Shown here piece after piece: positions 1 to 64,000 of a stretch of 64,000 bases of DNA; positions within the stretch are counted from its first letter, which is position 1; each line of letters opens with the position of its first letter. Source of the DNA: Malaciobacter molluscorum LMG 25693 (GTDB taxonomy: Bacteria > Campylobacterota > Campylobacteria > Campylobacterales > Arcobacteraceae). The notes under the pieces are model-generated. The model saw nothing but the letters and a program-made list of their open reading frames with translations. It was not told the DNA's origin and did no database searches. Where the stretch lies: the NCBI RefSeq assembly GCF_003544935.1, contig NZ_CP032098.1, positions 2,046,001 to 2,110,000 on the forward strand, read 5' to 3'. A program made the position numbers and the translations under genes.

Positions 1-1528
1 AAATACCAAACTCTTTTTCTATTTTTATTCCACTTGCTGCTGTACTAATAGAACTTAATGGCTGTCTCCATTGATGGGCTATATTACCTATCATTTCACC
101 CATCGACACCATTTTTGATTGTTGAAATATTAATTTATCTTTATTTTTTAATTCTGAAATATCTACAATATTTGTGATTTTTAATCTTTTTGAATTTAAT
201 TCAACAAATTTCCCTTGAATTAAAGCAGTAAAAACTTCTCCATTTAATTTCTTTAATTCTACTTCATAAGGTAAATTATCTTTTAATATCTTTCTTTTTA
301 CTGTTTGGATTGACGAATTTGCAATAAAATCAAAAATACTTTTATTTTTAATTTCATCTTTTGAATTTGCACCTAATAGTTTTAATGTTATATCATTTAC
401 ATCAATGCAATACTTTGTATCATGTATAATTATTGCTTCCATAGTAGAATTAAATAAAAACTCAAAACTATCTCTTGAATTTTTTAGATGTTTTTCTCTA
501 TTATTTATCTGAGTTTTCATTTTTTCAAAACTACCAATAAGTTCAGAAATCTCTTTAAAAGTAGATTTTTCTATTTTTTTATTATATTTTCCATTTGATA
601 TATCTTTTGTAGTTTCTTGAAGATAATCAAATTGCTTAAAAATATTAGTAAATAATTTAAAAACAAAATAGAGTATAAAAAGAATAAAAAGAAGTACAAC
701 AAAAAATAGGGAGATTAAAAAACCTTTTAATGTATTTAAAACTAAATCATAATTTTCTCTAATTACTATTGTCCACCCAGTTTTTTCTAATTTTGTGTAC
801 ATGCCAAAATTATTATCATTAGAATTTGAATTTTTAAACTTGGCTAAATTAAATTCACTATTTTTATTAATTAGATCATTATAAATAGAACTATTTTTTG
901 CATTAAATCTTTGATTAACTAGATTTATAGAATCTGGATTAAATATAAATATTCCATTTTGATCTAAAATTCTAATCATATGAGAATTATCATTATTTTG
1001 TAACTTTGTTATAAAGTTAGAGAAAATATCAAGCCTTAAAATAATGACTAATACTTTATTATCTTTTTTTAATGTGTAAGAAATACTAGGTTTATTATCA
1101 ACAGAAGAAAAAAATACATTTGACCATGAAGAACTTTTAAATTTATTTACAGATTTAAAATAAGTTTTATTTGAATAATCAAATCCTTTATAAATATGAT
1201 CATTACTTTTAGCATAAAAATCAATAATTCGTCCCTCTTTATTTAAAATTAATATAGAAGATATATCACTATTAAGCTCAACAACATTTTTTAATAAAGT
1301 ATCTCCTACTTTATAATTTTTAATTATATAGTTTGAAATCTTTTCTATTTTATTTAATAAATGATTTGCTTGAGATTTAACTTGTTTTATAACTTGTTGT
1401 TGAGAATGTTTTACACTATTTATTTTCATATCATTAAAACTAATAATTGATATAATACCAATTATTATTGAAACCATTATAATAGAAAAAAGAACAAGTG
1501 TAGAAATTGTATTTTTTAAACTTTTCAT
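1..1528 (-). CDS. membrane sensor histidine kinase (Cache-HAMP-PAS-HisKA), partial
   Basis: The gene runs off the left window edge; 509 N-terminal residues are visible and the ATPase domain lies outside. The order is: membrane segment (about residues 8-30), a periplasmic region of about 235 residues resembling a double Cache sensor, a second membrane segment (about 268-290), HAMP-like linker, a PAS-like domain, then the dimerization helix with the phosphoacceptor in GNIAHQWRQPLS. The ATG lies one nucleotide after the stop of the binding-protein gene upstream, so the two are probably co-translated. Inferred role: sensing a periplasmic ligand, possibly the one bound by the neighbour, and phosphorylating a response regulator not seen here. 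The kinase call is firm; the Cache assignment rests on layout. Confidence 0.88.
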   Translation of the reverse strand, partial: MKSLKNTISTLVLFSIIMVSIIIGIISIISFNDMKINSVKHSQQQVIKQVKSQANHLLNKIEKISNYIIKNYKVGDTLLKNVVELNSDISSILILNKEGRIIDFYAKSNDHIYKGFDYSNKTYFKSVNKFKSSSWSNVFFSSVDNKPSISYTLKKDNKVLVIILRLDIFSNFITKLQNNDNSHMIRILDQNGIFIFNPDSINLVNQRFNAKNSSIYNDLINKNSEFNLAKFKNSNSNDNNFGMYTKLEKTGWTIVIRENYDLVLNTLKGFLISLFFVVLLFILFILYFVFKLFTNIFKQFDYLQETTKDISNGKYNKKIEKSTFKEISELIGSFEKMKTQINNREKHLKNSRDSFEFLFNSTMEAIIIHDTKYCIDVNDITLKLLGANSKDEIKNKSIFDFIANSSIQTVKRKILKDNLPYEVELKKLNGEVFTALIQGKFVELNSKRLKITNIVDISELKNKDKLIFQQSKMVSMGEMIGNIAHQWRQPLSSISTAASGIKIEKEFGI

Positions 1529-1529
1529 A

Positions 1530-2621
1530 TTATCTCTTTAATTTAAACTCTTGATTATTTACTTCAACTAAAATATAATTCCTTTTAATATCACCATACC
1601 TATCAAACTCTATTTCTCCTTGCAATCCTTTAAATATTTTTTTAGTTAAGATATATTTTTTTATATCTTTTGCATTTGTAGAGTATCTTAACGCTTCTTT
1701 CAATATTTTAGCAGTTTCATATGCTTGAATAGATGCTGAAGATGGTTTTTCATTAAAAACTTTTATATATCTATTTTTAAATTTTAAATACTGTTTTTCT
1801 TTAGACATATTATCATAACCAGTACTAAAAAGAACACCTTCTACTGCCTTTCCACCCTCTTCTATAAATTGATAATCTTTTGCCCATCCTGAAGATGCAA
1901 TTATTTGTTTTATACGCTTTAATTTAAAAATTTGTATTAATTTTGCAGTATCTATTGAGTTTGCTATTATAAAAATAGAACTTGAGGTATCTAGTTTTTT
2001 TAATATATTATTATAATTATTTTCTAACTTGAATAAAGAGACTATTTTACCATTAAATTTATTTTCAAATGACTCTTTTAAACTTTTAATTACATTTTGA
2101 GAGTATAAATTATTTGAAGAATCATATATTATTTGCATTTTTTTATTATGATTATTAATCAAATATTTTGATAAAGGATCATACATTTTTGAATTTATTG
2201 CGGCTTGTAATCTAATAAAATTATCATCTTTTTTTGAAAAATTTTCACTACTACTATTTACTGATATTAAAAGAGTATCCTCTTTGTTTTTTAATTTATT
2301 CAATGTTATCTTAGTCATAGCACTTGTACTATTACCAATTATAATTTTAATATTACTTGATAAAAAATCATCTACTATCTTTTTTGTTTGATTTTCATCT
2401 TGATAATCATCTTTTACAACTATTTGAATATATTTATCCCCAATTTTATTATCAATCTCATCAAAGCCCAATTTAAAACCATTTAAAATATTATGACCAA
2501 TTGAAGAATATTTACCACTCAAACTTGAAATAAAGCCAATTTTTATAGTTTGTTTATTATCATTGCAAAAAAAATAAATAATTATGATTATAATAAATAT
2601 TAGAAGTATTCTTTTTTTCAT
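1530..2621 (-). CDS. branched-chain-amino-acid-type periplasmic binding protein
   Basis: This is a 363-residue exported protein of the LivJ/LivK type (Peripla_BP_6). The mature part opens with IKIGFISSLSGKYSSIG, the usual first strand of this fold, and later has GVLFSTGY and the QAYETAKIL helix. The start at 2621 is chosen because AAAGG sits 7 nt upstream; an ATG six codons earlier lacks this. The N-terminus is a long hydrophobic signal, MKKRILL then mostly Ile. No permease or ATPase genes follow; instead the gene is one nucleotide from a sensor kinase. It may therefore work as a ligand receptor for the kinase rather than in transport. Ligand unknown. Confidence 0.8.
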   Translation of the reverse strand: MKKRILLIFIIIIIIYFFCNDNKQTIKIGFISSLSGKYSSIGHNILNGFKLGFDEIDNKIGDKYIQIVVKDDYQDENQTKKIVDDFLSSNIKIIIGNSTSAMTKITLNKLKNKEDTLLISVNSSSENFSKKDDNFIRLQAAINSKMYDPLSKYLINNHNKKMQIIYDSSNNLYSQNVIKSLKESFENKFNGKIVSLFKLENNYNNILKKLDTSSSIFIIANSIDTAKLIQIFKLKRIKQIIASSGWAKDYQFIEEGGKAVEGVLFSTGYDNMSKEKQYLKFKNRYIKVFNEKPSSASIQAYETAKILKEALRYSTNAKDIKKYILTKKIFKGLQGEIEFDRYGDIKRNYILVEVNNQEFKLKR

Positions 2622-2675
2622 AATAAAACCTTTAATCATTTAAAAGTATACTCAATATTTACTAAAAGGAAATAA

Positions 2676-3242
2676 ATGCTTTGTGGTATAGATGAAGCTG
2701 GAAGAGGACCAATTGCAGGTCCTTTAGTTGTTGCAGGTGCTATCTTAAATGAACCAATAGAACAATTAAATGATTCAAAAAAATTATCAGAAAAAAAAAG
2801 AGAAGAATTATTTGAAAAAATAACTAAAACATCTACATATCATATTGTTTTTAAATCAAGTAAAGATATAGATTCTAAAGGTATAAGTCAATGCTTAAAA
2901 GAGTCTATTTTGGAAATAATGAATTCAATAAAAGCAAATGAATTTTTAATGGATGGAAATACATCTTTTGGTATTGATACATTACAACATAAAATAAAAG
3001 CAGATGCTACAATAAAAGAAGTAAGTGCAGCTTCAATATTAGCAAAAGTGAGTAGAGATAGATATATGTGTGAAATATCAAAAGATTATCCTTTATATAA
3101 TTTTGAAAAACATAAAGGTTATGGAACAAAAGCTCATGTGGAAAAAATAAGAAAATATGGTAGAAGTAAAGAACATAGATTCTCTTTTAGATTAAAAGAA
3201 TTAGGTGAAGAAAAAGGTGGAATTCAAAAAAGTTTATTTTGA
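2676..3242 (+). CDS. rnhB: ribonuclease HII
   Basis: Ribonuclease HII removes RNA from RNA-DNA hybrids, including single ribonucleotides in DNA. At 188 residues it is a normal short bacterial form. The N-terminal GIDEAGRGPIAGPLVVAG carries the first catalytic Asp-Glu pair; the later DSKKLSEKKRE and ASILAKVSRDR motifs are also family signatures. AAAAGGAAATAA just before the ATG provides a ribosome site. It is divergent from the binding-protein operon to the left across about 50 bp. Its last 9 bp overlap the end of the convergent gene on the other strand. Confidence 0.96.
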   Translation: MLCGIDEAGRGPIAGPLVVAGAILNEPIEQLNDSKKLSEKKREELFEKITKTSTYHIVFKSSKDIDSKGISQCLKESILEIMNSIKANEFLMDGNTSFGIDTLQHKIKADATIKEVSAASILAKVSRDRYMCEISKDYPLYNFEKHKGYGTKAHVEKIRKYGRSKEHRFSFRLKELGEEKGGIQKSLF

Positions 3243-3548
3243 AACTTCACCAATATATTCTTCTACAGATTTTATTTTTTGTTTGATTCTATTCTTGTGA
3301 TTTTTTCTTATATCAAAAGTAATTGTAGAATAAACTCTATTACATCCAGACTCTTCTAAGACTTTATAACAATTTCCTATCAATTCTAATGCCTCACTCA
3401 TTTTTTCAGTTTCAATTATTGTACACATTGAAGTTAATTGGTAACTATAACCACTATTTCTTATTACTTCAATAACTTTAGAAACATCTTTTGCTTTACT
3501 CTCACTTTTATCAGTTGGAAACATTGCCATTTGTACTAAAACGCTCAA
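3234..3548 (-). CDS. MTH1187-type thiamine-binding protein (DUF77)
   Basis: A 104-residue small cytoplasmic protein of the MTH1187/YkoF-like family. Recognisable features are the opening SVLVQMAMFPTDKSES, the VIEVIRNSGYSYQLTSMCTI segment and a C-terminal KIKSVEEYIG. Members of this ferredoxin-like fold are annotated as thiamine (or related pyrimidine) binding and form oligomers; the exact cellular role is not settled. A thiD gene is in the window (36348-37127) but far away, so context adds little. The gene is monocistronic and overlaps rnhB tail to tail by 9 bp. Confidence 0.8.
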   Translation of the reverse strand: MSVLVQMAMFPTDKSESKAKDVSKVIEVIRNSGYSYQLTSMCTIIETEKMSEALELIGNCYKVLEESGCNRVYSTITFDIRKNHKNRIKQKIKSVEEYIGEVSK

Positions 3549-3734
3549 AATAAATCCTTTAATTTTATATATATAGTTATATAACCTTATTTCTAATTTT
3601 TTTATTAAGTAAATAAACTAATACCAACTATTTTATAGTATCACAAATGGTTACCAATTATTTAATAAAATAGATATTCTTAAAAAAGAATTTTCTAATT
3701 TAACTTTTTAATATTTTATTTACACTAAATTTGT

Positions 3735-3740
3735 TATATT
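3735..3740 (+). promoter_or_regulatory. possible -10 element for the 113-residue gene
   Basis: TATATT lies 29 nt before the ATG of the next gene, after a T-rich stretch, as in Campylobacterota sigma-70 promoters that lack a strong -35 box. The rest of the 220-bp gap (3549-3768) is featureless AT-rich sequence. In DNA this AT-rich the match is weak evidence. Confidence 0.25.
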
Positions 3741-3768
3741 TAAGAACAATTTTAAAGGAGAGCAAATA

Positions 3769-4110
3769 ATGCAAATCGAAGTAAATGCAGAAGTAATACT
3801 TTCTCAATTAGGTTATACAAAGAATGAAAGTTCTTTAAAGCAAGCAACAGATATTATCGAAAATACAAGAGAATTCGACAAATTTGCAAAACATGTTATT
3901 TCTTTAAATGATAATTTAAAGAAAATGAATGCATATGTTGCATTATCAAACACAAATAATTATTTAAAAATCAAATGTGATGAAAATGATGCACAAGAGA
4001 TTTTAAATGAATTTCATAAATCAGTTAAAAATTGGGCAGAAAAATATAATATAGAACTTCAAAAAGTTGAAAATAAAGAAGTATATTATATTTTAGGAGT
4101 AGCTGCTTAA
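3769..4110 (+). CDS. conserved-looking hypothetical protein, 113 residues
   Basis: I do not recognise this protein. It is soluble, has no signal or membrane segment, and reads as mixed alpha/beta with charged helices, for example a QEILNEFHKSVKNWAEKYNI helix. It has a strong ribosome site (AAAGGAG, 7 nt from the ATG), a possible -10 box upstream and a perfect 15-bp terminator immediately downstream, so it looks like a real, separately expressed single gene. Length and independent expression suggest a small regulatory or binding protein, but nothing in the sequence shows a function. Confidence 0.7.
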   Translation: MQIEVNAEVILSQLGYTKNESSLKQATDIIENTREFDKFAKHVISLNDNLKKMNAYVALSNTNNYLKIKCDENDAQEILNEFHKSVKNWAEKYNIELQKVENKEVYYILGVAA

Positions 4111-4115
4111 TCTAT

Positions 4116-4149
4116 TTTTTTAGAAGTATATCTTTATACTTCTAAAAAA
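4116..4149. terminator. bidirectional intrinsic terminator
   Basis: A perfect 15-bp inverted repeat, TTTTTTAGAAGTATA and its complement, with a 4-nt TCTT loop. The A/T ends of the stem give a U-tract in both directions. It ends transcription of the 113-residue gene (+) and of msrBA (-), whose stop codon lies inside the right arm. Confidence 0.85.
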
Positions 4150-4996
4150 TCTTTTTATAATTATGACAATAAGGAATTTTTCCTGTTTTTAAATAATAAT
4201 CTTGATGATAATCTTCAGCTTTATAAAACTCTTTTGCATCATATAAAGTAGTGGCAACTTTATAGCCTTTTTCTGTTAATAAATCTAAAACTTTCATTGC
4301 TGTTTCTTTTTGTTTTAAATTTGTATAAAATATTGCAGATAGATATTGACTTCCTATATCTGGTCCTTGACCATTAACTTGCGTAAAATCATGAATTTCA
4401 AAAAAATATTTTACTAAATCTTCATATGTAATTTCACAACTATCAAATTCAACTTTTACTGTTTCTAAGTGACCTGTCATTCCAGAACAAACCATTTCAT
4501 AACTGGGATTTAAAATATCTCCACCCATATAACCAGAAACAACACTATAAACACCTGAAAGTTTAGAAAAATAGTATTCAACTCCCCAAAAACATCCTGC
4601 TGCAAAATAAGCAATACTATGATTTTTACAACATTTACTTTTACTATCAAATAAAATTGAAACAGAATTTACACAATGTCTTGTATTTTTATCAGTAAAT
4701 CCCTCACCTTCAAAAACATGACCTAAATGACCTTTACAATTTGCACAAACAATTTCCATTCTTCTTCCATCTTTATCTGGAACTCTTTGAACTGCACCTG
4801 CAATTTCATCATCAAAACTTGGCCATCCACAACCAGAAGAAAACTTACTATCTGATTTATATAAAGGTGCATTACATTTTTTACATCTGTATATACCTTC
4901 TTCATAGAAATCATTATATCTACCAGAAAAAGGTCGTTCTGTACCTCTTTGTTCTATAACATACTCTTCTTCAGGTGAAAGTTTATTGTATTGCAT
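4142..4996 (-). CDS. msrAB: fused peptide methionine sulfoxide reductase MsrB-MsrA
   Basis: One 284-residue protein repairs both stereoisomers of methionine sulfoxide. The N-terminal half is MsrB (R-form): CKKC and CANC are the zinc-binding pairs, and RHCVNSVSI holds the catalytic cysteine. The C-terminal half (from about residue 128) is MsrA (S-form), with the catalytic GCFWGVEYYF motif and the later YLSAIFY region. The domain order is B then A. No signal peptide is visible, so the enzyme is probably cytoplasmic. AGGAAAAA lies just before the ATG. It appears to be a single-gene unit. Confidence 0.95.
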   Translation of the reverse strand: MQYNKLSPEEEYVIEQRGTERPFSGRYNDFYEEGIYRCKKCNAPLYKSDSKFSSGCGWPSFDDEIAGAVQRVPDKDGRRMEIVCANCKGHLGHVFEGEGFTDKNTRHCVNSVSILFDSKSKCCKNHSIAYFAAGCFWGVEYYFSKLSGVYSVVSGYMGGDILNPSYEMVCSGMTGHLETVKVEFDSCEITYEDLVKYFFEIHDFTQVNGQGPDIGSQYLSAIFYTNLKQKETAMKVLDLLTEKGYKVATTLYDAKEFYKAEDYHQDYYLKTGKIPYCHNYKKIF

Positions 4997-5110
4997 TTTT
5001 TCCTCTATTAGTTAATTTTTAGAGTATTCTAACGGGAAAGATAAAAAATGAGAATAAATTTTCAATATAACTTTTGATTTTAATTTTTTTTAAATAATGA
5101 TAAATTAATT

Positions 5111-6292
5111 CTAAAAAATTAAAGGTAATTTTAAAATAAATTTTGCACCTTCAAATTTCTCACTTTCATATTCATAAGAACAATTTTCTACCTTTATATC
5201 ACCATCTAAAAGTTTTTGCATTATTTCTTTAGACATATAAAGTCCAATTCCAGTACCTTTTTCTTCTTTTGTTGTAAAATATGCATCAAAAATTTTTTTA
5301 TGCAACTTTTCTTCTATTCCACCAGCATTATCAATAATCTCAATATTAAGAAATTCATTTTCTTTATAACTATTTATAAATATTAATCTTTTTGTTTTTA
5401 ATTTAATTACCTCATCTCTTGCATTATTTAAAATATTTATTAATACTTGAATTAGTTCATTTTCTAAAGAAGTTATCTTTATATTCTCAAGATTTTTCAC
5501 AAGATGTATATCTTTTGCAGAAAATTGTGCTTTTACTAATTTTAAACTTTTTTCTATAACATCATCTATATAAATTGATTTGAATTTATTTCGTTTAGGA
5601 TCATAAAAACTTTTAAAATCATCTATAGTTTGAGATAAATATTTTGCAGAACTATTTATCATATTCATACTAGAAACAATATCTTCATTTGTTAAAGTAT
5701 CAAAATCCATTTTTAAAAGAATTCCAGAAGATGCAGTTGTTATTGTAGATAAAGGTTGTCTCCACTGATGAGCAATATTACCAATCATTTCTCCCATTGT
5801 TGCAAATTTACTTTGTCTTACAATGATATTTTCTTTTTTTGTAATCTCTTTTATTTTTTTATCAATTATTTCATTTAAATGCTCATTCATCTGTTTTAAT
5901 TCTTTTAATGAACTTGCTAGTTTTAAATGAAGTTGGACTCTTTTTAATAATACTTGAGGATAAAAAGGTTTTATTAAATAATCAACTGCACCTTTTTCTA
6001 AACCTTCAATAATATCTTTTTCTTCATGTTTTACAGTAAGAAATATAATTGGAATATCTTTTGTTCTATTATTTTGTTTTAATTTTTCACATACTTCATA
6101 TCCACTCATATTTGGCATTACAATATCAAGTAAAATTAAATCAAAATTATTTTCTTCTACTAAAGTTAATGCATTTTCACCACTTGTTGAATATATAACA
6201 TTAAAGTCTTTTAATATATTCATAGCAATTTGTAAATTTTTTGGATTGTCATCAACTAAAAGTATTTTATTGATATCTTTTTCATCATCCAT
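5111..6292 (-). CDS. receiver-histidine kinase (REC-HisKA-HATPase)
   Basis: A soluble 393-residue kinase with an N-terminal receiver (KILLVDDNPKN, phosphoacceptor in DLILLDIVMP), a coiled linker, an H-box (AHQWRQPLS, His near residue 175) and a C-terminal ATPase domain (DNAGGIEEK and GTGIGLYMSK). The start at 6292 is preferred because GGAG sits 6 nt upstream and the start then overlaps the previous stop by 8 nt. The gene is last of three in a phosphorelay operon. The receiver is closely similar to that of the gene just upstream, suggesting receiver duplication. No DNA-binding or enzymatic output domain is present, so phosphate probably passes on to a regulator elsewhere. Confidence 0.92.
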   Translation of the reverse strand: MDDEKDINKILLVDDNPKNLQIAMNILKDFNVIYSTSGENALTLVEENNFDLILLDIVMPNMSGYEVCEKLKQNNRTKDIPIIFLTVKHEEKDIIEGLEKGAVDYLIKPFYPQVLLKRVQLHLKLASSLKELKQMNEHLNEIIDKKIKEITKKENIIVRQSKFATMGEMIGNIAHQWRQPLSTITTASSGILLKMDFDTLTNEDIVSSMNMINSSAKYLSQTIDDFKSFYDPKRNKFKSIYIDDVIEKSLKLVKAQFSAKDIHLVKNLENIKITSLENELIQVLINILNNARDEVIKLKTKRLIFINSYKENEFLNIEIIDNAGGIEEKLHKKIFDAYFTTKEEKGTGIGLYMSKEIMQKLLDGDIKVENCSYEYESEKFEGAKFILKLPLIF

Positions 6293-6692
6293 GATATTCT
6301 CCATTCATTTCTTTAAACAATAATTTCTTATATTTAACAAAAATATTAGCTTTTGTTATTAACTCAATTGCAATAAAAGGTTTTATTACATAATCACTAC
6401 CACCAATTTCATAAGCTTCCTCAATATCTTTTGTAGAATCTTTCCCAGATAAAAATATTATAGGAATATTCATTGTTTTTTGATTTTCTTTTAATTTTTT
6501 ACAAACTTCATATCCATTTATTTCTGGCATCATAATATCAAGTAGTATCAAATCAAATTCATTTTCTAAAGCTAATTGCAATGCTTTACTACCACTTTGA
6601 GCATAAAACATCCTATGACCTTCATTTTTTAAAATATTCATTGCCATTTGAATATTTTTTGCAGTATCATCAACAATTAATATCTTACCCAT
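6285..6692 (-). CDS. single-domain response regulator
   Basis: A stand-alone CheY-like receiver of 135 residues. Acidic pocket residues are in ILIVDDTAKN, the phosphoacceptor Asp is in DLILLDIMMP, and the conserved Lys is in YVIKPF. It lies between two kinases and overlaps both by 8 nt (ATGGGTAA at the 5' end, ATGGATGA at the 3' end), which implies translational coupling. With no output domain it most likely shuttles phosphate between the hybrid kinase upstream and the receiver-kinase downstream, or binds a protein target. Confidence 0.93.
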   Translation of the reverse strand: MGKILIVDDTAKNIQMAMNILKNEGHRMFYAQSGSKALQLALENEFDLILLDIMMPEINGYEVCKKLKENQKTMNIPIIFLSGKDSTKDIEEAYEIGGSDYVIKPFIAIELITKANIFVKYKKLLFKEMNGEYHG

Positions 6693-9600
6693 TTTGACTT
6701 TCCATCTTATTTTTTATATTTTCTATCACATTTGAATAGTTATTTAACAAATAATCAACTTTTTCAATATCAAAAGAATCTATATATTTTTTTAATTCAT
6801 TTGTATATTCATTTATTACTATTAATTCAAAATCTATATTTAAATTTATTAAGTCATCACAAAAAGATTCAATTAATATAAAATCACCTTTACTTTTTAT
6901 ACTATTTAATTTAATTTCTAATTCTTCTAGTTTACGAATAAGAATAATCAATTTTTCATTTGAAATAAACTTATCATCTTTACATAGTTTTTCGATAGTA
7001 TTTGTATCAAATTTAAATTCTAAGAATTTACTTAATTCTGACAATAAATCATTTATAATTATTGGTTTACGTAAATATCCATTAAAACCATATGATTCAA
7101 CTTTTTGTAAATCTTTTCCCATAACAGAAGCAGTTAAAGCAATAATAGGGATAGATGATGTTTTTTTATTACTTTTTAATAAAGTCGTAGCCTCATATCC
7201 ATTCATTATTGGCATTCTTAAATCCATTAGAATTAAATCAATTTTATGTTTATTTATAATTTCTAGTGCCATTTTCCCATTATTTGCTAAATATAAATCA
7301 AAGTTATGACTATTTAAAATTGATTTTATTAATTTTCTATTTTCATCAACATCATCAACAATTAAAATAGATGCTTTTTCAAAAATTATTGATTCATAAT
7401 TAATTTTATCATTATAATCTTTTTCATCAACAGAACCAACATCAATATCATATAATTTAACTCTAAAAGTTGAACCTATTGCTTTTTTGCTAGAAACCTC
7501 AATTTTTCCATTCATCATCTCAACAAGTTTTGAACATATTGCTAAACCAAGTCCTGTACCACCATATTTTGCCCTATCTTGCTCACTTTGTTCAAATACA
7601 TTAAAAATATTTTTTAAATCTTTTTCATCAATTCCTACACCACTATCTATAATTTCAAAAACTAAATCAATTTTACTTTTTATACCATCTTTAAAAATAT
7701 TTTTTACATTTAATTTTATATAACCTTGTTCCGTAAATTTAATTGCATTACCAATAAGATTGAATAATACTTGTCTTAATCTAATACCATCAATAATTAT
7801 ATATTTAGGTATTGTACTATCAATATGAACTGAAAAATCGATATTCTTACTTATTAATTTAGAGTGAAATATTGATTCTACTTCTAAAATTAACTCTTTT
7901 GGATTTATTGATTCATATTTTATTTGCATTTTTCCTGCTTCAATTTTAGATAAATCTAATATATCATTAATAATAGCAATTAAAGCATTTCCACCTTTTT
8001 TTATAGAACTTAAATAATCTTTTTGAATAGGATTTGTTATCTCTTTTTCTAATAATTCTGTAAAACCTATTACAGAATTCATTGGAGTTCTTATTTCATG
8101 GCTCATATTTGCTAAAAATTCAGTTTTATGTTTTGTTGCTTCCAAAGCTCTATTTTTTGCTTCGATTAGTTCATTGTGAAGTTTTTCTATTGCTGTTATA
8201 TCATGAAAAACCGCTGTTTTCAAATCAACACTATTTTCAATAGGTGAAGCTAATACTTTAAAAATATACTCTTTTTCATTAAGAATAATTTTTACTTTAT
8301 TGTAATTGGCAGAATTATCAATAATATAATCAATCCAAAGTTTATTATCTTTATATGAAGAAATAAATTCACTATTTTCATCACCTTTATAAAATAAATC
8401 ACTTATGCAATTATATATTTTTTTAAAATCATTCAAACTATCAAATTTGAAATAATCTAAAAAAGCTTTATTTACTCTTTGTATCTCTTTTCCATTTGTT
8501 ACTACTATTATATCCATTTGAGAGTCCATAATCGAATGGATAAATTCATTTGATTTTTTTAATTCATCTTTTGCTTTTTGTGTTTGTTCTATTTGATTTT
8601 TTAATTTTGTATTTGAATAAAAGATTACTGAAATTATTATTATTGAAAATATAAGTATTTTCCAAATTAATGTATAATCAATTTTTTCTTGATACTCCAC
8701 TTGAATCCATTTTCTATAGACTCTATCAAATTCTTCTTTTGATATATTATTTAATAATTTATTCATAATAGATAATAAAATTTTATCATCTTTTCTTACA
8801 CCAAAAGAATAAGAGAAACTATACCCAGATGGACCTACTATTTTTAAATTAGATAACCCCAATTTTTTACTATAATAATCAAAAGAAGGAATATCAGTTA
8901 TAAAATAATCAATTTGCCTACTAGCTAAAGATTGTAATCCATCTTTAATACTACCAAACTCCCTTAATTTTTCTATATTAGTATAATCTTTTTTTATTTT
9001 TTCAGAAATAATATAATTATCAACAGTTCCTATTATCTTTTTATTTACAATTGAATCTATAGATTTTATATATTTATTATTAGTATTTGTTCCAATTATT
9101 ACAAAATCATTTGTAAAATAAGATGTTGTGAAATTCATATATTTAGCTCTAGAAGCTGAATATGAAATAGCATCAATTACATCAATCTTTTTAACTTTCA
9201 TTTGTTCTAAAGTCTCTAACCAATTTTTAGTTTTTATTAATTTAAAATCAATTTGAGAATTTTGATTAATAGATTTAAACAAATCAGGAATAATTCCTAC
9301 ATAATTACCATTTTTGTCATAATAAGAGAAAGGATGCCAATGTCCATCCCCAGCTATTTTTATAGGAGAGTTTTTTTTCAACCAATCTAACTCTTCTTGT
9401 GTAAAAAGATTTTTTGAATTATATAATTTTATATTTGTTGAATCAAAAATCCATTTTTTATTTATTTGTTTTCTTCTCTCTTTTGATATATGCATTAAAG
9501 CTTTTTGTATAATACTAAAAAGTATCTGCTTATCTTTTATTACTGCCATAGATAATCTTGCATTATCAAAATCAGCTTTAAATTTAACCTCAAGATTTGT

Positions 9601-10203
9601 TAACATATGTTTATTTATATAATAAGATATTACAGGCATATTTCCAATATAAATATCAGCTCTATTATACGAAACATAATTAATAGCTTCTTCATTAGAT
9701 TTTGTGAAAATAAATTTTAAATTAGGAAATCTTTTTTTTAATCTTTCATGAATATAATTAGCTTCAGGAAGTGCAATTGTTAGATCTTTAATCTCTTGAA
9801 GATTATTAATTTTTAAGTCTTTTCTTGAAACTACTACAATATCTGCAAGTAAATATGGCTCTGTAAAATCAAGATACATACTTCGATCTTCTGTATTATC
9901 TGCACATGCAAGCATATCAATTTTTTTTAATCGAATTTTTTGTAATACATTCGACCATTTATCAGAATAAATATCAAATTTTAAACCAGTTATTTTCGAT
10001 ATTTCTTTTAAATAATCAGAAGATATACCACTTTGAATATTTTGCTTATTTTTAAACTCAAATGGAGCCCAATTATTATCAACTCCAACTTTGACAATAG
10101 GATTTTTAGAAATCCACTCTTTTTCTTTATTTGTTAATAATAATGAAGCATTTAATGAAATAGAAAAGTAAACAAAAAAAAGGAAAAGAGAAAAAGATTT
10201 CAT
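6685..10203 (-). CDS. BvgS-like hybrid sensor kinase with two SBP_bac_3 domains
   Basis: A 1172-residue membrane kinase. After a signal peptide come two tandem periplasmic domains of the amino-acid-binding type (SBP_bac_3, about residues 25-255 and 265-500), each starting with a KVGVDNNWAPFE- or KIAGDGHWHPFS-like strand. A membrane segment follows (about 508-530), then a PAS domain, the phosphoacceptor His in MSHEIRTPMNS (near residue 702), an ATPase domain (GTGLGLAICSKLVEMM) and a receiver with Asp near 993 in LILMDLRMP. The last 120 or so residues have no histidine, so there is no working HPt domain, unlike BvgS. It probably senses small polar ligands and passes phosphate to the two overlapping downstream genes. 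Confidence 0.94.
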   Translation of the reverse strand: MKSFSLFLFFVYFSISLNASLLLTNKEKEWISKNPIVKVGVDNNWAPFEFKNKQNIQSGISSDYLKEISKITGLKFDIYSDKWSNVLQKIRLKKIDMLACADNTEDRSMYLDFTEPYLLADIVVVSRKDLKINNLQEIKDLTIALPEANYIHERLKKRFPNLKFIFTKSNEEAINYVSYNRADIYIGNMPVISYYINKHMLTNLEVKFKADFDNARLSMAVIKDKQILFSIIQKALMHISKERRKQINKKWIFDSTNIKLYNSKNLFTQEELDWLKKNSPIKIAGDGHWHPFSYYDKNGNYVGIIPDLFKSINQNSQIDFKLIKTKNWLETLEQMKVKKIDVIDAISYSASRAKYMNFTTSYFTNDFVIIGTNTNNKYIKSIDSIVNKKIIGTVDNYIISEKIKKDYTNIEKLREFGSIKDGLQSLASRQIDYFITDIPSFDYYSKKLGLSNLKIVGPSGYSFSYSFGVRKDDKILLSIMNKLLNNISKEEFDRVYRKWIQVEYQEKIDYTLIWKILIFSIIIISVIFYSNTKLKNQIEQTQKAKDELKKSNEFIHSIMDSQMDIIVVTNGKEIQRVNKAFLDYFKFDSLNDFKKIYNCISDLFYKGDENSEFISSYKDNKLWIDYIIDNSANYNKVKIILNEKEYIFKVLASPIENSVDLKTAVFHDITAIEKLHNELIEAKNRALEATKHKTEFLANMSHEIRTPMNSVIGFTELLEKEITNPIQKDYLSSIKKGGNALIAIINDILDLSKIEAGKMQIKYESINPKELILEVESIFHSKLISKNIDFSVHIDSTIPKYIIIDGIRLRQVLFNLIGNAIKFTEQGYIKLNVKNIFKDGIKSKIDLVFEIIDSGVGIDEKDLKNIFNVFEQSEQDRAKYGGTGLGLAICSKLVEMMNGKIEVSSKKAIGSTFRVKLYDIDVGSVDEKDYNDKINYESIIFEKASILIVDDVDENRKLIKSILNSHNFDLYLANNGKMALEIINKHKIDLILMDLRMPIMNGYEATTLLKSNKKTSSIPIIALTASVMGKDLQKVESYGFNGYLRKPIIINDLLSELSKFLEFKFDTNTIEKLCKDDKFISNEKLIILIRKLEELEIKLNSIKSKGDFILIESFCDDLINLNIDFELIVINEYTNELKKYIDSFDIEKVDYLLNNYSNVIENIKNKMESQNG

Positions 10204-10256
10204 AGTAAACTCTTTAAATTAACTTAATTATTAATGTTAACTGAATTCTACTTAAA

Positions 10257-10874
10257 CTAAAAAACTTCAAACCTCTGTTCTAATAATATTTTTTCATCAT
10301 ATAATATTTTTCCTATAAAAATATCACCTTTTTTAAAATTATCTACGCCAACTGGTGTTCCTGTCATTAATATATCAGCATCTTCAAAATCTAAAAAGGT
10401 ATTTGCTTCATTGATAATATTTTCTGGTTTATTTATCATCAATGAAACTCCACCTTTTTGTTTTAATTCTTCATTTATGAATAATTGTAAACTTAATTTA
10501 TTTACATCACCATCAAAAGATACAAATTTTGAGAATACTGCAGAATTTCTAAAAGCTTTGGCTCTTTCCCAAGGAAGACCAGCTTTTTTTAACTTTGATT
10601 GAACATGTCTTAATGTCAAATCAAGTCCAAAACCAACTGCACTAATTTTATTATTTTCCAATAAAAAACTAATCTCAGATTCATAGTGACAAGATGGTTC
10701 ACCTTGTGGAAAAATTAATTTTTGAGAAATCGAAGAATTGGGTTTAATAAAAAATACCATTTCATCTGGTATATCATTATCTAATTCTTTTATATGTTCA
10801 ACATAATTTCTTCCAATACAAACTACTTTTGAAGGCACAATTTTTATGTCATCATCTAATATTATACTTCTCAT
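10257..10874 (-). CDS. fumarylacetoacetate hydrolase-family protein
   Basis: A 205-residue enzyme of the short FAA-hydrolase family (YcgM/FAHD1 type), which hydrolyses acylpyruvates or decarboxylates oxaloacetate-like substrates using a divalent metal. Signatures are VVCIGRNYVEHIKEL near the start, the metal-binding acidic motif HYESEISFLL, the DLTLRHVQSKLKKAGLPW segment and the ILMTGTPVGV loop near the end. It follows a Nudix gene by 8 nt in the bioA operon, but has no obvious link to biotin. Substrate cannot be told from sequence. Confidence 0.88.
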   Translation of the reverse strand: MRSIILDDDIKIVPSKVVCIGRNYVEHIKELDNDIPDEMVFFIKPNSSISQKLIFPQGEPSCHYESEISFLLENNKISAVGFGLDLTLRHVQSKLKKAGLPWERAKAFRNSAVFSKFVSFDGDVNKLSLQLFINEELKQKGGVSLMINKPENIINEANTFLDFEDADILMTGTPVGVDNFKKGDIFIGKILYDEKILLEQRFEVF

Positions 10875-10882
10875 TTTCTACC

Positions 10883-11539
10883 TTAATATTTTTTTATAAA
10901 ATCTTTTAAAATAACAGAAGTCATTCCCCAAATAACATCTTTTTTATATTTATATACCCAAACTTTATGTTTACTATTTCCCCATGGTTTATGATAAATT
11001 TCTGGCAGTTTCAATTTATCAGAAGGAAAATAAACCTCTTTTTCTCCATTTTCATGAATATGATATGGTTTTACTTCACTTCTTAATGTATACTCTTTTG
11101 GCTTATTATTTTTAAAAAAAGATAATGGAATTAAAATAGTTTTTTCCACTTCATTTTTATCTATTTTCATAGTTTTTAAAGCTCTTTTTTTAACAATTCC
11201 AATAAAAATTTCAACAACTGCTCCCATTGGAGCAACCATTGTATCAAGTTGACCTAAGATTTTAATATCTTTTTTTTCTATTCCAAGTTCTTCTTTAGTC
11301 TCTCGTAATGCAGTTTGTTTAAAATTTTTATCTAAATCTTTTTCAAATCCTCCACCTGGAAAACAAATATCTCCACCTTGTCTTATACTTGCTGCTCTCT
11401 TTTGGAAAAGTATATAATATTCTTTATTCTTTTTAACTAATGGTATTAAAACAGCAGAATTAAAAAATCTATCCCTTCCTAAAACACCTGGATATTTAGG
11501 AAGATTTGAAATCATCTTTTTTAAATCATCTTTTTTCAT
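10883..11539 (-). CDS. Nudix hydrolase, CoA pyrophosphatase type
   Basis: A 218-residue Nudix protein. The segment LFQKRAASIRQGGDICFPGG followed by TALRETKEELGI matches the signature of the NudL/YeaB group that splits coenzyme A or related nucleoside diphosphate compounds. The central REx2EE part of the Nudix box is intact. It lies 1 nt after the stop of bioA and 8 nt before an FAA-hydrolase gene, so the three are almost certainly one transcript. CoA as substrate is a family-based inference. Confidence 0.85.
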   Translation of the reverse strand: MKKDDLKKMISNLPKYPGVLGRDRFFNSAVLIPLVKKNKEYYILFQKRAASIRQGGDICFPGGGFEKDLDKNFKQTALRETKEELGIEKKDIKILGQLDTMVAPMGAVVEIFIGIVKKRALKTMKIDKNEVEKTILIPLSFFKNNKPKEYTLRSEVKPYHIHENGEKEVYFPSDKLKLPEIYHKPWGNSKHKVWVYKYKKDVIWGMTSVILKDFIKKY

Positions 11540-11540
11540 A

Positions 11541-12806
11541 TTAACTCTTTACAGATTTAATTGCCTCTATCATAACTCTTACTATCTTTCTTAAATCTTC
11601 ATCCTTAATAGTATAAGCAACAATTGAATAAATTAATTTCCCAAAAGGTCTAATCCAAACTCCATGTTCTACACAATAATCTTGAATTTTTTGTGCATAA
11701 GAGCTATCTTCAAGTTCAATTACACCAATAGCACCTATATTTCTTGTATTTTTAACAAGTTTTAACTCTTTTGCATTTTTTAACTCTTCACAAAAAATAT
11801 TTTCTATATTTTTAACTCTTTTTTGCCAAGGTGATTGTAATAATAAATTTATACTTGCAATTGCAACACTACAAGCTAATGGATTTGCCATAAAAGTTGG
11901 TCCATGCATTAATATACCAACAGAAGAGTTAGAAATAGTATCACTAACTTTTTTACTTGTAATCATTGCAGCCATTGTCATATATCCACCAGTTAAACCT
12001 TTTCCAACTGTCATAATGTCAGGTTTAATATTTGCATGCTCTACTGCAAACATTTTTCCTGTATGCCCAAATCCTGTTGCAATTTCATCAGCAATAAATA
12101 AAATATCATATTTATCACATAATTGTTTTGCTTTTATTAAAAATGCAGGGTTATATACTCTCATTCCTCCTGCACCTTGAACAATTGGTTCAATAATAAA
12201 ACCAGCAACTTCATCATGATACTTAACAAATGCATCTTCTAATGCTTTAATTGCTTCACTACAATCCTCTTCATAACCAATATTTGGAGCTTTAGTAAAT
12301 ATATGTTTTGGCAAATATGAACCATAAATGCTATGCATAGAATTATTTGGATCACATACACTCATTGCTGCAAGAGTATCTCCATGATAAGCATTTTCAC
12401 AAGCAATAAATTTATATTTTTTTAATCCTTTAGCTTCTTGATACTGAATTGCTGTTTTTAAAGCAACTTCAACAGACACAGAACCACTATCACATAAAAA
12501 AACACTATTTAACCCTGTTAAATCAACTAATAATTTTGATAAAATTGCTGCATATTCATGTGTCATACCACCAAACATAATATGAGGCATAATATCAACT
12601 TGTTTTTTTATTGCTTCATTTAATACAGGATGATTATATCCGTGAATAGCACTCCACCATGAACTCATTCCATCAATTAACTCTGTATCATCCTCTAAAA
12701 AAATTGATGTTTTATCAGTTCTTTTTACAGGTAAATTTTTAGTAGTTGATGGTAATGAATTATAAGGGTGCCAAATATGCTGTTTATCTATATCTAACCA
12801 ATTCAA
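11541..12806 (-). CDS. bioA: adenosylmethionine-8-amino-7-oxononanoate aminotransferase
   Basis: BioA converts KAPA to DAPA in biotin synthesis using S-adenosylmethionine as amino donor. The class III aminotransferase features are clear: HIWHPYNS near the N-terminus, DGMSSWWSAIHGYNHP, FIADEIATGFGHTGKMFA, and the PLP-binding lysine in TVGKGLTGGYM. I place the start at a TTG (12806) because AAAGGA lies 6 nt upstream and the protein then begins MNWLDIDKQHIWHPY; an ATG 18 codons earlier would add an unconserved-looking basic stretch. No other biotin genes are nearby. It heads an operon with the Nudix and FAA-hydrolase genes. Confidence 0.95.
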   Translation of the reverse strand: MNWLDIDKQHIWHPYNSLPSTTKNLPVKRTDKTSIFLEDDTELIDGMSSWWSAIHGYNHPVLNEAIKKQVDIMPHIMFGGMTHEYAAILSKLLVDLTGLNSVFLCDSGSVSVEVALKTAIQYQEAKGLKKYKFIACENAYHGDTLAAMSVCDPNNSMHSIYGSYLPKHIFTKAPNIGYEEDCSEAIKALEDAFVKYHDEVAGFIIEPIVQGAGGMRVYNPAFLIKAKQLCDKYDILFIADEIATGFGHTGKMFAVEHANIKPDIMTVGKGLTGGYMTMAAMITSKKVSDTISNSSVGILMHGPTFMANPLACSVAIASINLLLQSPWQKRVKNIENIFCEELKNAKELKLVKNTRNIGAIGVIELEDSSYAQKIQDYCVEHGVWIRPFGKLIYSIVAYTIKDEDLRKIVRVMIEAIKSVKS

Positions 12807-12942
12807 AAATAATCCTTTAAGCTTTTTTATGGATTTTATCGTAAATTTAGTTTGTAACAACTTTTTGAATTAATGCAAATAAAAGTATAATAGCATTTTA
12901 TTATAAAAATAAAATAGTAAAAAAGAATCTTAGGAGATTAAA

Positions 12943-13218
12943 ATGAATTTTCACGATCTAGAATTAAAACATATTGCAACAGTAAATAATAAAAGATATT
13001 TTATATCTACAATTAAAATGCATGTAAGACATGCATGGCTTAATCAACACGAAAATGTATATGTATATGAAACTATGGTTTTTAAAAAAGAAGACAATAA
13101 AATACTTTATCATGAACCAGTTTATACAAAAAGATATATTGCATATGATGAAGCAATTGAAGGACACCAATATACTATTGAAAACATCGAAAAAATTATT
13201 CAAAAAGCACAGAGTTAA
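12943..13218 (+). CDS. small hypothetical protein, 91 residues
   Basis: I do not recognise the family. The protein is soluble and rich in aromatic and His residues (KMHVRHAWLNQHENVYVYET, KRYIAYDEAIEGHQY). It has a good ribosome site (AGGAG, 7 nt before ATG) and a perfect 14-bp terminator shortly after its stop, and it is divergent from bioA, so I take it as real. A reading frame also exists on the opposite strand here but lacks these signals. Function unknown. Confidence 0.68.
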   Translation: MNFHDLELKHIATVNNKRYFISTIKMHVRHAWLNQHENVYVYETMVFKKEDNKILYHEPVYTKRYIAYDEAIEGHQYTIENIEKIIQKAQS

Positions 13219-13256
13219 TCAGTAATTAATACTTTTATAAAATATATTAAATATCC

Positions 13257-13288
13257 AAAAGTGCTAGTAAAATATTACTAGCACTTTT
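13257..13288. terminator. bidirectional intrinsic terminator
   Basis: A perfect 14-bp stem (AAAAGTGCTAGTAA and its complement) with a 4-nt AATA loop, followed by a T-run on the plus strand and preceded by an A-run. It separates the 91-residue gene (+) from the GntP permease gene (-) and can serve both. Confidence 0.9.
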
Positions 13289-13292
13289 TTTA

Positions 13293-14633
13293 TTAAAGTA
13301 ATATAGCAGCTAAAATATAAACAATTAAAATCGTTACTAGACCTTGAATTAATGTAGCCATAGTAAATGATTTATATGCTGTTGCAACATCCATTTGACT
13401 GAACCTTGAAACAACCCAAAAGAAACTATCATTTGCATGACTGACAGTCATTGCTCCTGCACCAATTGCCATCACAGTTAAAACTTTTCCCATCTCACTA
13501 TCTAAACCTAAACTTGCAAGCAATGGTAAAATTGTACTTGATGTAACAACCAATGCAGTTGTTGATGAACCTTGTGCTGATTTTAAAGCAGCTGAAATAA
13601 TAAAAGGTACAAAAATACCAAGACTTAATGTTTTTAAACTATCTCCTAAATATGCACCTATTCCACTCTCTTTTAAAACTAGACCTAAAGCACCACCTGC
13701 ACCTGTAATAATTAATATTTCACCTGCATTTTTAATACCTTCACCAATCCAACCTGATAATCTTTCTTCATCAAATTTTGGTAAGAGTGTCATTGCAAAT
13801 AAAAGTCCAATAAATAATGCATTTGAAGGATTACCTAAAAAAACAAAAAGTTTATATAAAATATTATCATTCATATTGGTAAATAGAAGTTTTACAATAC
13901 TTGCTGTTGCTATAAGTAGTATTGGAATAAAAATAGGAGCAAAAGCTTTAAATGCACTTGGTAATTCTCCATATTTTTCAATAACTTCACTATCCTTTTC
14001 TAAATCTACAAGTGAATCTTCACCATTTGTATAGATTTTACCTGAATAAATAGCCCAAAAATATCCAGCTAACATTGTAATAATAGATATTAAAATACCA
14101 AAAATTATAACAAGACCTAGATTATCTACCATTAAATTTCCAGCAGCAGCGATAGGTCCAGGAGTAGGAGGAACTAAAGTATGAGTAGCAAAAAGACCAG
14201 TTGCTAAAGCCACACTCATTGCAACACCTGAAACTTTTAATTGTCTAACGAGTGAACGTTTTAATGCATTTAAAATTACAAATCCACTATCACAAAAAAC
14301 AGGAATAGATACAATATATCCTATAATTGACATTGCAAGAACTGGTCGTTTTTTCCCTACAATTTTAAGTATAACATCAGCCATTTTAATCGCTGCTCCA
14401 CTTTTTTCAAGTATTACACCAATTATAGTACCTAATACAATTACTATACCTATATATGCAAGTATATTACCAAAACCTTTTGTAATAGTAGTTGCTATTT
14501 GAGTATAACCCATGCCAACACTTACTGCAATTCCATAAGCTGCAATAAGTAATGCGATAAATGGATGCAATTTTAATTTACTAGTAGCAAAAACTATAAA
14601 AGCAATTGCAATTAATAAAATATATACTAACAT
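13293..14633 (-). CDS. GntP-family gluconate/organic acid:H+ symporter
   Basis: A 446-residue inner-membrane permease with about twelve hydrophobic segments. Family features include the N-terminal LHPFIALLIAAYGIAV, the KSGAAIKMAD segment, IPVFCDSGFVIL, LVPPTPGPIAAAGNL and a C-terminal SHANDSFFWVVSRFS. GntP proteins import gluconate, related sugar acids or short hydroxy acids with protons. No sugar-acid kinase or dehydrogenase gene lies nearby, so the substrate is open. AAGGAG precedes the start. The 223-bp gap upstream holds the promoter of the divergent rubrerythrin-like gene. Confidence 0.93.
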   Translation of the reverse strand: MLVYILLIAIAFIVFATSKLKLHPFIALLIAAYGIAVSVGMGYTQIATTITKGFGNILAYIGIVIVLGTIIGVILEKSGAAIKMADVILKIVGKKRPVLAMSIIGYIVSIPVFCDSGFVILNALKRSLVRQLKVSGVAMSVALATGLFATHTLVPPTPGPIAAAGNLMVDNLGLVIIFGILISIITMLAGYFWAIYSGKIYTNGEDSLVDLEKDSEVIEKYGELPSAFKAFAPIFIPILLIATASIVKLLFTNMNDNILYKLFVFLGNPSNALFIGLLFAMTLLPKFDEERLSGWIGEGIKNAGEILIITGAGGALGLVLKESGIGAYLGDSLKTLSLGIFVPFIISAALKSAQGSSTTALVVTSSTILPLLASLGLDSEMGKVLTVMAIGAGAMTVSHANDSFFWVVSRFSQMDVATAYKSFTMATLIQGLVTILIVYILAAILL

Positions 14634-14803
14634 TAAATCTCCTTGTATAAAATGAGAAAGATAATAAGTATTTTATAAAAACTTAATACCAAAAACACTA
14701 ATTATTAATATATCGTATTTTTTTTTAAATTTACTGTTTTAATTTTTTAATTTCATATAAATTTATTATTTATATTTATAAAAATTTATTTTAATTATAA
14801 ATA

Positions 14804-14832
14804 TTGACAACGACTTTTATCTTAGCTAATAT
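14804..14832 (+). promoter_or_regulatory. strong sigma-70-type promoter
   Basis: TTGACA (14804-14809), a 17-nt spacer, then TAATAT (14827-14832), placed about 20 nt before the expected leader of the rubrerythrin-like gene. A perfect -35 box at optimal spacing is unusual in this group, whose promoters usually rely on the -10 box and periodic T-tracts. Confidence 0.65.
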
Positions 14833-14856
14833 TAAAACAACGTAAAGGGAGTTACC

Positions 14857-15324
14857 ATGAATGTTTATGAATATGCAATGAAAGTAGAAAAAGATGGTGA
14901 AGCTTATTATAACTATTTAGCTTCAAAAGCACCCAATGATGGATTAAAAAGAGTTTTTAATATTTTAGCTGAAGCAGAAATACAACATTATAATGTCTTC
15001 AAAAGTATGAGGGATAAAGATGGAACAAATTTTAAAACAATTAATATTTCAACGGATACAAAAACAATATTTGAAACTTTAAATGCGCAAAGAGATAATA
15101 TAACTTTTGATGCAGACCAAGTTAAATTTTATGAAGATGCAATAAAAAGAGAAAAAGACTCATATCAATTTTATATAGATAAAGCTAATGAAGTTAATGA
15201 CAAAGATGAAAAACAAGCATTTATAGATATTGCAAAAGAAGAACAAAAACACAAAGCTATTTTAGAAGAAATTATTCATTTTATTCAAGAACCAAATAAT
15301 TGGGTCGCAAGTGCAGAATTTTAA
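14857..15324 (+). CDS. rubrerythrin/ferritin-like diiron protein
   Basis: A 155-residue four-helix protein with the repeated Glu/ExxH pattern of the ferritin-like superfamily: KVEKDGEAYYNYLA, AEAEIQHYNVF, IKREKDSYQFYIDKA and AKEEQKHKAIL. The two ExxH pairs should bind a diiron centre. It lacks a C-terminal rubredoxin-like CxxC domain, so it is an erythrin-only form. Likely role: peroxide or oxygen detoxification in a microaerobe, by family inference. A stand-alone rubredoxin is encoded at 63034-63201 but is not adjacent. It has its own strong promoter and a terminator, so it is monocistronic. Confidence 0.88.
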   Translation: MNVYEYAMKVEKDGEAYYNYLASKAPNDGLKRVFNILAEAEIQHYNVFKSMRDKDGTNFKTINISTDTKTIFETLNAQRDNITFDADQVKFYEDAIKREKDSYQFYIDKANEVNDKDEKQAFIDIAKEEQKHKAILEEIIHFIQEPNNWVASAEF

Positions 15325-15345
15325 ATAGATTATCTATTTATTTTT
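15322..15345. terminator. short intrinsic terminator
   Basis: An 8-bp hairpin, TAAATAGA/TCTATTTA, with a 3-nt loop, followed by TTTTTC. It overlaps the stop codon of the rubrerythrin-like gene and the end of the convergent thioesterase gene. Confidence 0.6.
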
Positions 15346-16082
15346 CTCCAGATAGTTTTTCCTGTAGCACAAACTTTATTTGTTCCTTTGACTTTAATTG
15401 TATGAAGAAAAGAGTTATCATCTATATCTTTTTTTGTAGAAGATAAAATAATATCACCATATTGCGCTTCAGATACAAAACGGCCATCAATAAAATATAA
15501 ATAATAATTATTTATAATTTCATCTGGTATAGATTCCATAAGCCATTGTAAATATCTAAGATTATTAACATGTTTATTTGTATCAGTATCATACATATTG
15601 ACTTTAAACTCTTTTTGATATTCAAAAGACTTAAGTGGTTCTATTTTATTTGTTAAACTGTATTCTAAAGATATTGAGTTATAAAATGACCATCTTTTTA
15701 AAAAATCTGGATGTATTTTTTTAGGTCTTCTTTTTTTTATATCATAAAAAAGCCATAAACCTCTTGCTCTTCCTATAATATTATAATTTTCATCATAAAT
15801 AATATTTTCTCTAAATCCTCTAATATTATGATATTGAGATATCCATGTTCTTATTATTATTTTTTCTTTATATAAAGGATAACGTTTCATTTGCATCACA
15901 CCAGAAAGCAATACCCATCCTAAATTTTCAGACATTAAAGAAAGGAGATTATGACCAGCATAATCACAATGCTCAGCCGCTGCTTCTTGAAGTAATGTTA
16001 ATATAGCAATGGGTGAAGCTTCACCTAATCTATTCATTTCAAAAAACCTTAATTCAAACTCTTTTTCAAAATAGTTTTTCAT
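15330..16082 (-). CDS. acyl-ACP thioesterase family protein
   Basis: A 250-residue double hot-dog protein similar to plant FatA/FatB and bacterial acyl-ACP thioesterases, which release fatty acids from carrier protein. The first hot-dog opens EFELRFFEMNRLGEASP; the second contains MYDTDTNKHVNNLRYLQW, the HVNN-type catalytic motif. The start at 16082 follows AAAGGAG by 5 nt; the frame stays open 11 codons upstream but without a ribosome site. It converges on the rubrerythrin-like gene and has about 70 bp between it and the next minus-strand gene. Substrate chain length cannot be read. Confidence 0.85.
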   Translation of the reverse strand: MKNYFEKEFELRFFEMNRLGEASPIAILTLLQEAAAEHCDYAGHNLLSLMSENLGWVLLSGVMQMKRYPLYKEKIIIRTWISQYHNIRGFRENIIYDENYNIIGRARGLWLFYDIKKRRPKKIHPDFLKRWSFYNSISLEYSLTNKIEPLKSFEYQKEFKVNMYDTDTNKHVNNLRYLQWLMESIPDEIINNYYLYFIDGRFVSEAQYGDIILSSTKKDIDDNSFLHTIKVKGTNKVCATGKTIWRKINR

Positions 16083-16153
16083 TATAACTCCTTTCATGAA
16101 CAGAATATATTCCATTTAATCTATATTGTCAAGAGCAAAAGAAAAATATTTCT

Positions 16154-17392
16154 TTATATATTAATAAATATTTTTTTCATTGGCAAATATTGAACTTCTA
16201 TTCTATTTTCCGGATTTCTATCAACTAAATAAAGAAAAATAAGAAAAATGTATTCTAAAGGTTTCATCAAAATATATATTATATCAGCTCTTAATCTAGT
16301 TGTAATAATTTTTGACAAAGGAAAACCATATTTATCATATATTCCTCTAATTAATTTATGAAAATTAGGAAATTTTTCTTGTATAACATCTTCAAAAGCA
16401 TTTGCTATCATAAGTTGTCTATTTACAACAATTTTTTTTCCTCCTCTAATTCCCATTCGTTTTGGTTTAACTATATTTTCATGTCCTCTTAAAGAAACAG
16501 TACACAAATAATGACCATTAATAATAACTCTAGGAGGAGGAACTATTTTTTGAGATAAACTCCAATTACTTGTTTGAGTAAATGCTTTTATTATACTATC
16601 TGGTTCTTGTCCGAATAAAACTAGAATAGATAAAATAATTAACAATAGGGGAATAGTAAAAATAAACGCTAAAAATATCCAATTTTGAGAATTTATTATT
16701 ACACTATTTAAATAATTAAATATTTTATTAGTATAAATCTTTTTTTTAGATTTATCTATACAATACTCATTTATAACTTCTTTTATTAAAATACAAGAGA
16801 TTAATAAAAAATTTATAGGAAATAAACTCAAATAAACTTTCTCTTGAATAAATGAAGAAAAAGAGTTAATATTAAATGCACTATTAAAAATATGAAATAA
16901 AAAAACAAGTATTAAAATATTGCAAATTAATAAAAAACTTAAATTTATAACAAAAAATAAAGGAGGTAACTTTAATCTTTTTTTATCAAGAATTACAAAA
17001 CTAAGAAATCCAAGAATACAAAAAACTATTATTGGTAAAGAATATTTAAAATTAATAGGATCAAAAAATTGAAAATTATAATAAATAATTTTTTCATTAT
17101 AATCAGTCCCTAAAGATAATAATATTATATGAAAAAGAACTCCTAAAACAATAGTTATTAAATTAATTTTATAAAATCTTTTTTGCCATTTTATAGTTTT
17201 TACATTTGAAAAAAAGAAATTTTCTATAAACCTTAAAAAATTAACAATTGTAATAAACCAAGGAAAAATCAAAACTATAAATATTAAAAAAAATAATACT
17301 TTAAACCCTAAAATAAAAATAAGTATAATTACAGTTATTAATATAATTATACTAATTGTTTTTTTATTCAAAATAAGTGAAATTTTATTCAT
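16154..17392 (-). CDS. multi-pass membrane protein, possibly DUF6688-like
   Basis: A 412-residue protein with about seven hydrophobic segments in its first 260 residues, then a soluble C-terminal region rich in conserved-looking motifs: PPPRVIINGHYLCTVSLRGH, PKRMGIRGGKKIVVNRQLM and IANAFEDVIQEKFP. I recall a family of unknown function (DUF6688) with this type of C-terminus, but cannot confirm it. It is last in a run of five poorly known minus-strand genes (19664 to 16154). Nothing indicates the function; the basic, motif-dense soluble part suggests a binding or catalytic domain next to the membrane. Confidence 0.7.
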   Translation of the reverse strand: MNKISLILNKKTISIIILITVIILIFILGFKVLFFLIFIVLIFPWFITIVNFLRFIENFFFSNVKTIKWQKRFYKINLITIVLGVLFHIILLSLGTDYNEKIIYYNFQFFDPINFKYSLPIIVFCILGFLSFVILDKKRLKLPPLFFVINLSFLLICNILILVFLFHIFNSAFNINSFSSFIQEKVYLSLFPINFLLISCILIKEVINEYCIDKSKKKIYTNKIFNYLNSVIINSQNWIFLAFIFTIPLLLIILSILVLFGQEPDSIIKAFTQTSNWSLSQKIVPPPRVIINGHYLCTVSLRGHENIVKPKRMGIRGGKKIVVNRQLMIANAFEDVIQEKFPNFHKLIRGIYDKYGFPLSKIITTRLRADIIYILMKPLEYIFLIFLYLVDRNPENRIEVQYLPMKKIFINI

Positions 17393-17407
17393 ACTTTAAT
17401 ACTTTAC

Positions 17408-18106
17408 TTAATATGGACCATCTAAATTAAATTTTTCATATGTTTTTACTAACTTATTATTAGTATAAATATCTATTACATAAACATCAGCAGCATATTC
17501 TATTCCATTTGTTAGATATGTTGAAAATCTAATTTCAGAATTTGTATTTTTAAGTTTTATTCTAAAAAACTCTTTTGCTTTTATAATGGTATTATCCAAA
17601 GTTATATAATTTAATGAACGATCTTCTTCTTTAATTTTTCTATCATTTCTTATTAAATTTAATGCCTTTTGATATTCTTTATTAGAGTGCTTTCTATATT
17701 TACCTTTATTTGATATATCAACATAATCAATTTCATAATTAGATAATGCAATTCCCATTTCATTAATTAAATTACTATTTATCTTATATATCCCCGCATC
17801 TTGAATAGGCTTTGAAAAAGGCTTATAAAAATATTTTGTTGAATCTTTAATATTTCCAATATACTCTTTTACTTTTTTATGAAACATTATAGAATAAATT
17901 TTATTTTCTTTTATTCCTACAAAGCTAAGCTTTTTAGGATAAGTTTTTTTATTTCTTAAATCAAATTTTTCTAAATATACCTCATTTGGTTTAAATGCCT
18001 CACCAATATATAATGAATTTATAAAATTATCAGTATTAAAATCCATACAAAATATAAACTTTGGTAATAATAATAAAATGTATATAAATTTTAAATCTTT
18101 AATCAT
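17408..18106 (-). CDS. exported hypothetical protein
   Basis: A 232-residue protein with an N-terminal hydrophobic signal (KFIYILLLLPKFIFC, mature part from about residue 21), the Cys at its end making either ordinary signal cleavage or lipidation conceivable. The rest is charged and mixed alpha/beta, with YVDISNKGKYRKHSNKEYQK in the middle and a C-terminal AADVYVIDIYTNNKLVKTYE. No family recognised. It is 15 nt upstream of the membrane protein gene and probably co-transcribed with it. Confidence 0.65.
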   Translation of the reverse strand: MIKDLKFIYILLLLPKFIFCMDFNTDNFINSLYIGEAFKPNEVYLEKFDLRNKKTYPKKLSFVGIKENKIYSIMFHKKVKEYIGNIKDSTKYFYKPFSKPIQDAGIYKINSNLINEMGIALSNYEIDYVDISNKGKYRKHSNKEYQKALNLIRNDRKIKEEDRSLNYITLDNTIIKAKEFFRIKLKNTNSEIRFSTYLTNGIEYAADVYVIDIYTNNKLVKTYEKFNLDGPY

Positions 18107-18150
18107 AATATTTCACTTCATCCTATTCTTTATTTTTTTATATTCTAAGA

Positions 18151-18765
18151 TTATATAACTATTATTTTTAAATTTGGAATAATATTAATAACTTTTTTTT
18201 CATTCGAAGAGCTACTTGAAAATGTTATTTGATTTATTGTTGAAGAAGTTATTTTAAATTCTTCAAATAAATATTGTTTTTCTACTTTAGAAAAATCTAC
18301 TTCTAATGATTTGAAATTTTTAATACCATATACTCCACCTTTACAATTTTCAAAATCATCTTTTAATTTTTTTTTCCAACCTGCTGTATCAAAATGATAT
18401 TTTACTAAAAATATTGTAGGAAAAACTTCATTACATTCTATGGTAGTTGTTGTATAAGTTTCTGTTTCTTCACCAATTTTACAAAATAAATTCTTATTTT
18501 TTAAATACTCTTCATAATTTAATTCACTATTAGTAGGAGTAAAAGCAATACCACTAAAACCATCATAATTTATATTACCAATACCAAAGCGTTTATTAAA
18601 TTTTATAAATTCAATATTAATATCACCAAAATTTATACCAATACTTAAATAGTTATCCGTTTGAATTAATGGCCAAGCATAAGGGAGTTTAAATTTACTT
18701 GCAATATCATTTGCTATTATTTGTGGATTATCTACTTCAATCATAAGATGATCTAGTTTAAACAT
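18151..18765 (-). CDS. VOC/glyoxalase-like domain protein
   Basis: A 204-residue soluble protein beginning FKLDHLMIEVDNP, typical of the first strand of vicinal-oxygen-chelate proteins, followed by an INIEFIKF strand. A second similar beta-alpha-beta-beta unit can be traced from about residue 140. The usual metal ligands are not all obvious. It has a good ribosome site (AAAGGAA, 7 nt) and lies between an AAA ATPase gene and an exported-protein gene in the same direction. Substrate unknown; VOC assignment is moderate. Confidence 0.62.
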   Translation of the reverse strand: MFKLDHLMIEVDNPQIIANDIASKFKLPYAWPLIQTDNYLSIGINFGDINIEFIKFNKRFGIGNINYDGFSGIAFTPTNSELNYEEYLKNKNLFCKIGEETETYTTTTIECNEVFPTIFLVKYHFDTAGWKKKLKDDFENCKGGVYGIKNFKSLEVDFSKVEKQYLFEEFKITSSTINQITFSSSSSNEKKVINIIPNLKIIVI

Positions 18766-18786
18766 CTATGTTCCTTTTATCTTAAA

Positions 18787-19323
18787 TTACATATTATTAA
18801 CTTTATTTAAAATGAATTCAACTCTTTTTTCAACTGAAACTTTAGGTACTTCTATCAATTTATAACCAAAATATTTGTATCCACATAGCATTTCATTGTA
18901 TGTTGAAACAGATTCTTTATAATCTTGTTTTCTTTCAAGATCATTTTTATAAATTGACTCCCATGGAGGAAAAATAAATACATTCGAATTATAAGTTAAT
19001 TCATGACAATTTTTTATTAAATTTTCAGAAATAGGTATATTTTCTAATTTACTATATCCATAACAATCAATAATACTTCTATCATAAAAACAAAATGTAG
19101 AATAATTATAAATTTTATAATTATTGATTTCTTCAAGTAACATTTTATCTCTAAAAGCAGCTTTATTAACCCAAGGCAATGCATCAGAATTTAACTTTAT
19201 TTGTAATTGAATTACTTTTCTGCCAACTTCAGGAGCACTATAATAACCCAAATTATTTAAAAATTCTATGACTGAGGTTTTACCTGAGCCTGGTCCACCT
19301 GTAAAAACTATCCTTTTATTCAA
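18787..19323 (-). CDS. AAA_28-type P-loop ATPase/kinase
   Basis: A 178-residue nucleotide-binding protein. Walker A is RIVFTGGPGSGKTSVIEFL at the extreme N-terminus, followed by the YYSAPEVGRKVIQLQI segment and a CFYDRSIIDCYGYSKL Walker-B-like strand. This is the AAA_28 (NadR/Ttd14-like) fold, whose members include nucleoside or metabolite kinases and many unknowns. Translation seems to start at TTG (19323), 5 nt after AGAGG. It overlaps nothing but is 11 nt from the small membrane gene upstream and 21 nt from the VOC-like gene downstream. Confidence 0.8.
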   Translation of the reverse strand: MNKRIVFTGGPGSGKTSVIEFLNNLGYYSAPEVGRKVIQLQIKLNSDALPWVNKAAFRDKMLLEEINNYKIYNYSTFCFYDRSIIDCYGYSKLENIPISENLIKNCHELTYNSNVFIFPPWESIYKNDLERKQDYKESVSTYNEMLCGYKYFGYKLIEVPKVSVEKRVEFILNKVNNM

Positions 19324-19334
19324 AAAAACCTCTC

Positions 19335-19664
19335 TTATCCACCTTTAATTTTTAATTCATTTATATACTTATAATCTCTATACCATTTACTTTTATCAAT
19401 AGTATTTACATTAATCTCATTAACCTTATCCCATAATATACCTGGTTTTACAATTACTGTACGTTTTAAATAACCTCTCGCACCTATATCTTTCATTTGA
19501 AATTGAATTGTTATATTTGGATTTTGAATATTTCTATATTGAATTGATTGTGTTTTATATGGAGTAACTAAAACTATAGTTTGCAAAAATAAAGATGGTT
19601 TAATATTTATAATTATAACAAATAATAAAAAAATAATACTAATAATATATATTAAAACCTTCAA
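19335..19664 (-). CDS. small membrane-anchored hypothetical protein
   Basis: A 109-residue protein with one N-terminal hydrophobic segment (residues 2-22, Ile/Leu rich) and a basic periplasmic part with repeated beta-like stretches (TVIVKPGILWDKVNEINVN, TIQFQMKDIG). It likely starts with TTG at 19664, 9 nt after AAAGG. First gene of the run that includes the AAA ATPase and VOC-like genes. No family recognised. Confidence 0.55.
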   Translation of the reverse strand: MKVLIYIISIIFLLFVIIINIKPSLFLQTIVLVTPYKTQSIQYRNIQNPNITIQFQMKDIGARGYLKRTVIVKPGILWDKVNEINVNTIDKSKWYRDYKYINELKIKGG

Positions 19665-19784
19665 ATTTTATACCTTTTTATCAAATTTACAATATTTTTT
19701 TTAAAAATTTAGAAGAACAAAAAATAATTGGGGGAATTTACAAAAATAAGAACTCTAATAATTTCCTCTCAAACAAAGTTCTAC

Positions 19785-19822
19785 AAAAAAAAAGAAGCAA
19801 AGTTTCTTTTAGAAACTTTGCT
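19785..19822 (-). terminator. intrinsic terminator of purH
   Basis: A perfect 11-bp stem (AGCAAAGTTTC at 19796-19806 with its complement at 19812-19822) and, in the minus direction, CTTCTTTTTTTTT right after it. It sits about 15 bp past the purH stop codon. Confidence 0.92.
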
Positions 19823-19837
19823 AGTAAAAAATCAATC

Positions 19838-21370
19838 CTAATGTAAGAAGTGTCTTTTCCCTGTAAAGTATAAAGCCATACCAAATTCATTAGCAGCTTC
19901 AATAATTTCATCATCTCTAATTGAACCACCTGGTTCAATTACACATTTAACACCTGCTTCTTGTGCAGCGTCAATTGAATCTCTAAAAGGGAAAAATGCT
20001 TCTGAAGCTAAAACCGAACCACTTACATCAATACCTAAATCTTCTGCTTTTCTTAATGCAGCTTTTGCAGCATCAACTCTAGAAGTCATACCCATACCAA
20101 CTGCTACCATTGCAGAGTTTTTAATATAAACTACACAATTAGATTTTGTCCCAGCTGCAACTTTTACAGCAATTTCCATATCTTTAATCTCTTGTTCTGT
20201 TGCAGTTCTTTTTGACTTAAGTTCTGCTGTTTTAACTTCATTTTCTTCAACTTTATCAGAATCTTGATATACAAATCCACCATCTACCATTTTGAAGTTA
20301 TGAGCATCATTTGATAGTTCTAATTTTGTTGTACCTTGTTTAAATAATTTAATTCTTTTTTTCTTACTTAATTCTGCAACTGCTTCAGGTGTAAAATCAG
20401 CTGCAAATACAACTTCTAAGAAGATTTCATTCATTTTTTCAGCTAAGTCTAACTCAACAATTCCATTAACAGCAACAACACCACCAAAAGCAGAAACAGG
20501 ATCACATTTAAGCGCTTGAGTATAACTTTCTAATAATGTATCTTTAATAGCAAATCCACAAGGATTACCATGTTTTACAATACACACAGCATTATCATCA
20601 CCAAAAGAAGCAGCAATTTTAGCAGCACCACTAATATCACCCATATTATTGAAACTTGCTTCACCTTTTACAGTTATAAATTTATCTGTAAATTGTCTAT
20701 CAAATTCATATAATGCACCTTTTTGATGTGGATTTTCACCATATCTAGTATCAAATACTTTAGTTCCTACAATAAACTGTTTTGCACCCATACCATTGTT
20801 GAATCTTTTATTCATATAATTAGCAATCATTGCATCATATGCAGCTGTATGCTCATATGCTTTAATCATCAAATCTCTTCTAAATTCAACTGTATTTGTA
20901 TCATTTTTTAAGTTTTCTAATACTAAATCATAATCAGCAACATCAGTTACGATAATTACGCTATCATGGTTTTTAGCTGCACTTCTAACCATTGCAGGTC
21001 CACCAATATCAATATTTTCTATAATTTCTTCAAAATCATCAGTTTTTTCAATAGTTGCTTTAAATGGATATAAATTTACACATACTAAATCAATACCTTC
21101 AACTCCAAGTTCTTTTGCTTGGTCAAGGTGAGATTGTTTATCTCTTCTATGTAAAATACCACCATGAATATATGGATTTAATGTTTTTACTCTTCCTTCA
21201 AAACACTCAGGAAATTTTGTAACTTCATTTGCTTCAATTACTGCAATTCCTGCTTCTTGAAGTTTTTTATAAGTACCACCTGTAGAGATTATTTCATAAC
21301 CTAAAGATACTAATTCTTTTGCAAAATTCTCAACACCACTTTTATCACTTACACTGATTAATGCTCTCAT
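19838..21370 (-). CDS. purH: bifunctional AICAR formyltransferase/IMP cyclohydrolase
   Basis: PurH performs the last two steps of IMP synthesis. At 510 residues it has the normal length. The N-terminal MGS-like cyclohydrolase domain starts [20 protein letters not shown] with [10 protein letters not shown]; the C-terminal formyltransferase domain has [26 protein letters not shown] and [12 protein letters not shown]. The end, [12 protein letters not shown], is the usual PurH terminus (fTG.RHF.H). It lies downstream of purL in the same direction, but a terminator between them indicates at least partly separate transcription. Confidence 0.98.
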
Positions 21371-21413
21371 TTAGACTTTTCTCCTATAAAAATATTATTA
21401 AATTATTGAAAAT

Positions 21414-21445
21414 AAAAAAAGCCAAACCCCAAAGAGTTTGGCTTT
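21414..21445 (-). terminator. intrinsic terminator between purL and purH
   Basis: AAAGCCAAAC (21418-21427) pairs with GTTTGGCTTT (21436-21445) around an 8-nt loop; in the minus direction it is followed by TTTTTTTATTTTC. It lies about 14 bp after the purL stop, so purH is probably reached by read-through or its own promoter. Confidence 0.9.
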
Positions 21446-21458
21446 TATATCAGACTTA

Positions 21459-23672
21459 TTATAAATCCTGCTCAATTACTCTTTTGAATTTATTATAATA
21501 TATATCATTTGCTTCTGTTAATGTAATTCTAATATCATTAATTGAAATCATTCCAGATTTAACTGTACCGATTTGTTCAAATTTAATAGTATTTTCATTT
21601 GCAACAGATTCAAATGCTTCTTTATTAGAAGGTTTAACTTCTACAATTGCTCTACTTAAAGTTTCAGAAAAAATATCTTTTGAATCATCAAAATTAATTT
21701 TTACTTCTACACCTTTATTTCCAACAACTGCCATTTTTGCTAATGATATAGCAATACCACCAACATTAACATCTTTTGCAGATTCTATTAAACCTTGTTT
21801 ATTTGCTTCAATTACAGTATTCCAAAGTTTTAATTCTTTTCCAAAATCTACTTCAGGGTGAGTTCCAGCGACTTGATTATACATTTTTTTCATATATAAA
21901 CTTCCACCAAATTCAGATTTAGTTTCACCTAAAATATATAATAAGTTACCATTTGATTTTAAAGCAGAAGGTAATACTTTATTCGCATCTTCATTTACAC
22001 CAACCATTGCAATTGAAGGAGTTGGAAATACACCAACACCGTTTGTTTCATTATATAAAGAAACATTCCCACCAATTACAGGGGTAATTAATTCTCGACA
22101 AGCATCTTTGATACCTTCACAAGATTGAGCAAATTGCCACATCACTTCAGGATTTTCAGGGTTACCAAAATTTAAACAATCTGTAATAGCTTTTGGCATA
22201 GCACCAGTCATTGCAACATTTCTTCCAGATTCCATAACAGCTGCACTTGCACCTAATTTTGGATCAATATAACAAAATCTCGTATTACAATCAGCACTCA
22301 TTGTAAGAGCTTTTCCAGTCTCTTTTACTCTTATAGAAGACCCATCTAATTTACCAGGACCTTTTACAGTATTAGTTTGAACCATTGAATCATATTGATC
22401 GTAAACCCATGATTTATCTACAACTTCCATATCACTAAACATAGCATCAAAAGCTTCTTGGTTTGAAATATTTTTATCTAATTTTATATTTTTAATATCT
22501 TTTAAATATTCTGGTTCTTTTGTAGGTCTATCTAAAATTGGTGCTTGTTCACTTACTGGTTGAACAGGTACTTCTGCACATTTTTCACCATGCCAGAATA
22601 ATTCCATATTTCCAGTATTTGTTACCTCTCCAATAACAGCAACATCTAATTCCCATTTTTCAAATATTTCAATAATTCTATCTTCTGTACCTTTTTTAGC
22701 ACAAATAAGCATTCTTTCTTGAGATTCTGATAACATAAAATCATAAGGTGTCATACCTGTTTCTCTTGCTGGAACTTTATCAAGATGCATAATCATACCA
22801 CTATTACTTCTACCTGCCATTTCAAATGAAGATGAAGTAAGTCCAGCTGCACCCATATCTTGAATTCCAATAATTAAGTCTTCTTTAAATAACTCTAAGC
22901 ATGCTTCTAAAAGTAGTTTTTCAGTAAACGGATCACCAACTTGTACTGTTGGTCTTTTTGATTCACTATCTTCATCAAATGATGCACTTGACATAACAGC
23001 TCCACCAAGACCATCTCTTCCTGTTTTAGAACCTACATACATAACTGGATTTCCAATACCTTCTGCTTTTCCATAGAAAATTTCATCAGCTTTTGCAATA
23101 CCTAAAGTAAATGCATTTACTAGATTGTTTCCAGCATAACAATCTTCAAATGTTGTTTCACCGCCAATAGTTGGTACTCCCATACAGTTACCATAACCAC
23201 CAATACCTGCAACAACACCTCTTAATAAAAATCTATGTTTTTTAGCAATATCACTATTACCTTCAATTCCAGCAAATCGAATTGAATTCATATTAGCAAC
23301 AGGTCTAGCACCCATTGTAAATACATCTCTTAATATTCCACCAACACCAGTAGCAGCACCTTGATATGGCTCAATAAATGAAGGGTGATTATGAGATTCC
23401 ATTTTAAATACTGCCGCATATCCATCACCAATATCAATAACACCAGCATTCTCACCTGGACCTTGGATAACCCAAGGAGCTTTAGTAGGAAAACCATTTA
23501 AATATTTTTTACTTGATTTGTATGAGCAGTGCTCACTCCACATAGCAGAGAAGATACCAATTTCTACATGATTTGGTTCTCTTCCTAAAATATCTCGAAT
23601 TTGTTGTAATTCTTCAAGTGATAAAGAGTGCGCTAAGGCAATCTCTTCAATATTCATCTCTTTATGTTGCAT
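21459..23672 (-). CDS. purL: phosphoribosylformylglycinamidine synthase subunit PurL
   Basis: PurL makes FGAM from FGAR, ATP and glutamine-derived ammonia. At 737 residues this is the small Bacillus-type subunit, which needs separate PurQ and PurS; neither is in the window. Motifs include [19 protein letters not shown] near the N-terminus, [32 protein letters not shown], and [17 protein letters not shown] precedes the ATG, and a -10-like TATAAT lies 37 nt upstream. Confidence 0.98.
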
Positions 23673-23708
23673 CTGTTACCTTAAAAGTTATTTCATAGTT
23701 AAGATGCG

Positions 23709-23714
23709 ATTATA
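23709..23714 (-). promoter_or_regulatory. possible -10 box of purL
   Basis: On the minus strand TATAAT follows CTTTTTAGA, leaving a leader of roughly 30 nt to the purL ATG. No convincing -35 box is visible, as is usual for this group. No purine riboswitch or obvious operator is seen in the 66-bp gap. Confidence 0.4.
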
Positions 23715-23738
23715 TCTAAAAAGGAGTTAAATAAAGTT

Positions 23739-24695
23739 TTAGCCTTCTGCTAATATCTCAATTCTATTATCAATTATCTCAAGAAATAACTCTTTTTCTC
23801 CATCAAATTTATAATTTTTTGTTCTATATTTTTCATCCATTAAAACTCTATATATTTTTTTATTTAATGAATTTGGATATGGAATTACATTTATATTAGT
23901 AAACTCTATTTGAGTATCTTCTTTATTTTTAAAAATTCTTTTTTTATATTGTTTAAATTTATCTAAATCATATCCATTACTTTTTTTAAACTCTTTGGAA
24001 TAAAAAGATATATATTTTTCTAAATCTGAATTTTTCCATGCATCTTTCCATTTATAAATAGATGATAAAATTAAACTTATATCTTCTTTTGTACTTTTTT
24101 CAATCTCTTTATTTGAAATTAAGACTATAGATTTTGTTAAATCAATATTTTGTTCAAGTTTTTCTAAATTTACATTATCTAGTGCAATACATCCTTTTGT
24201 ATAATCTTCTCTATCTTTATTCAATGGCATTCCATGAATCCAAATACCATGTCCATTTTTATTTAAAATTTTGTCATACATATTTGGATATGAAGTCACT
24301 AATGCTAATGGACCATAAAATGGATCAAGTTTTGTTAGTTTATTTGTTAATTTATAAACACCAATTGGAGTTCTTAAATCACCTTCTCTTTTTTTATCAC
24401 CTGGTCTTTCTCCAATAATAACACTATCATTTGCTACTTGAGAGAACCCATTATCAACTTTTTTTAAAAGTTTCAATTTTTTTGAATATTTATCTACAAC
24501 TATTAAATATTTTGTAGATTCATAATAACCATATTGTAAATCTTTATTTTCTAAATATTTTTCCCAATAAGTTTGAGATCTTAATTGACTTTCTAATTTC
24601 TCTTTTACAGCTTCAATTCCTTGTGTTCTATATACATCAATTAAATCTGCAAATAAAAATGTAGTAATAAGTAGGAAAGTTCCTAATATTCGCAT
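23739..24695 (-). CDS. L,D-transpeptidase-fold peptidoglycan hydrolase, Csd6/Pgp2-like
   Basis: A 318-residue exported protein. After a signal peptide comes a YkuD-type catalytic domain, with the His/Cys motif HGIWIHGMP...TKGCIALDN, and then an NTF2-like C-terminal domain (from about residue 200, KWKDAWKNSDLEKYISFYS). This order and length match Helicobacter Csd6 and Campylobacter Pgp2, L,D-carboxypeptidases that trim tetrapeptides to tripeptides and shape helical cells. I choose the ATG at 24695 (GGAG 7 nt upstream); an upstream TTG at 24731 has a poor ribosome site. It is divergent from a Csd3-like gene. Orthology is inferred from architecture. Confidence 0.87.
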   Translation of the reverse strand: MRILGTFLLITTFLFADLIDVYRTQGIEAVKEKLESQLRSQTYWEKYLENKDLQYGYYESTKYLIVVDKYSKKLKLLKKVDNGFSQVANDSVIIGERPGDKKREGDLRTPIGVYKLTNKLTKLDPFYGPLALVTSYPNMYDKILNKNGHGIWIHGMPLNKDREDYTKGCIALDNVNLEKLEQNIDLTKSIVLISNKEIEKSTKEDISLILSSIYKWKDAWKNSDLEKYISFYSKEFKKSNGYDLDKFKQYKKRIFKNKEDTQIEFTNINVIPYPNSLNKKIYRVLMDEKYRTKNYKFDGEKELFLEIIDNRIEILAEG

Positions 24696-24734
24696 CCATA
24701 TACTCCAACTAGATTTTTTTAAGTTTTGCAATTG

Positions 24735-24740
24735 TATAAT
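24735..24740 (+). promoter_or_regulatory. possible -10 box of the Csd3-like gene
   Basis: TATAAT on the plus strand about 33 nt before the ATG at 24773, within the 77-bp gap shared with the divergent Csd6-like gene. If both promoters are here they overlap, so expression of the two hydrolases may be linked. Confidence 0.35.
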
Positions 24741-24772
24741 ATTACCCCTAATTTTTATATAAAAGAAGTCTC

Positions 24773-25957
24773 ATGAAAATCATATTTACATTAATCATAT
24801 TTTTAACATCTGTTTTTGGCCTACAAGTTCAAGAATTAAATTGGCCTAAAGGAGATAGTTTTTTAACATTTTTAAATAAATATAATATCTCAAATAAATT
24901 ATATTTTGATTTAGAAAAAGAGGACAAAGAACTTTGTTCAGAAATAGGTGCTGGTACAGAATTTCAATTACTTTTAAATGATGATGGAACATTAAGACAA
25001 GTTTTGATACCTGTTTCAGAAGAGATGCAACTTCATGTTTATGAAGATAAAAAAGGTGAATACAAATTTGAAGCTATACCTATTGTATATCAAGAAATTG
25101 ATGAAACAATTGCTATTGAAATCAAAAGGTCACCATTTCAGGATATACTTGATGCAACAAAAAATATAGATTTAGCAAATGAAGTTATGAGAATTTATGG
25201 AAAAAGTATTAACTTTAGACATATTCAAAAAGGCGATTTTGTTGCATTAAGATATACTCAAAAAATCAGAATGGGTAAATATTTTGGTACACCAGATGTA
25301 AGTGCTGCACTTGTTGAAGTAAATGGAAGAAAAAACTTTAGATTAAAAAATATTCATAATGATAAATATTATGATGAGAAAGGTAAAGGTTATTCAAGAA
25401 TCTATCTTTTTAGTATGCCTGTAAGATACACAAGAATTTCAAGTCCATTTACAACAAGAAGATGGCATCCAGTTTTAAAAAGATATAGAGCTCATTTAGG
25501 TACAGATTTGGCTGCACCAAGAGGAAGAAAAATCCATGCAGCTGCTGATGGGAGAATAATATTTAGAGGAAGAAAAGGTGGTTATGGAAACGTAATCATA
25601 ATAGACCATGGTAATGGCTATAGAACACTTTATGCTCATCAAAATAGATTTAAAAGTGGATTACATGTTGGAAGTCGTGTAAAGAAGGGTCAATTAATTG
25701 GTTATGTTGGAAGTACAGGACTTAGCTCAGGCCCTCACTTACATCTAGGTTTATATAAAAATGGAAGAGCTATAAATCCAATGAAAGTATTTAAACGAGG
25801 TAAAGAATTAATTCTTTCAGGAAAACAAAAAGCTACATTTATTGCTAATACAAAAGCATATATAAATGAATTAGAAAATATAATTAAAGATGCTAATAGG
25901 AATTTACCAACAAAATTAGCAAGAAAAGAGAGTTTTTCGACATTACAAAAAAATTAA
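24773..25957 (+). CDS. M23 peptidoglycan endopeptidase, Csd3/Pgp3-like
   Basis: A 394-residue exported metallopeptidase. A signal peptide (residues 1-16) is followed by a two-part N-terminal inhibitory/accessory region, then a LytM/M23 domain from about residue 235. Zinc ligands are in HLGTDLAAPRG and the HLHLGLYKNG motif, with GYRTLYAHQNRF between them. Length and layout match Helicobacter Csd3 (HdpA) and Campylobacter Pgp3, D,D-endopeptidase/carboxypeptidases that set cell curvature. Start is ATG with GAAG upstream. mgtE follows by 15 nt. Orthology is inferred. Confidence 0.88.
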   Translation: MKIIFTLIIFLTSVFGLQVQELNWPKGDSFLTFLNKYNISNKLYFDLEKEDKELCSEIGAGTEFQLLLNDDGTLRQVLIPVSEEMQLHVYEDKKGEYKFEAIPIVYQEIDETIAIEIKRSPFQDILDATKNIDLANEVMRIYGKSINFRHIQKGDFVALRYTQKIRMGKYFGTPDVSAALVEVNGRKNFRLKNIHNDKYYDEKGKGYSRIYLFSMPVRYTRISSPFTTRRWHPVLKRYRAHLGTDLAAPRGRKIHAAADGRIIFRGRKGGYGNVIIIDHGNGYRTLYAHQNRFKSGLHVGSRVKKGQLIGYVGSTGLSSGPHLHLGLYKNGRAINPMKVFKRGKELILSGKQKATFIANTKAYINELENIIKDANRNLPTKLARKESFSTLQKN

Positions 25958-25972
25958 AAATAAGGAGTCATT

Positions 25973-27325
25973 ATGCAAAATGAAGATCCAATAAGAGATC
26001 CACATGAATTACTAGAGAGTCTAGATAATTTACACCCTAGTGACATTGCATATTCTCTTAAAAAAATAGAAAATGAAAGTGTTGATGACTTTTTTTACAT
26101 ACTTAAAAACTTAAATGAAGAAGTTTTAGGACAAGTTTTACTAGAACTTCCTGATAATTTAAGAGAAGCAGCATATAACGAACTTTCAGCTGAAAAATTA
26201 ACAGAAGCAGTTGATGAGTTAGAATCAGATGATGCAACAGATATTATTCAAGAAATTGAAGAAATTGATATAGATAAAGCAAAAGAAATCTATGAAGGTT
26301 TAGAAGAAGAAGATAGAAAAGATATAGACTGGCTAAAAAGATATGAAGAAGATGAAGCTGGTGCTTATATGCAAACAGAGTTATTTTCTGCAAAAATCAG
26401 TGAAACAATTGGTGAATCAATAAAAAGATTAAAACATGCAAAAGCTGAAGCAGAGTTAGAAAATATTCATCAAGTTTTTGTTACAAATGATGAAAAATCA
26501 TTAATTGCATCAATTCCTTTAGAAGATTTAATTATATTTGATTTTGATAAAACATACGAATCAATTTTAAATGAAGCAGAAGAGTTTAAATATAAACCTT
26601 TTAAAGTAAGTGATGATACACATATAGATGAAGTTGCAAAAAATGTTGAACAATATGATTTAAGTGTTGTTGCTGTTGTAGGATACCAAGATATATTAAT
26701 GGGTAGGATTACAAGTGATGATATTTTAGATGTAATTGAACAAAATGCAACAGAACAAATCTATCAATTAGCTGGGGTTCATGAAGACTTTGAACATGAA
26801 GAGAAAGTAATTAATACTGCAAAAAAAAGAGCTATATGGCTTTTTGTAAATCTTGGTACTGCCATTTTAGCTTCACTTGTTATTGGGCTTTTTGATAAAA
26901 CAATACAAGCTTATGTTGCACTTGCCATTTTAATGCCAATAGTTGCATCGATGGGAGGAAATGCAGGTACTCAAACATTAGCTGTTATGGTAAGACAATT
27001 AGCATTAGGAGATATTGAATTAGAAAATGCAAAAGATGCAGTAAAAAAAGAAGTGTTAATATCTTTAATAAATGGTTTACTTTTTGCAGTAATAATGGGT
27101 CTAATTGCATGGTTTTGGTTTGATCAAAAGTTACTTGGTTTAGTAATTGGAACATCAATGATTGTAAATCTTTTTAGTGCTGGTTTTTTTGGAGCTTCAA
27201 TTCCTTTATTCTTAAAAAAACTTAATATTGACCCTGCAGTAGGAAGTACAGTATTACTTACAACAGTTACAGACATAGTTGGTTTTTTTAGTTTCTTAAT
27301 GCTTGCTAAAGTAATACTTTTATAA
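25973..27325 (+). CDS. mgtE: magnesium transporter MgtE
   Basis: A 450-residue Mg2+ channel/transporter. The acidic N-domain (about residues 20-125, with LESDDATDIIQEIEE repeats) and a CBS pair (about 130-250) form the cytoplasmic Mg2+ sensor; the C-terminal five-helix pore starts near residue 285 and contains LMPIVASMGGNAGTQTLAVM, the MgtE pore signature. AAGGAG precedes the start. It follows the Csd3-like gene closely and is followed by a MerR-type regulator 29 nt later, probably one operon. Confidence 0.96.
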   Translation: MQNEDPIRDPHELLESLDNLHPSDIAYSLKKIENESVDDFFYILKNLNEEVLGQVLLELPDNLREAAYNELSAEKLTEAVDELESDDATDIIQEIEEIDIDKAKEIYEGLEEEDRKDIDWLKRYEEDEAGAYMQTELFSAKISETIGESIKRLKHAKAEAELENIHQVFVTNDEKSLIASIPLEDLIIFDFDKTYESILNEAEEFKYKPFKVSDDTHIDEVAKNVEQYDLSVVAVVGYQDILMGRITSDDILDVIEQNATEQIYQLAGVHEDFEHEEKVINTAKKRAIWLFVNLGTAILASLVIGLFDKTIQAYVALAILMPIVASMGGNAGTQTLAVMVRQLALGDIELENAKDAVKKEVLISLINGLLFAVIMGLIAWFWFDQKLLGLVIGTSMIVNLFSAGFFGASIPLFLKKLNIDPAVGSTVLLTTVTDIVGFFSFLMLAKVILL

Positions 27326-27354
27326 AATTTCAAAAATAAAAAAGGAAAAGCGTA

Positions 27355-27696
27355 ATGGCATTATTAGATAATGAGAAGTGTGTTTTACCATTAAGTAGCA
27401 TAGCCGAACTATTAAGCACAAAAGCAAGAACACTTAAAATGTATGAAGATAAAGGATTATTCCCAAAAAAAGAGGATCAAACAAAAAAATTATACTCAAT
27501 AAATGATATTAGATTTATAGCTTTTGTTCACTATCTAGCAAGTGTAAAAAAGATAAATGCAAATGGAATAAAATATATTTTAGAAATTCTAAATACAAAT
27601 ATGGATGAAAATAGTAGAAATGATTTTTTAGATATTGTTGAAGGAAAACTTGAAAAAATATCTACAAAAGATGTTCATGATATTGATAATTTTTAA
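27355..27696 (+). CDS. MerR-family transcriptional regulator
   Basis: A 113-residue DNA-binding protein. The winged-helix part is LPLSSIAELLSTKARTLKMY followed by EDKGLFPKK and KLYSINDIRFIAFVHYL, a MerR N-terminus resembling HspR-type members. The C-terminal helix (about residues 65-113) is short with no cysteines for metal sensing, so the effector is not evident. AAAGGAAAAG precedes the ATG. Placed after mgtE and before a strong terminator; it could regulate this operon or itself, which is inference. Confidence 0.83.
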   Translation: MALLDNEKCVLPLSSIAELLSTKARTLKMYEDKGLFPKKEDQTKKLYSINDIRFIAFVHYLASVKKINANGIKYILEILNTNMDENSRNDFLDIVEGKLEKISTKDVHDIDNF

Positions 27697-27720
27697 TTAA
27701 TATTCTAAAAAATAAGTTTA

Positions 27721-27763
27721 AAAAAGGGGAAGTTAATTTTATAATTAACTTCCCCTTTTTTTA
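27721..27763 (+). terminator. strong intrinsic terminator
   Basis: A perfect 18-bp stem, AAAAAGGGGAAGTTAATT with its complement, around a 4-nt TTAT loop, ending in a run of seven T. It closes the csd3-like/mgtE/merR operon. Confidence 0.95.
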
Positions 27764-27899
27764 TTTCTTAATTAAATTATATACACAATAATATTATTAT
27801 ATCTTAAGTATTCTTACTATATTATTACTAATAATATGTAAATTTTTAACATTTATTTTGTATTTTTTTACATATATAATGTTATATTTTAGGAGAATT

Positions 27900-29465
27900 A
27901 TGAAAAATAAATACATAACAGACTATGAAATAGGTCAAGATAATCTACAAAAATTTGGATTAGATGTACATAATCCCGTATTTATAATAAGTGCTTTAAT
28001 TGTATTAGCATTTGTTATAGTTACTCTTATTTATCCATCTCAAGCAAAAGATATATTAGATAATGCAAAATTATGGTCAATTATTCATTTTGATTGGTTA
28101 TTTATGTTATCAAGTAATATCTTTGTAATATTTTGTATTGCACTAATATTTTTACCAGTTGGTAAAATTAGAATTGGAGGAAAAGATTCAAAACCTGAAT
28201 TTTCTACTATTTCTTGGTTTTCTATGCTATTTGCAGCAGGAATGGGTATTGGATTAATGTTTTGGTCAGTAGCAGAACCTGTTGCTTATTACACTGGATG
28301 GTGGTACACTCCATTAAATGTTACAGCAGATACACAAAAAGCGCAAGACCTGGCAATGGGTGCAACTATGTTTCACTGGGGACTTCATCCTTGGGCAATA
28401 TATGCAATTGTTGGTTTATCTTTAGCATTTTTTTCGTATAGTAAAAAGTTACCACTTACAATGAGATCTGCTTTTTATCCAATTTTAGGAGAAAAAGTTT
28501 GGGGCTGGCCAGGACATATAATTGATATTTTAGCAGTCTTCGCAACTATTTTCGGACTTGCAACATCATTAGGTCTTGGATCACAACAAGTTGCATCAGG
28601 ACTTAATTTTTTATTTGATACAAGTAAAGGAATAAATACTCAAATTTTAATTATTATAGGTATTACTGGAATTGCTGTAATTTCAGTTGTTAGAGGATTA
28701 GAAGGTGGAGTAAAAGTATTAAGTAATCTAAATATAATCTTAGCATTTATTTTAATTGTATTTCTTATTGCAGTAGGTCCAACAATAAGTATATTTAAAG
28801 GTTTTTTTGAAACGGTAAGTGATTATGCAACAAATTTTGTAAGTTTAGCTAACTTCATTGATAGAAAAGATCAAAATTGGTTTCATGATTGGACTATTTT
28901 TTATTGGGCATGGTGGATTGCATGGTCACCATTTGTAGGAATGTTTATAGCAAGAGTTTCAAAAGGTAGAACGGTAAGAGAATTTTTAATAGCTGTTTTA
29001 TTAATTCCTACATTAATTACTTCAATATGGATGAGTGCATTTGGAACAACAGCAATTAACCAAGTAATTAATCACACAGGCGAGCTTGCAAATGGATTAA
29101 CAGATAAATCTTTAGCGATGTTTCAAATGTTAGAAAGCTTACCTTTATCTTCAATTACTTCAGTAATTGCTATATTTTTAGTAATTGTATTTTTTGTTAC
29201 TTCTTCAGATTCAGGCTCACTTGTTATTGATAGTATTACAGCAGGTGGTAAGCTTGATGCACCTACACCACAAAGAGTATTTTGGGCATTAATTGAAGGT
29301 GGAGTTGCTATTTCATTATTATACATTGGTGGTAAAAAAGCATTAGATGCACTTCAAGCTGGTTCAATTACAACAGCTTTACCATTTACAATAATTTTAT
29401 TAATTATGTGTTTTAGTTTGTACAAAGGTTTAAAAACTGAGTTACCAACAAAACCACTAAAATAA
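27900..29465 (+). CDS. BCCT-family betaine/choline/carnitine transporter
   Basis: A 521-residue sodium- or proton-coupled inner-membrane importer of trimethylammonium compounds, normally for osmoprotection. Twelve hydrophobic segments are evident. Family motifs: AAGMGIGLMFWSVAEPVAYY, TMFHWGLHPWAIYA, and FYWAWWIAWSPFVGMFIARV, whose aromatic cluster builds the substrate cage. The start at 27900 follows AGGAG by 4 nt; 14 upstream codons are open but unlikely to be used. A TATAAT at 27875-27880 may be its -10 box. It is alone between two terminators. Confidence 0.94.
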   Translation: MKNKYITDYEIGQDNLQKFGLDVHNPVFIISALIVLAFVIVTLIYPSQAKDILDNAKLWSIIHFDWLFMLSSNIFVIFCIALIFLPVGKIRIGGKDSKPEFSTISWFSMLFAAGMGIGLMFWSVAEPVAYYTGWWYTPLNVTADTQKAQDLAMGATMFHWGLHPWAIYAIVGLSLAFFSYSKKLPLTMRSAFYPILGEKVWGWPGHIIDILAVFATIFGLATSLGLGSQQVASGLNFLFDTSKGINTQILIIIGITGIAVISVVRGLEGGVKVLSNLNIILAFILIVFLIAVGPTISIFKGFFETVSDYATNFVSLANFIDRKDQNWFHDWTIFYWAWWIAWSPFVGMFIARVSKGRTVREFLIAVLLIPTLITSIWMSAFGTTAINQVINHTGELANGLTDKSLAMFQMLESLPLSSITSVIAIFLVIVFFVTSSDSGSLVIDSITAGGKLDAPTPQRVFWALIEGGVAISLLYIGGKKALDALQAGSITTALPFTIILLIMCFSLYKGLKTELPTKPLK

Positions 29466-29488
29466 AAGTAGCAATTGCTACTTTTATT
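29461..29488. terminator. bidirectional intrinsic terminator
   Basis: AATAAAAGTAGC and its complement (12 bp) flank an AATT loop, directly between the convergent BCCT and folE genes. It overlaps the last bases of folE and the end of the transporter stop. Confidence 0.85.
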
Positions 29489-30059
29489 ATTTATTAAAAG
29501 AAGAAGATACTATTGATAAAAATTCATCTTTTGTTTTTTTATTTTGTTTAAATAATCCTCTTAGTGCAGAAGTTACAGTAGTTGAACATATTTTTTCAAC
29601 TCCTCTCATTTCCATACACATATGTCTTGCATCAATTATCACAGCAACACCTTTTGGTTTTAATGCATCATTTAGTGCATCACAAATTTGTTCTGTTAAT
29701 TGCTCTTGAATTTGTAATCTTCTTGCAAAAATATCAACAACTCTTGGAATTTTACTAAGTCCAACAACTTTTCCATCTGGGATATATGCAACATGTGCTT
29801 TACCAATAATTGGTAACATATGATGTTCACATTGGCTATAAAACTCAATATCTTTAATTACAACCATCTCATCATTTGTACTTGTAAATAATGCAGAGTT
29901 GATTACCTCTTTTGGGTCTTGATTATATCCACCACACATAAATTCAAAAGCTTTTCTAACTCTACTTGGAGTTTTTTCTAAACCTTCTCTATTTACATCT
30001 TCACCAACATATTCAAGAATTTTTTTTATTGAATCTTCAAACTCTTTTTCACTTACCAT
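29487..30059 (-). CDS. folE: GTP cyclohydrolase I
   Basis: FolE converts GTP to 7,8-dihydroneopterin triphosphate, the entry to folate and, in many bacteria, queuosine. 190 residues, normal length. Zinc and substrate motifs: [40 protein letters not shown] and [19 protein letters not shown] sits 6 nt before the ATG. It follows the last gene of the secretion-like operon by 10 nt and may be co-transcribed with it, though functionally unrelated. Confidence 0.97.
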
Positions 30060-30069
30060 CAAATTTCCT

Positions 30070-31248
30070 TTAATACTTTATCATATCACTCATACTCCAC
30101 ATTGGTACAAATATTGCTACAATCAACCAAAGTATTAATCCCATAATAAGAATAAATACAAAAGGTTGTATCCAAAAGGATAGTGATTTTACTCTATTTT
30201 CATATCTTTTTTTATAAATTTTCTCTATTTCAAAAGTGACTACACTCATATTATTTGATTTTTCGCCTGTTTGTATTAAATTTAATACAATATCATCAAA
30301 TAAATTAGAGTATTCACATGCAAAACTAATAGTTTTACCACTTTTTAATAGATTTTCAATGAGCGATATTTTATCTAAAACATATTTGTTTTTAATTAAA
30401 CTATTTGCACTATTTAAGGTATCATGAAATTCATAATTGGCTTTTTGCAAAATATTAATAACTATAAAAAGTCTATATAATTCAAAACTTTTCAACAGTG
30501 AACTAATAAATAAAATCTTTGTAAATATGATTTTATGTATAAAAAACTCAAACTTTGTATTAATTTTATAAAAAAACGTAATTATAAAAATAACAGATAA
30601 AAAACTACTAAATATTAAAAATATATTATTTTCTAAAATATTTTTTAATGAAAAGAGTAAAGTTGTAGCAATGTTTGCATTAATACTATTTGAGTTTAAT
30701 AAAGTCTCAAAAGTTGGTAATACAAAAGAAAATATACAAAAAAATGAAAAGAACAGTGTTAATAATAAGATAAAAGGGTATGAAAATGCTTTTTTCAACT
30801 CATTTTTCATTTTTAATTCAAATTGCAATAATTTTACAAATGTATTTATTGCTATATTTATATTACCTTTTTTATTTATTAATAAAAAAAACTTTTTAAT
30901 TGATTTATCAATAATATAGTTTTCATATTTTATATTTAAACCTTTACCACTTTTTATAGAATCTAATAACTCTTTACAAAATCTTTTTAGTGTTATCTCT
31001 TTTCTATTTTTATACAAAATTTCTAAAGCTTCATTAATATTAATATTTGCTTGTAACATCATATCTAATTCATAAAAGAGTTGATATATTTGGCTGTTTG
31101 TAATTTTTTTTCTAATAATGGTTGTAAAATCAATTCTTTTATATATTTTAATACTATTTTTAGGTAAATTTTCAAATGTTATATTATCTTCATTTACAAG
31201 TTTTGAATGAAGTTTATTATCTTTTTGATAAACAACTTTATACTTCAT
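30070..31248 (-). CDS. type II secretion/competence inner-membrane protein (GspF/PilC/CtsF-like)
   Basis: A 392-residue polytopic protein with two GspF repeats: the first around residues 60-180 ([20 protein letters not shown]), the second around 260-390 ([22 protein letters not shown] and [20 protein letters not shown]), each followed by hydrophobic helices. GspF proteins anchor and couple the assembly ATPase in type II secretion, type IV pili and the Campylobacter Cts DNA-uptake system. It overlaps the ATPase gene by 11 nt. Assignment to competence is inferred from order (E then F). Confidence 0.87.
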
Positions 31249-32614
31249 TTTCAAAACCTAAAACATTATACACTTCTTCTAAGGTTGTCATTTGTTTTTT
31301 TGATTTTAATTTTCCATCAAAATATATATCTTTATAATCATTTTGTTTTAAATACTCTTTATATTCTAATAATGCTGCATTTTTAGATATTAAAGAACTT
31401 ATCTTATTATCAACTTCTAAAAATTCACAAAGAGTTGTTCTTCCTTTGTATTTTGTGTAATTACATTTTTTACAACCTTTAAAATTACAATATGGACATA
31501 ACTGTAAAACCAATCTTTGATAAAAAATATATTTTAAAGTAGAACTTAGTAAAAAATTTTGAGGATTTAAATCAATTAATCTATTAATTGCATTTAATGC
31601 AGAATTTGAATGAATTGTAGATAAAACCAAATGTCCAGTTAAAGAGGCTTGTATTGCTATTTGTAAAGATAAAGTATCTCTTATCTCACCAATAAAAATA
31701 ATATCTGGATCTTGTCTTAATATACTTTTTAATACAGTGGAAAAACCAAGACCTATTTTTTCATTTATATTTATTTGAGTTATACCTTCTAATTTATACT
31801 CAACAGGATCTTCAACAGTAATTATCTTTTTATTTTCTAAATCAAAATTCTCTAATAATGAATAAAGAGTTGTTGTCTTACCACTTCCAGTAGGACCACA
31901 AATTAAAATTAAACCTTGTGTTAGATTTCTTAAATTATCTAATTTTTTATAAATATGAGAAGAGAATCCCAAATCAGAAAGTGTTTTTTTATTATCACTA
32001 TTTTCTAAAATCCTAAATACAATTGATTCACCTAATATAGTAGGCATTATTGATATTCTAAAATCATACTTTTTATTATCTACTATTTGTGATATTCTAC
32101 TGTCTAAAGATTTTCTATACTCCGTAATATCAAGATTTGATTTTAATTTAATAAATGAACTTAAAATCTTATATAATTTTATATCAAAATTTATAATATG
32201 TTTTAGTTTACCATCAATCCTAAATCTAATACTCAATAATTTTTCATTAGCCTCAATATGTATATCACTTGAGTTTTTCTCAACTGCAAACTCTAAAAGT
32301 AAACTAAAAAACTCTTCAATAAAATTTTGTTCAAAATCTTTTTGTTCTATGCATTTTTTAGATAAATCAAAAAGTTTTACTCTTTTATCAAAATCACTCA
32401 AATAAAAAAGAAGATTTTGTTTCTTTATATTAATAAATTTAATAAGATTAAAAAAGCACTTTTTTGCAAAACTTATATCAGAATCATTACATATAGCACA
32501 ATTTGAATATATATCATCTTCAAATAACGGTAAAACTAACTTCTGTTCTAAAGCATTTAAATCATATTTTTTAATAAAATTATAATCAAGTATATAGTGT
32601 GTAAGGTTTTCCAT
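31238..32614 (-). CDS. assembly ATPase of type II secretion/competence (GspE/PilB/CtsE-like)
   Basis: A 458-residue cytoplasmic hexameric ATPase that powers pseudopilus assembly. It has the DIHIEANEKLLSIRFRIDGK motif, Walker A LICGPTGSGKTTTLYSLLEN, Asp box ITVEDPVEYKLEGITQININ, Walker B DPDIIFIGEIRDTLSLQIAI, His box GHLVLSTIHSNSALNAI, and the zinc tetracysteine CPYCNFKGCKKC. The start at 32614 has AGGAG 6 nt upstream. Shorter at the N-terminus than GspE of Proteobacteria. It follows two small membrane genes, as ctsE follows ctsP/ctsX in Campylobacter. Confidence 0.92.
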   Translation of the reverse strand: MENLTHYILDYNFIKKYDLNALEQKLVLPLFEDDIYSNCAICNDSDISFAKKCFFNLIKFINIKKQNLLFYLSDFDKRVKLFDLSKKCIEQKDFEQNFIEEFFSLLLEFAVEKNSSDIHIEANEKLLSIRFRIDGKLKHIINFDIKLYKILSSFIKLKSNLDITEYRKSLDSRISQIVDNKKYDFRISIMPTILGESIVFRILENSDNKKTLSDLGFSSHIYKKLDNLRNLTQGLILICGPTGSGKTTTLYSLLENFDLENKKIITVEDPVEYKLEGITQININEKIGLGFSTVLKSILRQDPDIIFIGEIRDTLSLQIAIQASLTGHLVLSTIHSNSALNAINRLIDLNPQNFLLSSTLKYIFYQRLVLQLCPYCNFKGCKKCNYTKYKGRTTLCEFLEVDNKISSLISKNAALLEYKEYLKQNDYKDIYFDGKLKSKKQMTTLEEVYNVLGFENEV

Positions 32615-32621
32615 AAATCTC

Positions 32622-33173
32622 CTAGTTATCCCAAGTTTTTTGTAAATATGAATGATTAAAAACAGTTGCATTTATTTTGTCGATTTTAATACTTTTATTT
32701 TCAGCTAAAAAAGCTAATTGAGGTATAAAATTTTTGATTTTTGATTTTTTATATTCTTTATTTGTAGAAATTGTCAAATTTAAAGTAAAATTCTCATTGT
32801 TAGTAATACTTAATTCTTGTATATTTATATACTTATCATAATTTTCAATATGATATAAAAGTTTTAATATTTTTTTTTGATTTGATGTAGCTTGTAAAGA
32901 TATTTCTTCATTCTCTTTTACTAAATTTTTAACTAAGATATTATTATTTTCACAATATCTACTAAAATCTTTTAATGTTTTCAAACTATCATAATGATAA
33001 CGCTTAAAGATTATTCTATTTTTTATGTTTTTTAAACTATTATTATTCGAAAAAAATAGAATATAAATAAAACATACACCTAAAAAAGGTAATAAAAATA
33101 ATTTTAGTTTCTGTAATTTATTTAAATCTTCTATTCTTTTTTCATATTTTATCAATAGTACATATAAGCTCAT
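32622..33173 (-). CDS. bitopic membrane protein, PilO/GspM-like by position
   Basis: A 183-residue protein with a short cytoplasmic N-terminus, one membrane helix (about residues 27-46, LFLLPFLGVCFIYILFF) and a periplasmic part of coiled and ferredoxin-like character (QKKILKLLYHIENYDKYINI, LTISTNKEYKKS). This layout and its place just before the ATPase gene fit the PilO/GspM or CtsX role of an inner-membrane platform component. Sequence alone does not prove the family. It overlaps the upstream gene by 32 nt. Confidence 0.7.
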   Translation of the reverse strand: MSLYVLLIKYEKRIEDLNKLQKLKLFLLPFLGVCFIYILFFSNNNSLKNIKNRIIFKRYHYDSLKTLKDFSRYCENNNILVKNLVKENEEISLQATSNQKKILKLLYHIENYDKYINIQELSITNNENFTLNLTISTNKEYKKSKIKNFIPQLAFLAENKSIKIDKINATVFNHSYLQKTWDN

Positions 33174-33957
33174 TTTTCTGCCTTTGTTTATTATAGATTA
33201 AAGATTTTACATCCACTTGATAGACTTTTGAATCTAAAAAATTATGAATTTTATTTATATTTTTAGCTGATAAATATATACAATATTGATTATTTTCATA
33301 AGAAATTTCATCTAAATTTAGATCATAACTATTGATAAGTTTCAATATATTTATTAAATCTACTACTTTATATTTATAATTACTTATTTGTTTTATATTT
33401 TTATGTATAACTTTTGGTTTTTCAATTCTATTTTCATTAGAGAAAAGATATAAAGTAAATATTGACATTATTGTTATTGAAAATAAAATTGTAAGATTAA
33501 AAAATGCAAAAGGCTTTATTATATTGTCATATATTATTTGCTTATTACTATTTTTAATAGTTTTTATATTTTTAATACTATTTATATTTAATTTTAATTT
33601 ATTTGATATTAAATGATTTATTTCATCTATACTCAAAGAGTAATTTATACTGTAAAAATAGTAAAATTTTGAATTTTTATAAACAAAGATATAAGATTTA
33701 TATATAAAAACTTCAAATTCTTTGTTGATACTTTGCAATAAATTAAAAAAAGGCAAATCATCTAAATAAATAATAATTTGATATGTCTTTATCTCTTTTA
33801 CAAAACTATAAAAAATATTGTATTTTTTATAATTAGTAAGATTAGATACTCTTAAATATGTAAAAATAAAATTTTTAATATTTTTCTTATTTACTTCTTC
33901 ATCTACAATTATATTTAATACGTAAAATTCAATCCTATCTATACAAAACTTTTCCAT
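33142..33957 (-). CDS. bitopic membrane protein, PilN/GspL-like by position
   Basis: A 271-residue protein: a cytoplasmic N-terminal domain of about 150 residues rich in beta strands, one membrane helix (about 152-172, FFNLTILFSITIMSIFTLYL), and a periplasmic C-terminal region with SAKNINKIHNFLDSKVYQVD. This matches GspL/PilM-N in layout, as expected first in an L-M-E-F order. No clear family motif is seen. It overlaps the next gene by 32 nt, so coupling is likely. Confidence 0.66.
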   Translation of the reverse strand: MEKFCIDRIEFYVLNIIVDEEVNKKNIKNFIFTYLRVSNLTNYKKYNIFYSFVKEIKTYQIIIYLDDLPFFNLLQSINKEFEVFIYKSYIFVYKNSKFYYFYSINYSLSIDEINHLISNKLKLNINSIKNIKTIKNSNKQIIYDNIIKPFAFFNLTILFSITIMSIFTLYLFSNENRIEKPKVIHKNIKQISNYKYKVVDLINILKLINSYDLNLDEISYENNQYCIYLSAKNINKIHNFLDSKVYQVDVKSLIYNKQRQKNELICTIDKI

Positions 33958-33994
33958 AAAAAAAAGTCTAGCATAAAATAATTAAAATAATTAT

Positions 33995-35362
33995 TTATTT
34001 ACGTACACTATTTAAAAATCTTTGACTTGCAAATTTATGTTCTACTATTGGTTTAGGATAATTTTCTATTTCATTATTAAATAAAAAGTTTTCATCATGT
34101 AAATATTTTGCTTTAATATCTTTCAAAAAAGGAAGATGCATTTTTATATAATTGGCATCTTTATCAAACTTTTTACTTTGTGAATATGGATTAAAAATTC
34201 TAAAATATGGTTGCGCATCTATTCCAGTGCTTGAACTCCACTGCCAAGAAAGAATATTTGAAGCAGCATCATAATCCATCAAATATTTTGCAAAAAACTG
34301 CTCACCTTTTTGCCAAGGGAGAAGTAAATGTTTACAAAAAAATGAAGCTACTATCATTCTTACACGATTGTGCATATTTCCAGTTGTAATTAGCTCACTT
34401 ATTCCTGCATCAACAATTGGAATTCCTGTATTTGCAGTTATAAAACTATTATAATAATCTTCATTAAACTCATAGTTTATACATTTTCTAAAATCCTTTG
34501 TATGCAAAATTGGAAAATGATAAAGTAAATAAGCATAATAATCACGAAATACCAGTTGTCTAAAAAAGCCTTCTGTTTCAAAACCTAATTTTTTAAGTTT
34601 TATCAACTCTCTTAAAATAGCTCTAATACTAATAGTTCCAAATCTTAAATCAACACTTAAATTTGAAGTTGCTTGTTCATATACATAATCTCTTCTTTCA
34701 ATATATGAAGCTATCTTATCTTTTAGTCTTGAAAGCTTTACTTTTGAATCTTCATAAACGATACTATTTTTTTTAAAATTTATAGATGCTATAGCAAAAG
34801 GTTTTAATATAATAGTTTGATTTTCTATTTCATGGATTTTATCTATATTTTCAAAATTACTTAACTTTGAATTTGAAAACTCATACTTTAAAGCATGCTC
34901 TTTTGTATATAAAGTTTTTGCAAGTTTATAATAAGGAGCAAATACTACATAAGCACTAGCATCTGCTTTTAATACTTCATTTGGCTCATAAATATAACAA
35001 TCATTTAATCTGTGTAAAGTAAGTAACTCTTCTACTTTTTTATCTCTTGCAAGTGCATAGTTATCATAATCTACACTTGCATAAACTTCTTCATATCCTA
35101 AACTTTTCAAATAAACAAATACATCAACTACCTCAGCATAAAATACAACTAATTCTAAACCTATTTTTTGTAAAGATATTTTTAATTTTTCTATTTGTTT
35201 AAAAATAAAATCAACTCTTTTATCATCTTTTTGAAGTGACTTTAAAATTGCTTTATCAAAAATAAATATAGGTAAAACCTCTTTTGCTTTTATAGATAAA
35301 AGAATAGAGTCTTCTACTCGCAAATCTCTTCTAAACCAAAGTATCGTCTTTTTATTTTCCAC
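33995..35362 (-). CDS. phrB: deoxyribodipyrimidine photo-lyase
   Basis: A 455-residue class I CPD photolyase, which uses light and FADH- to split pyrimidine dimers. The N-terminal antenna domain opens with ILWFRRDLRVEDSILL; the FAD-binding C-terminal domain contains FRQLVFRDYYAYLLYHFP, TGNMHNRVRMIVASFF, and WQWSSSTGIDAQPYFRIFNP, with the conserved tryptophans. It overlaps the end of the TudS/YbgA-type gene by 11 nt. The YbgA domain also sits next to phrB in Escherichia coli. Confidence 0.96.
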   Translation of the reverse strand: MENKKTILWFRRDLRVEDSILLSIKAKEVLPIFIFDKAILKSLQKDDKRVDFIFKQIEKLKISLQKIGLELVVFYAEVVDVFVYLKSLGYEEVYASVDYDNYALARDKKVEELLTLHRLNDCYIYEPNEVLKADASAYVVFAPYYKLAKTLYTKEHALKYEFSNSKLSNFENIDKIHEIENQTIILKPFAIASINFKKNSIVYEDSKVKLSRLKDKIASYIERRDYVYEQATSNLSVDLRFGTISIRAILRELIKLKKLGFETEGFFRQLVFRDYYAYLLYHFPILHTKDFRKCINYEFNEDYYNSFITANTGIPIVDAGISELITTGNMHNRVRMIVASFFCKHLLLPWQKGEQFFAKYLMDYDAASNILSWQWSSSTGIDAQPYFRIFNPYSQSKKFDKDANYIKMHLPFLKDIKAKYLHDENFLFNNEIENYPKPIVEHKFASQRFLNSVRK

Positions 35363-36293
35363 TTTTCACATCACTTCTTAAAGCAAGTTCATCAGGATAT
35401 GGATGTAAAAACTTTTGTTTCAATAAAAAATCTTTATTATATTTAACACTTAGAAGTTTAATAAGTGCAATTACTGTTATCAAAGGAATTATCTTCTCTT
35501 TATATTGTTTTATAAGTTCTTGAAGTTCTTGTTTTTCTAAAGTTGTTAATTCTTTTTTAAAAAAGCCTGCCATATGTTCCAAAACATTTACAGTTTTACT
35601 TATTTTACTTTTTGTATCAATAGCTTGAATAAAAAGTTCACTATAATTTTTAACTACTTCTTCTAAAGGTTTATGTTCATGATTTGCTACAATTTTACCA
35701 AGTTCTCTATATAGGGTTTCATTTTTTGAGTGAAGTAAATATTTATATGAAGTATGAAATTCAACTATATCATTAAACTTTGAGATATTCTCTTCAAGTT
35801 TTTTCATATCATCATATGCAAATATTTGCATTACAAAGTTTTCTCTTAGCCAAGGGTCATTTAATCTTGCTTCTTCTTCTATTGCTATATACTTAAACTG
35901 TTCTTTACACATAGCAGCAAAAACACCATCTTTTTTACCTTGAGGCATACCTTTTTCATAATATTTAGTACTTCCAAAACCACAACTTGGAGATTTTGCT
36001 TTTAAAATTATTCCACAAATTGGTTGTTTTTTTATATTTTCTATCTCTTTTTTTGATGCATCAAAAACTTTAGTTGTTACATCTTCTTTAGAAAAAACAG
36101 TAGTAAGTTTCAGTTCATCATCATTTACTATTCTTATAGTCTCTCTTGGTGTTCCTAAAGCTAAATGTTCAGGACAAAAAGATGTAAATTGTGCATATTT
36201 AGCTAAAGTATTTAATATAAATCTATTTTTCTGATTAGTTCCATCATAACGAACATTATTCCCCAAAAGACAACTAGATACAGCTAATAACAT
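35352..36293 (-). CDS. DUF523-DUF1722 protein (TudS desulfidase/YbgA type)
   Basis: A 313-residue two-domain protein. The N-terminal DUF523 part (1-150) has the three cysteines expected for a [4Fe-4S] cluster in SSCLLGNNVRYDG (C8), SFCPEHL (C40) and SPSCGFGSTKYY (C104), with Glu42 and Ser103 next to them, as in thiouracil desulfidase TudS. The C-terminal DUF1722 part matches E. coli YbgA. The start at 36293 follows AAGGA by 7 nt. Probable role: removing sulfur from thiolated nucleobases. Its 11-nt overlap with the photolyase gene suggests a link to nucleic-acid photodamage, which is inference. Confidence 0.88.
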   Translation of the reverse strand: MLLAVSSCLLGNNVRYDGTNQKNRFILNTLAKYAQFTSFCPEHLALGTPRETIRIVNDDELKLTTVFSKEDVTTKVFDASKKEIENIKKQPICGIILKAKSPSCGFGSTKYYEKGMPQGKKDGVFAAMCKEQFKYIAIEEEARLNDPWLRENFVMQIFAYDDMKKLEENISKFNDIVEFHTSYKYLLHSKNETLYRELGKIVANHEHKPLEEVVKNYSELFIQAIDTKSKISKTVNVLEHMAGFFKKELTTLEKQELQELIKQYKEKIIPLITVIALIKLLSVKYNKDFLLKQKFLHPYPDELALRSDVKSGK

Positions 36294-36347
36294 AGAAAAT
36301 CCTTGTTTTATTAAGATTATAACATTATAAAAAAACAATTAATGCAA

Positions 36348-37127
36348 TTAAATTGTCTTTTTATTTACTTTATGATTTATTACTCCATTTCCCTTACCTA
36401 AATTTGGTGCTTTTAATATGGCTTCATACACATAATCTTTTGATATTTTTATTGAATCTTCGAGATTATGTCCCAATGTAAGATTTGCAGCAATTGCAGA
36501 AGATAAAGTGCAACCTGTTCCATGAAGATTTTTTGTTTCTAAATAATCAGTATGAAATGATTTTATCTCATTTTTTGTATACAAATAATCAATACAATAG
36601 TTAATACCATTTATTACTTTTTTATGTTTCTTTACTAAAACATTAGTCTTTAATTCTCTTAATTTGGTTAAATCATGAACTTCATTTTCATCATAATCAA
36701 ACAACTGTTTTGCTTCATACATATTAGGAGTAATAACTTTTGCATATTGACAAAAATCTTTTAACTCATTTATAGCTTCTGTTTCTAAAAGTGGTGACCC
36801 TGCTTTTGAGACAAATACAGGATCTAAAACAATTGGAATATCTAAATCTTTAATAACATCTTTTACTGTTTTTATAATCTCTTTATTAAACAACATTCCA
36901 ACTTTTATAGCTTTTATATCAAAATCTTCAAGTATTGAAATAATTTGTGATTTTACAAATGAAGCATTAACTTCATAAATATCTTTTACTCCAGTTGTAT
37001 TTTGTGCTGTTAAAACAGTTATAACTGAAGTTCCAAAAAGATCAAAAGCTTCAAATGTTTTTAAATCTGCTTGAATTCCTGCACCTCCACAAGAATCAGA
37101 ACCAGCAATACTTAAAACTGCATGCAT
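36348..37127 (-). CDS. thiD: hydroxymethylpyrimidine/phosphomethylpyrimidine kinase
   Basis: ThiD phosphorylates HMP twice for thiamine synthesis or salvage. 259 residues. Ribokinase-fold motifs: VLSIAGSDSCGGAGIQADLK at the N-terminus, GTSVITVLTAQNTTGV, ITPNMYEAKQL and the C-terminal LHGTGCTLSSAIAANLTLG anion hole. AAAGGAG precedes the start. It lies 14 nt after the LytTR regulator gene and 54 nt before the DUF523 gene. No other thiamine genes and no TPP riboswitch are visible nearby. Confidence 0.96.
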   Translation of the reverse strand: MHAVLSIAGSDSCGGAGIQADLKTFEAFDLFGTSVITVLTAQNTTGVKDIYEVNASFVKSQIISILEDFDIKAIKVGMLFNKEIIKTVKDVIKDLDIPIVLDPVFVSKAGSPLLETEAINELKDFCQYAKVITPNMYEAKQLFDYDENEVHDLTKLRELKTNVLVKKHKKVINGINYCIDYLYTKNEIKSFHTDYLETKNLHGTGCTLSSAIAANLTLGHNLEDSIKISKDYVYEAILKAPNLGKGNGVINHKVNKKTI

Positions 37128-37141
37128 AAATATACTCCTTT

Positions 37142-37834
37142 TTATTTTTCTACAAATTCTCTAAATTTTTTTGCACCATCTTTACTTGAAGTTACAGTAT
37201 CTTTTATATTAATAAAGAAAAATTCTATTTTACTTTGTTCATGCGTCTTCATACTCTTAATATAATCAAGATTTATTATATAAGAACGATGTATTCTAAA
37301 AAAATTAAATCCTTTTAATAAATCATCCATTTGAGAAATTTTTTTGCCATAATAGGAAAACCCATCTTTTGTTCTTAAAATAACCTCATTTAAATCAGCT
37401 TGAATATATACAATATCTTCTGGTTTTAATAAATAGGCTTCATCTCCATTTTTAGTTAAAAATTTTATTGATCTATTATCTAAAGCATAAGTAGTTGCTC
37501 TTTTTATACTATTTTGTAACTCATCTTTAGTATAAGGTTTAAGTAAATAATCAATTGCACCAACTTTAAATGCTTTCATTGCAAACTCTTCATATGCAGT
37601 TTGAAATATAATAAAAGCTTTAGAATTCTTTGAAAAAATATCTTGTGCTAAATCTAAACCATTTATATCAGGCATATTAATATCTAATATATAAATATCA
37701 AAATTATTTGATTCATCTAAAGAGTTAAATTCTTCAAAATTTGATGCTATTTCATAATCATAACTTAATTCATCAAGAAATCTTGATAGTCTTTTTAATG
37801 CTAATTTTTCATCATCCATTATTAATATTTTCAT
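37142..37834 (-). CDS. LytTR-family response regulator
   Basis: A 230-residue regulator: receiver with ILIMDDEKLALKRL and phosphoacceptor Asp in IYILDINMPD, conserved Lys in YLLKPY, then a LytTR DNA-binding domain from about residue 130 (DIVYIQADLNEVILRTKDG, FFRIHRSYIINLDYIK). Overlaps the LytS-like kinase gene by 23 nt, so they are a cognate pair. Targets unknown. Confidence 0.93.
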   Translation of the reverse strand: MKILIMDDEKLALKRLSRFLDELSYDYEIASNFEEFNSLDESNNFDIYILDINMPDINGLDLAQDIFSKNSKAFIIFQTAYEEFAMKAFKVGAIDYLLKPYTKDELQNSIKRATTYALDNRSIKFLTKNGDEAYLLKPEDIVYIQADLNEVILRTKDGFSYYGKKISQMDDLLKGFNFFRIHRSYIINLDYIKSMKTHEQSKIEFFFINIKDTVTSSKDGAKKFREFVEK

Positions 37835-38834
37835 TGCATTTTCCTATTGTTATTTTATATGTTGGTTCTACTTTATTTACTAAATGTATTTTTCCATTAC
37901 ACAAAATAGATAATCTTTCTTTTAAATTTGTCAAACCTATTCCAAACTTATCACTTGAAATCTTTTTACCATCATTTTTAACTAATATTATTAAGCTATC
38001 ACTTTTTTTAACTTCAATATATATATTTAAAGATTCTTTATTTTTAGAAAATCCATGTTTTATTGCATTTTCTACTAATAGTTGTATTGAAAATTTTGGT
38101 ATTTTATAATCATACAAATCTTCATTTATATTAATATGTAAAATAATATTATCAGAAAATCTTACATTTTCTAAGTTTACATATCTTTTCAAATTATCAA
38201 TTTCATCTTTTAAACTATTTAAAGCTTTTTCATTCATACTTTGCCTTAAAAACCTTGAAAGCTCCATAAGATTATCTTCTGTTTTATTTATATCAATATG
38301 AACTAATTCAACTAATGAATTTAAACTATTAAATAAAAAATGAGGGTTTAGTTGTCTTTGAAGTGATTTTAATCTACTATCTAATAATAATCTTTCACTA
38401 TACTCTTTTTTATTATTCATCTTTACAAACTGATATAATAAAGCAGCAACAAAATACGTTAGAAAGCCTAAAAACAAAGCAAATATCATGTAATTATTTT
38501 CAAACTTTTCTATTTGATTTATTCTAAATATCTTACAAAAATAATAAGTAAGTATTGTTCCTAAAAATCCAGATAAATAGGAAAATAATATAGCAAGAAT
38601 CAACCAATATTTCTTTGATAATTTTGGCAAAATAAAATTATTTAAATAAGTAATAAAAAACATTGAAAATACAAAAATATCAAATCCCAATAATAAACCA
38701 AAAAATATTGCATTTAATAAATTTTCACCAATTAAATAATAACTATATATTGATAATAAAGTTGAAAATAACAAAGCAATAATAAAAATAAAAAACCAAT
38801 CTCTTAATCTAATTTGTAACTCTAAATGTCGCAT
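37812..38834 (-). CDS. LytS-like membrane sensor histidine kinase (His_kinase family)
   Basis: A 340-residue kinase with about four membrane helices in the first 150 residues and no separate sensor domain. The phosphoacceptor His is in LKSLQRQLNPHFLFNSLNSL (PF06580 type), and the ATPase motifs are QLLVENAIKHGF and GIGLTNLKERL. The start at 38834 follows AAAGG by 5 nt and lies 13 nt inside the upstream oxidoreductase gene. It pairs with the LytTR regulator downstream. Signal unknown; the overlap with a carotenoid-type oxidoreductase may be a hint. Confidence 0.9.
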   Translation of the reverse strand: MRHLELQIRLRDWFFIFIIALLFSTLLSIYSYYLIGENLLNAIFFGLLLGFDIFVFSMFFITYLNNFILPKLSKKYWLILAILFSYLSGFLGTILTYYFCKIFRINQIEKFENNYMIFALFLGFLTYFVAALLYQFVKMNNKKEYSERLLLDSRLKSLQRQLNPHFLFNSLNSLVELVHIDINKTEDNLMELSRFLRQSMNEKALNSLKDEIDNLKRYVNLENVRFSDNIILHININEDLYDYKIPKFSIQLLVENAIKHGFSKNKESLNIYIEVKKSDSLIILVKNDGKKISSDKFGIGLTNLKERLSILCNGKIHLVNKVEPTYKITIGKCNENINNG

Positions 38835-40225
38835 ATTAACCTTTGTAAATTTCGTACACCCATCATAACTCCAGGCCAACCTTGAGCTGCAAATGTAGTA
38901 TCCCCTACATTATATAAACCTTTTATTACAGTATCATTTGAAGGAATTTTAAATACATAATTATTATATTTTACTGCTATTCCTCCTAAACTTGTTCTAT
39001 TTATAAATCTTTTAAAAGTAAAAGGAGTAGCTGCAAAACATTTTAGAATTTCTTCTTCTTTAATATTTAAATATAAACATACAATATTTTTTATTATATC
39101 CATTAACTCTTGTTTTTTCTCTTTTTTATTTTCATACCAATATTGATTTAAAGTATGTGTAGAAATTGTAATACTTCCTGCCATTTTTTCATCATCACTT
39201 GCACCAATAGATACAAAAAGTGAATTTGATATTGTATTTTTTAACTTTTTATCTAATATAATTTGATAGTGATGGTCTAATTTTTGTTTTGTATCAATTT
39301 TCATATAAACCATAAAAGCAGAAATTCCTAAATCAAGTTTTTTATAAGAGTTTATATAATCCAAAATCTCTTTATCATCAAATAAAGAAGCACTTTCAAA
39401 TAGACTTGAATTTAATACAAGATTTTTTGTTTGAAGTGTTGATTTATTTGAATGAATAATAAAATCATTTTGCTTTCTTTCTATTTTTTCTATGAATTCT
39501 GATTTTCTTACATCATCAAGTTTCTCTTCAATTGATTCAAAAATAGAACCCATCCCATTATATATATAATAATTATCGACAAATTGATAACCTAAAGCTA
39601 AAGCACAAGTTAAAAAATTAACCTCAGGTGTTTTTGCTTGAGCAACTATTAAAACTTGATTATCTATATAATTTAAATACTCATCTGAAATATTTCCAAA
39701 ATAATTTTTCAAAAATTTATCAGCTTTTTCAAATATAAATGGATAAAAAGATCCTAACAATGTTTTAAAAGAGTAAAGTGATTTTAATTTTGCAAAAATA
39801 TTTTTATTTGAATAATAGTAATCATTAATTTCAAAAAATCTTTTATTTATTTTCATAATTAAAGTATAAAACTCAATATTTTTAGGATGATAAAAAGCAC
39901 TATTTATCTCTTCAATAAAAGCAGAGAAATCTCTTAATCTTTTTATCTTTTTATCATTATATAAAACAGTCAAAGATGAATCTAAAAGTTTCTTTTTAAA
40001 ATCTACTTTATGCTCGCTTAAAAAATCATACATAAATTTGCCTTCTTCATAGCCAGCAAATGTTGTAGCTCCTGTATTATAAAAAAATTTACCTCTTTTA
40101 AAAGTAGAAGAACATCCTCCTAAATAAGGTTCTTTTTCAAATAAAGTTGTTTTATATTTTTTATTTAAAAAAAGTGCACTAGTAGATCCTCCTATTCCAC
40201 TTCCAATTACTACATAATCATTCAT
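38822..40225 (-). CDS. FAD-dependent oxidoreductase, phytoene desaturase (CrtI)-like
   Basis: A 467-residue flavoprotein. The N-terminal dinucleotide-binding motif is VVIGSGIGGSTSALFL, followed by LFEKEPYLGGCSSTFKRGKF; the C-terminal FAD-binding end is KGLYNVGDTTFAAQGWPGVM. This is the CrtI/CrtISO/retinol-saturase superfamily. No other carotenoid genes are present, so the substrate is uncertain. It is the first gene of an overlapping run with the LytS/LytR pair. Confidence 0.85.
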   Translation of the reverse strand: MNDYVVIGSGIGGSTSALFLNKKYKTTLFEKEPYLGGCSSTFKRGKFFYNTGATTFAGYEEGKFMYDFLSEHKVDFKKKLLDSSLTVLYNDKKIKRLRDFSAFIEEINSAFYHPKNIEFYTLIMKINKRFFEINDYYYSNKNIFAKLKSLYSFKTLLGSFYPFIFEKADKFLKNYFGNISDEYLNYIDNQVLIVAQAKTPEVNFLTCALALGYQFVDNYYIYNGMGSIFESIEEKLDDVRKSEFIEKIERKQNDFIIHSNKSTLQTKNLVLNSSLFESASLFDDKEILDYINSYKKLDLGISAFMVYMKIDTKQKLDHHYQIILDKKLKNTISNSLFVSIGASDDEKMAGSITISTHTLNQYWYENKKEKKQELMDIIKNIVCLYLNIKEEEILKCFAATPFTFKRFINRTSLGGIAVKYNNYVFKIPSNDTVIKGLYNVGDTTFAAQGWPGVMMGVRNLQRLICDI

Positions 40226-40348
40226 AATATTACTCCAATTATAAATATAATTAATTTTAGGGTAATAATTTGATTTATTGTAGATTGAATTTGTTAGTTG
40301 GTAGGATTTGAAATATTAACGCATATGCCCTAATTAAACTATATAAGT

Positions 40349-42082
40349 TTAAGAAGAGCAACTCATATGTGATACTCCACCCATATTAAAATATTTTGCT
40401 GGTTTTAATTTATAATATTTTTTTTCAATATCAATAGATTGTTCTTCATAAGGGTTGTTCATAATCTCTTGTAATTGTTTTATTAAAGAATAATCACCCT
40501 CTTTTGCCTTTTCGTATGCAGAAACTAAAATCCATTCTCTTAATATATATTTGGGATTCGTTTGCTTCATTTTAGTTGAAAGCTTTTCATAAAAAGTTGA
40601 TGACATTTCATCCACATTAAGTATATTATTTTTAATAATTTCTAAATTCCACTTTTCTAGCCAATCTGACCATGCCTTTAAAAGTTCATTATTTGTCGAA
40701 ATATCTTTATAAAAACTCTTTTTTAGGGATTCTATAGTTTTTGGTATTTGAGATAACTGCCTAAAAAAGATCGTATAATCAACTACTGTTTTTAACAAAA
40801 GAGTTTGTAATTCATTAAATAATAAGAAATTAAATTTCTTTAATCCAAGTTTTTTTGCCCACATTTTTTGTAACTCTTTTTTCATCAGAATAGGAAAATT
40901 ATTTTTAATTTCTTCTAATTTTTTTAAAGACTCTTCATTATCTAAAAGTAATTGTTCTAATGATTTACAAAACATATTAAAATTTTTTTGTGCTGCAACT
41001 GGTTGATTAAAAAAAGCAAAATGTTGTCCACCACCTGTCCAAGACTGATAGTTTGGATCAAAAACCTCACAAAAACCAAAAGGACCATAATCTAAAGTAA
41101 AGCCACCAACAGCACAATTATCGCTATTGAAATTCCCTTGGCAATATCCAACACGAATCCAGTTAGCTATTAATTTTGTAAGTTTAATACTAAATTCTTT
41201 AGCTAAAAGTAAAACCTTATTTTCGAAATTAAGATTTTTATCTATATATTCATTGTATTCTCGTTCAATTAGATGTAAAACAATCTGTTTTAACTCTTCT
41301 ATTGCATTTGGATATTCATTTTTACGAGCACGACGAGCAAAAAGTTCTAATTGTCCAATTCTTATAAAAGAAGGAGCAACTCTTGTAGAGATTGCAACTT
41401 GTTCAGATACCATAACATCAGGATTCCAAGAATTGGAATTTTTTTCATACCAAGGCCTTGTAACATTTTGCGTTTTTGAAGTAATCAAACTTAAAGAACG
41501 AGATGTTGGTACACCTAAAGCATACATATGCTCTTGCGCTAAAAACTCCCTCACACTTGAACGTAAAATTGCTCTCCCATCTGCACCTCTACAATAAGGT
41601 GTTTTACCAGCACCTTTGAGTTGCATTTCCCATCTTTTAGAGTTTGTTACTACTTCAAGTATTGAAATAGCTCTTCCATCTCCATATGCATTTCCTGTTT
41701 GGAAAGGACATTGTTCATAATATTCTGTACCATAAATAGAAAGTGCATATCCAGTAGCCCATCCAAAATTACTCATACTTTTAGGAACTCTTGATAAATC
41801 ACCTGAAAATAGACTTATAAATTCATCTGTTTTAGCCAAATCATTACTAATGCCTAATTCATTAAATAATATTTTACTATGTGAAATATATTCTGGATTT
41901 TCAATAGGTGTTGGCTTCACTGGTACAAAATGACCTGAAAAAACTTCTCTTGGATAATAATCTTCTCCATTTGATTTAGCATCCAAATCTTCATTAAGCG
42001 TATTAATAAATGAATAGTCTGTGAATTTTGCTAAATCATCCAGTGTTTTTATAACTGTTGTTTTATTTTTTTCTAAGCTCAT
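40349..42082 (-). CDS. selO: SelO/YdiU-family protein adenylyltransferase
   Basis: A 577-residue pseudokinase of the SelO family, which transfers AMP to protein hydroxyl groups. Signatures: [87 protein letters not shown] and [20 protein letters not shown]. The protein ends HMSCSS, with Cys third from the end where human SELENOO has selenocysteine, so the redox position is kept as cysteine. Monocistronic, with AGAGGTAA before the ATG. Confidence 0.95.
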
Positions 42083-42202
42083 AATATTACCTCTTTTAGA
42101 AAAGTTTCAAAAGAGTATACTAAATCTTTTTTGTATTTATTTCTAAATTATCTATTAGAATAATAACTTAAAAATTTTCAAAGAATTTGTAGAATATATT
42201 TT

Positions 42203-43978
42203 TTAAAAAATATAATTTAACATAAAAGCTACTTTTTCATTATCTTGCGATTTTACTCTTGTATTTGTATAAGAAAAATCAACTCTTACATTTTTTGTTA
42301 ACTTCAAAGATTGGGTTATTTTAAACTCATTTAAAATGTTATTTTCTCTATAAGTATTATAATAAGTATTATTTTCTATTGTAGATTTCATTTTAAATAT
42401 TTCATAAATAATTAATCCTACTTCATTTTTTCCATATAAAAAGATATTATTTTTGCCATATCCACTTCCTATTCCTAAAAGATTAAAAGCAAATATATCT
42501 TCAGTCATCTGAAAAGTAATACCTTTTGAATATGATAAATTATACATATGTTTTTTTTCTAAATTTTTATCTAAAAGCGGCTTGTAATTTAATTCAAGTT
42601 CTTTTGATAACTTCTTTGAATAATTATCCCAAGGTATTAATGATTTCATTTTATAAAGATTTAGTTCTTCAACTTTTATTTTGTCATTCAGTTTTAATTT
42701 TATTTGAGCTATTTTTAAACTACTTTCTATTAAGTATTGTCTATTATCATCATAAAGTGTATGTGAAGCAGGTAAAAAAGATATAAAAGTATCTTTATCT
42801 TCATAATTTAAAGTAAATTGAGAATCATTTTGTGTTTTAAGAGGATTTTTGTACGAACTAATATCTACTTTTATATCTCTATTATTTGAAATTTCTTTGT
42901 AGATTTTTATGAAATCATCAATATTCTTTTTATTTTTTGAATAATTATACTCTAAATATGATAATGTAAATAATTCATATAATTTCTCATTATTACTATT
43001 TTTTATAAGATTTTTTGTTTTAAATATTTTTTTTTCATCTATAGATTTAATAATTTTTTTTGCGTACTCTTGATCAACCATTTTAAAAAACATTTTAAAA
43101 TTCCAAAGCTTTGAAGGAAAAAGTTCACTGCTTTCTATTAATTTATTTTTATATGCATATTTAATAACATCCTTAGGTGTTAACCATAAATTGAATTCTT
43201 CTTTATAATTTTTTTTTGAAGAAAGTTTTAGAATATCATTTACTATTGTTGCACAGTTATATCCAGTAAAATAATATTTAATATCAACATTCCTTAATTC
43301 CCAAAAATGATAACTTATTAATTGAACTTCTGATTTAGATAATTTTAATTTATATTCCCAAATATTTCTATCTTCATTTACTACATAATTATAAATTTGT
43401 TTATTGTATGGTTTTAATACAAAAAAACCATCCATTCCTATTAGTGTACTTTCTATTGCGAGATAAAGAAGATTAAATGTATCAATAACAGTATAGAAAG
43501 ATACAGCATTATGAACAGGATTACCCTTAGAATTTACTCCATTCAGTTTAAAAAATACATGCCCCATCATACTGGAAGGATTCGTTACATTTTCAGAAAC
43601 AAAAACTAAAGATATATTATTAGTTCCAGTATTATCTATATATTTTTTAAACTGACTACATCTATTTAGATTAAATTTTTCAATATTTAATTTTTTATAT
43701 TCTGATAAAAATGTATATCTTGCAGGATATTTACAAATATTTATTTTATCTTCTTTAAAAGCCTCAAGAGTTTTTATAAGCTCATTTTTAGTGCTAAAAT
43801 CATTATAAGATAATAAAAAAGTAGGACTATTTATTAAAGGATTAGAATTTACATCAAGATGAAGTAAACTTTTCCAAGTTTTATCATTTGATATATTTGT
43901 AATATTCGCATTTAAAAAAAGAGGTGCAATAATTAAAAAAGGAAAAATTCCTTTTTTAATTAAAGATGAAATATTCAT
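42203..43978 (-). CDS. exported DUF4105 protein with probable C-terminal beta-barrel
   Basis: A 591-residue envelope protein with an N-terminal signal (to about residue 24). The middle is a DUF4105 (NlpC/P60-like) domain: SLVFVSENVTNPSSMMGHVF with its conserved Ser/His, and YYFTGYNCATIVNDILKLS with the likely catalytic Cys. The last third is rich in alternating strands (FSYTNTRVKSQ, KVAFMLNYIF) and ends in Phe, as outer-membrane barrels do. The ATG overlaps the stop of the decayed lipoprotein gene upstream (TAATG). Function of DUF4105 proteins is not established to my knowledge. Confidence 0.83.
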   Translation of the reverse strand: MNISSLIKKGIFPFLIIAPLFLNANITNISNDKTWKSLLHLDVNSNPLINSPTFLLSYNDFSTKNELIKTLEAFKEDKINICKYPARYTFLSEYKKLNIEKFNLNRCSQFKKYIDNTGTNNISLVFVSENVTNPSSMMGHVFFKLNGVNSKGNPVHNAVSFYTVIDTFNLLYLAIESTLIGMDGFFVLKPYNKQIYNYVVNEDRNIWEYKLKLSKSEVQLISYHFWELRNVDIKYYFTGYNCATIVNDILKLSSKKNYKEEFNLWLTPKDVIKYAYKNKLIESSELFPSKLWNFKMFFKMVDQEYAKKIIKSIDEKKIFKTKNLIKNSNNEKLYELFTLSYLEYNYSKNKKNIDDFIKIYKEISNNRDIKVDISSYKNPLKTQNDSQFTLNYEDKDTFISFLPASHTLYDDNRQYLIESSLKIAQIKLKLNDKIKVEELNLYKMKSLIPWDNYSKKLSKELELNYKPLLDKNLEKKHMYNLSYSKGITFQMTEDIFAFNLLGIGSGYGKNNIFLYGKNEVGLIIYEIFKMKSTIENNTYYNTYRENNILNEFKITQSLKLTKNVRVDFSYTNTRVKSQDNEKVAFMLNYIF

Positions 43979-44423
43979 TAATCTTTACACTCTAATGTTA
44001 CATTTTTATCATATTCCCACATAGAACCTGTCGCGGCATCAACTGTTGTACTAATTAAACTAGTAGCTACAACATCACCCCAAAACCATGGATTTAATTT
44101 CTTTTCAATTCTTCTTTCTTTACAATTTTTATTTTTAGGTTTTAATAATATATCATTACTATCTCTATTTATATTAATACTAGAAGGAATAGTTATATTT
44201 GCATGAATAAGTTTTGGCTCTTTTTCTTTTTTCTTATCAGTATCATTTGAATTACTTGAATTATTCTTCTTAATTGGCTCTACTTTATATATATCTATAA
44301 TTGTCTCTTTTGAGATTTTATGTTAATAGGTTGATTAGAACCTCCGCCAAATAATGTAGCACAGCCTGTTAAAACTAAACTGCAAGATACTCCAATAGTT
44401 AAACTAAAAATTTGTTTTTTTAT
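43978..44423 (-). pseudogene. decayed lipoprotein gene (no standard start, 1-nt frameshift)
   Basis: Read on the minus strand, AAGGGA is followed 7 nt later by ATA, then a perfect lipoprotein signal (KKQIFSLTIG...SLVLTGCATL), so the ATG seems to have become ATA; no ATG, GTG or TTG is available upstream in frame. The frame runs ...NQPINIKSQKRQL and stops. Adding one A in the AAAA run at 44308-44311 restores a frame continuing KETIIDIYKVEPIKKNN, then EKKLNPWFWGDVVATSLIS and TTVDAATGSMWEYDKN to a TAA that overlaps the DUF4105 start. Two separate lesions argue against a single sequencing error. The intact product would have been a lipoprotein of about 147 residues. Confidence 0.72.
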
Positions 44424-44555
44424 TGATTTGTCCCTTATGTGTTTTTTTATTTTCCAGTTGAAAATGAAAATAGAATATAGCAGTTTTTAACTTATAAAAA
44501 GAACTTTTTTCTTATTATTAGATTAAAAATAAATAATAATTTAAAAAATAAGGAT

Positions 44556-44592
44556 CATATTTGTAAAATATGTCTTCAGGATTCCTCCTGAA
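44556..44592. other. two adjacent perfect hairpins in a non-coding gap
   Basis: CATATTT/AAATATG (44556-44572, 3-nt loop) and TTCAGGA/TCCTGAA (44575-44592, 4-nt loop) lie side by side in the gap between the small acidic gene (44620) and the broken lipoprotein gene. On the minus strand they lie 28-64 nt after the acidic gene stop and are followed by TTATTTTTTAAA, so they may form a weak terminator. The rest of 44424-44619 is featureless. Confidence 0.4.
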
Positions 44593-44619
44593 AACTAAAG
44601 TGTTAAGTGTAAAACAAGA

Positions 44620-44841
44620 CTAGTATCTATCATCATCCTCATCATCATAATCAAACTCATTATAGTCATCATAATCAACTGTGAATATTTTTGGATAGCC
44701 TAATTTTTGAAGTTCGATATCAATATTTTCTTCAGAAAGTCTATTTTTTACTCTTTCCATTATTGTCTCAATATCTTCTTCTTTTACGTTATTTGCTCTT
44801 AACTCATAAATTACTGATAATTGCACTACTGTTTTCCTCAT
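44620..44841 (-). CDS. small acidic-tailed hypothetical protein
   Basis: A 73-residue protein: a basic/helical N-terminal half (EEDIETIMERVKNRLSEENI) and a strikingly acidic tail, DYDDYNEFDYDDEDDDRY. The ATG at 44841 has no good ribosome site; a GTG at 44826 preceded by AGGAAA is a fair alternative start. Such tails occur in DNA mimics and in charge-based partners of nucleic-acid-binding proteins, but nothing here proves that. It stands about 180 bp upstream of the era gene's end, in the same direction but not obviously in that operon. Confidence 0.6.
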   Translation of the reverse strand: MRKTVVQLSVIYELRANNVKEEDIETIMERVKNRLSEENIDIELQKLGYPKIFTVDYDDYNEFDYDDEDDDRY

Positions 44842-45019
44842 AAATACAATCACATGACGCTTTACAAATGTAAAACAACGTTTCTAAATAATTTTAGATA
44901 CACAAAACTAATAAACACTTAATTATAAAATATTTTTTATTTAAATTAGTCATAAATTGAAGTTTTTTTTATAAAATTAGAGTTTTTTTTGTAAGAAGAG
45001 ATATTCTTCCTACGAAAAA

Positions 45020-45904
45020 TTATAAAGTTACATCGTAACCTAATTCTTTTAAGCCTTTTTTATCCTTAGTCCAGCCTTTTTTTACTGATACAAAAAGTTC
45101 AAGGAAGCACTTTCTTCCTGTAAGTTTTTCGATTTTTATTCTTGCATCTTTTCCTATTCTTTTTATAGCTGTTGCACCTTTTCCAATAATCATACCTTTT
45201 TGGGTACTTTTTTGTACAACTATTGTAGCTTTTACTACATCTAAATCTTCTTTTTCTTGTACTCTTTCAATTATTACATCAGTTTCATATGGAATTTCAT
45301 CAGAAATATTTTCAAATATTGATTCTCTAATAAACTCTTTAAATATATCTCTCATATGCTCTGTAGTCATAATTTCAGGATCAAATAAATAAGGATGTTC
45401 AGGAAGATGTCTAACTACATCATCAAGAATATCTGCGTGTGTTGTAGCTTTTTTTATGGAAACAGGTATAATTGATTCATATTTATCACTAAATTGCTCA
45501 TACTCTTTCATTTTTTCTAAAACTTCTTTATTTGATACATTATCTATTTTTGTTAATAAAAGAATATGTTTTACATTTTTTTTATTTTTTTCTAAAAAGC
45601 TTTCATAATGTGTAACTTTATCTGTAACTGGTGCTAGAAATAAAATCAAGTCACAATCACCCATTGCTTTAAGTGCTTCATCTAACATAAATTGATTTAA
45701 TAACTTTTCTGTTTCATGAAGTCCTGGTGTATCTACAAATATAATTTGATCATCTTCATGCATTACAATTATATTTGCTCTTTTTCTTGTAGCATTTGCT
45801 TTATGAGAAACCATAGTTAGTTTTTCACCTACAAGCCAATTTAAAAGTGAGCTTTTACCTGCATTAGGTCTTCCGACTACAGATACATAACCACATTTTG
45901 TCAT
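45020..45904 (-). CDS. era: GTPase Era
   Basis: Era binds the 3' end of 16S rRNA and is needed for 30S maturation. 294 residues. G1 is GRPNAGKSSLLN, G3 is DTPGLHE, G4 is LLTKIDNV; the C-terminal KH domain contains GMIIGKGATAIKRIGKDAR. It follows comM/yifB in the same direction after about 80 bp. Confidence 0.98.
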   Translation of the reverse strand: MTKCGYVSVVGRPNAGKSSLLNWLVGEKLTMVSHKANATRKRANIIVMHEDDQIIFVDTPGLHETEKLLNQFMLDEALKAMGDCDLILFLAPVTDKVTHYESFLEKNKKNVKHILLLTKIDNVSNKEVLEKMKEYEQFSDKYESIIPVSIKKATTHADILDDVVRHLPEHPYLFDPEIMTTEHMRDIFKEFIRESIFENISDEIPYETDVIIERVQEKEDLDVVKATIVVQKSTQKGMIIGKGATAIKRIGKDARIKIEKLTGRKCFLELFVSVKKGWTKDKKGLKELGYDVTL

Positions 45905-45986
45905 TTATTCTCCTCAAGCATTATTCGCTTTTTATTTAACTTATATAATAACATTTTTGTGATTACAAAGTAGTAAACTTCAATTT

Positions 45987-47498
45987 TTATCTTTTTCTAT
46001 AACTTAAAGATTGCATCAAATCTTGTTTTGTTATATTTTCATTTGCATTTAAATCTGCAATAGTTCTTGCAACTTTTAGAACTTTATTTATACTTCTAAA
46101 AGAAAGGTTGAAATTTGATATGGCTTTTTGCAAAATTATCTCACTTTCACCATCAAGTTTACAAAATTTATTTATTTGTTTATCTGATAGTTTTCCATTT
46201 AAATTAGTCTGTTTTCTTTTTTTTTGTAAAATGAAAGCATCAATAACTTTTTTATGTAATTGTTTTGAACTATATTTTGTTTTATCATTTATAGAAGGTT
46301 CTTGCATTGTCACATATAAATCAATTCTATCAAGTAAAGGTTCGGATAACCTATTTTTATATCTTTGTACTTCCAATTCACTGCATCTACACTCTTTTAC
46401 CTTTGAAAGTAAATTTCCACAAGGACATGGATTCATTGCAGCAATAAATAAGAATTTTGTGTCATAAATCACTTTAGAATTAACTCTACTTATTAAGACT
46501 TTATAATCTTCTAGTGGTTCTCTTAATGCCTCTAAAGAGCTCTTTGAAAAGTGTGGAAATTCATCAAAAAATAAAACTCCTGCATTTGATAATGCAACTT
46601 CACCAATCCTTGCACTATTTCCACTACCTCCTCCAAAAAGTGACGATTTTGTAGAACTATGATGTGGGTTCCGAAATACTCTTAAAGGCGAAAAATCAAT
46701 ATCTTTATAATCTATTGCTTGTAGTTTTGCTTTTTCTAAGATCTCTTCTAAACTCATAGGAGGAAGAATATATCTAAGTCTTTTACTTATCATACTTTTC
46801 CCACATCCAGCACTTCCTTCAAATAATATATTATGATTTCCTGCGGCAGCTATTAAAGCTGCATTTATCGCAAAATCTTGTCCTTTAACTTCACTAAAAT
46901 CTACTTCATATTTATTTAAATAATAGTATATTGAATCATCTATTTTCACACTTTCATAATCAAAAGACTCATTTTGATATAAATATTTTTCTTTAGAATT
47001 AAATTTAAAAAAATCAATAGCTTGAGATAATGTATCTAAACTATATATATTAATATTGGGAATTTTTGATATTTTTTTTGCACTAGCTGAACAAACAATT
47101 ACATTTTTTAATAAATTCTGCTTAGCTAAAGATAGAACCAAGGGAAATATACTACTACAATCTTTTATTTTACCATCTAAACTCAATTCACCAAATACAT
47201 AAAAACCTTCAAAATTTACTTTTGTTTCATATAGTGCTATAAGCAAAGCTATTGCTAAATCAAAATGAGTTCCACTCTTTTGTATTTCTGAGGGAGAAAG
47301 GTTGATAGTGATCTTTTTTGCAGGGAATTTAAAATCATTTGTTAAAAGTGCAGACTTTACTCTATCTTTAGATTCTTGAATAATATTTGAAGCTAATCCA
47401 ACAATAGTAAAAGATGGTAATCCATTTGTAAAAGTTACTTCAACATCGACACTTTTAGTTTCTATAGTTTGTAAGGTTGCTGATTTAATAATTTTCAT
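45987..47498 (-). CDS. comM: YifB/ComM-family Mg chelatase-like AAA ATPase
   Basis: A 503-residue AAA+ ATPase. The N-terminal Lon-like (ChlI) domain starts IKSATLQTIETKSVDVEVTF with GLPSFTIVGLA; the AAA module has Walker A FEGSAGCGKSMISKRLR and Walker B GVLFFDEFPHF; a conserved AAMNPCPCGNL cysteine motif and C-terminal helical domain follow. ComM in other bacteria is a hexameric branch-migration helicase in natural transformation. The window also has a CtsE/CtsF-like pair, so competence is plausible. It converges on nothing; a divergent chemoreceptor gene starts 157 bp to the right. Confidence 0.93.
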   Translation of the reverse strand: MKIIKSATLQTIETKSVDVEVTFTNGLPSFTIVGLASNIIQESKDRVKSALLTNDFKFPAKKITINLSPSEIQKSGTHFDLAIALLIALYETKVNFEGFYVFGELSLDGKIKDCSSIFPLVLSLAKQNLLKNVIVCSASAKKISKIPNINIYSLDTLSQAIDFFKFNSKEKYLYQNESFDYESVKIDDSIYYYLNKYEVDFSEVKGQDFAINAALIAAAGNHNILFEGSAGCGKSMISKRLRYILPPMSLEEILEKAKLQAIDYKDIDFSPLRVFRNPHHSSTKSSLFGGGSGNSARIGEVALSNAGVLFFDEFPHFSKSSLEALREPLEDYKVLISRVNSKVIYDTKFLFIAAMNPCPCGNLLSKVKECRCSELEVQRYKNRLSEPLLDRIDLYVTMQEPSINDKTKYSSKQLHKKVIDAFILQKKRKQTNLNGKLSDKQINKFCKLDGESEIILQKAISNFNLSFRSINKVLKVARTIADLNANENITKQDLMQSLSYRKR

Positions 47499-47655
47499 AT
47501 TTTACCTATAATTTAAATAATTTATACTATTATAATTATAATTAAATTAAAATTATCTCAATAGTTATTATATTAAATGTACATTAAAGCAAAATAATAC
47601 TATCTTGTGATTATTTTTAATTATTATATGGAATATTAAAAAATAGGAATGAAAA

Positions 47656-49197
47656 ATGACACTATTTAAAACAAAAAAAGAAACTGCTAAACTAAAAGCA
47701 CTTGAAGCTAATTATGCAATTATATCATTTAATCCAGATGGTACAATCATTGAAGCAAATAAAAATTTTTTAGATGCAATAGGTTATTCACTTGAAGAGA
47801 TACAAGGTAAACATCATAGAATATTTTGTACAGAATCATATAAAAATTCACAAGAATATAAAGATTTTTGGAAAATTTTAAATGATGGAATTACACAAAC
47901 AGCAGAATTCAAAAGAATTAAAAAAAATAAAGAGCCCATATACATTCAAGCATCTTATATACCAATAAAAGATAATAAAGGCAAAGTTTATGAAATAATA
48001 AAATTTGCTCAAGACATAACAGAAATAAAAGTTCAAAATCTTGATTATAAGGGTCAATTAGAAGCAATAAGTAAATCTCAAGCTATAATCGAATTTAATA
48101 TGCAAGGAGTTATTTTAAATGCAAATAAAAACTTCTTAGATACATTTGGTTATACAATTGAAGAAATACAAGGGAAACATCACAAAATGTTTTGTGAGCA
48201 ATCATATGTAAATTCAAATGAATATATTAAATTTTGGGAGAATTTAAATAAAGGAGAATTTAACTCAGGACAATTTTTAAGAATAGGTAAAAATAACAAA
48301 AAAGTTTGGATTCAAGCTTCATATAATCCTATTTTTGACACAGAAGGCAAGCCTTTTAAAGTTGTAAAATATGCTACAGATATAACGCAAAGAAAAGAAA
48401 TGATATTCCAAATTGATAATAATGTACAGAATTTAACAAAATCATTAAATCATCTAAATGAAGCATCAAAAACAATGGAAAAAGGTGCAAAAATAACTCA
48501 AAATGGTTCAGAAGAGATAAATGATTCAATAACACAAATAAATGAAGCAGTTTCAAATCTATCAGAGAAAATTGAAAGTATGTTATCTTCTATATCTTCT
48601 ATATCTTCTACTTCAAAAGAAGCAGAAAGAATGACAAAAGAAGCAAGAGAAAAATCAAAACAAACAACTCAATCAATGATTAAATTAAATGAAGAATCAC
48701 AAAAAATTGGTGAAACAATGAATATAATCACACAAATTGCATTTCAAACAAATATTCTTTCACTAAATGCAGCAGTTGAAGCAGCAACAGCAGGAGAAGC
48801 TGGAAAAGGATTTGCTGTAGTTGCAGCAGAAGTTAGAAACTTAGCAAATCGTTCTGATGCAGCAGCAAAAGATATCACAAATGCGATTGAACTTATACAA
48901 ACATTAGTAAAAAATTCACTTGATTCTATTCATAGTATTGATAATACAATTGAAGACATTACTTCAATATCAACTGATATTTCTAAATCAATGAAAGATC
49001 AAGAAGATATATCAAATGAATTATCAAGCACTTCTTTACAGGCAAGTCAAGGAGTAAATGAAGTAACTAACTCAATGAATACTGTTTCACAAAATGCAAT
49101 AGAAGGTGAAGAAAAAGCAAAAGAGACAGTTCAAGCAACACAAGATTTAATTAACGTTTCTAATGAATTAATATCTATCTTACAAAAATTAAAATAA
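47656..49197 (+). CDS. soluble PAS-PAS methyl-accepting chemotaxis protein
   Basis: A 513-residue chemoreceptor without membrane segments. Two tandem PAS domains (about residues 8-130 and 131-250) are clearly duplicated: each has NANKNFLD...EEIQGKHH followed by a Cys-containing helix. The signalling domain follows, with the hairpin tip [20 protein letters not shown] and [18 protein letters not shown]. The layout matches cytoplasmic redox or energy receptors such as BdlA/Aer2-like proteins. Flavin or haem binding cannot be read from sequence. It is inserted on the opposite strand between comM and def. Confidence 0.92.
48585..48611 (+). repeat. 9-bp x 3 in-frame tandem repeat in the chemoreceptor gene
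   Basis: Three copies of ATCTTCTAT (the last ending AC) encode a Ser-Ser-Ile run, SSISSISST, in the coiled region before the signalling tip. Copy number could change without breaking the frame. Confidence 0.75.
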
Positions 49198-49201
49198 CTA
49201 C

Positions 49202-49231
49202 AAAGAATAAACTTATAAGAGTTTATTCTTT
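49202..49231 (+). terminator. intrinsic-type hairpin after the chemoreceptor gene
   Basis: AAAGAATAAACT and its perfect 12-bp complement with a 6-nt loop, 4 nt after the stop codon. The T-tract is short, so termination may be partial. The rest of the gap to 49364 holds only AT-rich sequence. Confidence 0.7.
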
Positions 49232-49364
49232 AAATTATTTACACAAAAATAGAAAAATTATAAATAAAAATATTATAGTTCATAAATTTTTAAAACTAAT
49301 TGTATTTTTTATTTTATTAAAATATTTATAGAGTAATATTTCAAATAAAAAATTAGGGAAAAAT

Positions 49365-49739
49365 ATGCCTTTGATTAAATGTCCTGAATGTGAACATGAA
49401 ATATTATCTAGAATAGGAACTATTTGTCCAAAATGTGGACATATGGTTGGATATTTTGAAGGAGATAAGACTAGAAAAAAATATGGTAAATTTTTTGCTA
49501 TAAGTCTTATCATTCCTTTTTTTTCTTTTGTATTAATAATTCTTGCTTCTTATACAAAAACATTACTTATTTCTGCATCTATAATATATGTAATTTTAGC
49601 TTTTATATCTTCACCTATAAGATATAGAGATATTTTTTTTACTAACTTTGAAAAAATATTTTTTTGGGGGATATGGATAACTGCAAATGCACTATTAATA
49701 ACAATGATTTACAATTTGATGAGCAATTATGTAAGATAA
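49365..49739 (+). CDS. zinc-ribbon membrane protein, 124 residues
   Basis: Begins with a zinc ribbon, CPECEHEI then CPKCGHMVG, and continues with three hydrophobic segments (about residues 44-64, 68-86 and 97-118). Such proteins are common but mostly uncharacterised. AAAAATTAGGGAAAAAT precedes the ATG. Encoded after the chemoreceptor in the same direction, converging on def across a shared hairpin. Function unknown. Confidence 0.78.
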   Translation: MPLIKCPECEHEILSRIGTICPKCGHMVGYFEGDKTRKKYGKFFAISLIIPFFSFVLIILASYTKTLLISASIIYVILAFISSPIRYRDIFFTNFEKIFFWGIWITANALLITMIYNLMSNYVR

Positions 49740-49742
49740 AAG

Positions 49743-49775
49743 AAAAAGAAAAATCTATTTAGATTTTATCTTTTT
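49743..49775. terminator. bidirectional terminator between zinc-ribbon gene and def
   Basis: AAAAAGAAAAATCT pairs with AGATTTTATCTTTTT (one bulge) around an ATTT loop. It lies just after the zinc-ribbon gene stop and covers the last codons of def. Confidence 0.7.
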
Positions 49776-50267
49776 CCTCCAGTCTTTTTCAAATTTTTTT
49801 CTTTTCGTAATTGATAGATTTTCAATAAATAGATGCCCAGTTAAATGCTCCATTTCATGTTGCCATGCTACGGCAATAAAATCTTCAGCTTCAACTGTTT
49901 TTTTATTTCCATATCTGTCAAAATATTCAATAACAATATGTTGTGCTCTTTTAACTTCTTCTGTAAATCCAGGAACACTAAGACATCCTTCAAAATTAAT
50001 TTGAACTCCATCTTTATGTGTTATAACAGGATTAATAGCTTCTATTAAATCATCTTTATCTTGAATATCTTGTTCATTAGGAAGATTAATTATTAATACA
50101 TTTAATGGAACAGCAACTTGAATAGCAGCAAGTCCTACTCCATTTTCTGCAATCATTGTTTCATACATATCATCTAAAAGAGTGTGAAGTTTTTCATCAA
50201 AAACTTCCACATCTTTTGATTTAGTTCGAAGTAGCTTATTTGGATATGTTATAACTTCTCTAATCAT
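49755..50267 (-). CDS. def: peptide deformylase
   Basis: Removes the formyl group from the N-terminal Met of new proteins. 170 residues. Motif 1 GVGLAAIQ (43-50), motif 2 EGCLSVPG (93-100) with metal ligand C95, motif 3 HEMEH (137-141) with the two His ligands and catalytic E138. The fourth residue of the last motif is Glu where most deformylases have Asp. It is last in a tig-clpP-def operon, 6 nt after clpP. Confidence 0.97.
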   Translation of the reverse strand: MIREVITYPNKLLRTKSKDVEVFDEKLHTLLDDMYETMIAENGVGLAAIQVAVPLNVLIINLPNEQDIQDKDDLIEAINPVITHKDGVQINFEGCLSVPGFTEEVKRAQHIVIEYFDRYGNKKTVEAEDFIAVAWQHEMEHLTGHLFIENLSITKRKKFEKDWRKKIKSK

Positions 50268-50273
50268 CTTATC

Positions 50274-50858
50274 TTACTTATGACTTGTTATTACTTTGTC
50301 AATTAATCCATATGTACAAGCTTCATCAGCACTCATAAAGTTATCTCTATCAGTATCTTTTTCAATAACCTCTAAAGATTGACCTGTTTGTTCAGAAATA
50401 ATTTTATTTAAACTATCTTTCATTCTTTGAATCTCTTTAGCTTGAATCTGAATGTCAGTAGCTTGACCTTGTGCTCCACCAAGTGGTTGGTGAATCATAA
50501 TTCTAGAGTTTGGTAAAGAGTATCTTTTACCTTTAACTCCAGATGATAATAAAAATGCTCCCATTGAAGCAGCTTGTCCTACACAAATAGTGCAAACATC
50601 AGGTTTGATATAATTCATAGTATCATAAATTGACATACCACTTGTAATAACTCCACCTGGAGAGTTGATATAAAGATAAATATCTTTTTCTGGATCTTCA
50701 GCTTCTAAGAATAAAAGCTGAGCAACAATTGTTGAAGAAACTTGATCATTAATTTCACCACTTAGCATGATAATTCTATCTTTTAGAAGTCTAGAATAAA
50801 TATCATAGCTTCTTTCACCTCTTCCACTTTTTTCTACTACGTATGGTATATAACTCAT
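50274..50858 (-). CDS. clpP: ATP-dependent Clp protease proteolytic subunit
   Basis: A 194-residue serine protease subunit that forms the 14-mer barrel used by ClpX or ClpA. Catalytic triad: S98 ([11 protein letters not shown]), H123 ([10 protein letters not shown]) and D172 ([10 protein letters not shown]). [13 protein letters not shown] is the usual loop. Encoded between tig and def, the common Campylobacterota arrangement, 19 nt after tig. Confidence 0.98.
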
Positions 50859-50877
50859 ATTATGTGTCCTAGTTAGA

Positions 50878-52179
50878 TTATTTACCTAATTTTTCGTCTA
50901 ATAATTTAGTAATTACTTTATCTTCAATCATAGACATTTTTATAGCTGCTAGGTATCCAGCTTCTTGATATTGCTTTAATACATCTTGTGGATTTTGTCC
51001 CATTTGCATTGCTTCATAGTAAATAACTTGAGTAACTTCTTGATCTGATACGTCAACTCCTTCTGCTTTTGCTAATGCATCAACAATGAATGTAGCTTTT
51101 ACAGATTTTTCTGCATCACCTTTTAATTCATCTCTAATAGACTCAACTTTAGATGCATCTTCTTGTAAACCTTTAATCTCTTCTTCAGTCATTGTTCTAA
51201 CTTTATTATTTAATGCAAAGTTAACTTCTTGATCAACTACTGTTGAAGGTAATGCAAAGTTAATTTTTTCTACTAATGTATCTAAATATTGAGGTTTTAA
51301 CTCTTCTCTATAATATTTACCCATTTCAGCATTTTTAAGTTGTTCTTTAATTTTTTCTTTTAAAGTTTCAACAGTTGCATTTTCTTCTTGTGGTAACATT
51401 TTTTTAGCAAATTCATCATCAATTTCAGCTGGAACTTTTTCTTGAATCTCATGTAAAGTAACTTTAAATACTGCTTCTTTACCTGCTAATTCTTTTGATT
51501 GATACTCTGCTGGGAAAGTTACTGTTACATCTTTTTGCTCTTCATATTTCATACCAACAATTTGTTCTTCAAATCCTGGGATAAATGAACCAGAACCGAT
51601 TTCTAAAGGATATTTTTCAGCTTTTCCACCTTCAAATGCTACACCATCAACAAAACCTTCAAAATCAATAACAGCGAAGTCACCTTCTCTTACCATTCTT
51701 TTTCTTTTGATTTTTTCTAAAGGTGCAGAAGATTTAGACATCTCTTCTAATCTTTCTTCAATCTCTTTATCACTAATTTCTTTATCTTCAACTGCTGGAA
51801 TTAAAGATTTATAATCACCTAAATCAACTTCTGGTTTACAAGCAATTTTGATTTCAATTTCAATATCACCATTATCTTGTTTTTCATATTTACTAAATGC
51901 TGGTTCACCTACTAAATCATCATTTTTAATATTTAACTGTTTTAATGCGTTTGTTAAAATATCTCTAACTGCTTCGCCCTCAGCATCTTGCTGTAAGTTT
52001 TCAGCATATCTTTGTTTAACTACAGACACAGGAACTTTACCTTTTCTAAAACCTTGAATATCAAGAGTTTTTGCAGCTTGTTTAGCTACTTTGTCTAAGT
52101 TTTTTTCAATTAAGTCTTTTGATACTGTTGCAGTTACAACTGCATTAGCTTCATCAACTTTGTTTGCGTTAAATTCCAT
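50878..52179 (-). CDS. tig: trigger factor
   Basis: Ribosome-associated chaperone with prolyl isomerase activity, 433 residues. The N-terminal ribosome-binding domain has the signature [20 protein letters not shown]; the FKBP domain has [20 protein letters not shown] and [12 protein letters not shown]; a helical C-domain follows. First gene of tig-clpP-def. Divergent from the VWA gene. Confidence 0.98.
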
Positions 52180-52270
52180 TAATTCTACTCCGAAAATATA
52201 ATTTTAAGCGATTTTATCTAACTATTACTAAAGCTTTAATAAAATTAGTTTTCCAAAAAGGAGTAAGACA

Positions 52271-53992
52271 TTGGAATTTTTATACCCAAATGTACTATTT
52301 TTTATGCTAATTCCTACAATTTTATTAGCTTTTTTTATAACAACAAACAAAAAAAATATTGAGAACTTTTTTACAAAAGAAGCATTAAATAGGTTAACTG
52401 TTCAAAATAAATATATGAATAAAAATACAAGAACAATACTTTTTTTTATTGCTATTTTATTGATGATTATATCTTTAGCAAGACCAGTAATTGACAAAAA
52501 AGAAAAAAAGATTCAACAAGAAAAAATATCTCATGTTATTGCAATTGATATTTCTAAATCAATGTTAGCCCAAGACGTGAAACCAAGTAGATTTATATTT
52601 GCCAAAAATAAACTTTTAAAACTTTTGGATTTATCAAAAGACAAAGAAGTTGCAGTAATTTTATTTTCAAATAACTCATATATTTTATCTCCACTTACTA
52701 AAGATATTGATTCTTTAAAAGATATTGTAAAAAGAGTAGATGAAAGATATACGTTTGATAATGGATCAAACATAGAAGTAGCAATAAAATCAGCTAAAAA
52801 ACTTCTAAGATATGTACAACATAAAAATTTGGTAATTCTAACAGATGGTACAGAAGAAAATAATTTTGAATATGATATAAAACTTGCAAAAAAAGACAAT
52901 ATTAGTATTTTTACTATTGGTATTGCAACAAAAAATAGAACACCAATAAAATTAAAAGATGGCAGCTTTTTAACTGATTCAAACGATTCTATTGTTACTA
53001 CTTCACTAAATGAAAATATAAAAGAGTTATCTTTAAATACAAATGGTGCTTATATTTCATATACTTTAGATAATTATGATGTATCAAGTATTATAAATCA
53101 AGTAGAAAAAAACTCAACAAAACAAGAAGATAAAAAAACAAAATTTAAAATATACACTGAACTTTTCTATTATCCATTAGCTCTTGCCTTAGTTATTCTT
53201 CTTATTGCATTCTCTTCACTTCCAAAGATTAAATATTTGTCATTTGTATTATTGGTTTTTATTTCAAATGATGCAAAAGCTGCAATAACTGATTTTCAAA
53301 CAATAGATGAAGCAACAAATGCTTATAAAAATCAAAACTATAAAATTGCAGAAAAGAAATTTAAAGAGATTGCAAAAAATCCTCAAGGTTATTATAATTT
53401 AGCAAACTCACAATATAAAGAAAAAAAATATAAACAAGCTTTAAATAGTTATAAAAAAGTTGTAACAACAAATAATGATTTACAATTTAAAAAACTTCAT
53501 AATATGGGGAATACATATACTAAACTAAACAAATTAGAAGATGCAGTAAAGATGTACGAAAAAGCACTAAAAATAAAAGATGACAAACAAACAAAAGAGA
53601 ACTTAAAGATTGTAAAAGAAGCATTAAAAAAACAAAAAAATAAAAAAGATAAGCAAAATAAAAAAGATAAGCAACAAAATAAAAATAACAAAGATAATAA
53701 AAATAAACAACAAAACTCACAAAACAAAAATAAACAAGAAAACAAACAACAACAGCAACAACAAAATGAGAATCAAAAAGAAAAGCAAAAGAAAAGTGAC
53801 CAAGAAAAACAACAAAGTAAACAACAGAAAAAACTAGACAAACAAGAACAAAATACAAAATCACAAATAAATAAAAAGAAAGACTCCATTTCAAATAGAG
53901 AAGAGAAAAAATGGCTAAGACAAATAGACAACGATAACTTAGGAGTTTTTATAAAAAAAGATGAAGAGTCTAAATCAAATACAAAGTGGTAA
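52271..53992 (+). CDS. VWA-TPR membrane protein with Lys/Asn/Gln-rich tail (BatA/BatB-BatC-like)
   Basis: A 573-residue protein starting with TTG, 7 nt after AAGGAG. Two membrane helices (about 8-25 and 57-75) precede a von Willebrand A domain with an intact MIDAS: IAIDISKSMLAQD, then TDGTEENNF. A third helix lies near 300-318. Then come TPR repeats (about 345-450, YYNLANSQYKEKKYKQALNS, MGNTYTKLNKLEDAVKMYEK) and a tail of about 120 residues of Lys, Asn and Gln. It joins what are often separate BatA/B and BatC genes. No moxR-type ATPase or DUF58 gene is in the window. Divergent from tig. Confidence 0.87.
   Translation: MEFLYPNVLFFMLIPTILLAFFITTNKKNIENFFTKEALNRLTVQNKYMNKNTRTILFFIAILLMIISLARPVIDKKEKKIQQEKISHVIAIDISKSMLAQDVKPSRFIFAKNKLLKLLDLSKDKEVAVILFSNNSYILSPLTKDIDSLKDIVKRVDERYTFDNGSNIEVAIKSAKKLLRYVQHKNLVILTDGTEENNFEYDIKLAKKDNISIFTIGIATKNRTPIKLKDGSFLTDSNDSIVTTSLNENIKELSLNTNGAYISYTLDNYDVSSIINQVEKNSTKQEDKKTKFKIYTELFYYPLALALVILLIAFSSLPKIKYLSFVLLVFISNDAKAAITDFQTIDEATNAYKNQNYKIAEKKFKEIAKNPQGYYNLANSQYKEKKYKQALNSYKKVVTTNNDLQFKKLHNMGNTYTKLNKLEDAVKMYEKALKIKDDKQTKENLKIVKEALKKQKNKKDKQNKKDKQQNKNNKDNKNKQQNSQNKNKQENKQQQQQQNENQKEKQKKSDQEKQQSKQQKKLDKQEQNTKSQINKKKDSISNREEKKWLRQIDNDNLGVFIKKDEESKSNTKW
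53620..53900 (+). repeat. low-complexity Lys/Asn/Gln coding tract
   Basis: The 3' part of the VWA-TPR gene is built almost only of AAA, AAG, AAT, AAC, CAA and CAG codons, with runs such as QQQQQQN and repeated KKDKQNKKDK. It produces long open frames on the other strand that I regard as artefacts. Such tracts are prone to length change. Confidence 0.8.
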
Positions 53993-54010
53993 AACCTACC
54001 AACTTTGTAT
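53979..54010. terminator. hairpin containing both stop codons of convergent genes
   Basis: ATACAAAGTGGTA pairs with TACCAACTTTGTAT (one bulged A). The stop codons of the VWA-TPR gene and of the convergent lipoprotein gene fall in or beside the loop, and only 3 bp separate the genes. The following U-tract is weak, so terminator function is likely but not certain. Confidence 0.5.
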
Positions 54011-56566
54011 TCTTGATAAAACTTTTTTAGGAATATTATTCTCTTTTTTTAGTTTTTTCATCAATGCAACATATTTTTTATAATATTTTTTTGCCATATC
54101 CATATCATAAATATCATAATAGGCATCACCTAAATTATATAAAGCAACTACTCTATTTGGATATTTATTCACAATTTTTTCTAAGATATAAATAGCTTCA
54201 TTATTTTTTCTTTTTTTATTTAAATAGTATGCAATATTATTGTAATAAGTAACATTGCTTTTACTTAATTTTATATTTCTAAAAAGATTATAAAAATAGA
54301 TTTGGTTATATTTATTTAAATCATTTTTTCTTTTTAGTTTTGTATCATTTTCAATACTTTTTAATAACTCTATTTTATTTAAACTATTTTTTATTTGAGT
54401 GTTTACTCTTTTTATATCTTCAACTGTATCATGATAGTAATTTAGATAACCACACTCTTTTAGTAACTCTTTATAATAGTTAGTATCTTGATATTTATTT
54501 TTTAAATCATCAAAAAACTTTCCATATCCTTTTATTATATAATTTTCATATGTAGTTGAAATATTCCAAGAGTAAGCTCTTTTTGTTTCATGCACTTTTG
54601 TAGAATTATAATTAACTACTTTTGAATTATTTATATCATATAAAGCTAGTTCACTCTTTGCTAACATATATACTATTTTTGATTTGAACTCTTTATTTTT
54701 TGCACGTTTTAATGCTTTTTTAAAATGTTTAATTGATAAATTAATCTTCTTTAATTCATTGTCTTTTTCTTTAAAATAATAATTACTTCTATATACAGTA
54801 GTTAAACTATTTGAATTACCCCAATAACTAAGATTATATAATGCTGTTGCATAAAGATAATTATCCATTGTTGAGTTTGGATTCTTTTTTAAATTATTTT
54901 GAATATCAATTAATTTTTTTATTGTTTCATATAAAGTATATTTTTTTTCAGAATGAACTCTATTATTTCCAACGATATAATTATTAAAAATATTAAACTC
55001 TAGTTTATCTTCTTTTTTTGTTGTTTTCTTAACTCTTTTTAAAGCTTCTTCAAACATTAAATTATTCATTAGAATATTTGTATATGCTAATTTTAGTTCT
55101 ATTCTTACATACTCACTTTTCAAAGTATGAGTTATCATATATTTTTCAAGTTTTGTTTTATTTTGTTTATTTTCTAAAGCTTTTAACTCATTGTATTTTT
55201 CTAAATTAATTGCATTTACATTTGTATAATCTATATTTTTTGATAAAAAATACTTCAACTCATTATTTTGTTTTTTATAAATATCTTTTATTTTATAAAA
55301 TGTATATTTATGAAGTGAATTCTTATTACAAGGTTGTAACATAAGTTTTTCTAACTTTGTTCCAATCTCATCCTCTATTTTTTCATCTATTTTTGTAAGA
55401 TTATTTAAATAGATTATATATTTTAAAGCATTTAGTTCATGAATATCATCTCCACTTACCTCTTTATATGCTTTGTTTAGATATTTTTTTGATACATCAA
55501 TATTTTTTTGGTAAAAATTGAAATAAGCCAATGTCAAATCAACCATATACATATTATCTCTTTTTATACTTTTTAAATAAGAAATAAATGGTTTATAATC
55601 TTTAAATCTTTTTGTTGTTTCGTAATATGAGGGCATTGGGAGATCAAAAAACTCTTGAGAGTTTAAAAGTGTTCTAAATAAAAGCAAATCAAAAAACTTT
55701 GAGTTTTTATCTATTTTTGTAATATTTTTCAACTCTTCTAAAACATTTGCTTTTACATTTAAAGCTCTTATTGTATAAAATTTTATCTTCTCTTCTTTAT
55801 TTTTAGCCATTGATAAAAGTTTATTCCATTGCTCATCTGTTTTTATATATTTAAAATTATAATATGCCAAATGCCAATTATATTTATCTTCACCAAATAA
55901 CTTAGTAAATTCATAAACACCTTTTACTACTTCACCTTTTTTGATTAGCATTCCTGCATAAAGACCTTGAATCCACTCTTTTACTATACTATTTGAGTTT
56001 TTTAATAAATATTTATATTTTTCATATATTTGTAATGTATTGTCTAAATTATTATAATGAGATAATCTAAGTGCTATGAAAAAATATCTTAATTTTAAGT
56101 AATTATTCTTTACTTTATCAACTTCTAAAAGTGCTTCATTTACCATACTTGGTACTTTACTTAAATCAATTTTTTTACCTTTATATCCAAACCTTGAATA
56201 ATAACTTTTCCATGAAGATATATAAGGCTTTTGATACTCTAAAAAATCAATATAATCTCTTATCTCTTCATTTTTTATTTTTGATAGTTCTTTATTTTTA
56301 TAAATAATATCTTCTATTTCTTTTTCAGAATAAAAATTACCAAATTGTGCTTTCCACTCTTTTATATTTTGTTTTTTTATTTCATCATTATACTCATATA
56401 TTAAATCATTATATACTCTACTACTTGTTAAATCACCTGTTATATTTGCAAATTCAAAATTTCTTTTATGCAAAAATCTAAACTGATAATCATCTGGCCA
56501 AAATCCCCCTCCACAAGCTATACTTGTTGTATAAAAAAATACAAATAACAACAATACTCTTAACAA
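53996..56566 (-). CDS. TPR-like lipoprotein of unknown function, full-length copy
   Basis: An 856-residue protein starting at TTG, 6 nt after AAAGGA. A short signal ends in a lipobox, TTSIACGGGFWPDD, giving a lipidated Cys18 and a probable envelope location. The body is helical and repeat-like, consistent with TPR/solenoid structure; a clear TPR unit lies near the end (ALYNLGDAYYDIYDMDMAKK). It is about 95% identical over long blocks to the next gene upstream, with diverged patches near residues 119-165, 305-325 and 645-700. It retains about 137 C-terminal residues missing from the other copy. Function unknown. Confidence 0.82.
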   Translation of the reverse strand: MLRVLLLFVFFYTTSIACGGGFWPDDYQFRFLHKRNFEFANITGDLTSSRVYNDLIYEYNDEIKKQNIKEWKAQFGNFYSEKEIEDIIYKNKELSKIKNEEIRDYIDFLEYQKPYISSWKSYYSRFGYKGKKIDLSKVPSMVNEALLEVDKVKNNYLKLRYFFIALRLSHYNNLDNTLQIYEKYKYLLKNSNSIVKEWIQGLYAGMLIKKGEVVKGVYEFTKLFGEDKYNWHLAYYNFKYIKTDEQWNKLLSMAKNKEEKIKFYTIRALNVKANVLEELKNITKIDKNSKFFDLLLFRTLLNSQEFFDLPMPSYYETTKRFKDYKPFISYLKSIKRDNMYMVDLTLAYFNFYQKNIDVSKKYLNKAYKEVSGDDIHELNALKYIIYLNNLTKIDEKIEDEIGTKLEKLMLQPCNKNSLHKYTFYKIKDIYKKQNNELKYFLSKNIDYTNVNAINLEKYNELKALENKQNKTKLEKYMITHTLKSEYVRIELKLAYTNILMNNLMFEEALKRVKKTTKKEDKLEFNIFNNYIVGNNRVHSEKKYTLYETIKKLIDIQNNLKKNPNSTMDNYLYATALYNLSYWGNSNSLTTVYRSNYYFKEKDNELKKINLSIKHFKKALKRAKNKEFKSKIVYMLAKSELALYDINNSKVVNYNSTKVHETKRAYSWNISTTYENYIIKGYGKFFDDLKNKYQDTNYYKELLKECGYLNYYHDTVEDIKRVNTQIKNSLNKIELLKSIENDTKLKRKNDLNKYNQIYFYNLFRNIKLSKSNVTYYNNIAYYLNKKRKNNEAIYILEKIVNKYPNRVVALYNLGDAYYDIYDMDMAKKYYKKYVALMKKLKKENNIPKKVLSRIQSW

Positions 56567-56613
56567 TATTTATCCTTTTAATATTTTCTCTATTTTATAT
56601 TTATTTTTATACT
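56567..56613 (-). repeat. 47-bp copy of the upstream gene's 3' end (duplication scar)
   Basis: These 47 bp just upstream of the full-length copy are identical to 58822-58868, where they encode the end of the TIM-barrel-type protein (NKYKIEKILKG plus stop). Here the same DNA is read in another frame as the C-terminus and stop of the truncated paralogue (SIKINIK) and supplies the ribosome site of the full-length copy. Confidence 0.9.
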
Positions 56614-58821
56614 ATGTTCATACTGCATAATATCAATTGTATCAAAGTAATATGTTATAAATCCACACTCTTTTAATAACTCTTTATAATAGTTAGTATC
56701 TTGATATTTTTCTTTTAAATCATTAAGAAACTTTCCATATCCATTTTCTATATAATCTTCATAAGTAAAATTAGCTTTTTTTACTTCATAACCTTTTATA
56801 TTACCAATAAGATTTCCATAATCATTTATTATATAATTTTCATGAATAAAATTAGTTTTTATACCAGAATCAATAACTTTTGCATTATTTATATAATATA
56901 AAGCTAGTTCACTCTTTGCTAACATATATACTATTTTTGATTTGAACTCTTTATTTTTTGCACGTTTTAATGCTTTTTTAAAATGTTTAATTGATAAATT
57001 AATCTTCTTTAATTCATTGTCTTTTTCTTTAAAATAATAATTACTTCTATATACAGTAGTTAAACTATTTGAATTACCCCAATAACTAAGATTATATAAT
57101 GCTGTTGCATAAAGATAATTATCCATTGTTGAGTTTGGATTCTTTTTTAAATTATTTTGAATATCAATTAATTTTTTTATTGTTTCATATAAAGTATATT
57201 TTTTTTCAGAATGAACTCTATTATTTCCAACGATATAATTATTAAAAATATTAAACTCTAGTTTATCTTCTTTTTTTGTTGTTTTCTTAACTCTTTTTAA
57301 AGCTTCTTCAAACATTAAATTATTCATTAGAATATTTGTATATGCTAATTTTAGTTCTATTCTTACATACTCACTTTTCAAAGTATGAGTTATCATATAT
57401 TTTTCAAGTTTTGTTTTATTTTGTTTATTTTCTAAAGCTTTTAACTCATTGTATTTTTCTAAATTAATTGCATTTACATTTGTATAATCTATATTTTTTG
57501 ATAAAAAATACTTCAACTCATTATTTTGTTTTTTATAAATATCTTTTATTTTATAAAATGTATATTTATGAAGTGAATTCTTATTACAAGGTTGTAACAT
57601 AAGTTTTTCTAACTTTGTTCCAATCTCATCCTCTATTTTTTCATCTATTTTTGTAAGATTATTTAAATAGATTATATATTTTAAAGCATTTAGTTCATGA
57701 ATATCATCTCCACTTACCTCTTTATATGCTTTGTTTAGATATTTTTTTGATACATCAATATTTTTTTGGTAAAAATTGAAATAAGCCAATGTCAAATCAA
57801 CCATATACATATTATCTCTTTTTATACTTTTCAAATAAGAAATAAATGGCTCATAATTTTTAACTACTTTGGAATCATAATAAAATGGCATAGAAATATC
57901 AAAGAAATCTTGAGAGTTTAAAAGTGTTCTAAATAAAAGCAAATCAAAAAACTTTGAGTTTTTATCTATTTTTGTAATATTTTTCAACTCTTCTAAAACA
58001 TTTGCTTTTACATTTAAAGCTCTTATTGTATAAAATTTTATCTTCTCTTCTTTATTTTTAGCCATTGATAAAAGTTTATTCCATTGCTCATCTGTTTTTA
58101 TATATTTAAAATTATAATATGCCAAATGCCAATTATATTTATCTTCACCAAATAACTTAGTAAATTCATAAACACCTTTTACTACTTCACCTTTTTTGAT
58201 TAGTATTCCTGCATAAAGACCTTGTATCCAATCTTTTACTATACTATTTGAGTTTTTTAATAAATATTTATATTTTTCATATATTTGTAATGTATTGTCT
58301 AAATTATTATAATGTGCAAGTCTTAAAGCAATAAAAAAATATCTAAGTTTTAAATATCTTGAACTTACTGTTTCTACTCTTTTTAAAGCTTTTTTTATTA
58401 CAACTGGAAGTTTGGACATATCAAATTTTACACCTTTATATCCAAACTTTTGGTAATACCATCTATCTGAAGATATATAAGGCTTTTGATACTCTAAAAA
58501 ATCAATATAATCTCTTATCTCTTCATTTTTTATTTTTGATAGTTCTTTATTTTTATAAATAATATCTTCTATTTCTTTTTCAGAATAAAAATTACCAAAT
58601 TGTGCTTTCCACTCTTTTATATTTTGTTTTTTTATTTCATCATTATACTCATATATTAAATCATTATATACTCTACTACTTGTTAAATCACCTGTTATAT
58701 TTGCAAATTCAAAATTTCTTTTATGCAAAAATCTAAACTGATAATCATCTGGCCAAAATCCCCCTCCACAAGCTATACTTGTTGTATAAAAAAATACAAA
58801 TAACAACAATACTCTTAACAA
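56590..58821 (-). CDS. TPR-like lipoprotein paralogue, C-terminally truncated copy
   Basis: A 743-residue duplicate of the next gene. Residues 1-118 are identical, including the TTG start, ribosome site and lipobox (SIACGGG), as is a block of about 315 residues in the middle. Diverged patches include YYQKFGYKGVKFDMSKLP, where the other copy has YYSRFGYKGKKIDLSKVP. The C-terminus departs after KECGFITYYFDTID and runs into out-of-frame DNA copied from the end of the upstream gene, so the final TPR region is lost. It starts 3 nt after the stop of the 311-residue gene, so translation is likely coupled. Possibly functional in truncated form. Confidence 0.82.
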   Translation of the reverse strand: MLRVLLLFVFFYTTSIACGGGFWPDDYQFRFLHKRNFEFANITGDLTSSRVYNDLIYEYNDEIKKQNIKEWKAQFGNFYSEKEIEDIIYKNKELSKIKNEEIRDYIDFLEYQKPYISSDRWYYQKFGYKGVKFDMSKLPVVIKKALKRVETVSSRYLKLRYFFIALRLAHYNNLDNTLQIYEKYKYLLKNSNSIVKDWIQGLYAGILIKKGEVVKGVYEFTKLFGEDKYNWHLAYYNFKYIKTDEQWNKLLSMAKNKEEKIKFYTIRALNVKANVLEELKNITKIDKNSKFFDLLLFRTLLNSQDFFDISMPFYYDSKVVKNYEPFISYLKSIKRDNMYMVDLTLAYFNFYQKNIDVSKKYLNKAYKEVSGDDIHELNALKYIIYLNNLTKIDEKIEDEIGTKLEKLMLQPCNKNSLHKYTFYKIKDIYKKQNNELKYFLSKNIDYTNVNAINLEKYNELKALENKQNKTKLEKYMITHTLKSEYVRIELKLAYTNILMNNLMFEEALKRVKKTTKKEDKLEFNIFNNYIVGNNRVHSEKKYTLYETIKKLIDIQNNLKKNPNSTMDNYLYATALYNLSYWGNSNSLTTVYRSNYYFKEKDNELKKINLSIKHFKKALKRAKNKEFKSKIVYMLAKSELALYYINNAKVIDSGIKTNFIHENYIINDYGNLIGNIKGYEVKKANFTYEDYIENGYGKFLNDLKEKYQDTNYYKELLKECGFITYYFDTIDIMQYEHSIKINIK

Positions 58822-58868
58822 TATTTATCCTTTTAATATTTTCTCTATTTTATATTTATTTTTATACT
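58822..58868 (-). repeat. source copy of the 47-bp repeat
   Basis: Original location of the repeated segment: the 3' end of the 311-residue gene plus the ribosome site of the truncated paralogue. Identity with 56567-56613 stops sharply at 58868. Confidence 0.9.
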
Positions 58869-59760
58869 CTATTGTATAAAAAACTACTTCATCAAATCTA
58901 TTTTTACTAATATTAAAAAAATCATTTAAAGCAACTTTTAAATCATCTAAATTTGAATCTTCAAATCTTAATATATCACCTTTATAAATGTATCTACCTT
59001 TAAAATAAAAACTTTTAGTAACTTCGTAATAATTACTTTTAATTAATTTAAAGTTTTTAAGAAAATCCTGTTTTGTTACACCTTCAAAAATATCAATTGC
59101 CTTTTTTTGTCTAAATTGAATTGCTTGTGAGTACAAAGGTAATGCAAGTTTTAATTTTAGAGGATATTTGTCAAAATTATAATGATATTTTTTTGCAATA
59201 TCATTATCTAATATTGAATTTTTAGTATCAAAATCTGCTATATTAGACATATTATAATACATTAATAAACCATAATCAGCAGGTGGAACTCCTGTTTTAT
59301 AATAATACTTTATTTGATGTAATCGAATAGTTGCGCTTATTTTTTTATTTAAACTTGCTTTTATTCTTTTTAGGAAATCAAAATATTTTGATTTTGACAT
59401 CAAAGACCAGTCACAATCAAATTGGACTTCATCATATACAAAAGGAAGATGTTTTAAATTATTCAACACATTTTCTACTAATTCATCTAGAAAAGCTAAT
59501 TTCATAGCTTTATTTGTAATATATACTACAGGAATAGATAAATTATCTTTAGGTTTAGTTTTAAAATATGTATTTATTACTTCTAATTTATTAGAATAAT
59601 TAATATCCAAAACTTTAATATATAATTTATTGTCTTGTTTTTTCAAAGAAAAACTATTTTTCCAATTATAAAAAGAGTAAGTTAATTGTTTTTTTTGCAT
59701 ATTAAAAACTATAAAAAAAGTCACTAAAATAAAAAAGAATAAAAAAAATATTTTTTTCAT
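58825..59760 (-). CDS. exported TIM-barrel-like protein of unknown function
   Basis: A 311-residue protein with an N-terminal signal or anchor (KKIFFLFFFILVTFFIVF). The middle reads like a glycosidase-type barrel: VYDEVQFDCDWSLMSKSKYF with two acidic residues, ISATIRLHQIKYYYKTGVPP, then ADYGLLMYYNM and KLKLALPLYSQAIQFR. I recall similar proteins in Bacteroidota next to a CGGG-type lipoprotein gene, but cannot confirm it here. It lies 3 nt before the first of the two TPR-like lipoprotein genes; the three form one operon. Enzymatic activity on envelope glycans is a guess. Confidence 0.75.
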   Translation of the reverse strand: MKKIFFLFFFILVTFFIVFNMQKKQLTYSFYNWKNSFSLKKQDNKLYIKVLDINYSNKLEVINTYFKTKPKDNLSIPVVYITNKAMKLAFLDELVENVLNNLKHLPFVYDEVQFDCDWSLMSKSKYFDFLKRIKASLNKKISATIRLHQIKYYYKTGVPPADYGLLMYYNMSNIADFDTKNSILDNDIAKKYHYNFDKYPLKLKLALPLYSQAIQFRQKKAIDIFEGVTKQDFLKNFKLIKSNYYEVTKSFYFKGRYIYKGDILRFEDSNLDDLKVALNDFFNISKNRFDEVVFYTIEYKNKYKIEKILKG

Positions 59761-59847
59761 TTATCAAATACCTTATATTAAATTATTTTTCTTTAAACAG
59801 ATATATTTTAAAGGGGAATAGTATAGTTATTAAAATAAAGATAGAAT

Positions 59848-59893
59848 AAAAAAACTATCTGCTGCTATATAACAAAAATACAACAGTAGATAG
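59848..59893 (-). terminator. intrinsic terminator of the PPK2 operon
   Basis: On the minus strand CTATCTACTG pairs with CAGCAGATAG (one G-U pair; 59884-59893 with 59855-59864) and is followed directly by seven T. It lies 26 bp past the first PPK2 stop. The remaining part of the gap to 59761 shows nothing further. Confidence 0.85.
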
Positions 59894-59919
59894 CATTAAA
59901 ATATATAAATGTTTCAAAA

Positions 59920-61044
59920 TTAATAATTTTGAGATTTCCTCATTTGCATTAATTCTTTTTGAACTGAAATATTTATTTTTTCATTTGGTTGGAAGTCAAG
60001 TGCATAATTTCTTCCATCATAATCAACAGAATTTAAAATAATTTTAACAGCTTCAAGTCTAGCTTTATGTTTATCATCACTTCTTACAATATGCCAAGGA
60101 GCACTTCTTGAATTAGTTCTTCTTAACATCTCATATTTTTTTTCGGAAAATTCTCCCCATAAATCTTGTGCTTGCATATCAACTTCAGAAAACTTCCATT
60201 GTCTTAAAGGATCATTTATTCTTCTATCAAATCTTCTTTTTTGTTCAGCTTTTGATACAGAGAAATAAAGCTTAATTAATATCATACCTTGTCTTACTAA
60301 ATCTTGTTCAAAATTTACAACATCTTCCATAAAGATTTCATACTCTTCTTGTGTACAAAAGCCAAAGATTGGTTCAACCATTGCTCTATTGTACCAACTT
60401 CTATCAAATAATACTATCTCTCCTCCAGTTGGAAAGTGTTCAATATATCTTTGTAAAAACCATTGATTTTTTTGTGTTTCTGTTGGTTTACCTAAAGCTA
60501 CAATTCTATAATGCTTATTATTCATATATCTTGTAATTCTTCTAATTGCACCACCTTTTCCAGATGCATCTCGACCTTCAAAAAGAATTATCATTCTTTT
60601 ATTTTCATTTTCTAAATAATTTTGTAATTTAATAAGTTCAATTTGGTACTGTTTTAATTCTTCTGCATCATAAAGTTTTTGAATACCATCTTTCAAATTA
60701 TCTTTATCATGCTCTTGAAATTCACCTAAAATACTTTTCATTAAATCATTTTCATCTTTTAATTTTTGTATTTCATCTATATTTTCATTTTTATTATTTA
60801 TTATCTGTTTCATCTCAATATTTGTCTTTTTATCTTCAATAACAATAGAATCTTTAAATTTTTGCATCAAATTTAATGCACTCTTTTTAGTAAGATTATC
60901 TTTTTTTGTATATCCTAAAACTTTTACGTATCTTTTTCTTTCATGCTGAAATCTTGCAATATATTTTTTTCCAAATGTAGGATGAGCTGCTTTAGATACA
61001 TATAATCCACTATAATTTGTCTTTTCAAAATCACTTAAATTCAT
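59920..61044 (-). CDS. ppk2: polyphosphate kinase 2 with an added N-terminal domain
   Basis: A 374-residue PPK2, which transfers phosphate between polyphosphate and nucleotides. The kinase core starts near residue 130: Walker A EGRDASGKGGAIRRITRYM, lid-region GKPTETQKNQWFLQRYIEHF, Walker B IVLFDRSWYNRAMVEPIFGF. The first 75 residues are extra: SGLYVSKAAHPTFGKKYIAR...KRYVKVLGYTKKDNLTKKSA, a pattern like the arm DNA-binding domain of tyrosine integrases; a coiled stretch (about 80-125) joins it to the core. It follows a second PPK2 gene by 2 nt. Confidence 0.92.
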   Translation of the reverse strand: MNLSDFEKTNYSGLYVSKAAHPTFGKKYIARFQHERKRYVKVLGYTKKDNLTKKSALNLMQKFKDSIVIEDKKTNIEMKQIINNKNENIDEIQKLKDENDLMKSILGEFQEHDKDNLKDGIQKLYDAEELKQYQIELIKLQNYLENENKRMIILFEGRDASGKGGAIRRITRYMNNKHYRIVALGKPTETQKNQWFLQRYIEHFPTGGEIVLFDRSWYNRAMVEPIFGFCTQEEYEIFMEDVVNFEQDLVRQGMILIKLYFSVSKAEQKRRFDRRINDPLRQWKFSEVDMQAQDLWGEFSEKKYEMLRRTNSRSAPWHIVRSDDKHKARLEAVKIILNSVDYDGRNYALDFQPNEKINISVQKELMQMRKSQNY

Positions 61045-61046
61045 TG

Positions 61047-61883
61047 TTATTCAGCCTTTGCAAATTTATTTTCTTTTTCCATTAATTCTATTTCTTTACT
61101 ACCAGTAATTACTATGTTTTTATCCACTTTTATTTTTTCTTTTGCAGTTTTATCTGGATATTCAACAGAAGATAAAATATGCTTTATGCAATTTATACGT
61201 GCTTGTTTTTTATCATCACTTCTTATTACTGTCCATGGTGCAATATCTGTATTTGATGCCATAAGCATTGAGAATTTTGCAACTGTATATTTATCCCATA
61301 ATTTTTGAGACTCTTTATCAACAGGAGATAATTTATATTGTTTCAAAGGATCAATTTCTCTTTTTTTAAACCTTCTTGCTTGTTCTTTTTTAGATACAGA
61401 AATATAAAACTTTAAAAGTATAATTTCTGATTTTACAAGCATTTGTTCAAATTCTGGTACTTCTTTTAAGAACTCATGATGTTCTTCTGTTGTACAAAAT
61501 CCCATAACTGGTTCAACACCTGCTCTGTTATACCAGCTTCTATCAAATAAAACTATTTCTCCAGCACTTGGTAGATGTTTTGTGTACCTTTGGAAATACC
61601 ACTGAGTCTTTTCAATATCACTTGGTTTTTCTAAAGCTACAACTCTTGCTCCCCTAGGATTTAAGTGTTCTGTAATTCTTTTTATAGTTCCACCTTTACC
61701 AGCAGCATCTCTACCTTCAAAGATTAATAAAACTTTTAATCCCTTCTCTTTAACGTAATTTTGGAATTTTAAAAGTTCAATTTGTAATAATCTTAATTCT
61801 CTCTCATATTGAACTTTCTCTTTTTTAACCCAAATACGTATTTTTTCACCTTTTTTGTTTTTTTCGTCATCTTCCTCTAACAT
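61047..61883 (-). CDS. ppk2: polyphosphate kinase 2, standard form
   Basis: A 278-residue PPK2 with Walker A EGRDAAGKGGTIKRITEHLN, EKPSDIEKTQWYFQRYTKHL, Walker B IVLFDRSWYNRAGVEPVMGF and the REIDPLKQYKLSPVD segment. It lacks the N-terminal addition of its tandem partner and begins with a charged helix. The two cores are clearly homologous but well diverged, so the duplication is old or the genes have separate origins; they may use different nucleotides (NDP or NMP). It lies 15 nt after nspC in the same direction. Confidence 0.94.
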   Translation of the reverse strand: MLEEDDEKNKKGEKIRIWVKKEKVQYERELRLLQIELLKFQNYVKEKGLKVLLIFEGRDAAGKGGTIKRITEHLNPRGARVVALEKPSDIEKTQWYFQRYTKHLPSAGEIVLFDRSWYNRAGVEPVMGFCTTEEHHEFLKEVPEFEQMLVKSEIILLKFYISVSKKEQARRFKKREIDPLKQYKLSPVDKESQKLWDKYTVAKFSMLMASNTDIAPWTVIRSDDKKQARINCIKHILSSVEYPDKTAKEKIKVDKNIVITGSKEIELMEKENKFAKAE

Positions 61884-61898
61884 AATATTGCATTTCCT

Positions 61899-63044
61899 TT
61901 AAGAAAGTCTTTCTTGATAATCATTATACCCAAAGTTTTTTACAATTTGGTAACAATTATTGTCTTTTTTTATAACAATTGATGGTAACTTTATTCCATT
62001 AAATGTTGTAGTTTTTACCATTGTATAATGTATCATATCTTCAAATATAATTTTATCTCCAACTTTTAATGGTTCATCAAAAGAGTAATCACCTATTATA
62101 TCTCCAGCTAAACATGTATTTCCACCTAGTCTGTAAGTATATTTTTTTTCATTTGCTAAACCACTATTACGAACATCAGCTCTATATGGCATAGCTAAAG
62201 TATCAGGCATATGTGCTTCTGCAGATGTATCTAAAATGGCTATTTTCATTTGATTTTCTACAATATCTAAAACAGTTGCCACAAGGTACCCTGTTTGCCA
62301 TCCAACTGCTTCACCTGGCTCTAAATATACTTCTAAATGAGGATATCTTTGTTTAAAGTCTTTTAAAAGATTTATAAGAGATTCTACATCATAATCTTTT
62401 CTGGTAATATGGTGTCCTCCACCAAAGTTAACCCATTTCATTTGAGGCAAAAATTCACCAAAGCTATTTTCAAAATTCTTTAAAGCACCTTCTAAAGCAT
62501 CAACATTTTGCTCACATAAAGCATGAAAATGAAGACCATCAACTCCATCTAATAATTCAGGTTTAAAATTTACTTTTGTTATTCCTAATCTTGAATATGC
62601 ACCGCAAGGGTTATATAAATCAACTTCAACAGAAGAATATTCTGGATTTACTCTAAGTCCAATTGAAGTTTTATTAATAGCCCTACTTTTAAACTTTTCA
62701 AACTGAGAAAAAGAGTTAAATACTATATGATTTGAAATATCAACTATTTCATCAAACTCTTCATCTTTAAAAGCTGGACTATATGTATGCACTTCTTTTG
62801 AAAATTTCTCTTTTGCAAGAATAGCTTCATGAAGTCCAGAAGCACAACACCCTTTTAAGTATTTTCTACATAAATCAAAAGTTGAATGTAATGCAAAACC
62901 TTTTAGTGCTAAAAGAATATTTACATTAGCCTCATCTTGAACTCTTTTTAATAACTTTAGATTCTTTTCTAACAGTTTTTCTTCACATACAAAACTTGGA
63001 CTTGGCAAGTTCTCAAAATTATTTATTATTTTATTATTCTTCAT
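61899..63044 (-). CDS. nspC: carboxynorspermidine decarboxylase
   Basis: A 381-residue PLP enzyme of the alanine racemase/decarboxylase fold, removing CO2 from carboxynorspermidine or carboxyspermidine to give the polyamine. PLP lysine is in [14 protein letters not shown]; other motifs are [56 protein letters not shown] and the [12 protein letters not shown] loop near the end. I use the ATG at 63044, which overlaps the rubredoxin stop by 11 nt; a TTG four codons earlier is also possible. The dehydrogenase for the previous step lies upstream (63377 onwards). Confidence 0.94.
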
Positions 63045-63201
63045 TGAAAGGTTCAAAATCCTCTTTTGTTACTCCACAATCTGGGCATTGCCAATCTTCT
63101 GGAATTTCTTCAAAAGGTGTTCCAGGTTCTATTTCTCCATCTGAATCACCAACAGCAGGATCATATATATAATCACAAACTACACAGATATATTTTTGCA
63201 T
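63034..63201 (-). CDS. rubredoxin
   Basis: A 55-residue rubredoxin, a one-iron electron carrier: [18 protein letters not shown] supplies the first CxxC and [16 protein letters not shown] the second, with the usual Tyr, Gly and Trp around the iron. The start follows GAGAGGA by 5 nt. Its last codons overlap the first codons of nspC in a different frame, implying coupled translation. Likely partners are rubrerythrin-like or flavodiiron proteins; one rubrerythrin-like gene is at 14857-15324. Confidence 0.93.
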
Positions 63202-63340
63202 ATTCCTCTCCTTATCACTTAATTATAGTATTATTGCCTAATAAAAAATTAAAATCAATAAAGTAGAAGTCATAAAAATGACAAAATTATATCAAAATAT
63301 GATAAGTTAAATCTTTATTTATATAAGTTTTAAAAAAGAG

Positions 63341-63369
63341 AAAAGCTAAATATTAAATATTTAGCTTTT
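63341..63369. terminator. intrinsic terminator hairpin
   Basis: AAAAGCTAAATAT and its perfect 13-bp complement around a 3-nt loop, 8 nt after the dehydrogenase stop. The T-run is best on the plus strand, but the A/T ends of the stem allow minus-strand termination too. The rest of the gap (63202-63340) holds the rubredoxin ribosome site and no other clear feature. Confidence 0.75.
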
Positions 63370-63376
63370 TTTGTAG

Positions 63377-64000
63377 TTATTTAGTAGGTAACTCTATAAT
63401 TTTCCAAGGTAACCCTTGAGTCATTAATTCATCCATAAAAGGTTTTGCATCAAACTCTTCTATATTAAATACTCCTTTACCATTCCAAATACCTTTATAT
63501 AACATTTTAGAACCAATCATAGCTGGAACTCCTGTAGTATAACTTACAGCTTGTGCACCTGTTTCTTTATAACACTCTTGATGGTCACAAACATTATAAA
63601 TATAAACTTTTTTCTTCATTCCATCTTTAATTCCTTCTATAATACAACCAATATTTGTTTTACCAACAGTTCTTGGACCAAGTGATGCTGGATCTGGTAG
63701 TAATGTCTTTAAGAATTCAATAGGAATAATTTTTTGTCCTTGATGTTCAACTGGCTCAATTCCTAGCATACCAACATTTTGTAAACAATTCATATGTTGA
63801 ATATAGCTATCTCCAAATGTCATAAAAAATCTAATTCTTTTTAGACCTTTTATATTTTTACTTAATGATTCTAATTCTTCATGATAAAGCAAATATGATG
63901 GTTTCACTCCAACTTCTGGATAATCATGATCAACTCTTATCTCTAAAGGTTTAGTTTCAATCCACTTACCATCTTCCCAATACCTACCGCTTGCAGATAC
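63377..64000 (-). CDS. carboxynorspermidine dehydrogenase (saccharopine dehydrogenase family), partial
   Basis: The last 207 codons are visible; the frame stays open to the right window edge, so the 5' half with the NAD(P)-binding domain is outside. Motifs: KPLEIRVDHDYPEVGVKPSY, IRFFMTFGDSYIQHMNCLQN, LLPDPASLGPRTVGKTNIGC and TGAQAVSYTTGVPAMIGSKM, typical of the lys1-like carboxynorspermidine synthase that reductively joins aspartate semialdehyde to a diamine. The nspC gene nearby supports this over lysine metabolism. Followed by a terminator hairpin. Confidence 0.9.
   Translation of the reverse strand, partial: VSASGRYWEDGKWIETKPLEIRVDHDYPEVGVKPSYLLYHEELESLSKNIKGLKRIRFFMTFGDSYIQHMNCLQNVGMLGIEPVEHQGQKIIPIEFLKTLLPDPASLGPRTVGKTNIGCIIEGIKDGMKKKVYIYNVCDHQECYKETGAQAVSYTTGVPAMIGSKMLYKGIWNGKGVFNIEEFDAKPFMDELMTQGLPWKIIELPTK

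Follow-up and report, generated by a model that had tools for sequence, protein, structure and literature searches.

The 64,000-nucleotide stretch of DNA analysed here (the window) is part of a 2.8-Mb Arcobacteraceae genome assembled as a single contig. On its minus strand lie three consecutive genes, C, B and A, of which B and A are homologous; a search of the whole genome with the A-type protein returned two matches only, B and A themselves. The genes, the two sites of a 47-bp repeat derived from the end of C, and the segments over which A and B are identical or diverged are collected in the table below. At 59920-61883, two adjoining genes of one family, polyphosphate kinase 2-like by inspection, have DNA segments that are 62-73% similar and look like an older tandem duplication.

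Features of the C-B-A locus (positions in the window; A and B mark the paired segments of the two copies)
Feature	Position	Strand	Description	Basis
Gene C	58825..59760	-	311 aa, uncharacterised family, hydrophobic segment at the N-terminus; the copied tail derives from its 3' end	ORF
C tail, original site	58822..58868	-	Final 14 codons of C, its stop and 3 further nt; bears the AAAGGA ribosome site of B	Identity with 56567-56613
Gene B	56590..58821	-	743 aa, core-length copy, signal-peptide/lipobox-like N-terminus	ORF; orthologue in Arcobacter sp. CECT 8985
C tail, copied	56567..56613	-	Closes B (end and stop, read in another frame); ribosome site of A	Identity; homologous junction in G004
Gene A	53996..56566	-	856 aa, long copy, C-terminal TPR-like extension of ~130 aa	ORF
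Identity tract 1, 401 bp, includes the 47 bp	A 56213..56613; B 58468-58868	-	Attributed to gene conversion	
Diverged island 1	A 56060..56212; B 58315-58467	-	Copy-specific in both species	
Identity tract 3, 296 bp	A 55653..55948; B 57908-58203	-		
Diverged island 2	A 55574..55652; B 57832-57907	-	Copy-specific in both species	
Identity tract 4, 936 bp	A 54638..55573; B 56896-57831	-		
Copy-specific 3' part of B	56614..56895	-	B-only internal repeat and short filler before the C tail	

Both A and B begin with a signal-peptide-like segment and carry a cysteine conserved across the family, features consistent with putative lipoproteins, the lipobox being non-canonical by inspection. None of A, B and C could be assigned confidently to a family in Pfam or NCBIfam. 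In A, Pfam matches to TPR families at residues 773-841 fell below the gathering score, the best reaching 24.8 bits where 30.1 was required; this place is matched by several TPR families, in A only and not in B. The TPR-like extension (53996-54400) is common to A, its relatives in the genus and one further genome (G038), and is lacking from core-length Arcobacteraceae genes, in whose genomes segments resembling it occur at unrelated loci. Structure prediction gave a good model of A, with an all-helical solenoid fold (pLDDT 85). The structures matching it are helical solenoids of a generic kind, at TM-scores of ~0.1-0.25, and therefore no function is claimed from them. The predicted solenoid, together with the TPR-like C-terminus, makes a role as an envelope-anchored protein-binding scaffold plausible. 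A search of PDB sequences yielded one match for A, to VapC, which was weak and set aside as unconvincing, and none for C. For C, the structural model is of low quality (pLDDT 48) and the Pfam matches are all sub-threshold; DUF3142 is among those seen in the C family, being matched by 2 of 16 members at E 0.01 or weaker and not by the C of the window. C is present in 34 of 104 genomes of the family, and its constant position upstream of an A/B-type gene in many of them, usually directly so, suggests that the two share a function.

The 47 bp preceding A (56567-56613) and those preceding B (58822-58868) are identical at 47 of 47 positions, a match far beyond chance that breaks off at the next base upstream. 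At the original site, 58825-58868 encodes the final residues and stop of C (...YKNKYKIEKILKG*). At the second site, 56590-56613 is read in a different frame, as the ...S-IKINIK* end of B, and 56567-56589 contains AAAGGA directly before the TTG start of A. The first-pass annotation had recorded the identity, the use of two reading frames and the provision of the next ribosome site, and all three are borne out by the sequence comparison and the ORFs. A longer stretch of identity, 401 bp in all (56613-56213 against 58868-58468), has these 47 bp at its upstream end and reaches into both genes, so only the upstream edge of the 56567-56613 interval is a true edge.

The same arrangement was found in a second species, Arcobacter sp. 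CECT 8985 (G004), where the order is again C-B-A and the spacer between B and A holds a copy of the C tail. Unrelated intergenic sequence in relatives with the two genes had been named in the first-pass annotation as the finding that would speak against its reading; instead, this spacer matches the genome's own C tail in 47 of 52 alignment columns, compared with 17 of 37 before the junction. A derivation of the tail as the continuation of A itself was rejected because the G004 match to C is far better. In two species, the end of the duplicated unit is joined to its own beginning, with the C tail repeated after B, and B and A are adjacent homologous copies in the same orientation, as expected of a tandem duplication. 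The shared gene order and junction indicate that the tail was copied in the original duplication, before the two species separated. Within B, directly before the tail, lies a filler of ~18-24 nt (ATGCAGTAT), which matches neither A nor C clearly and precedes the C tail in both species; the junction is thus not a clean two-part fusion, which counts against the explanation that we favour below. A link between this filler and the start (MQYFG...) of the gene 3' of the core-length form in other genera was dropped because the match is too short. At 56712-56860, B contains an internal tandem repeat of ~81 nt (NYIINDYGNLIGNIK / DYIENGYGKFLNDLK), absent from A and present in the B of G004.

To place the duplication, six genomes of the genus were compared (the window genome, G000, and G001-G005). 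Both copies occur in the window genome and in G004, two species only, with the G004 contigs breaking inside A. G005, G003 and G002 have a single copy, as does G001, where C is followed by the gene start and the gene is split over two contigs. Nine flanking genes gave the species tree ((G000,G005),G004),(G003,(G002,G001)) with full bootstrap support. In the outgroups G003 and G002, C is followed by one long gene. Because G005 branches inside the clade of the window species and G004, the duplication predates the G005 branch. Separate tandem duplications of the gene are seen outside the genus (L065, 1298-7531; L064, 2199-7395): G008 has a C-gene-C-gene array and G017 two adjoining copies, with 57% and 50% protein identity between copies. 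No C tail lies at the junction between the G017 copies; copying of the tail is thus not a general feature.

Over 2,229 aligned bases, A and B of the window differ at 151, and these differences are packed into islands of ~64-80% identity that separate identical runs of 401, 83, 296 and 936 bp. The longest concordant run covers 153 of 415 variable sites and did not exceed 33 in 10,000 permutations (p ~1e-4, the floor for that number of permutations); by this test, the identity tracts are clustered beyond chance. In islands 1 and 2, the A copies of the window and G004 group together (support of 0.997-1.000), as do the two B copies, and the copy-specific 3' parts likewise pair A with A and B with B. 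Outside the tracts, within which A and B of the window are identical, islands 1 and 2 as well as the 3' part thus preserve states that were specific to each copy before the species split. The tracts are B-type from ~+26 to +350 and from ~+600 onwards, and A-type from ~+500 to +600; the simplest reading is several conversion events in both directions. Some short segments at codons ~161-200 have exchanged types, which one conversion event does not explain. This mosaic, with islands that are copy-specific in both species, argues that the perfect identity of the 47 bp is a product of later gene conversion and not of recent duplication. In G004, the two C tails have diverged from each other, unlike the perfect pair in the window.

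These results recast two proposals of the first-pass annotation. It had taken the 47 bp to fix the left edge of the duplicated unit; the unit did begin inside the 3' end of C, and the junction recurs in a second species, but since the G004 tails have diverged and the 47 bp sit inside a 401-bp conversion tract, their perfect identity neither dates nor defines the duplication. It had also seen in them how B acquired its end. The stop of B does lie in the copied C tail, but its present frame was not set by the duplication: B ends in SIKINIK* in the window and in SKK* in G004, owing to a one-base difference in length. The description of B as truncated holds in comparison with A but not for the family, in which genes outside the genus mostly measure ~690-730 aa and stop at about the same place, and B is a complete core. 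Every member of the genus whose 3' end is complete or readable has the long form, as does G038, and B therefore most likely descends from it, having lost the C-terminal extension at duplication. The dN/dS between the B genes of the window and G004 is 0.28 (~0.27-0.28 for both copies), a value that takes in converted sequence, with imprecise values of 0.65-0.93 in the short unconverted parts, and indicates that B has been kept by purifying selection, to which A is subject as well.

Comparison with relatives had been proposed as a way of finding the single-copy ancestor, and here the closest single-copy relative misleads. The gene of G005 is mostly B-type in two stretches (codons 105-160 and 306-340), and beyond ~codon 640 the A-type prevails. 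A gene that starts like B and ends like A points to secondary collapse, not to the ancestral state, and the species tree together with this chimeric gene indicates that G005 most likely lost the segment between the copies through recombination between B and A.

Three known processes acting in turn, tandem duplication, gene conversion and the collapse in G005, very probably account for the locus. The shared junction, the mosaic, the copy-specific islands and the chimera are seen directly in the sequences; we infer the order of events, recombination as their agent and the exact ancestral edges as follows. In the common ancestor with G004, a tandem duplication would have taken in a unit running from ~50 bp before the stop of C to ~codon 735 of a long A-type gene. 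The upstream copy, B, would have lost the C-terminal extension, with the copied C tail closing B and supplying the ribosome site of A. The copies would then have diverged, and in the window lineage gene conversion would repeatedly have homogenised much of their length, with copy-specific islands surviving; the perfect 47 bp would be the upstream end of conversion, halting where homology between the two sites stops. In the sister species G005, recombination of B with A would have deleted the intervening segment to leave one chimeric gene.

A simpler history would be a single recent tandem duplication, with the 47 bp marking its edge and the differences arising as later mutations. The 47-bp identity and the long perfect tracts are what it would leave, but the differences are clustered in islands shared copy by copy with G004, which already has both copies and the junction, and we give this history almost no credence. 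Nor is it at all likely that the window species and G004 duplicated the gene independently and that G005 is the true single-copy ancestor. G005 is the closest relative and has a single gene, and the unrelated tandem duplications in G017 and G008 show that the gene can duplicate more than once in the family; against this, the C-tail junction, the filler and the B-only internal repeat are common to both species, and the G005 gene is a B/A chimera.

The idea that B is not a shortened duplicate but an ancient gene of core length, acquired from another part of the family, would fit the position of its end, which coincides with that of core-length genes in other genera. Unconverted B is, however, far closer to the A genes of the clade than A is to core-length genes (~45% protein identity), and the stop of B lies inside the copied C tail, making such an origin very improbable. 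Long perfect repeats can confuse assembly, and the G004 contigs do break inside A; yet the window genome is one contig, 151 sites distinguish its copies and the arrangement recurs in a second genome, so that an assembly artefact is hardly credible. Duplication, conversion and collapse in succession remains our preferred account.

The end of C itself carries a further possible trace of exchange. C of the window ends in KYKIEKILKG, whereas the other C proteins compared (~30 distinct tails) have KY[ND]L- or KF[ND]L-type sequence there. At four sites between -24 and +24 of the junction, the B-A junction of G004 differs from both the C-B junction of G004 and G005 and matches the window. These sites suggest the junction copy as donor and the end of C as overwritten; every site with the reverse pattern in this interval is also explicable by a change private to the A copy of G004. 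The junction copy, freed of the coding constraint on C, would have evolved in its roles of closing B and providing the ribosome site for A, and may then have been copied back into C by gene conversion, rewriting the conserved C-terminus of an unrelated neighbour. We put this forward tentatively, as somewhat less probable than not, and C may instead have drifted in place. The DNA of C is 81% identical to its G005 orthologue, compared with 90-97% for other flanking genes, so C evolves unusually fast.

Tandem duplications that create a hybrid gene at their junction, and collapse by recombination between direct repeats, are known systems. As in the former, the unit here starts in a neighbouring gene and a truncated copy is joined to unrelated sequence at the junction; it differs in that the tail taken from the neighbour is read in another frame and, besides, provides a ribosome site. 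As in the latter, one relative has lost the segment between the repeats. No paper on this C-B-A locus was found in the literature.

Recurrent and very long-lasting concerted evolution of prokaryote paralogues by gene conversion has been reported (PMC6053082). Here too, each paralogue resembles its partner in the same genome more closely, over long tracts, than it does the orthologue of a related species; the homogenisation seen here differs from that described there in being partial and confined to one tandem pair in one small clade.

The processes at this locus are well known and belong to ordinary genome evolution, and no general open question hangs on it; the locus is an unusually legible, clean example of them. 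It offers a compact case in which the identity of a repeat can mislead about age, with an edge that is old, an identity that is recent and a single-copy relative that is derived. If the copying back into C did occur, it would mean that a duplicated scrap of a neighbouring gene can return and alter the neighbour's protein.
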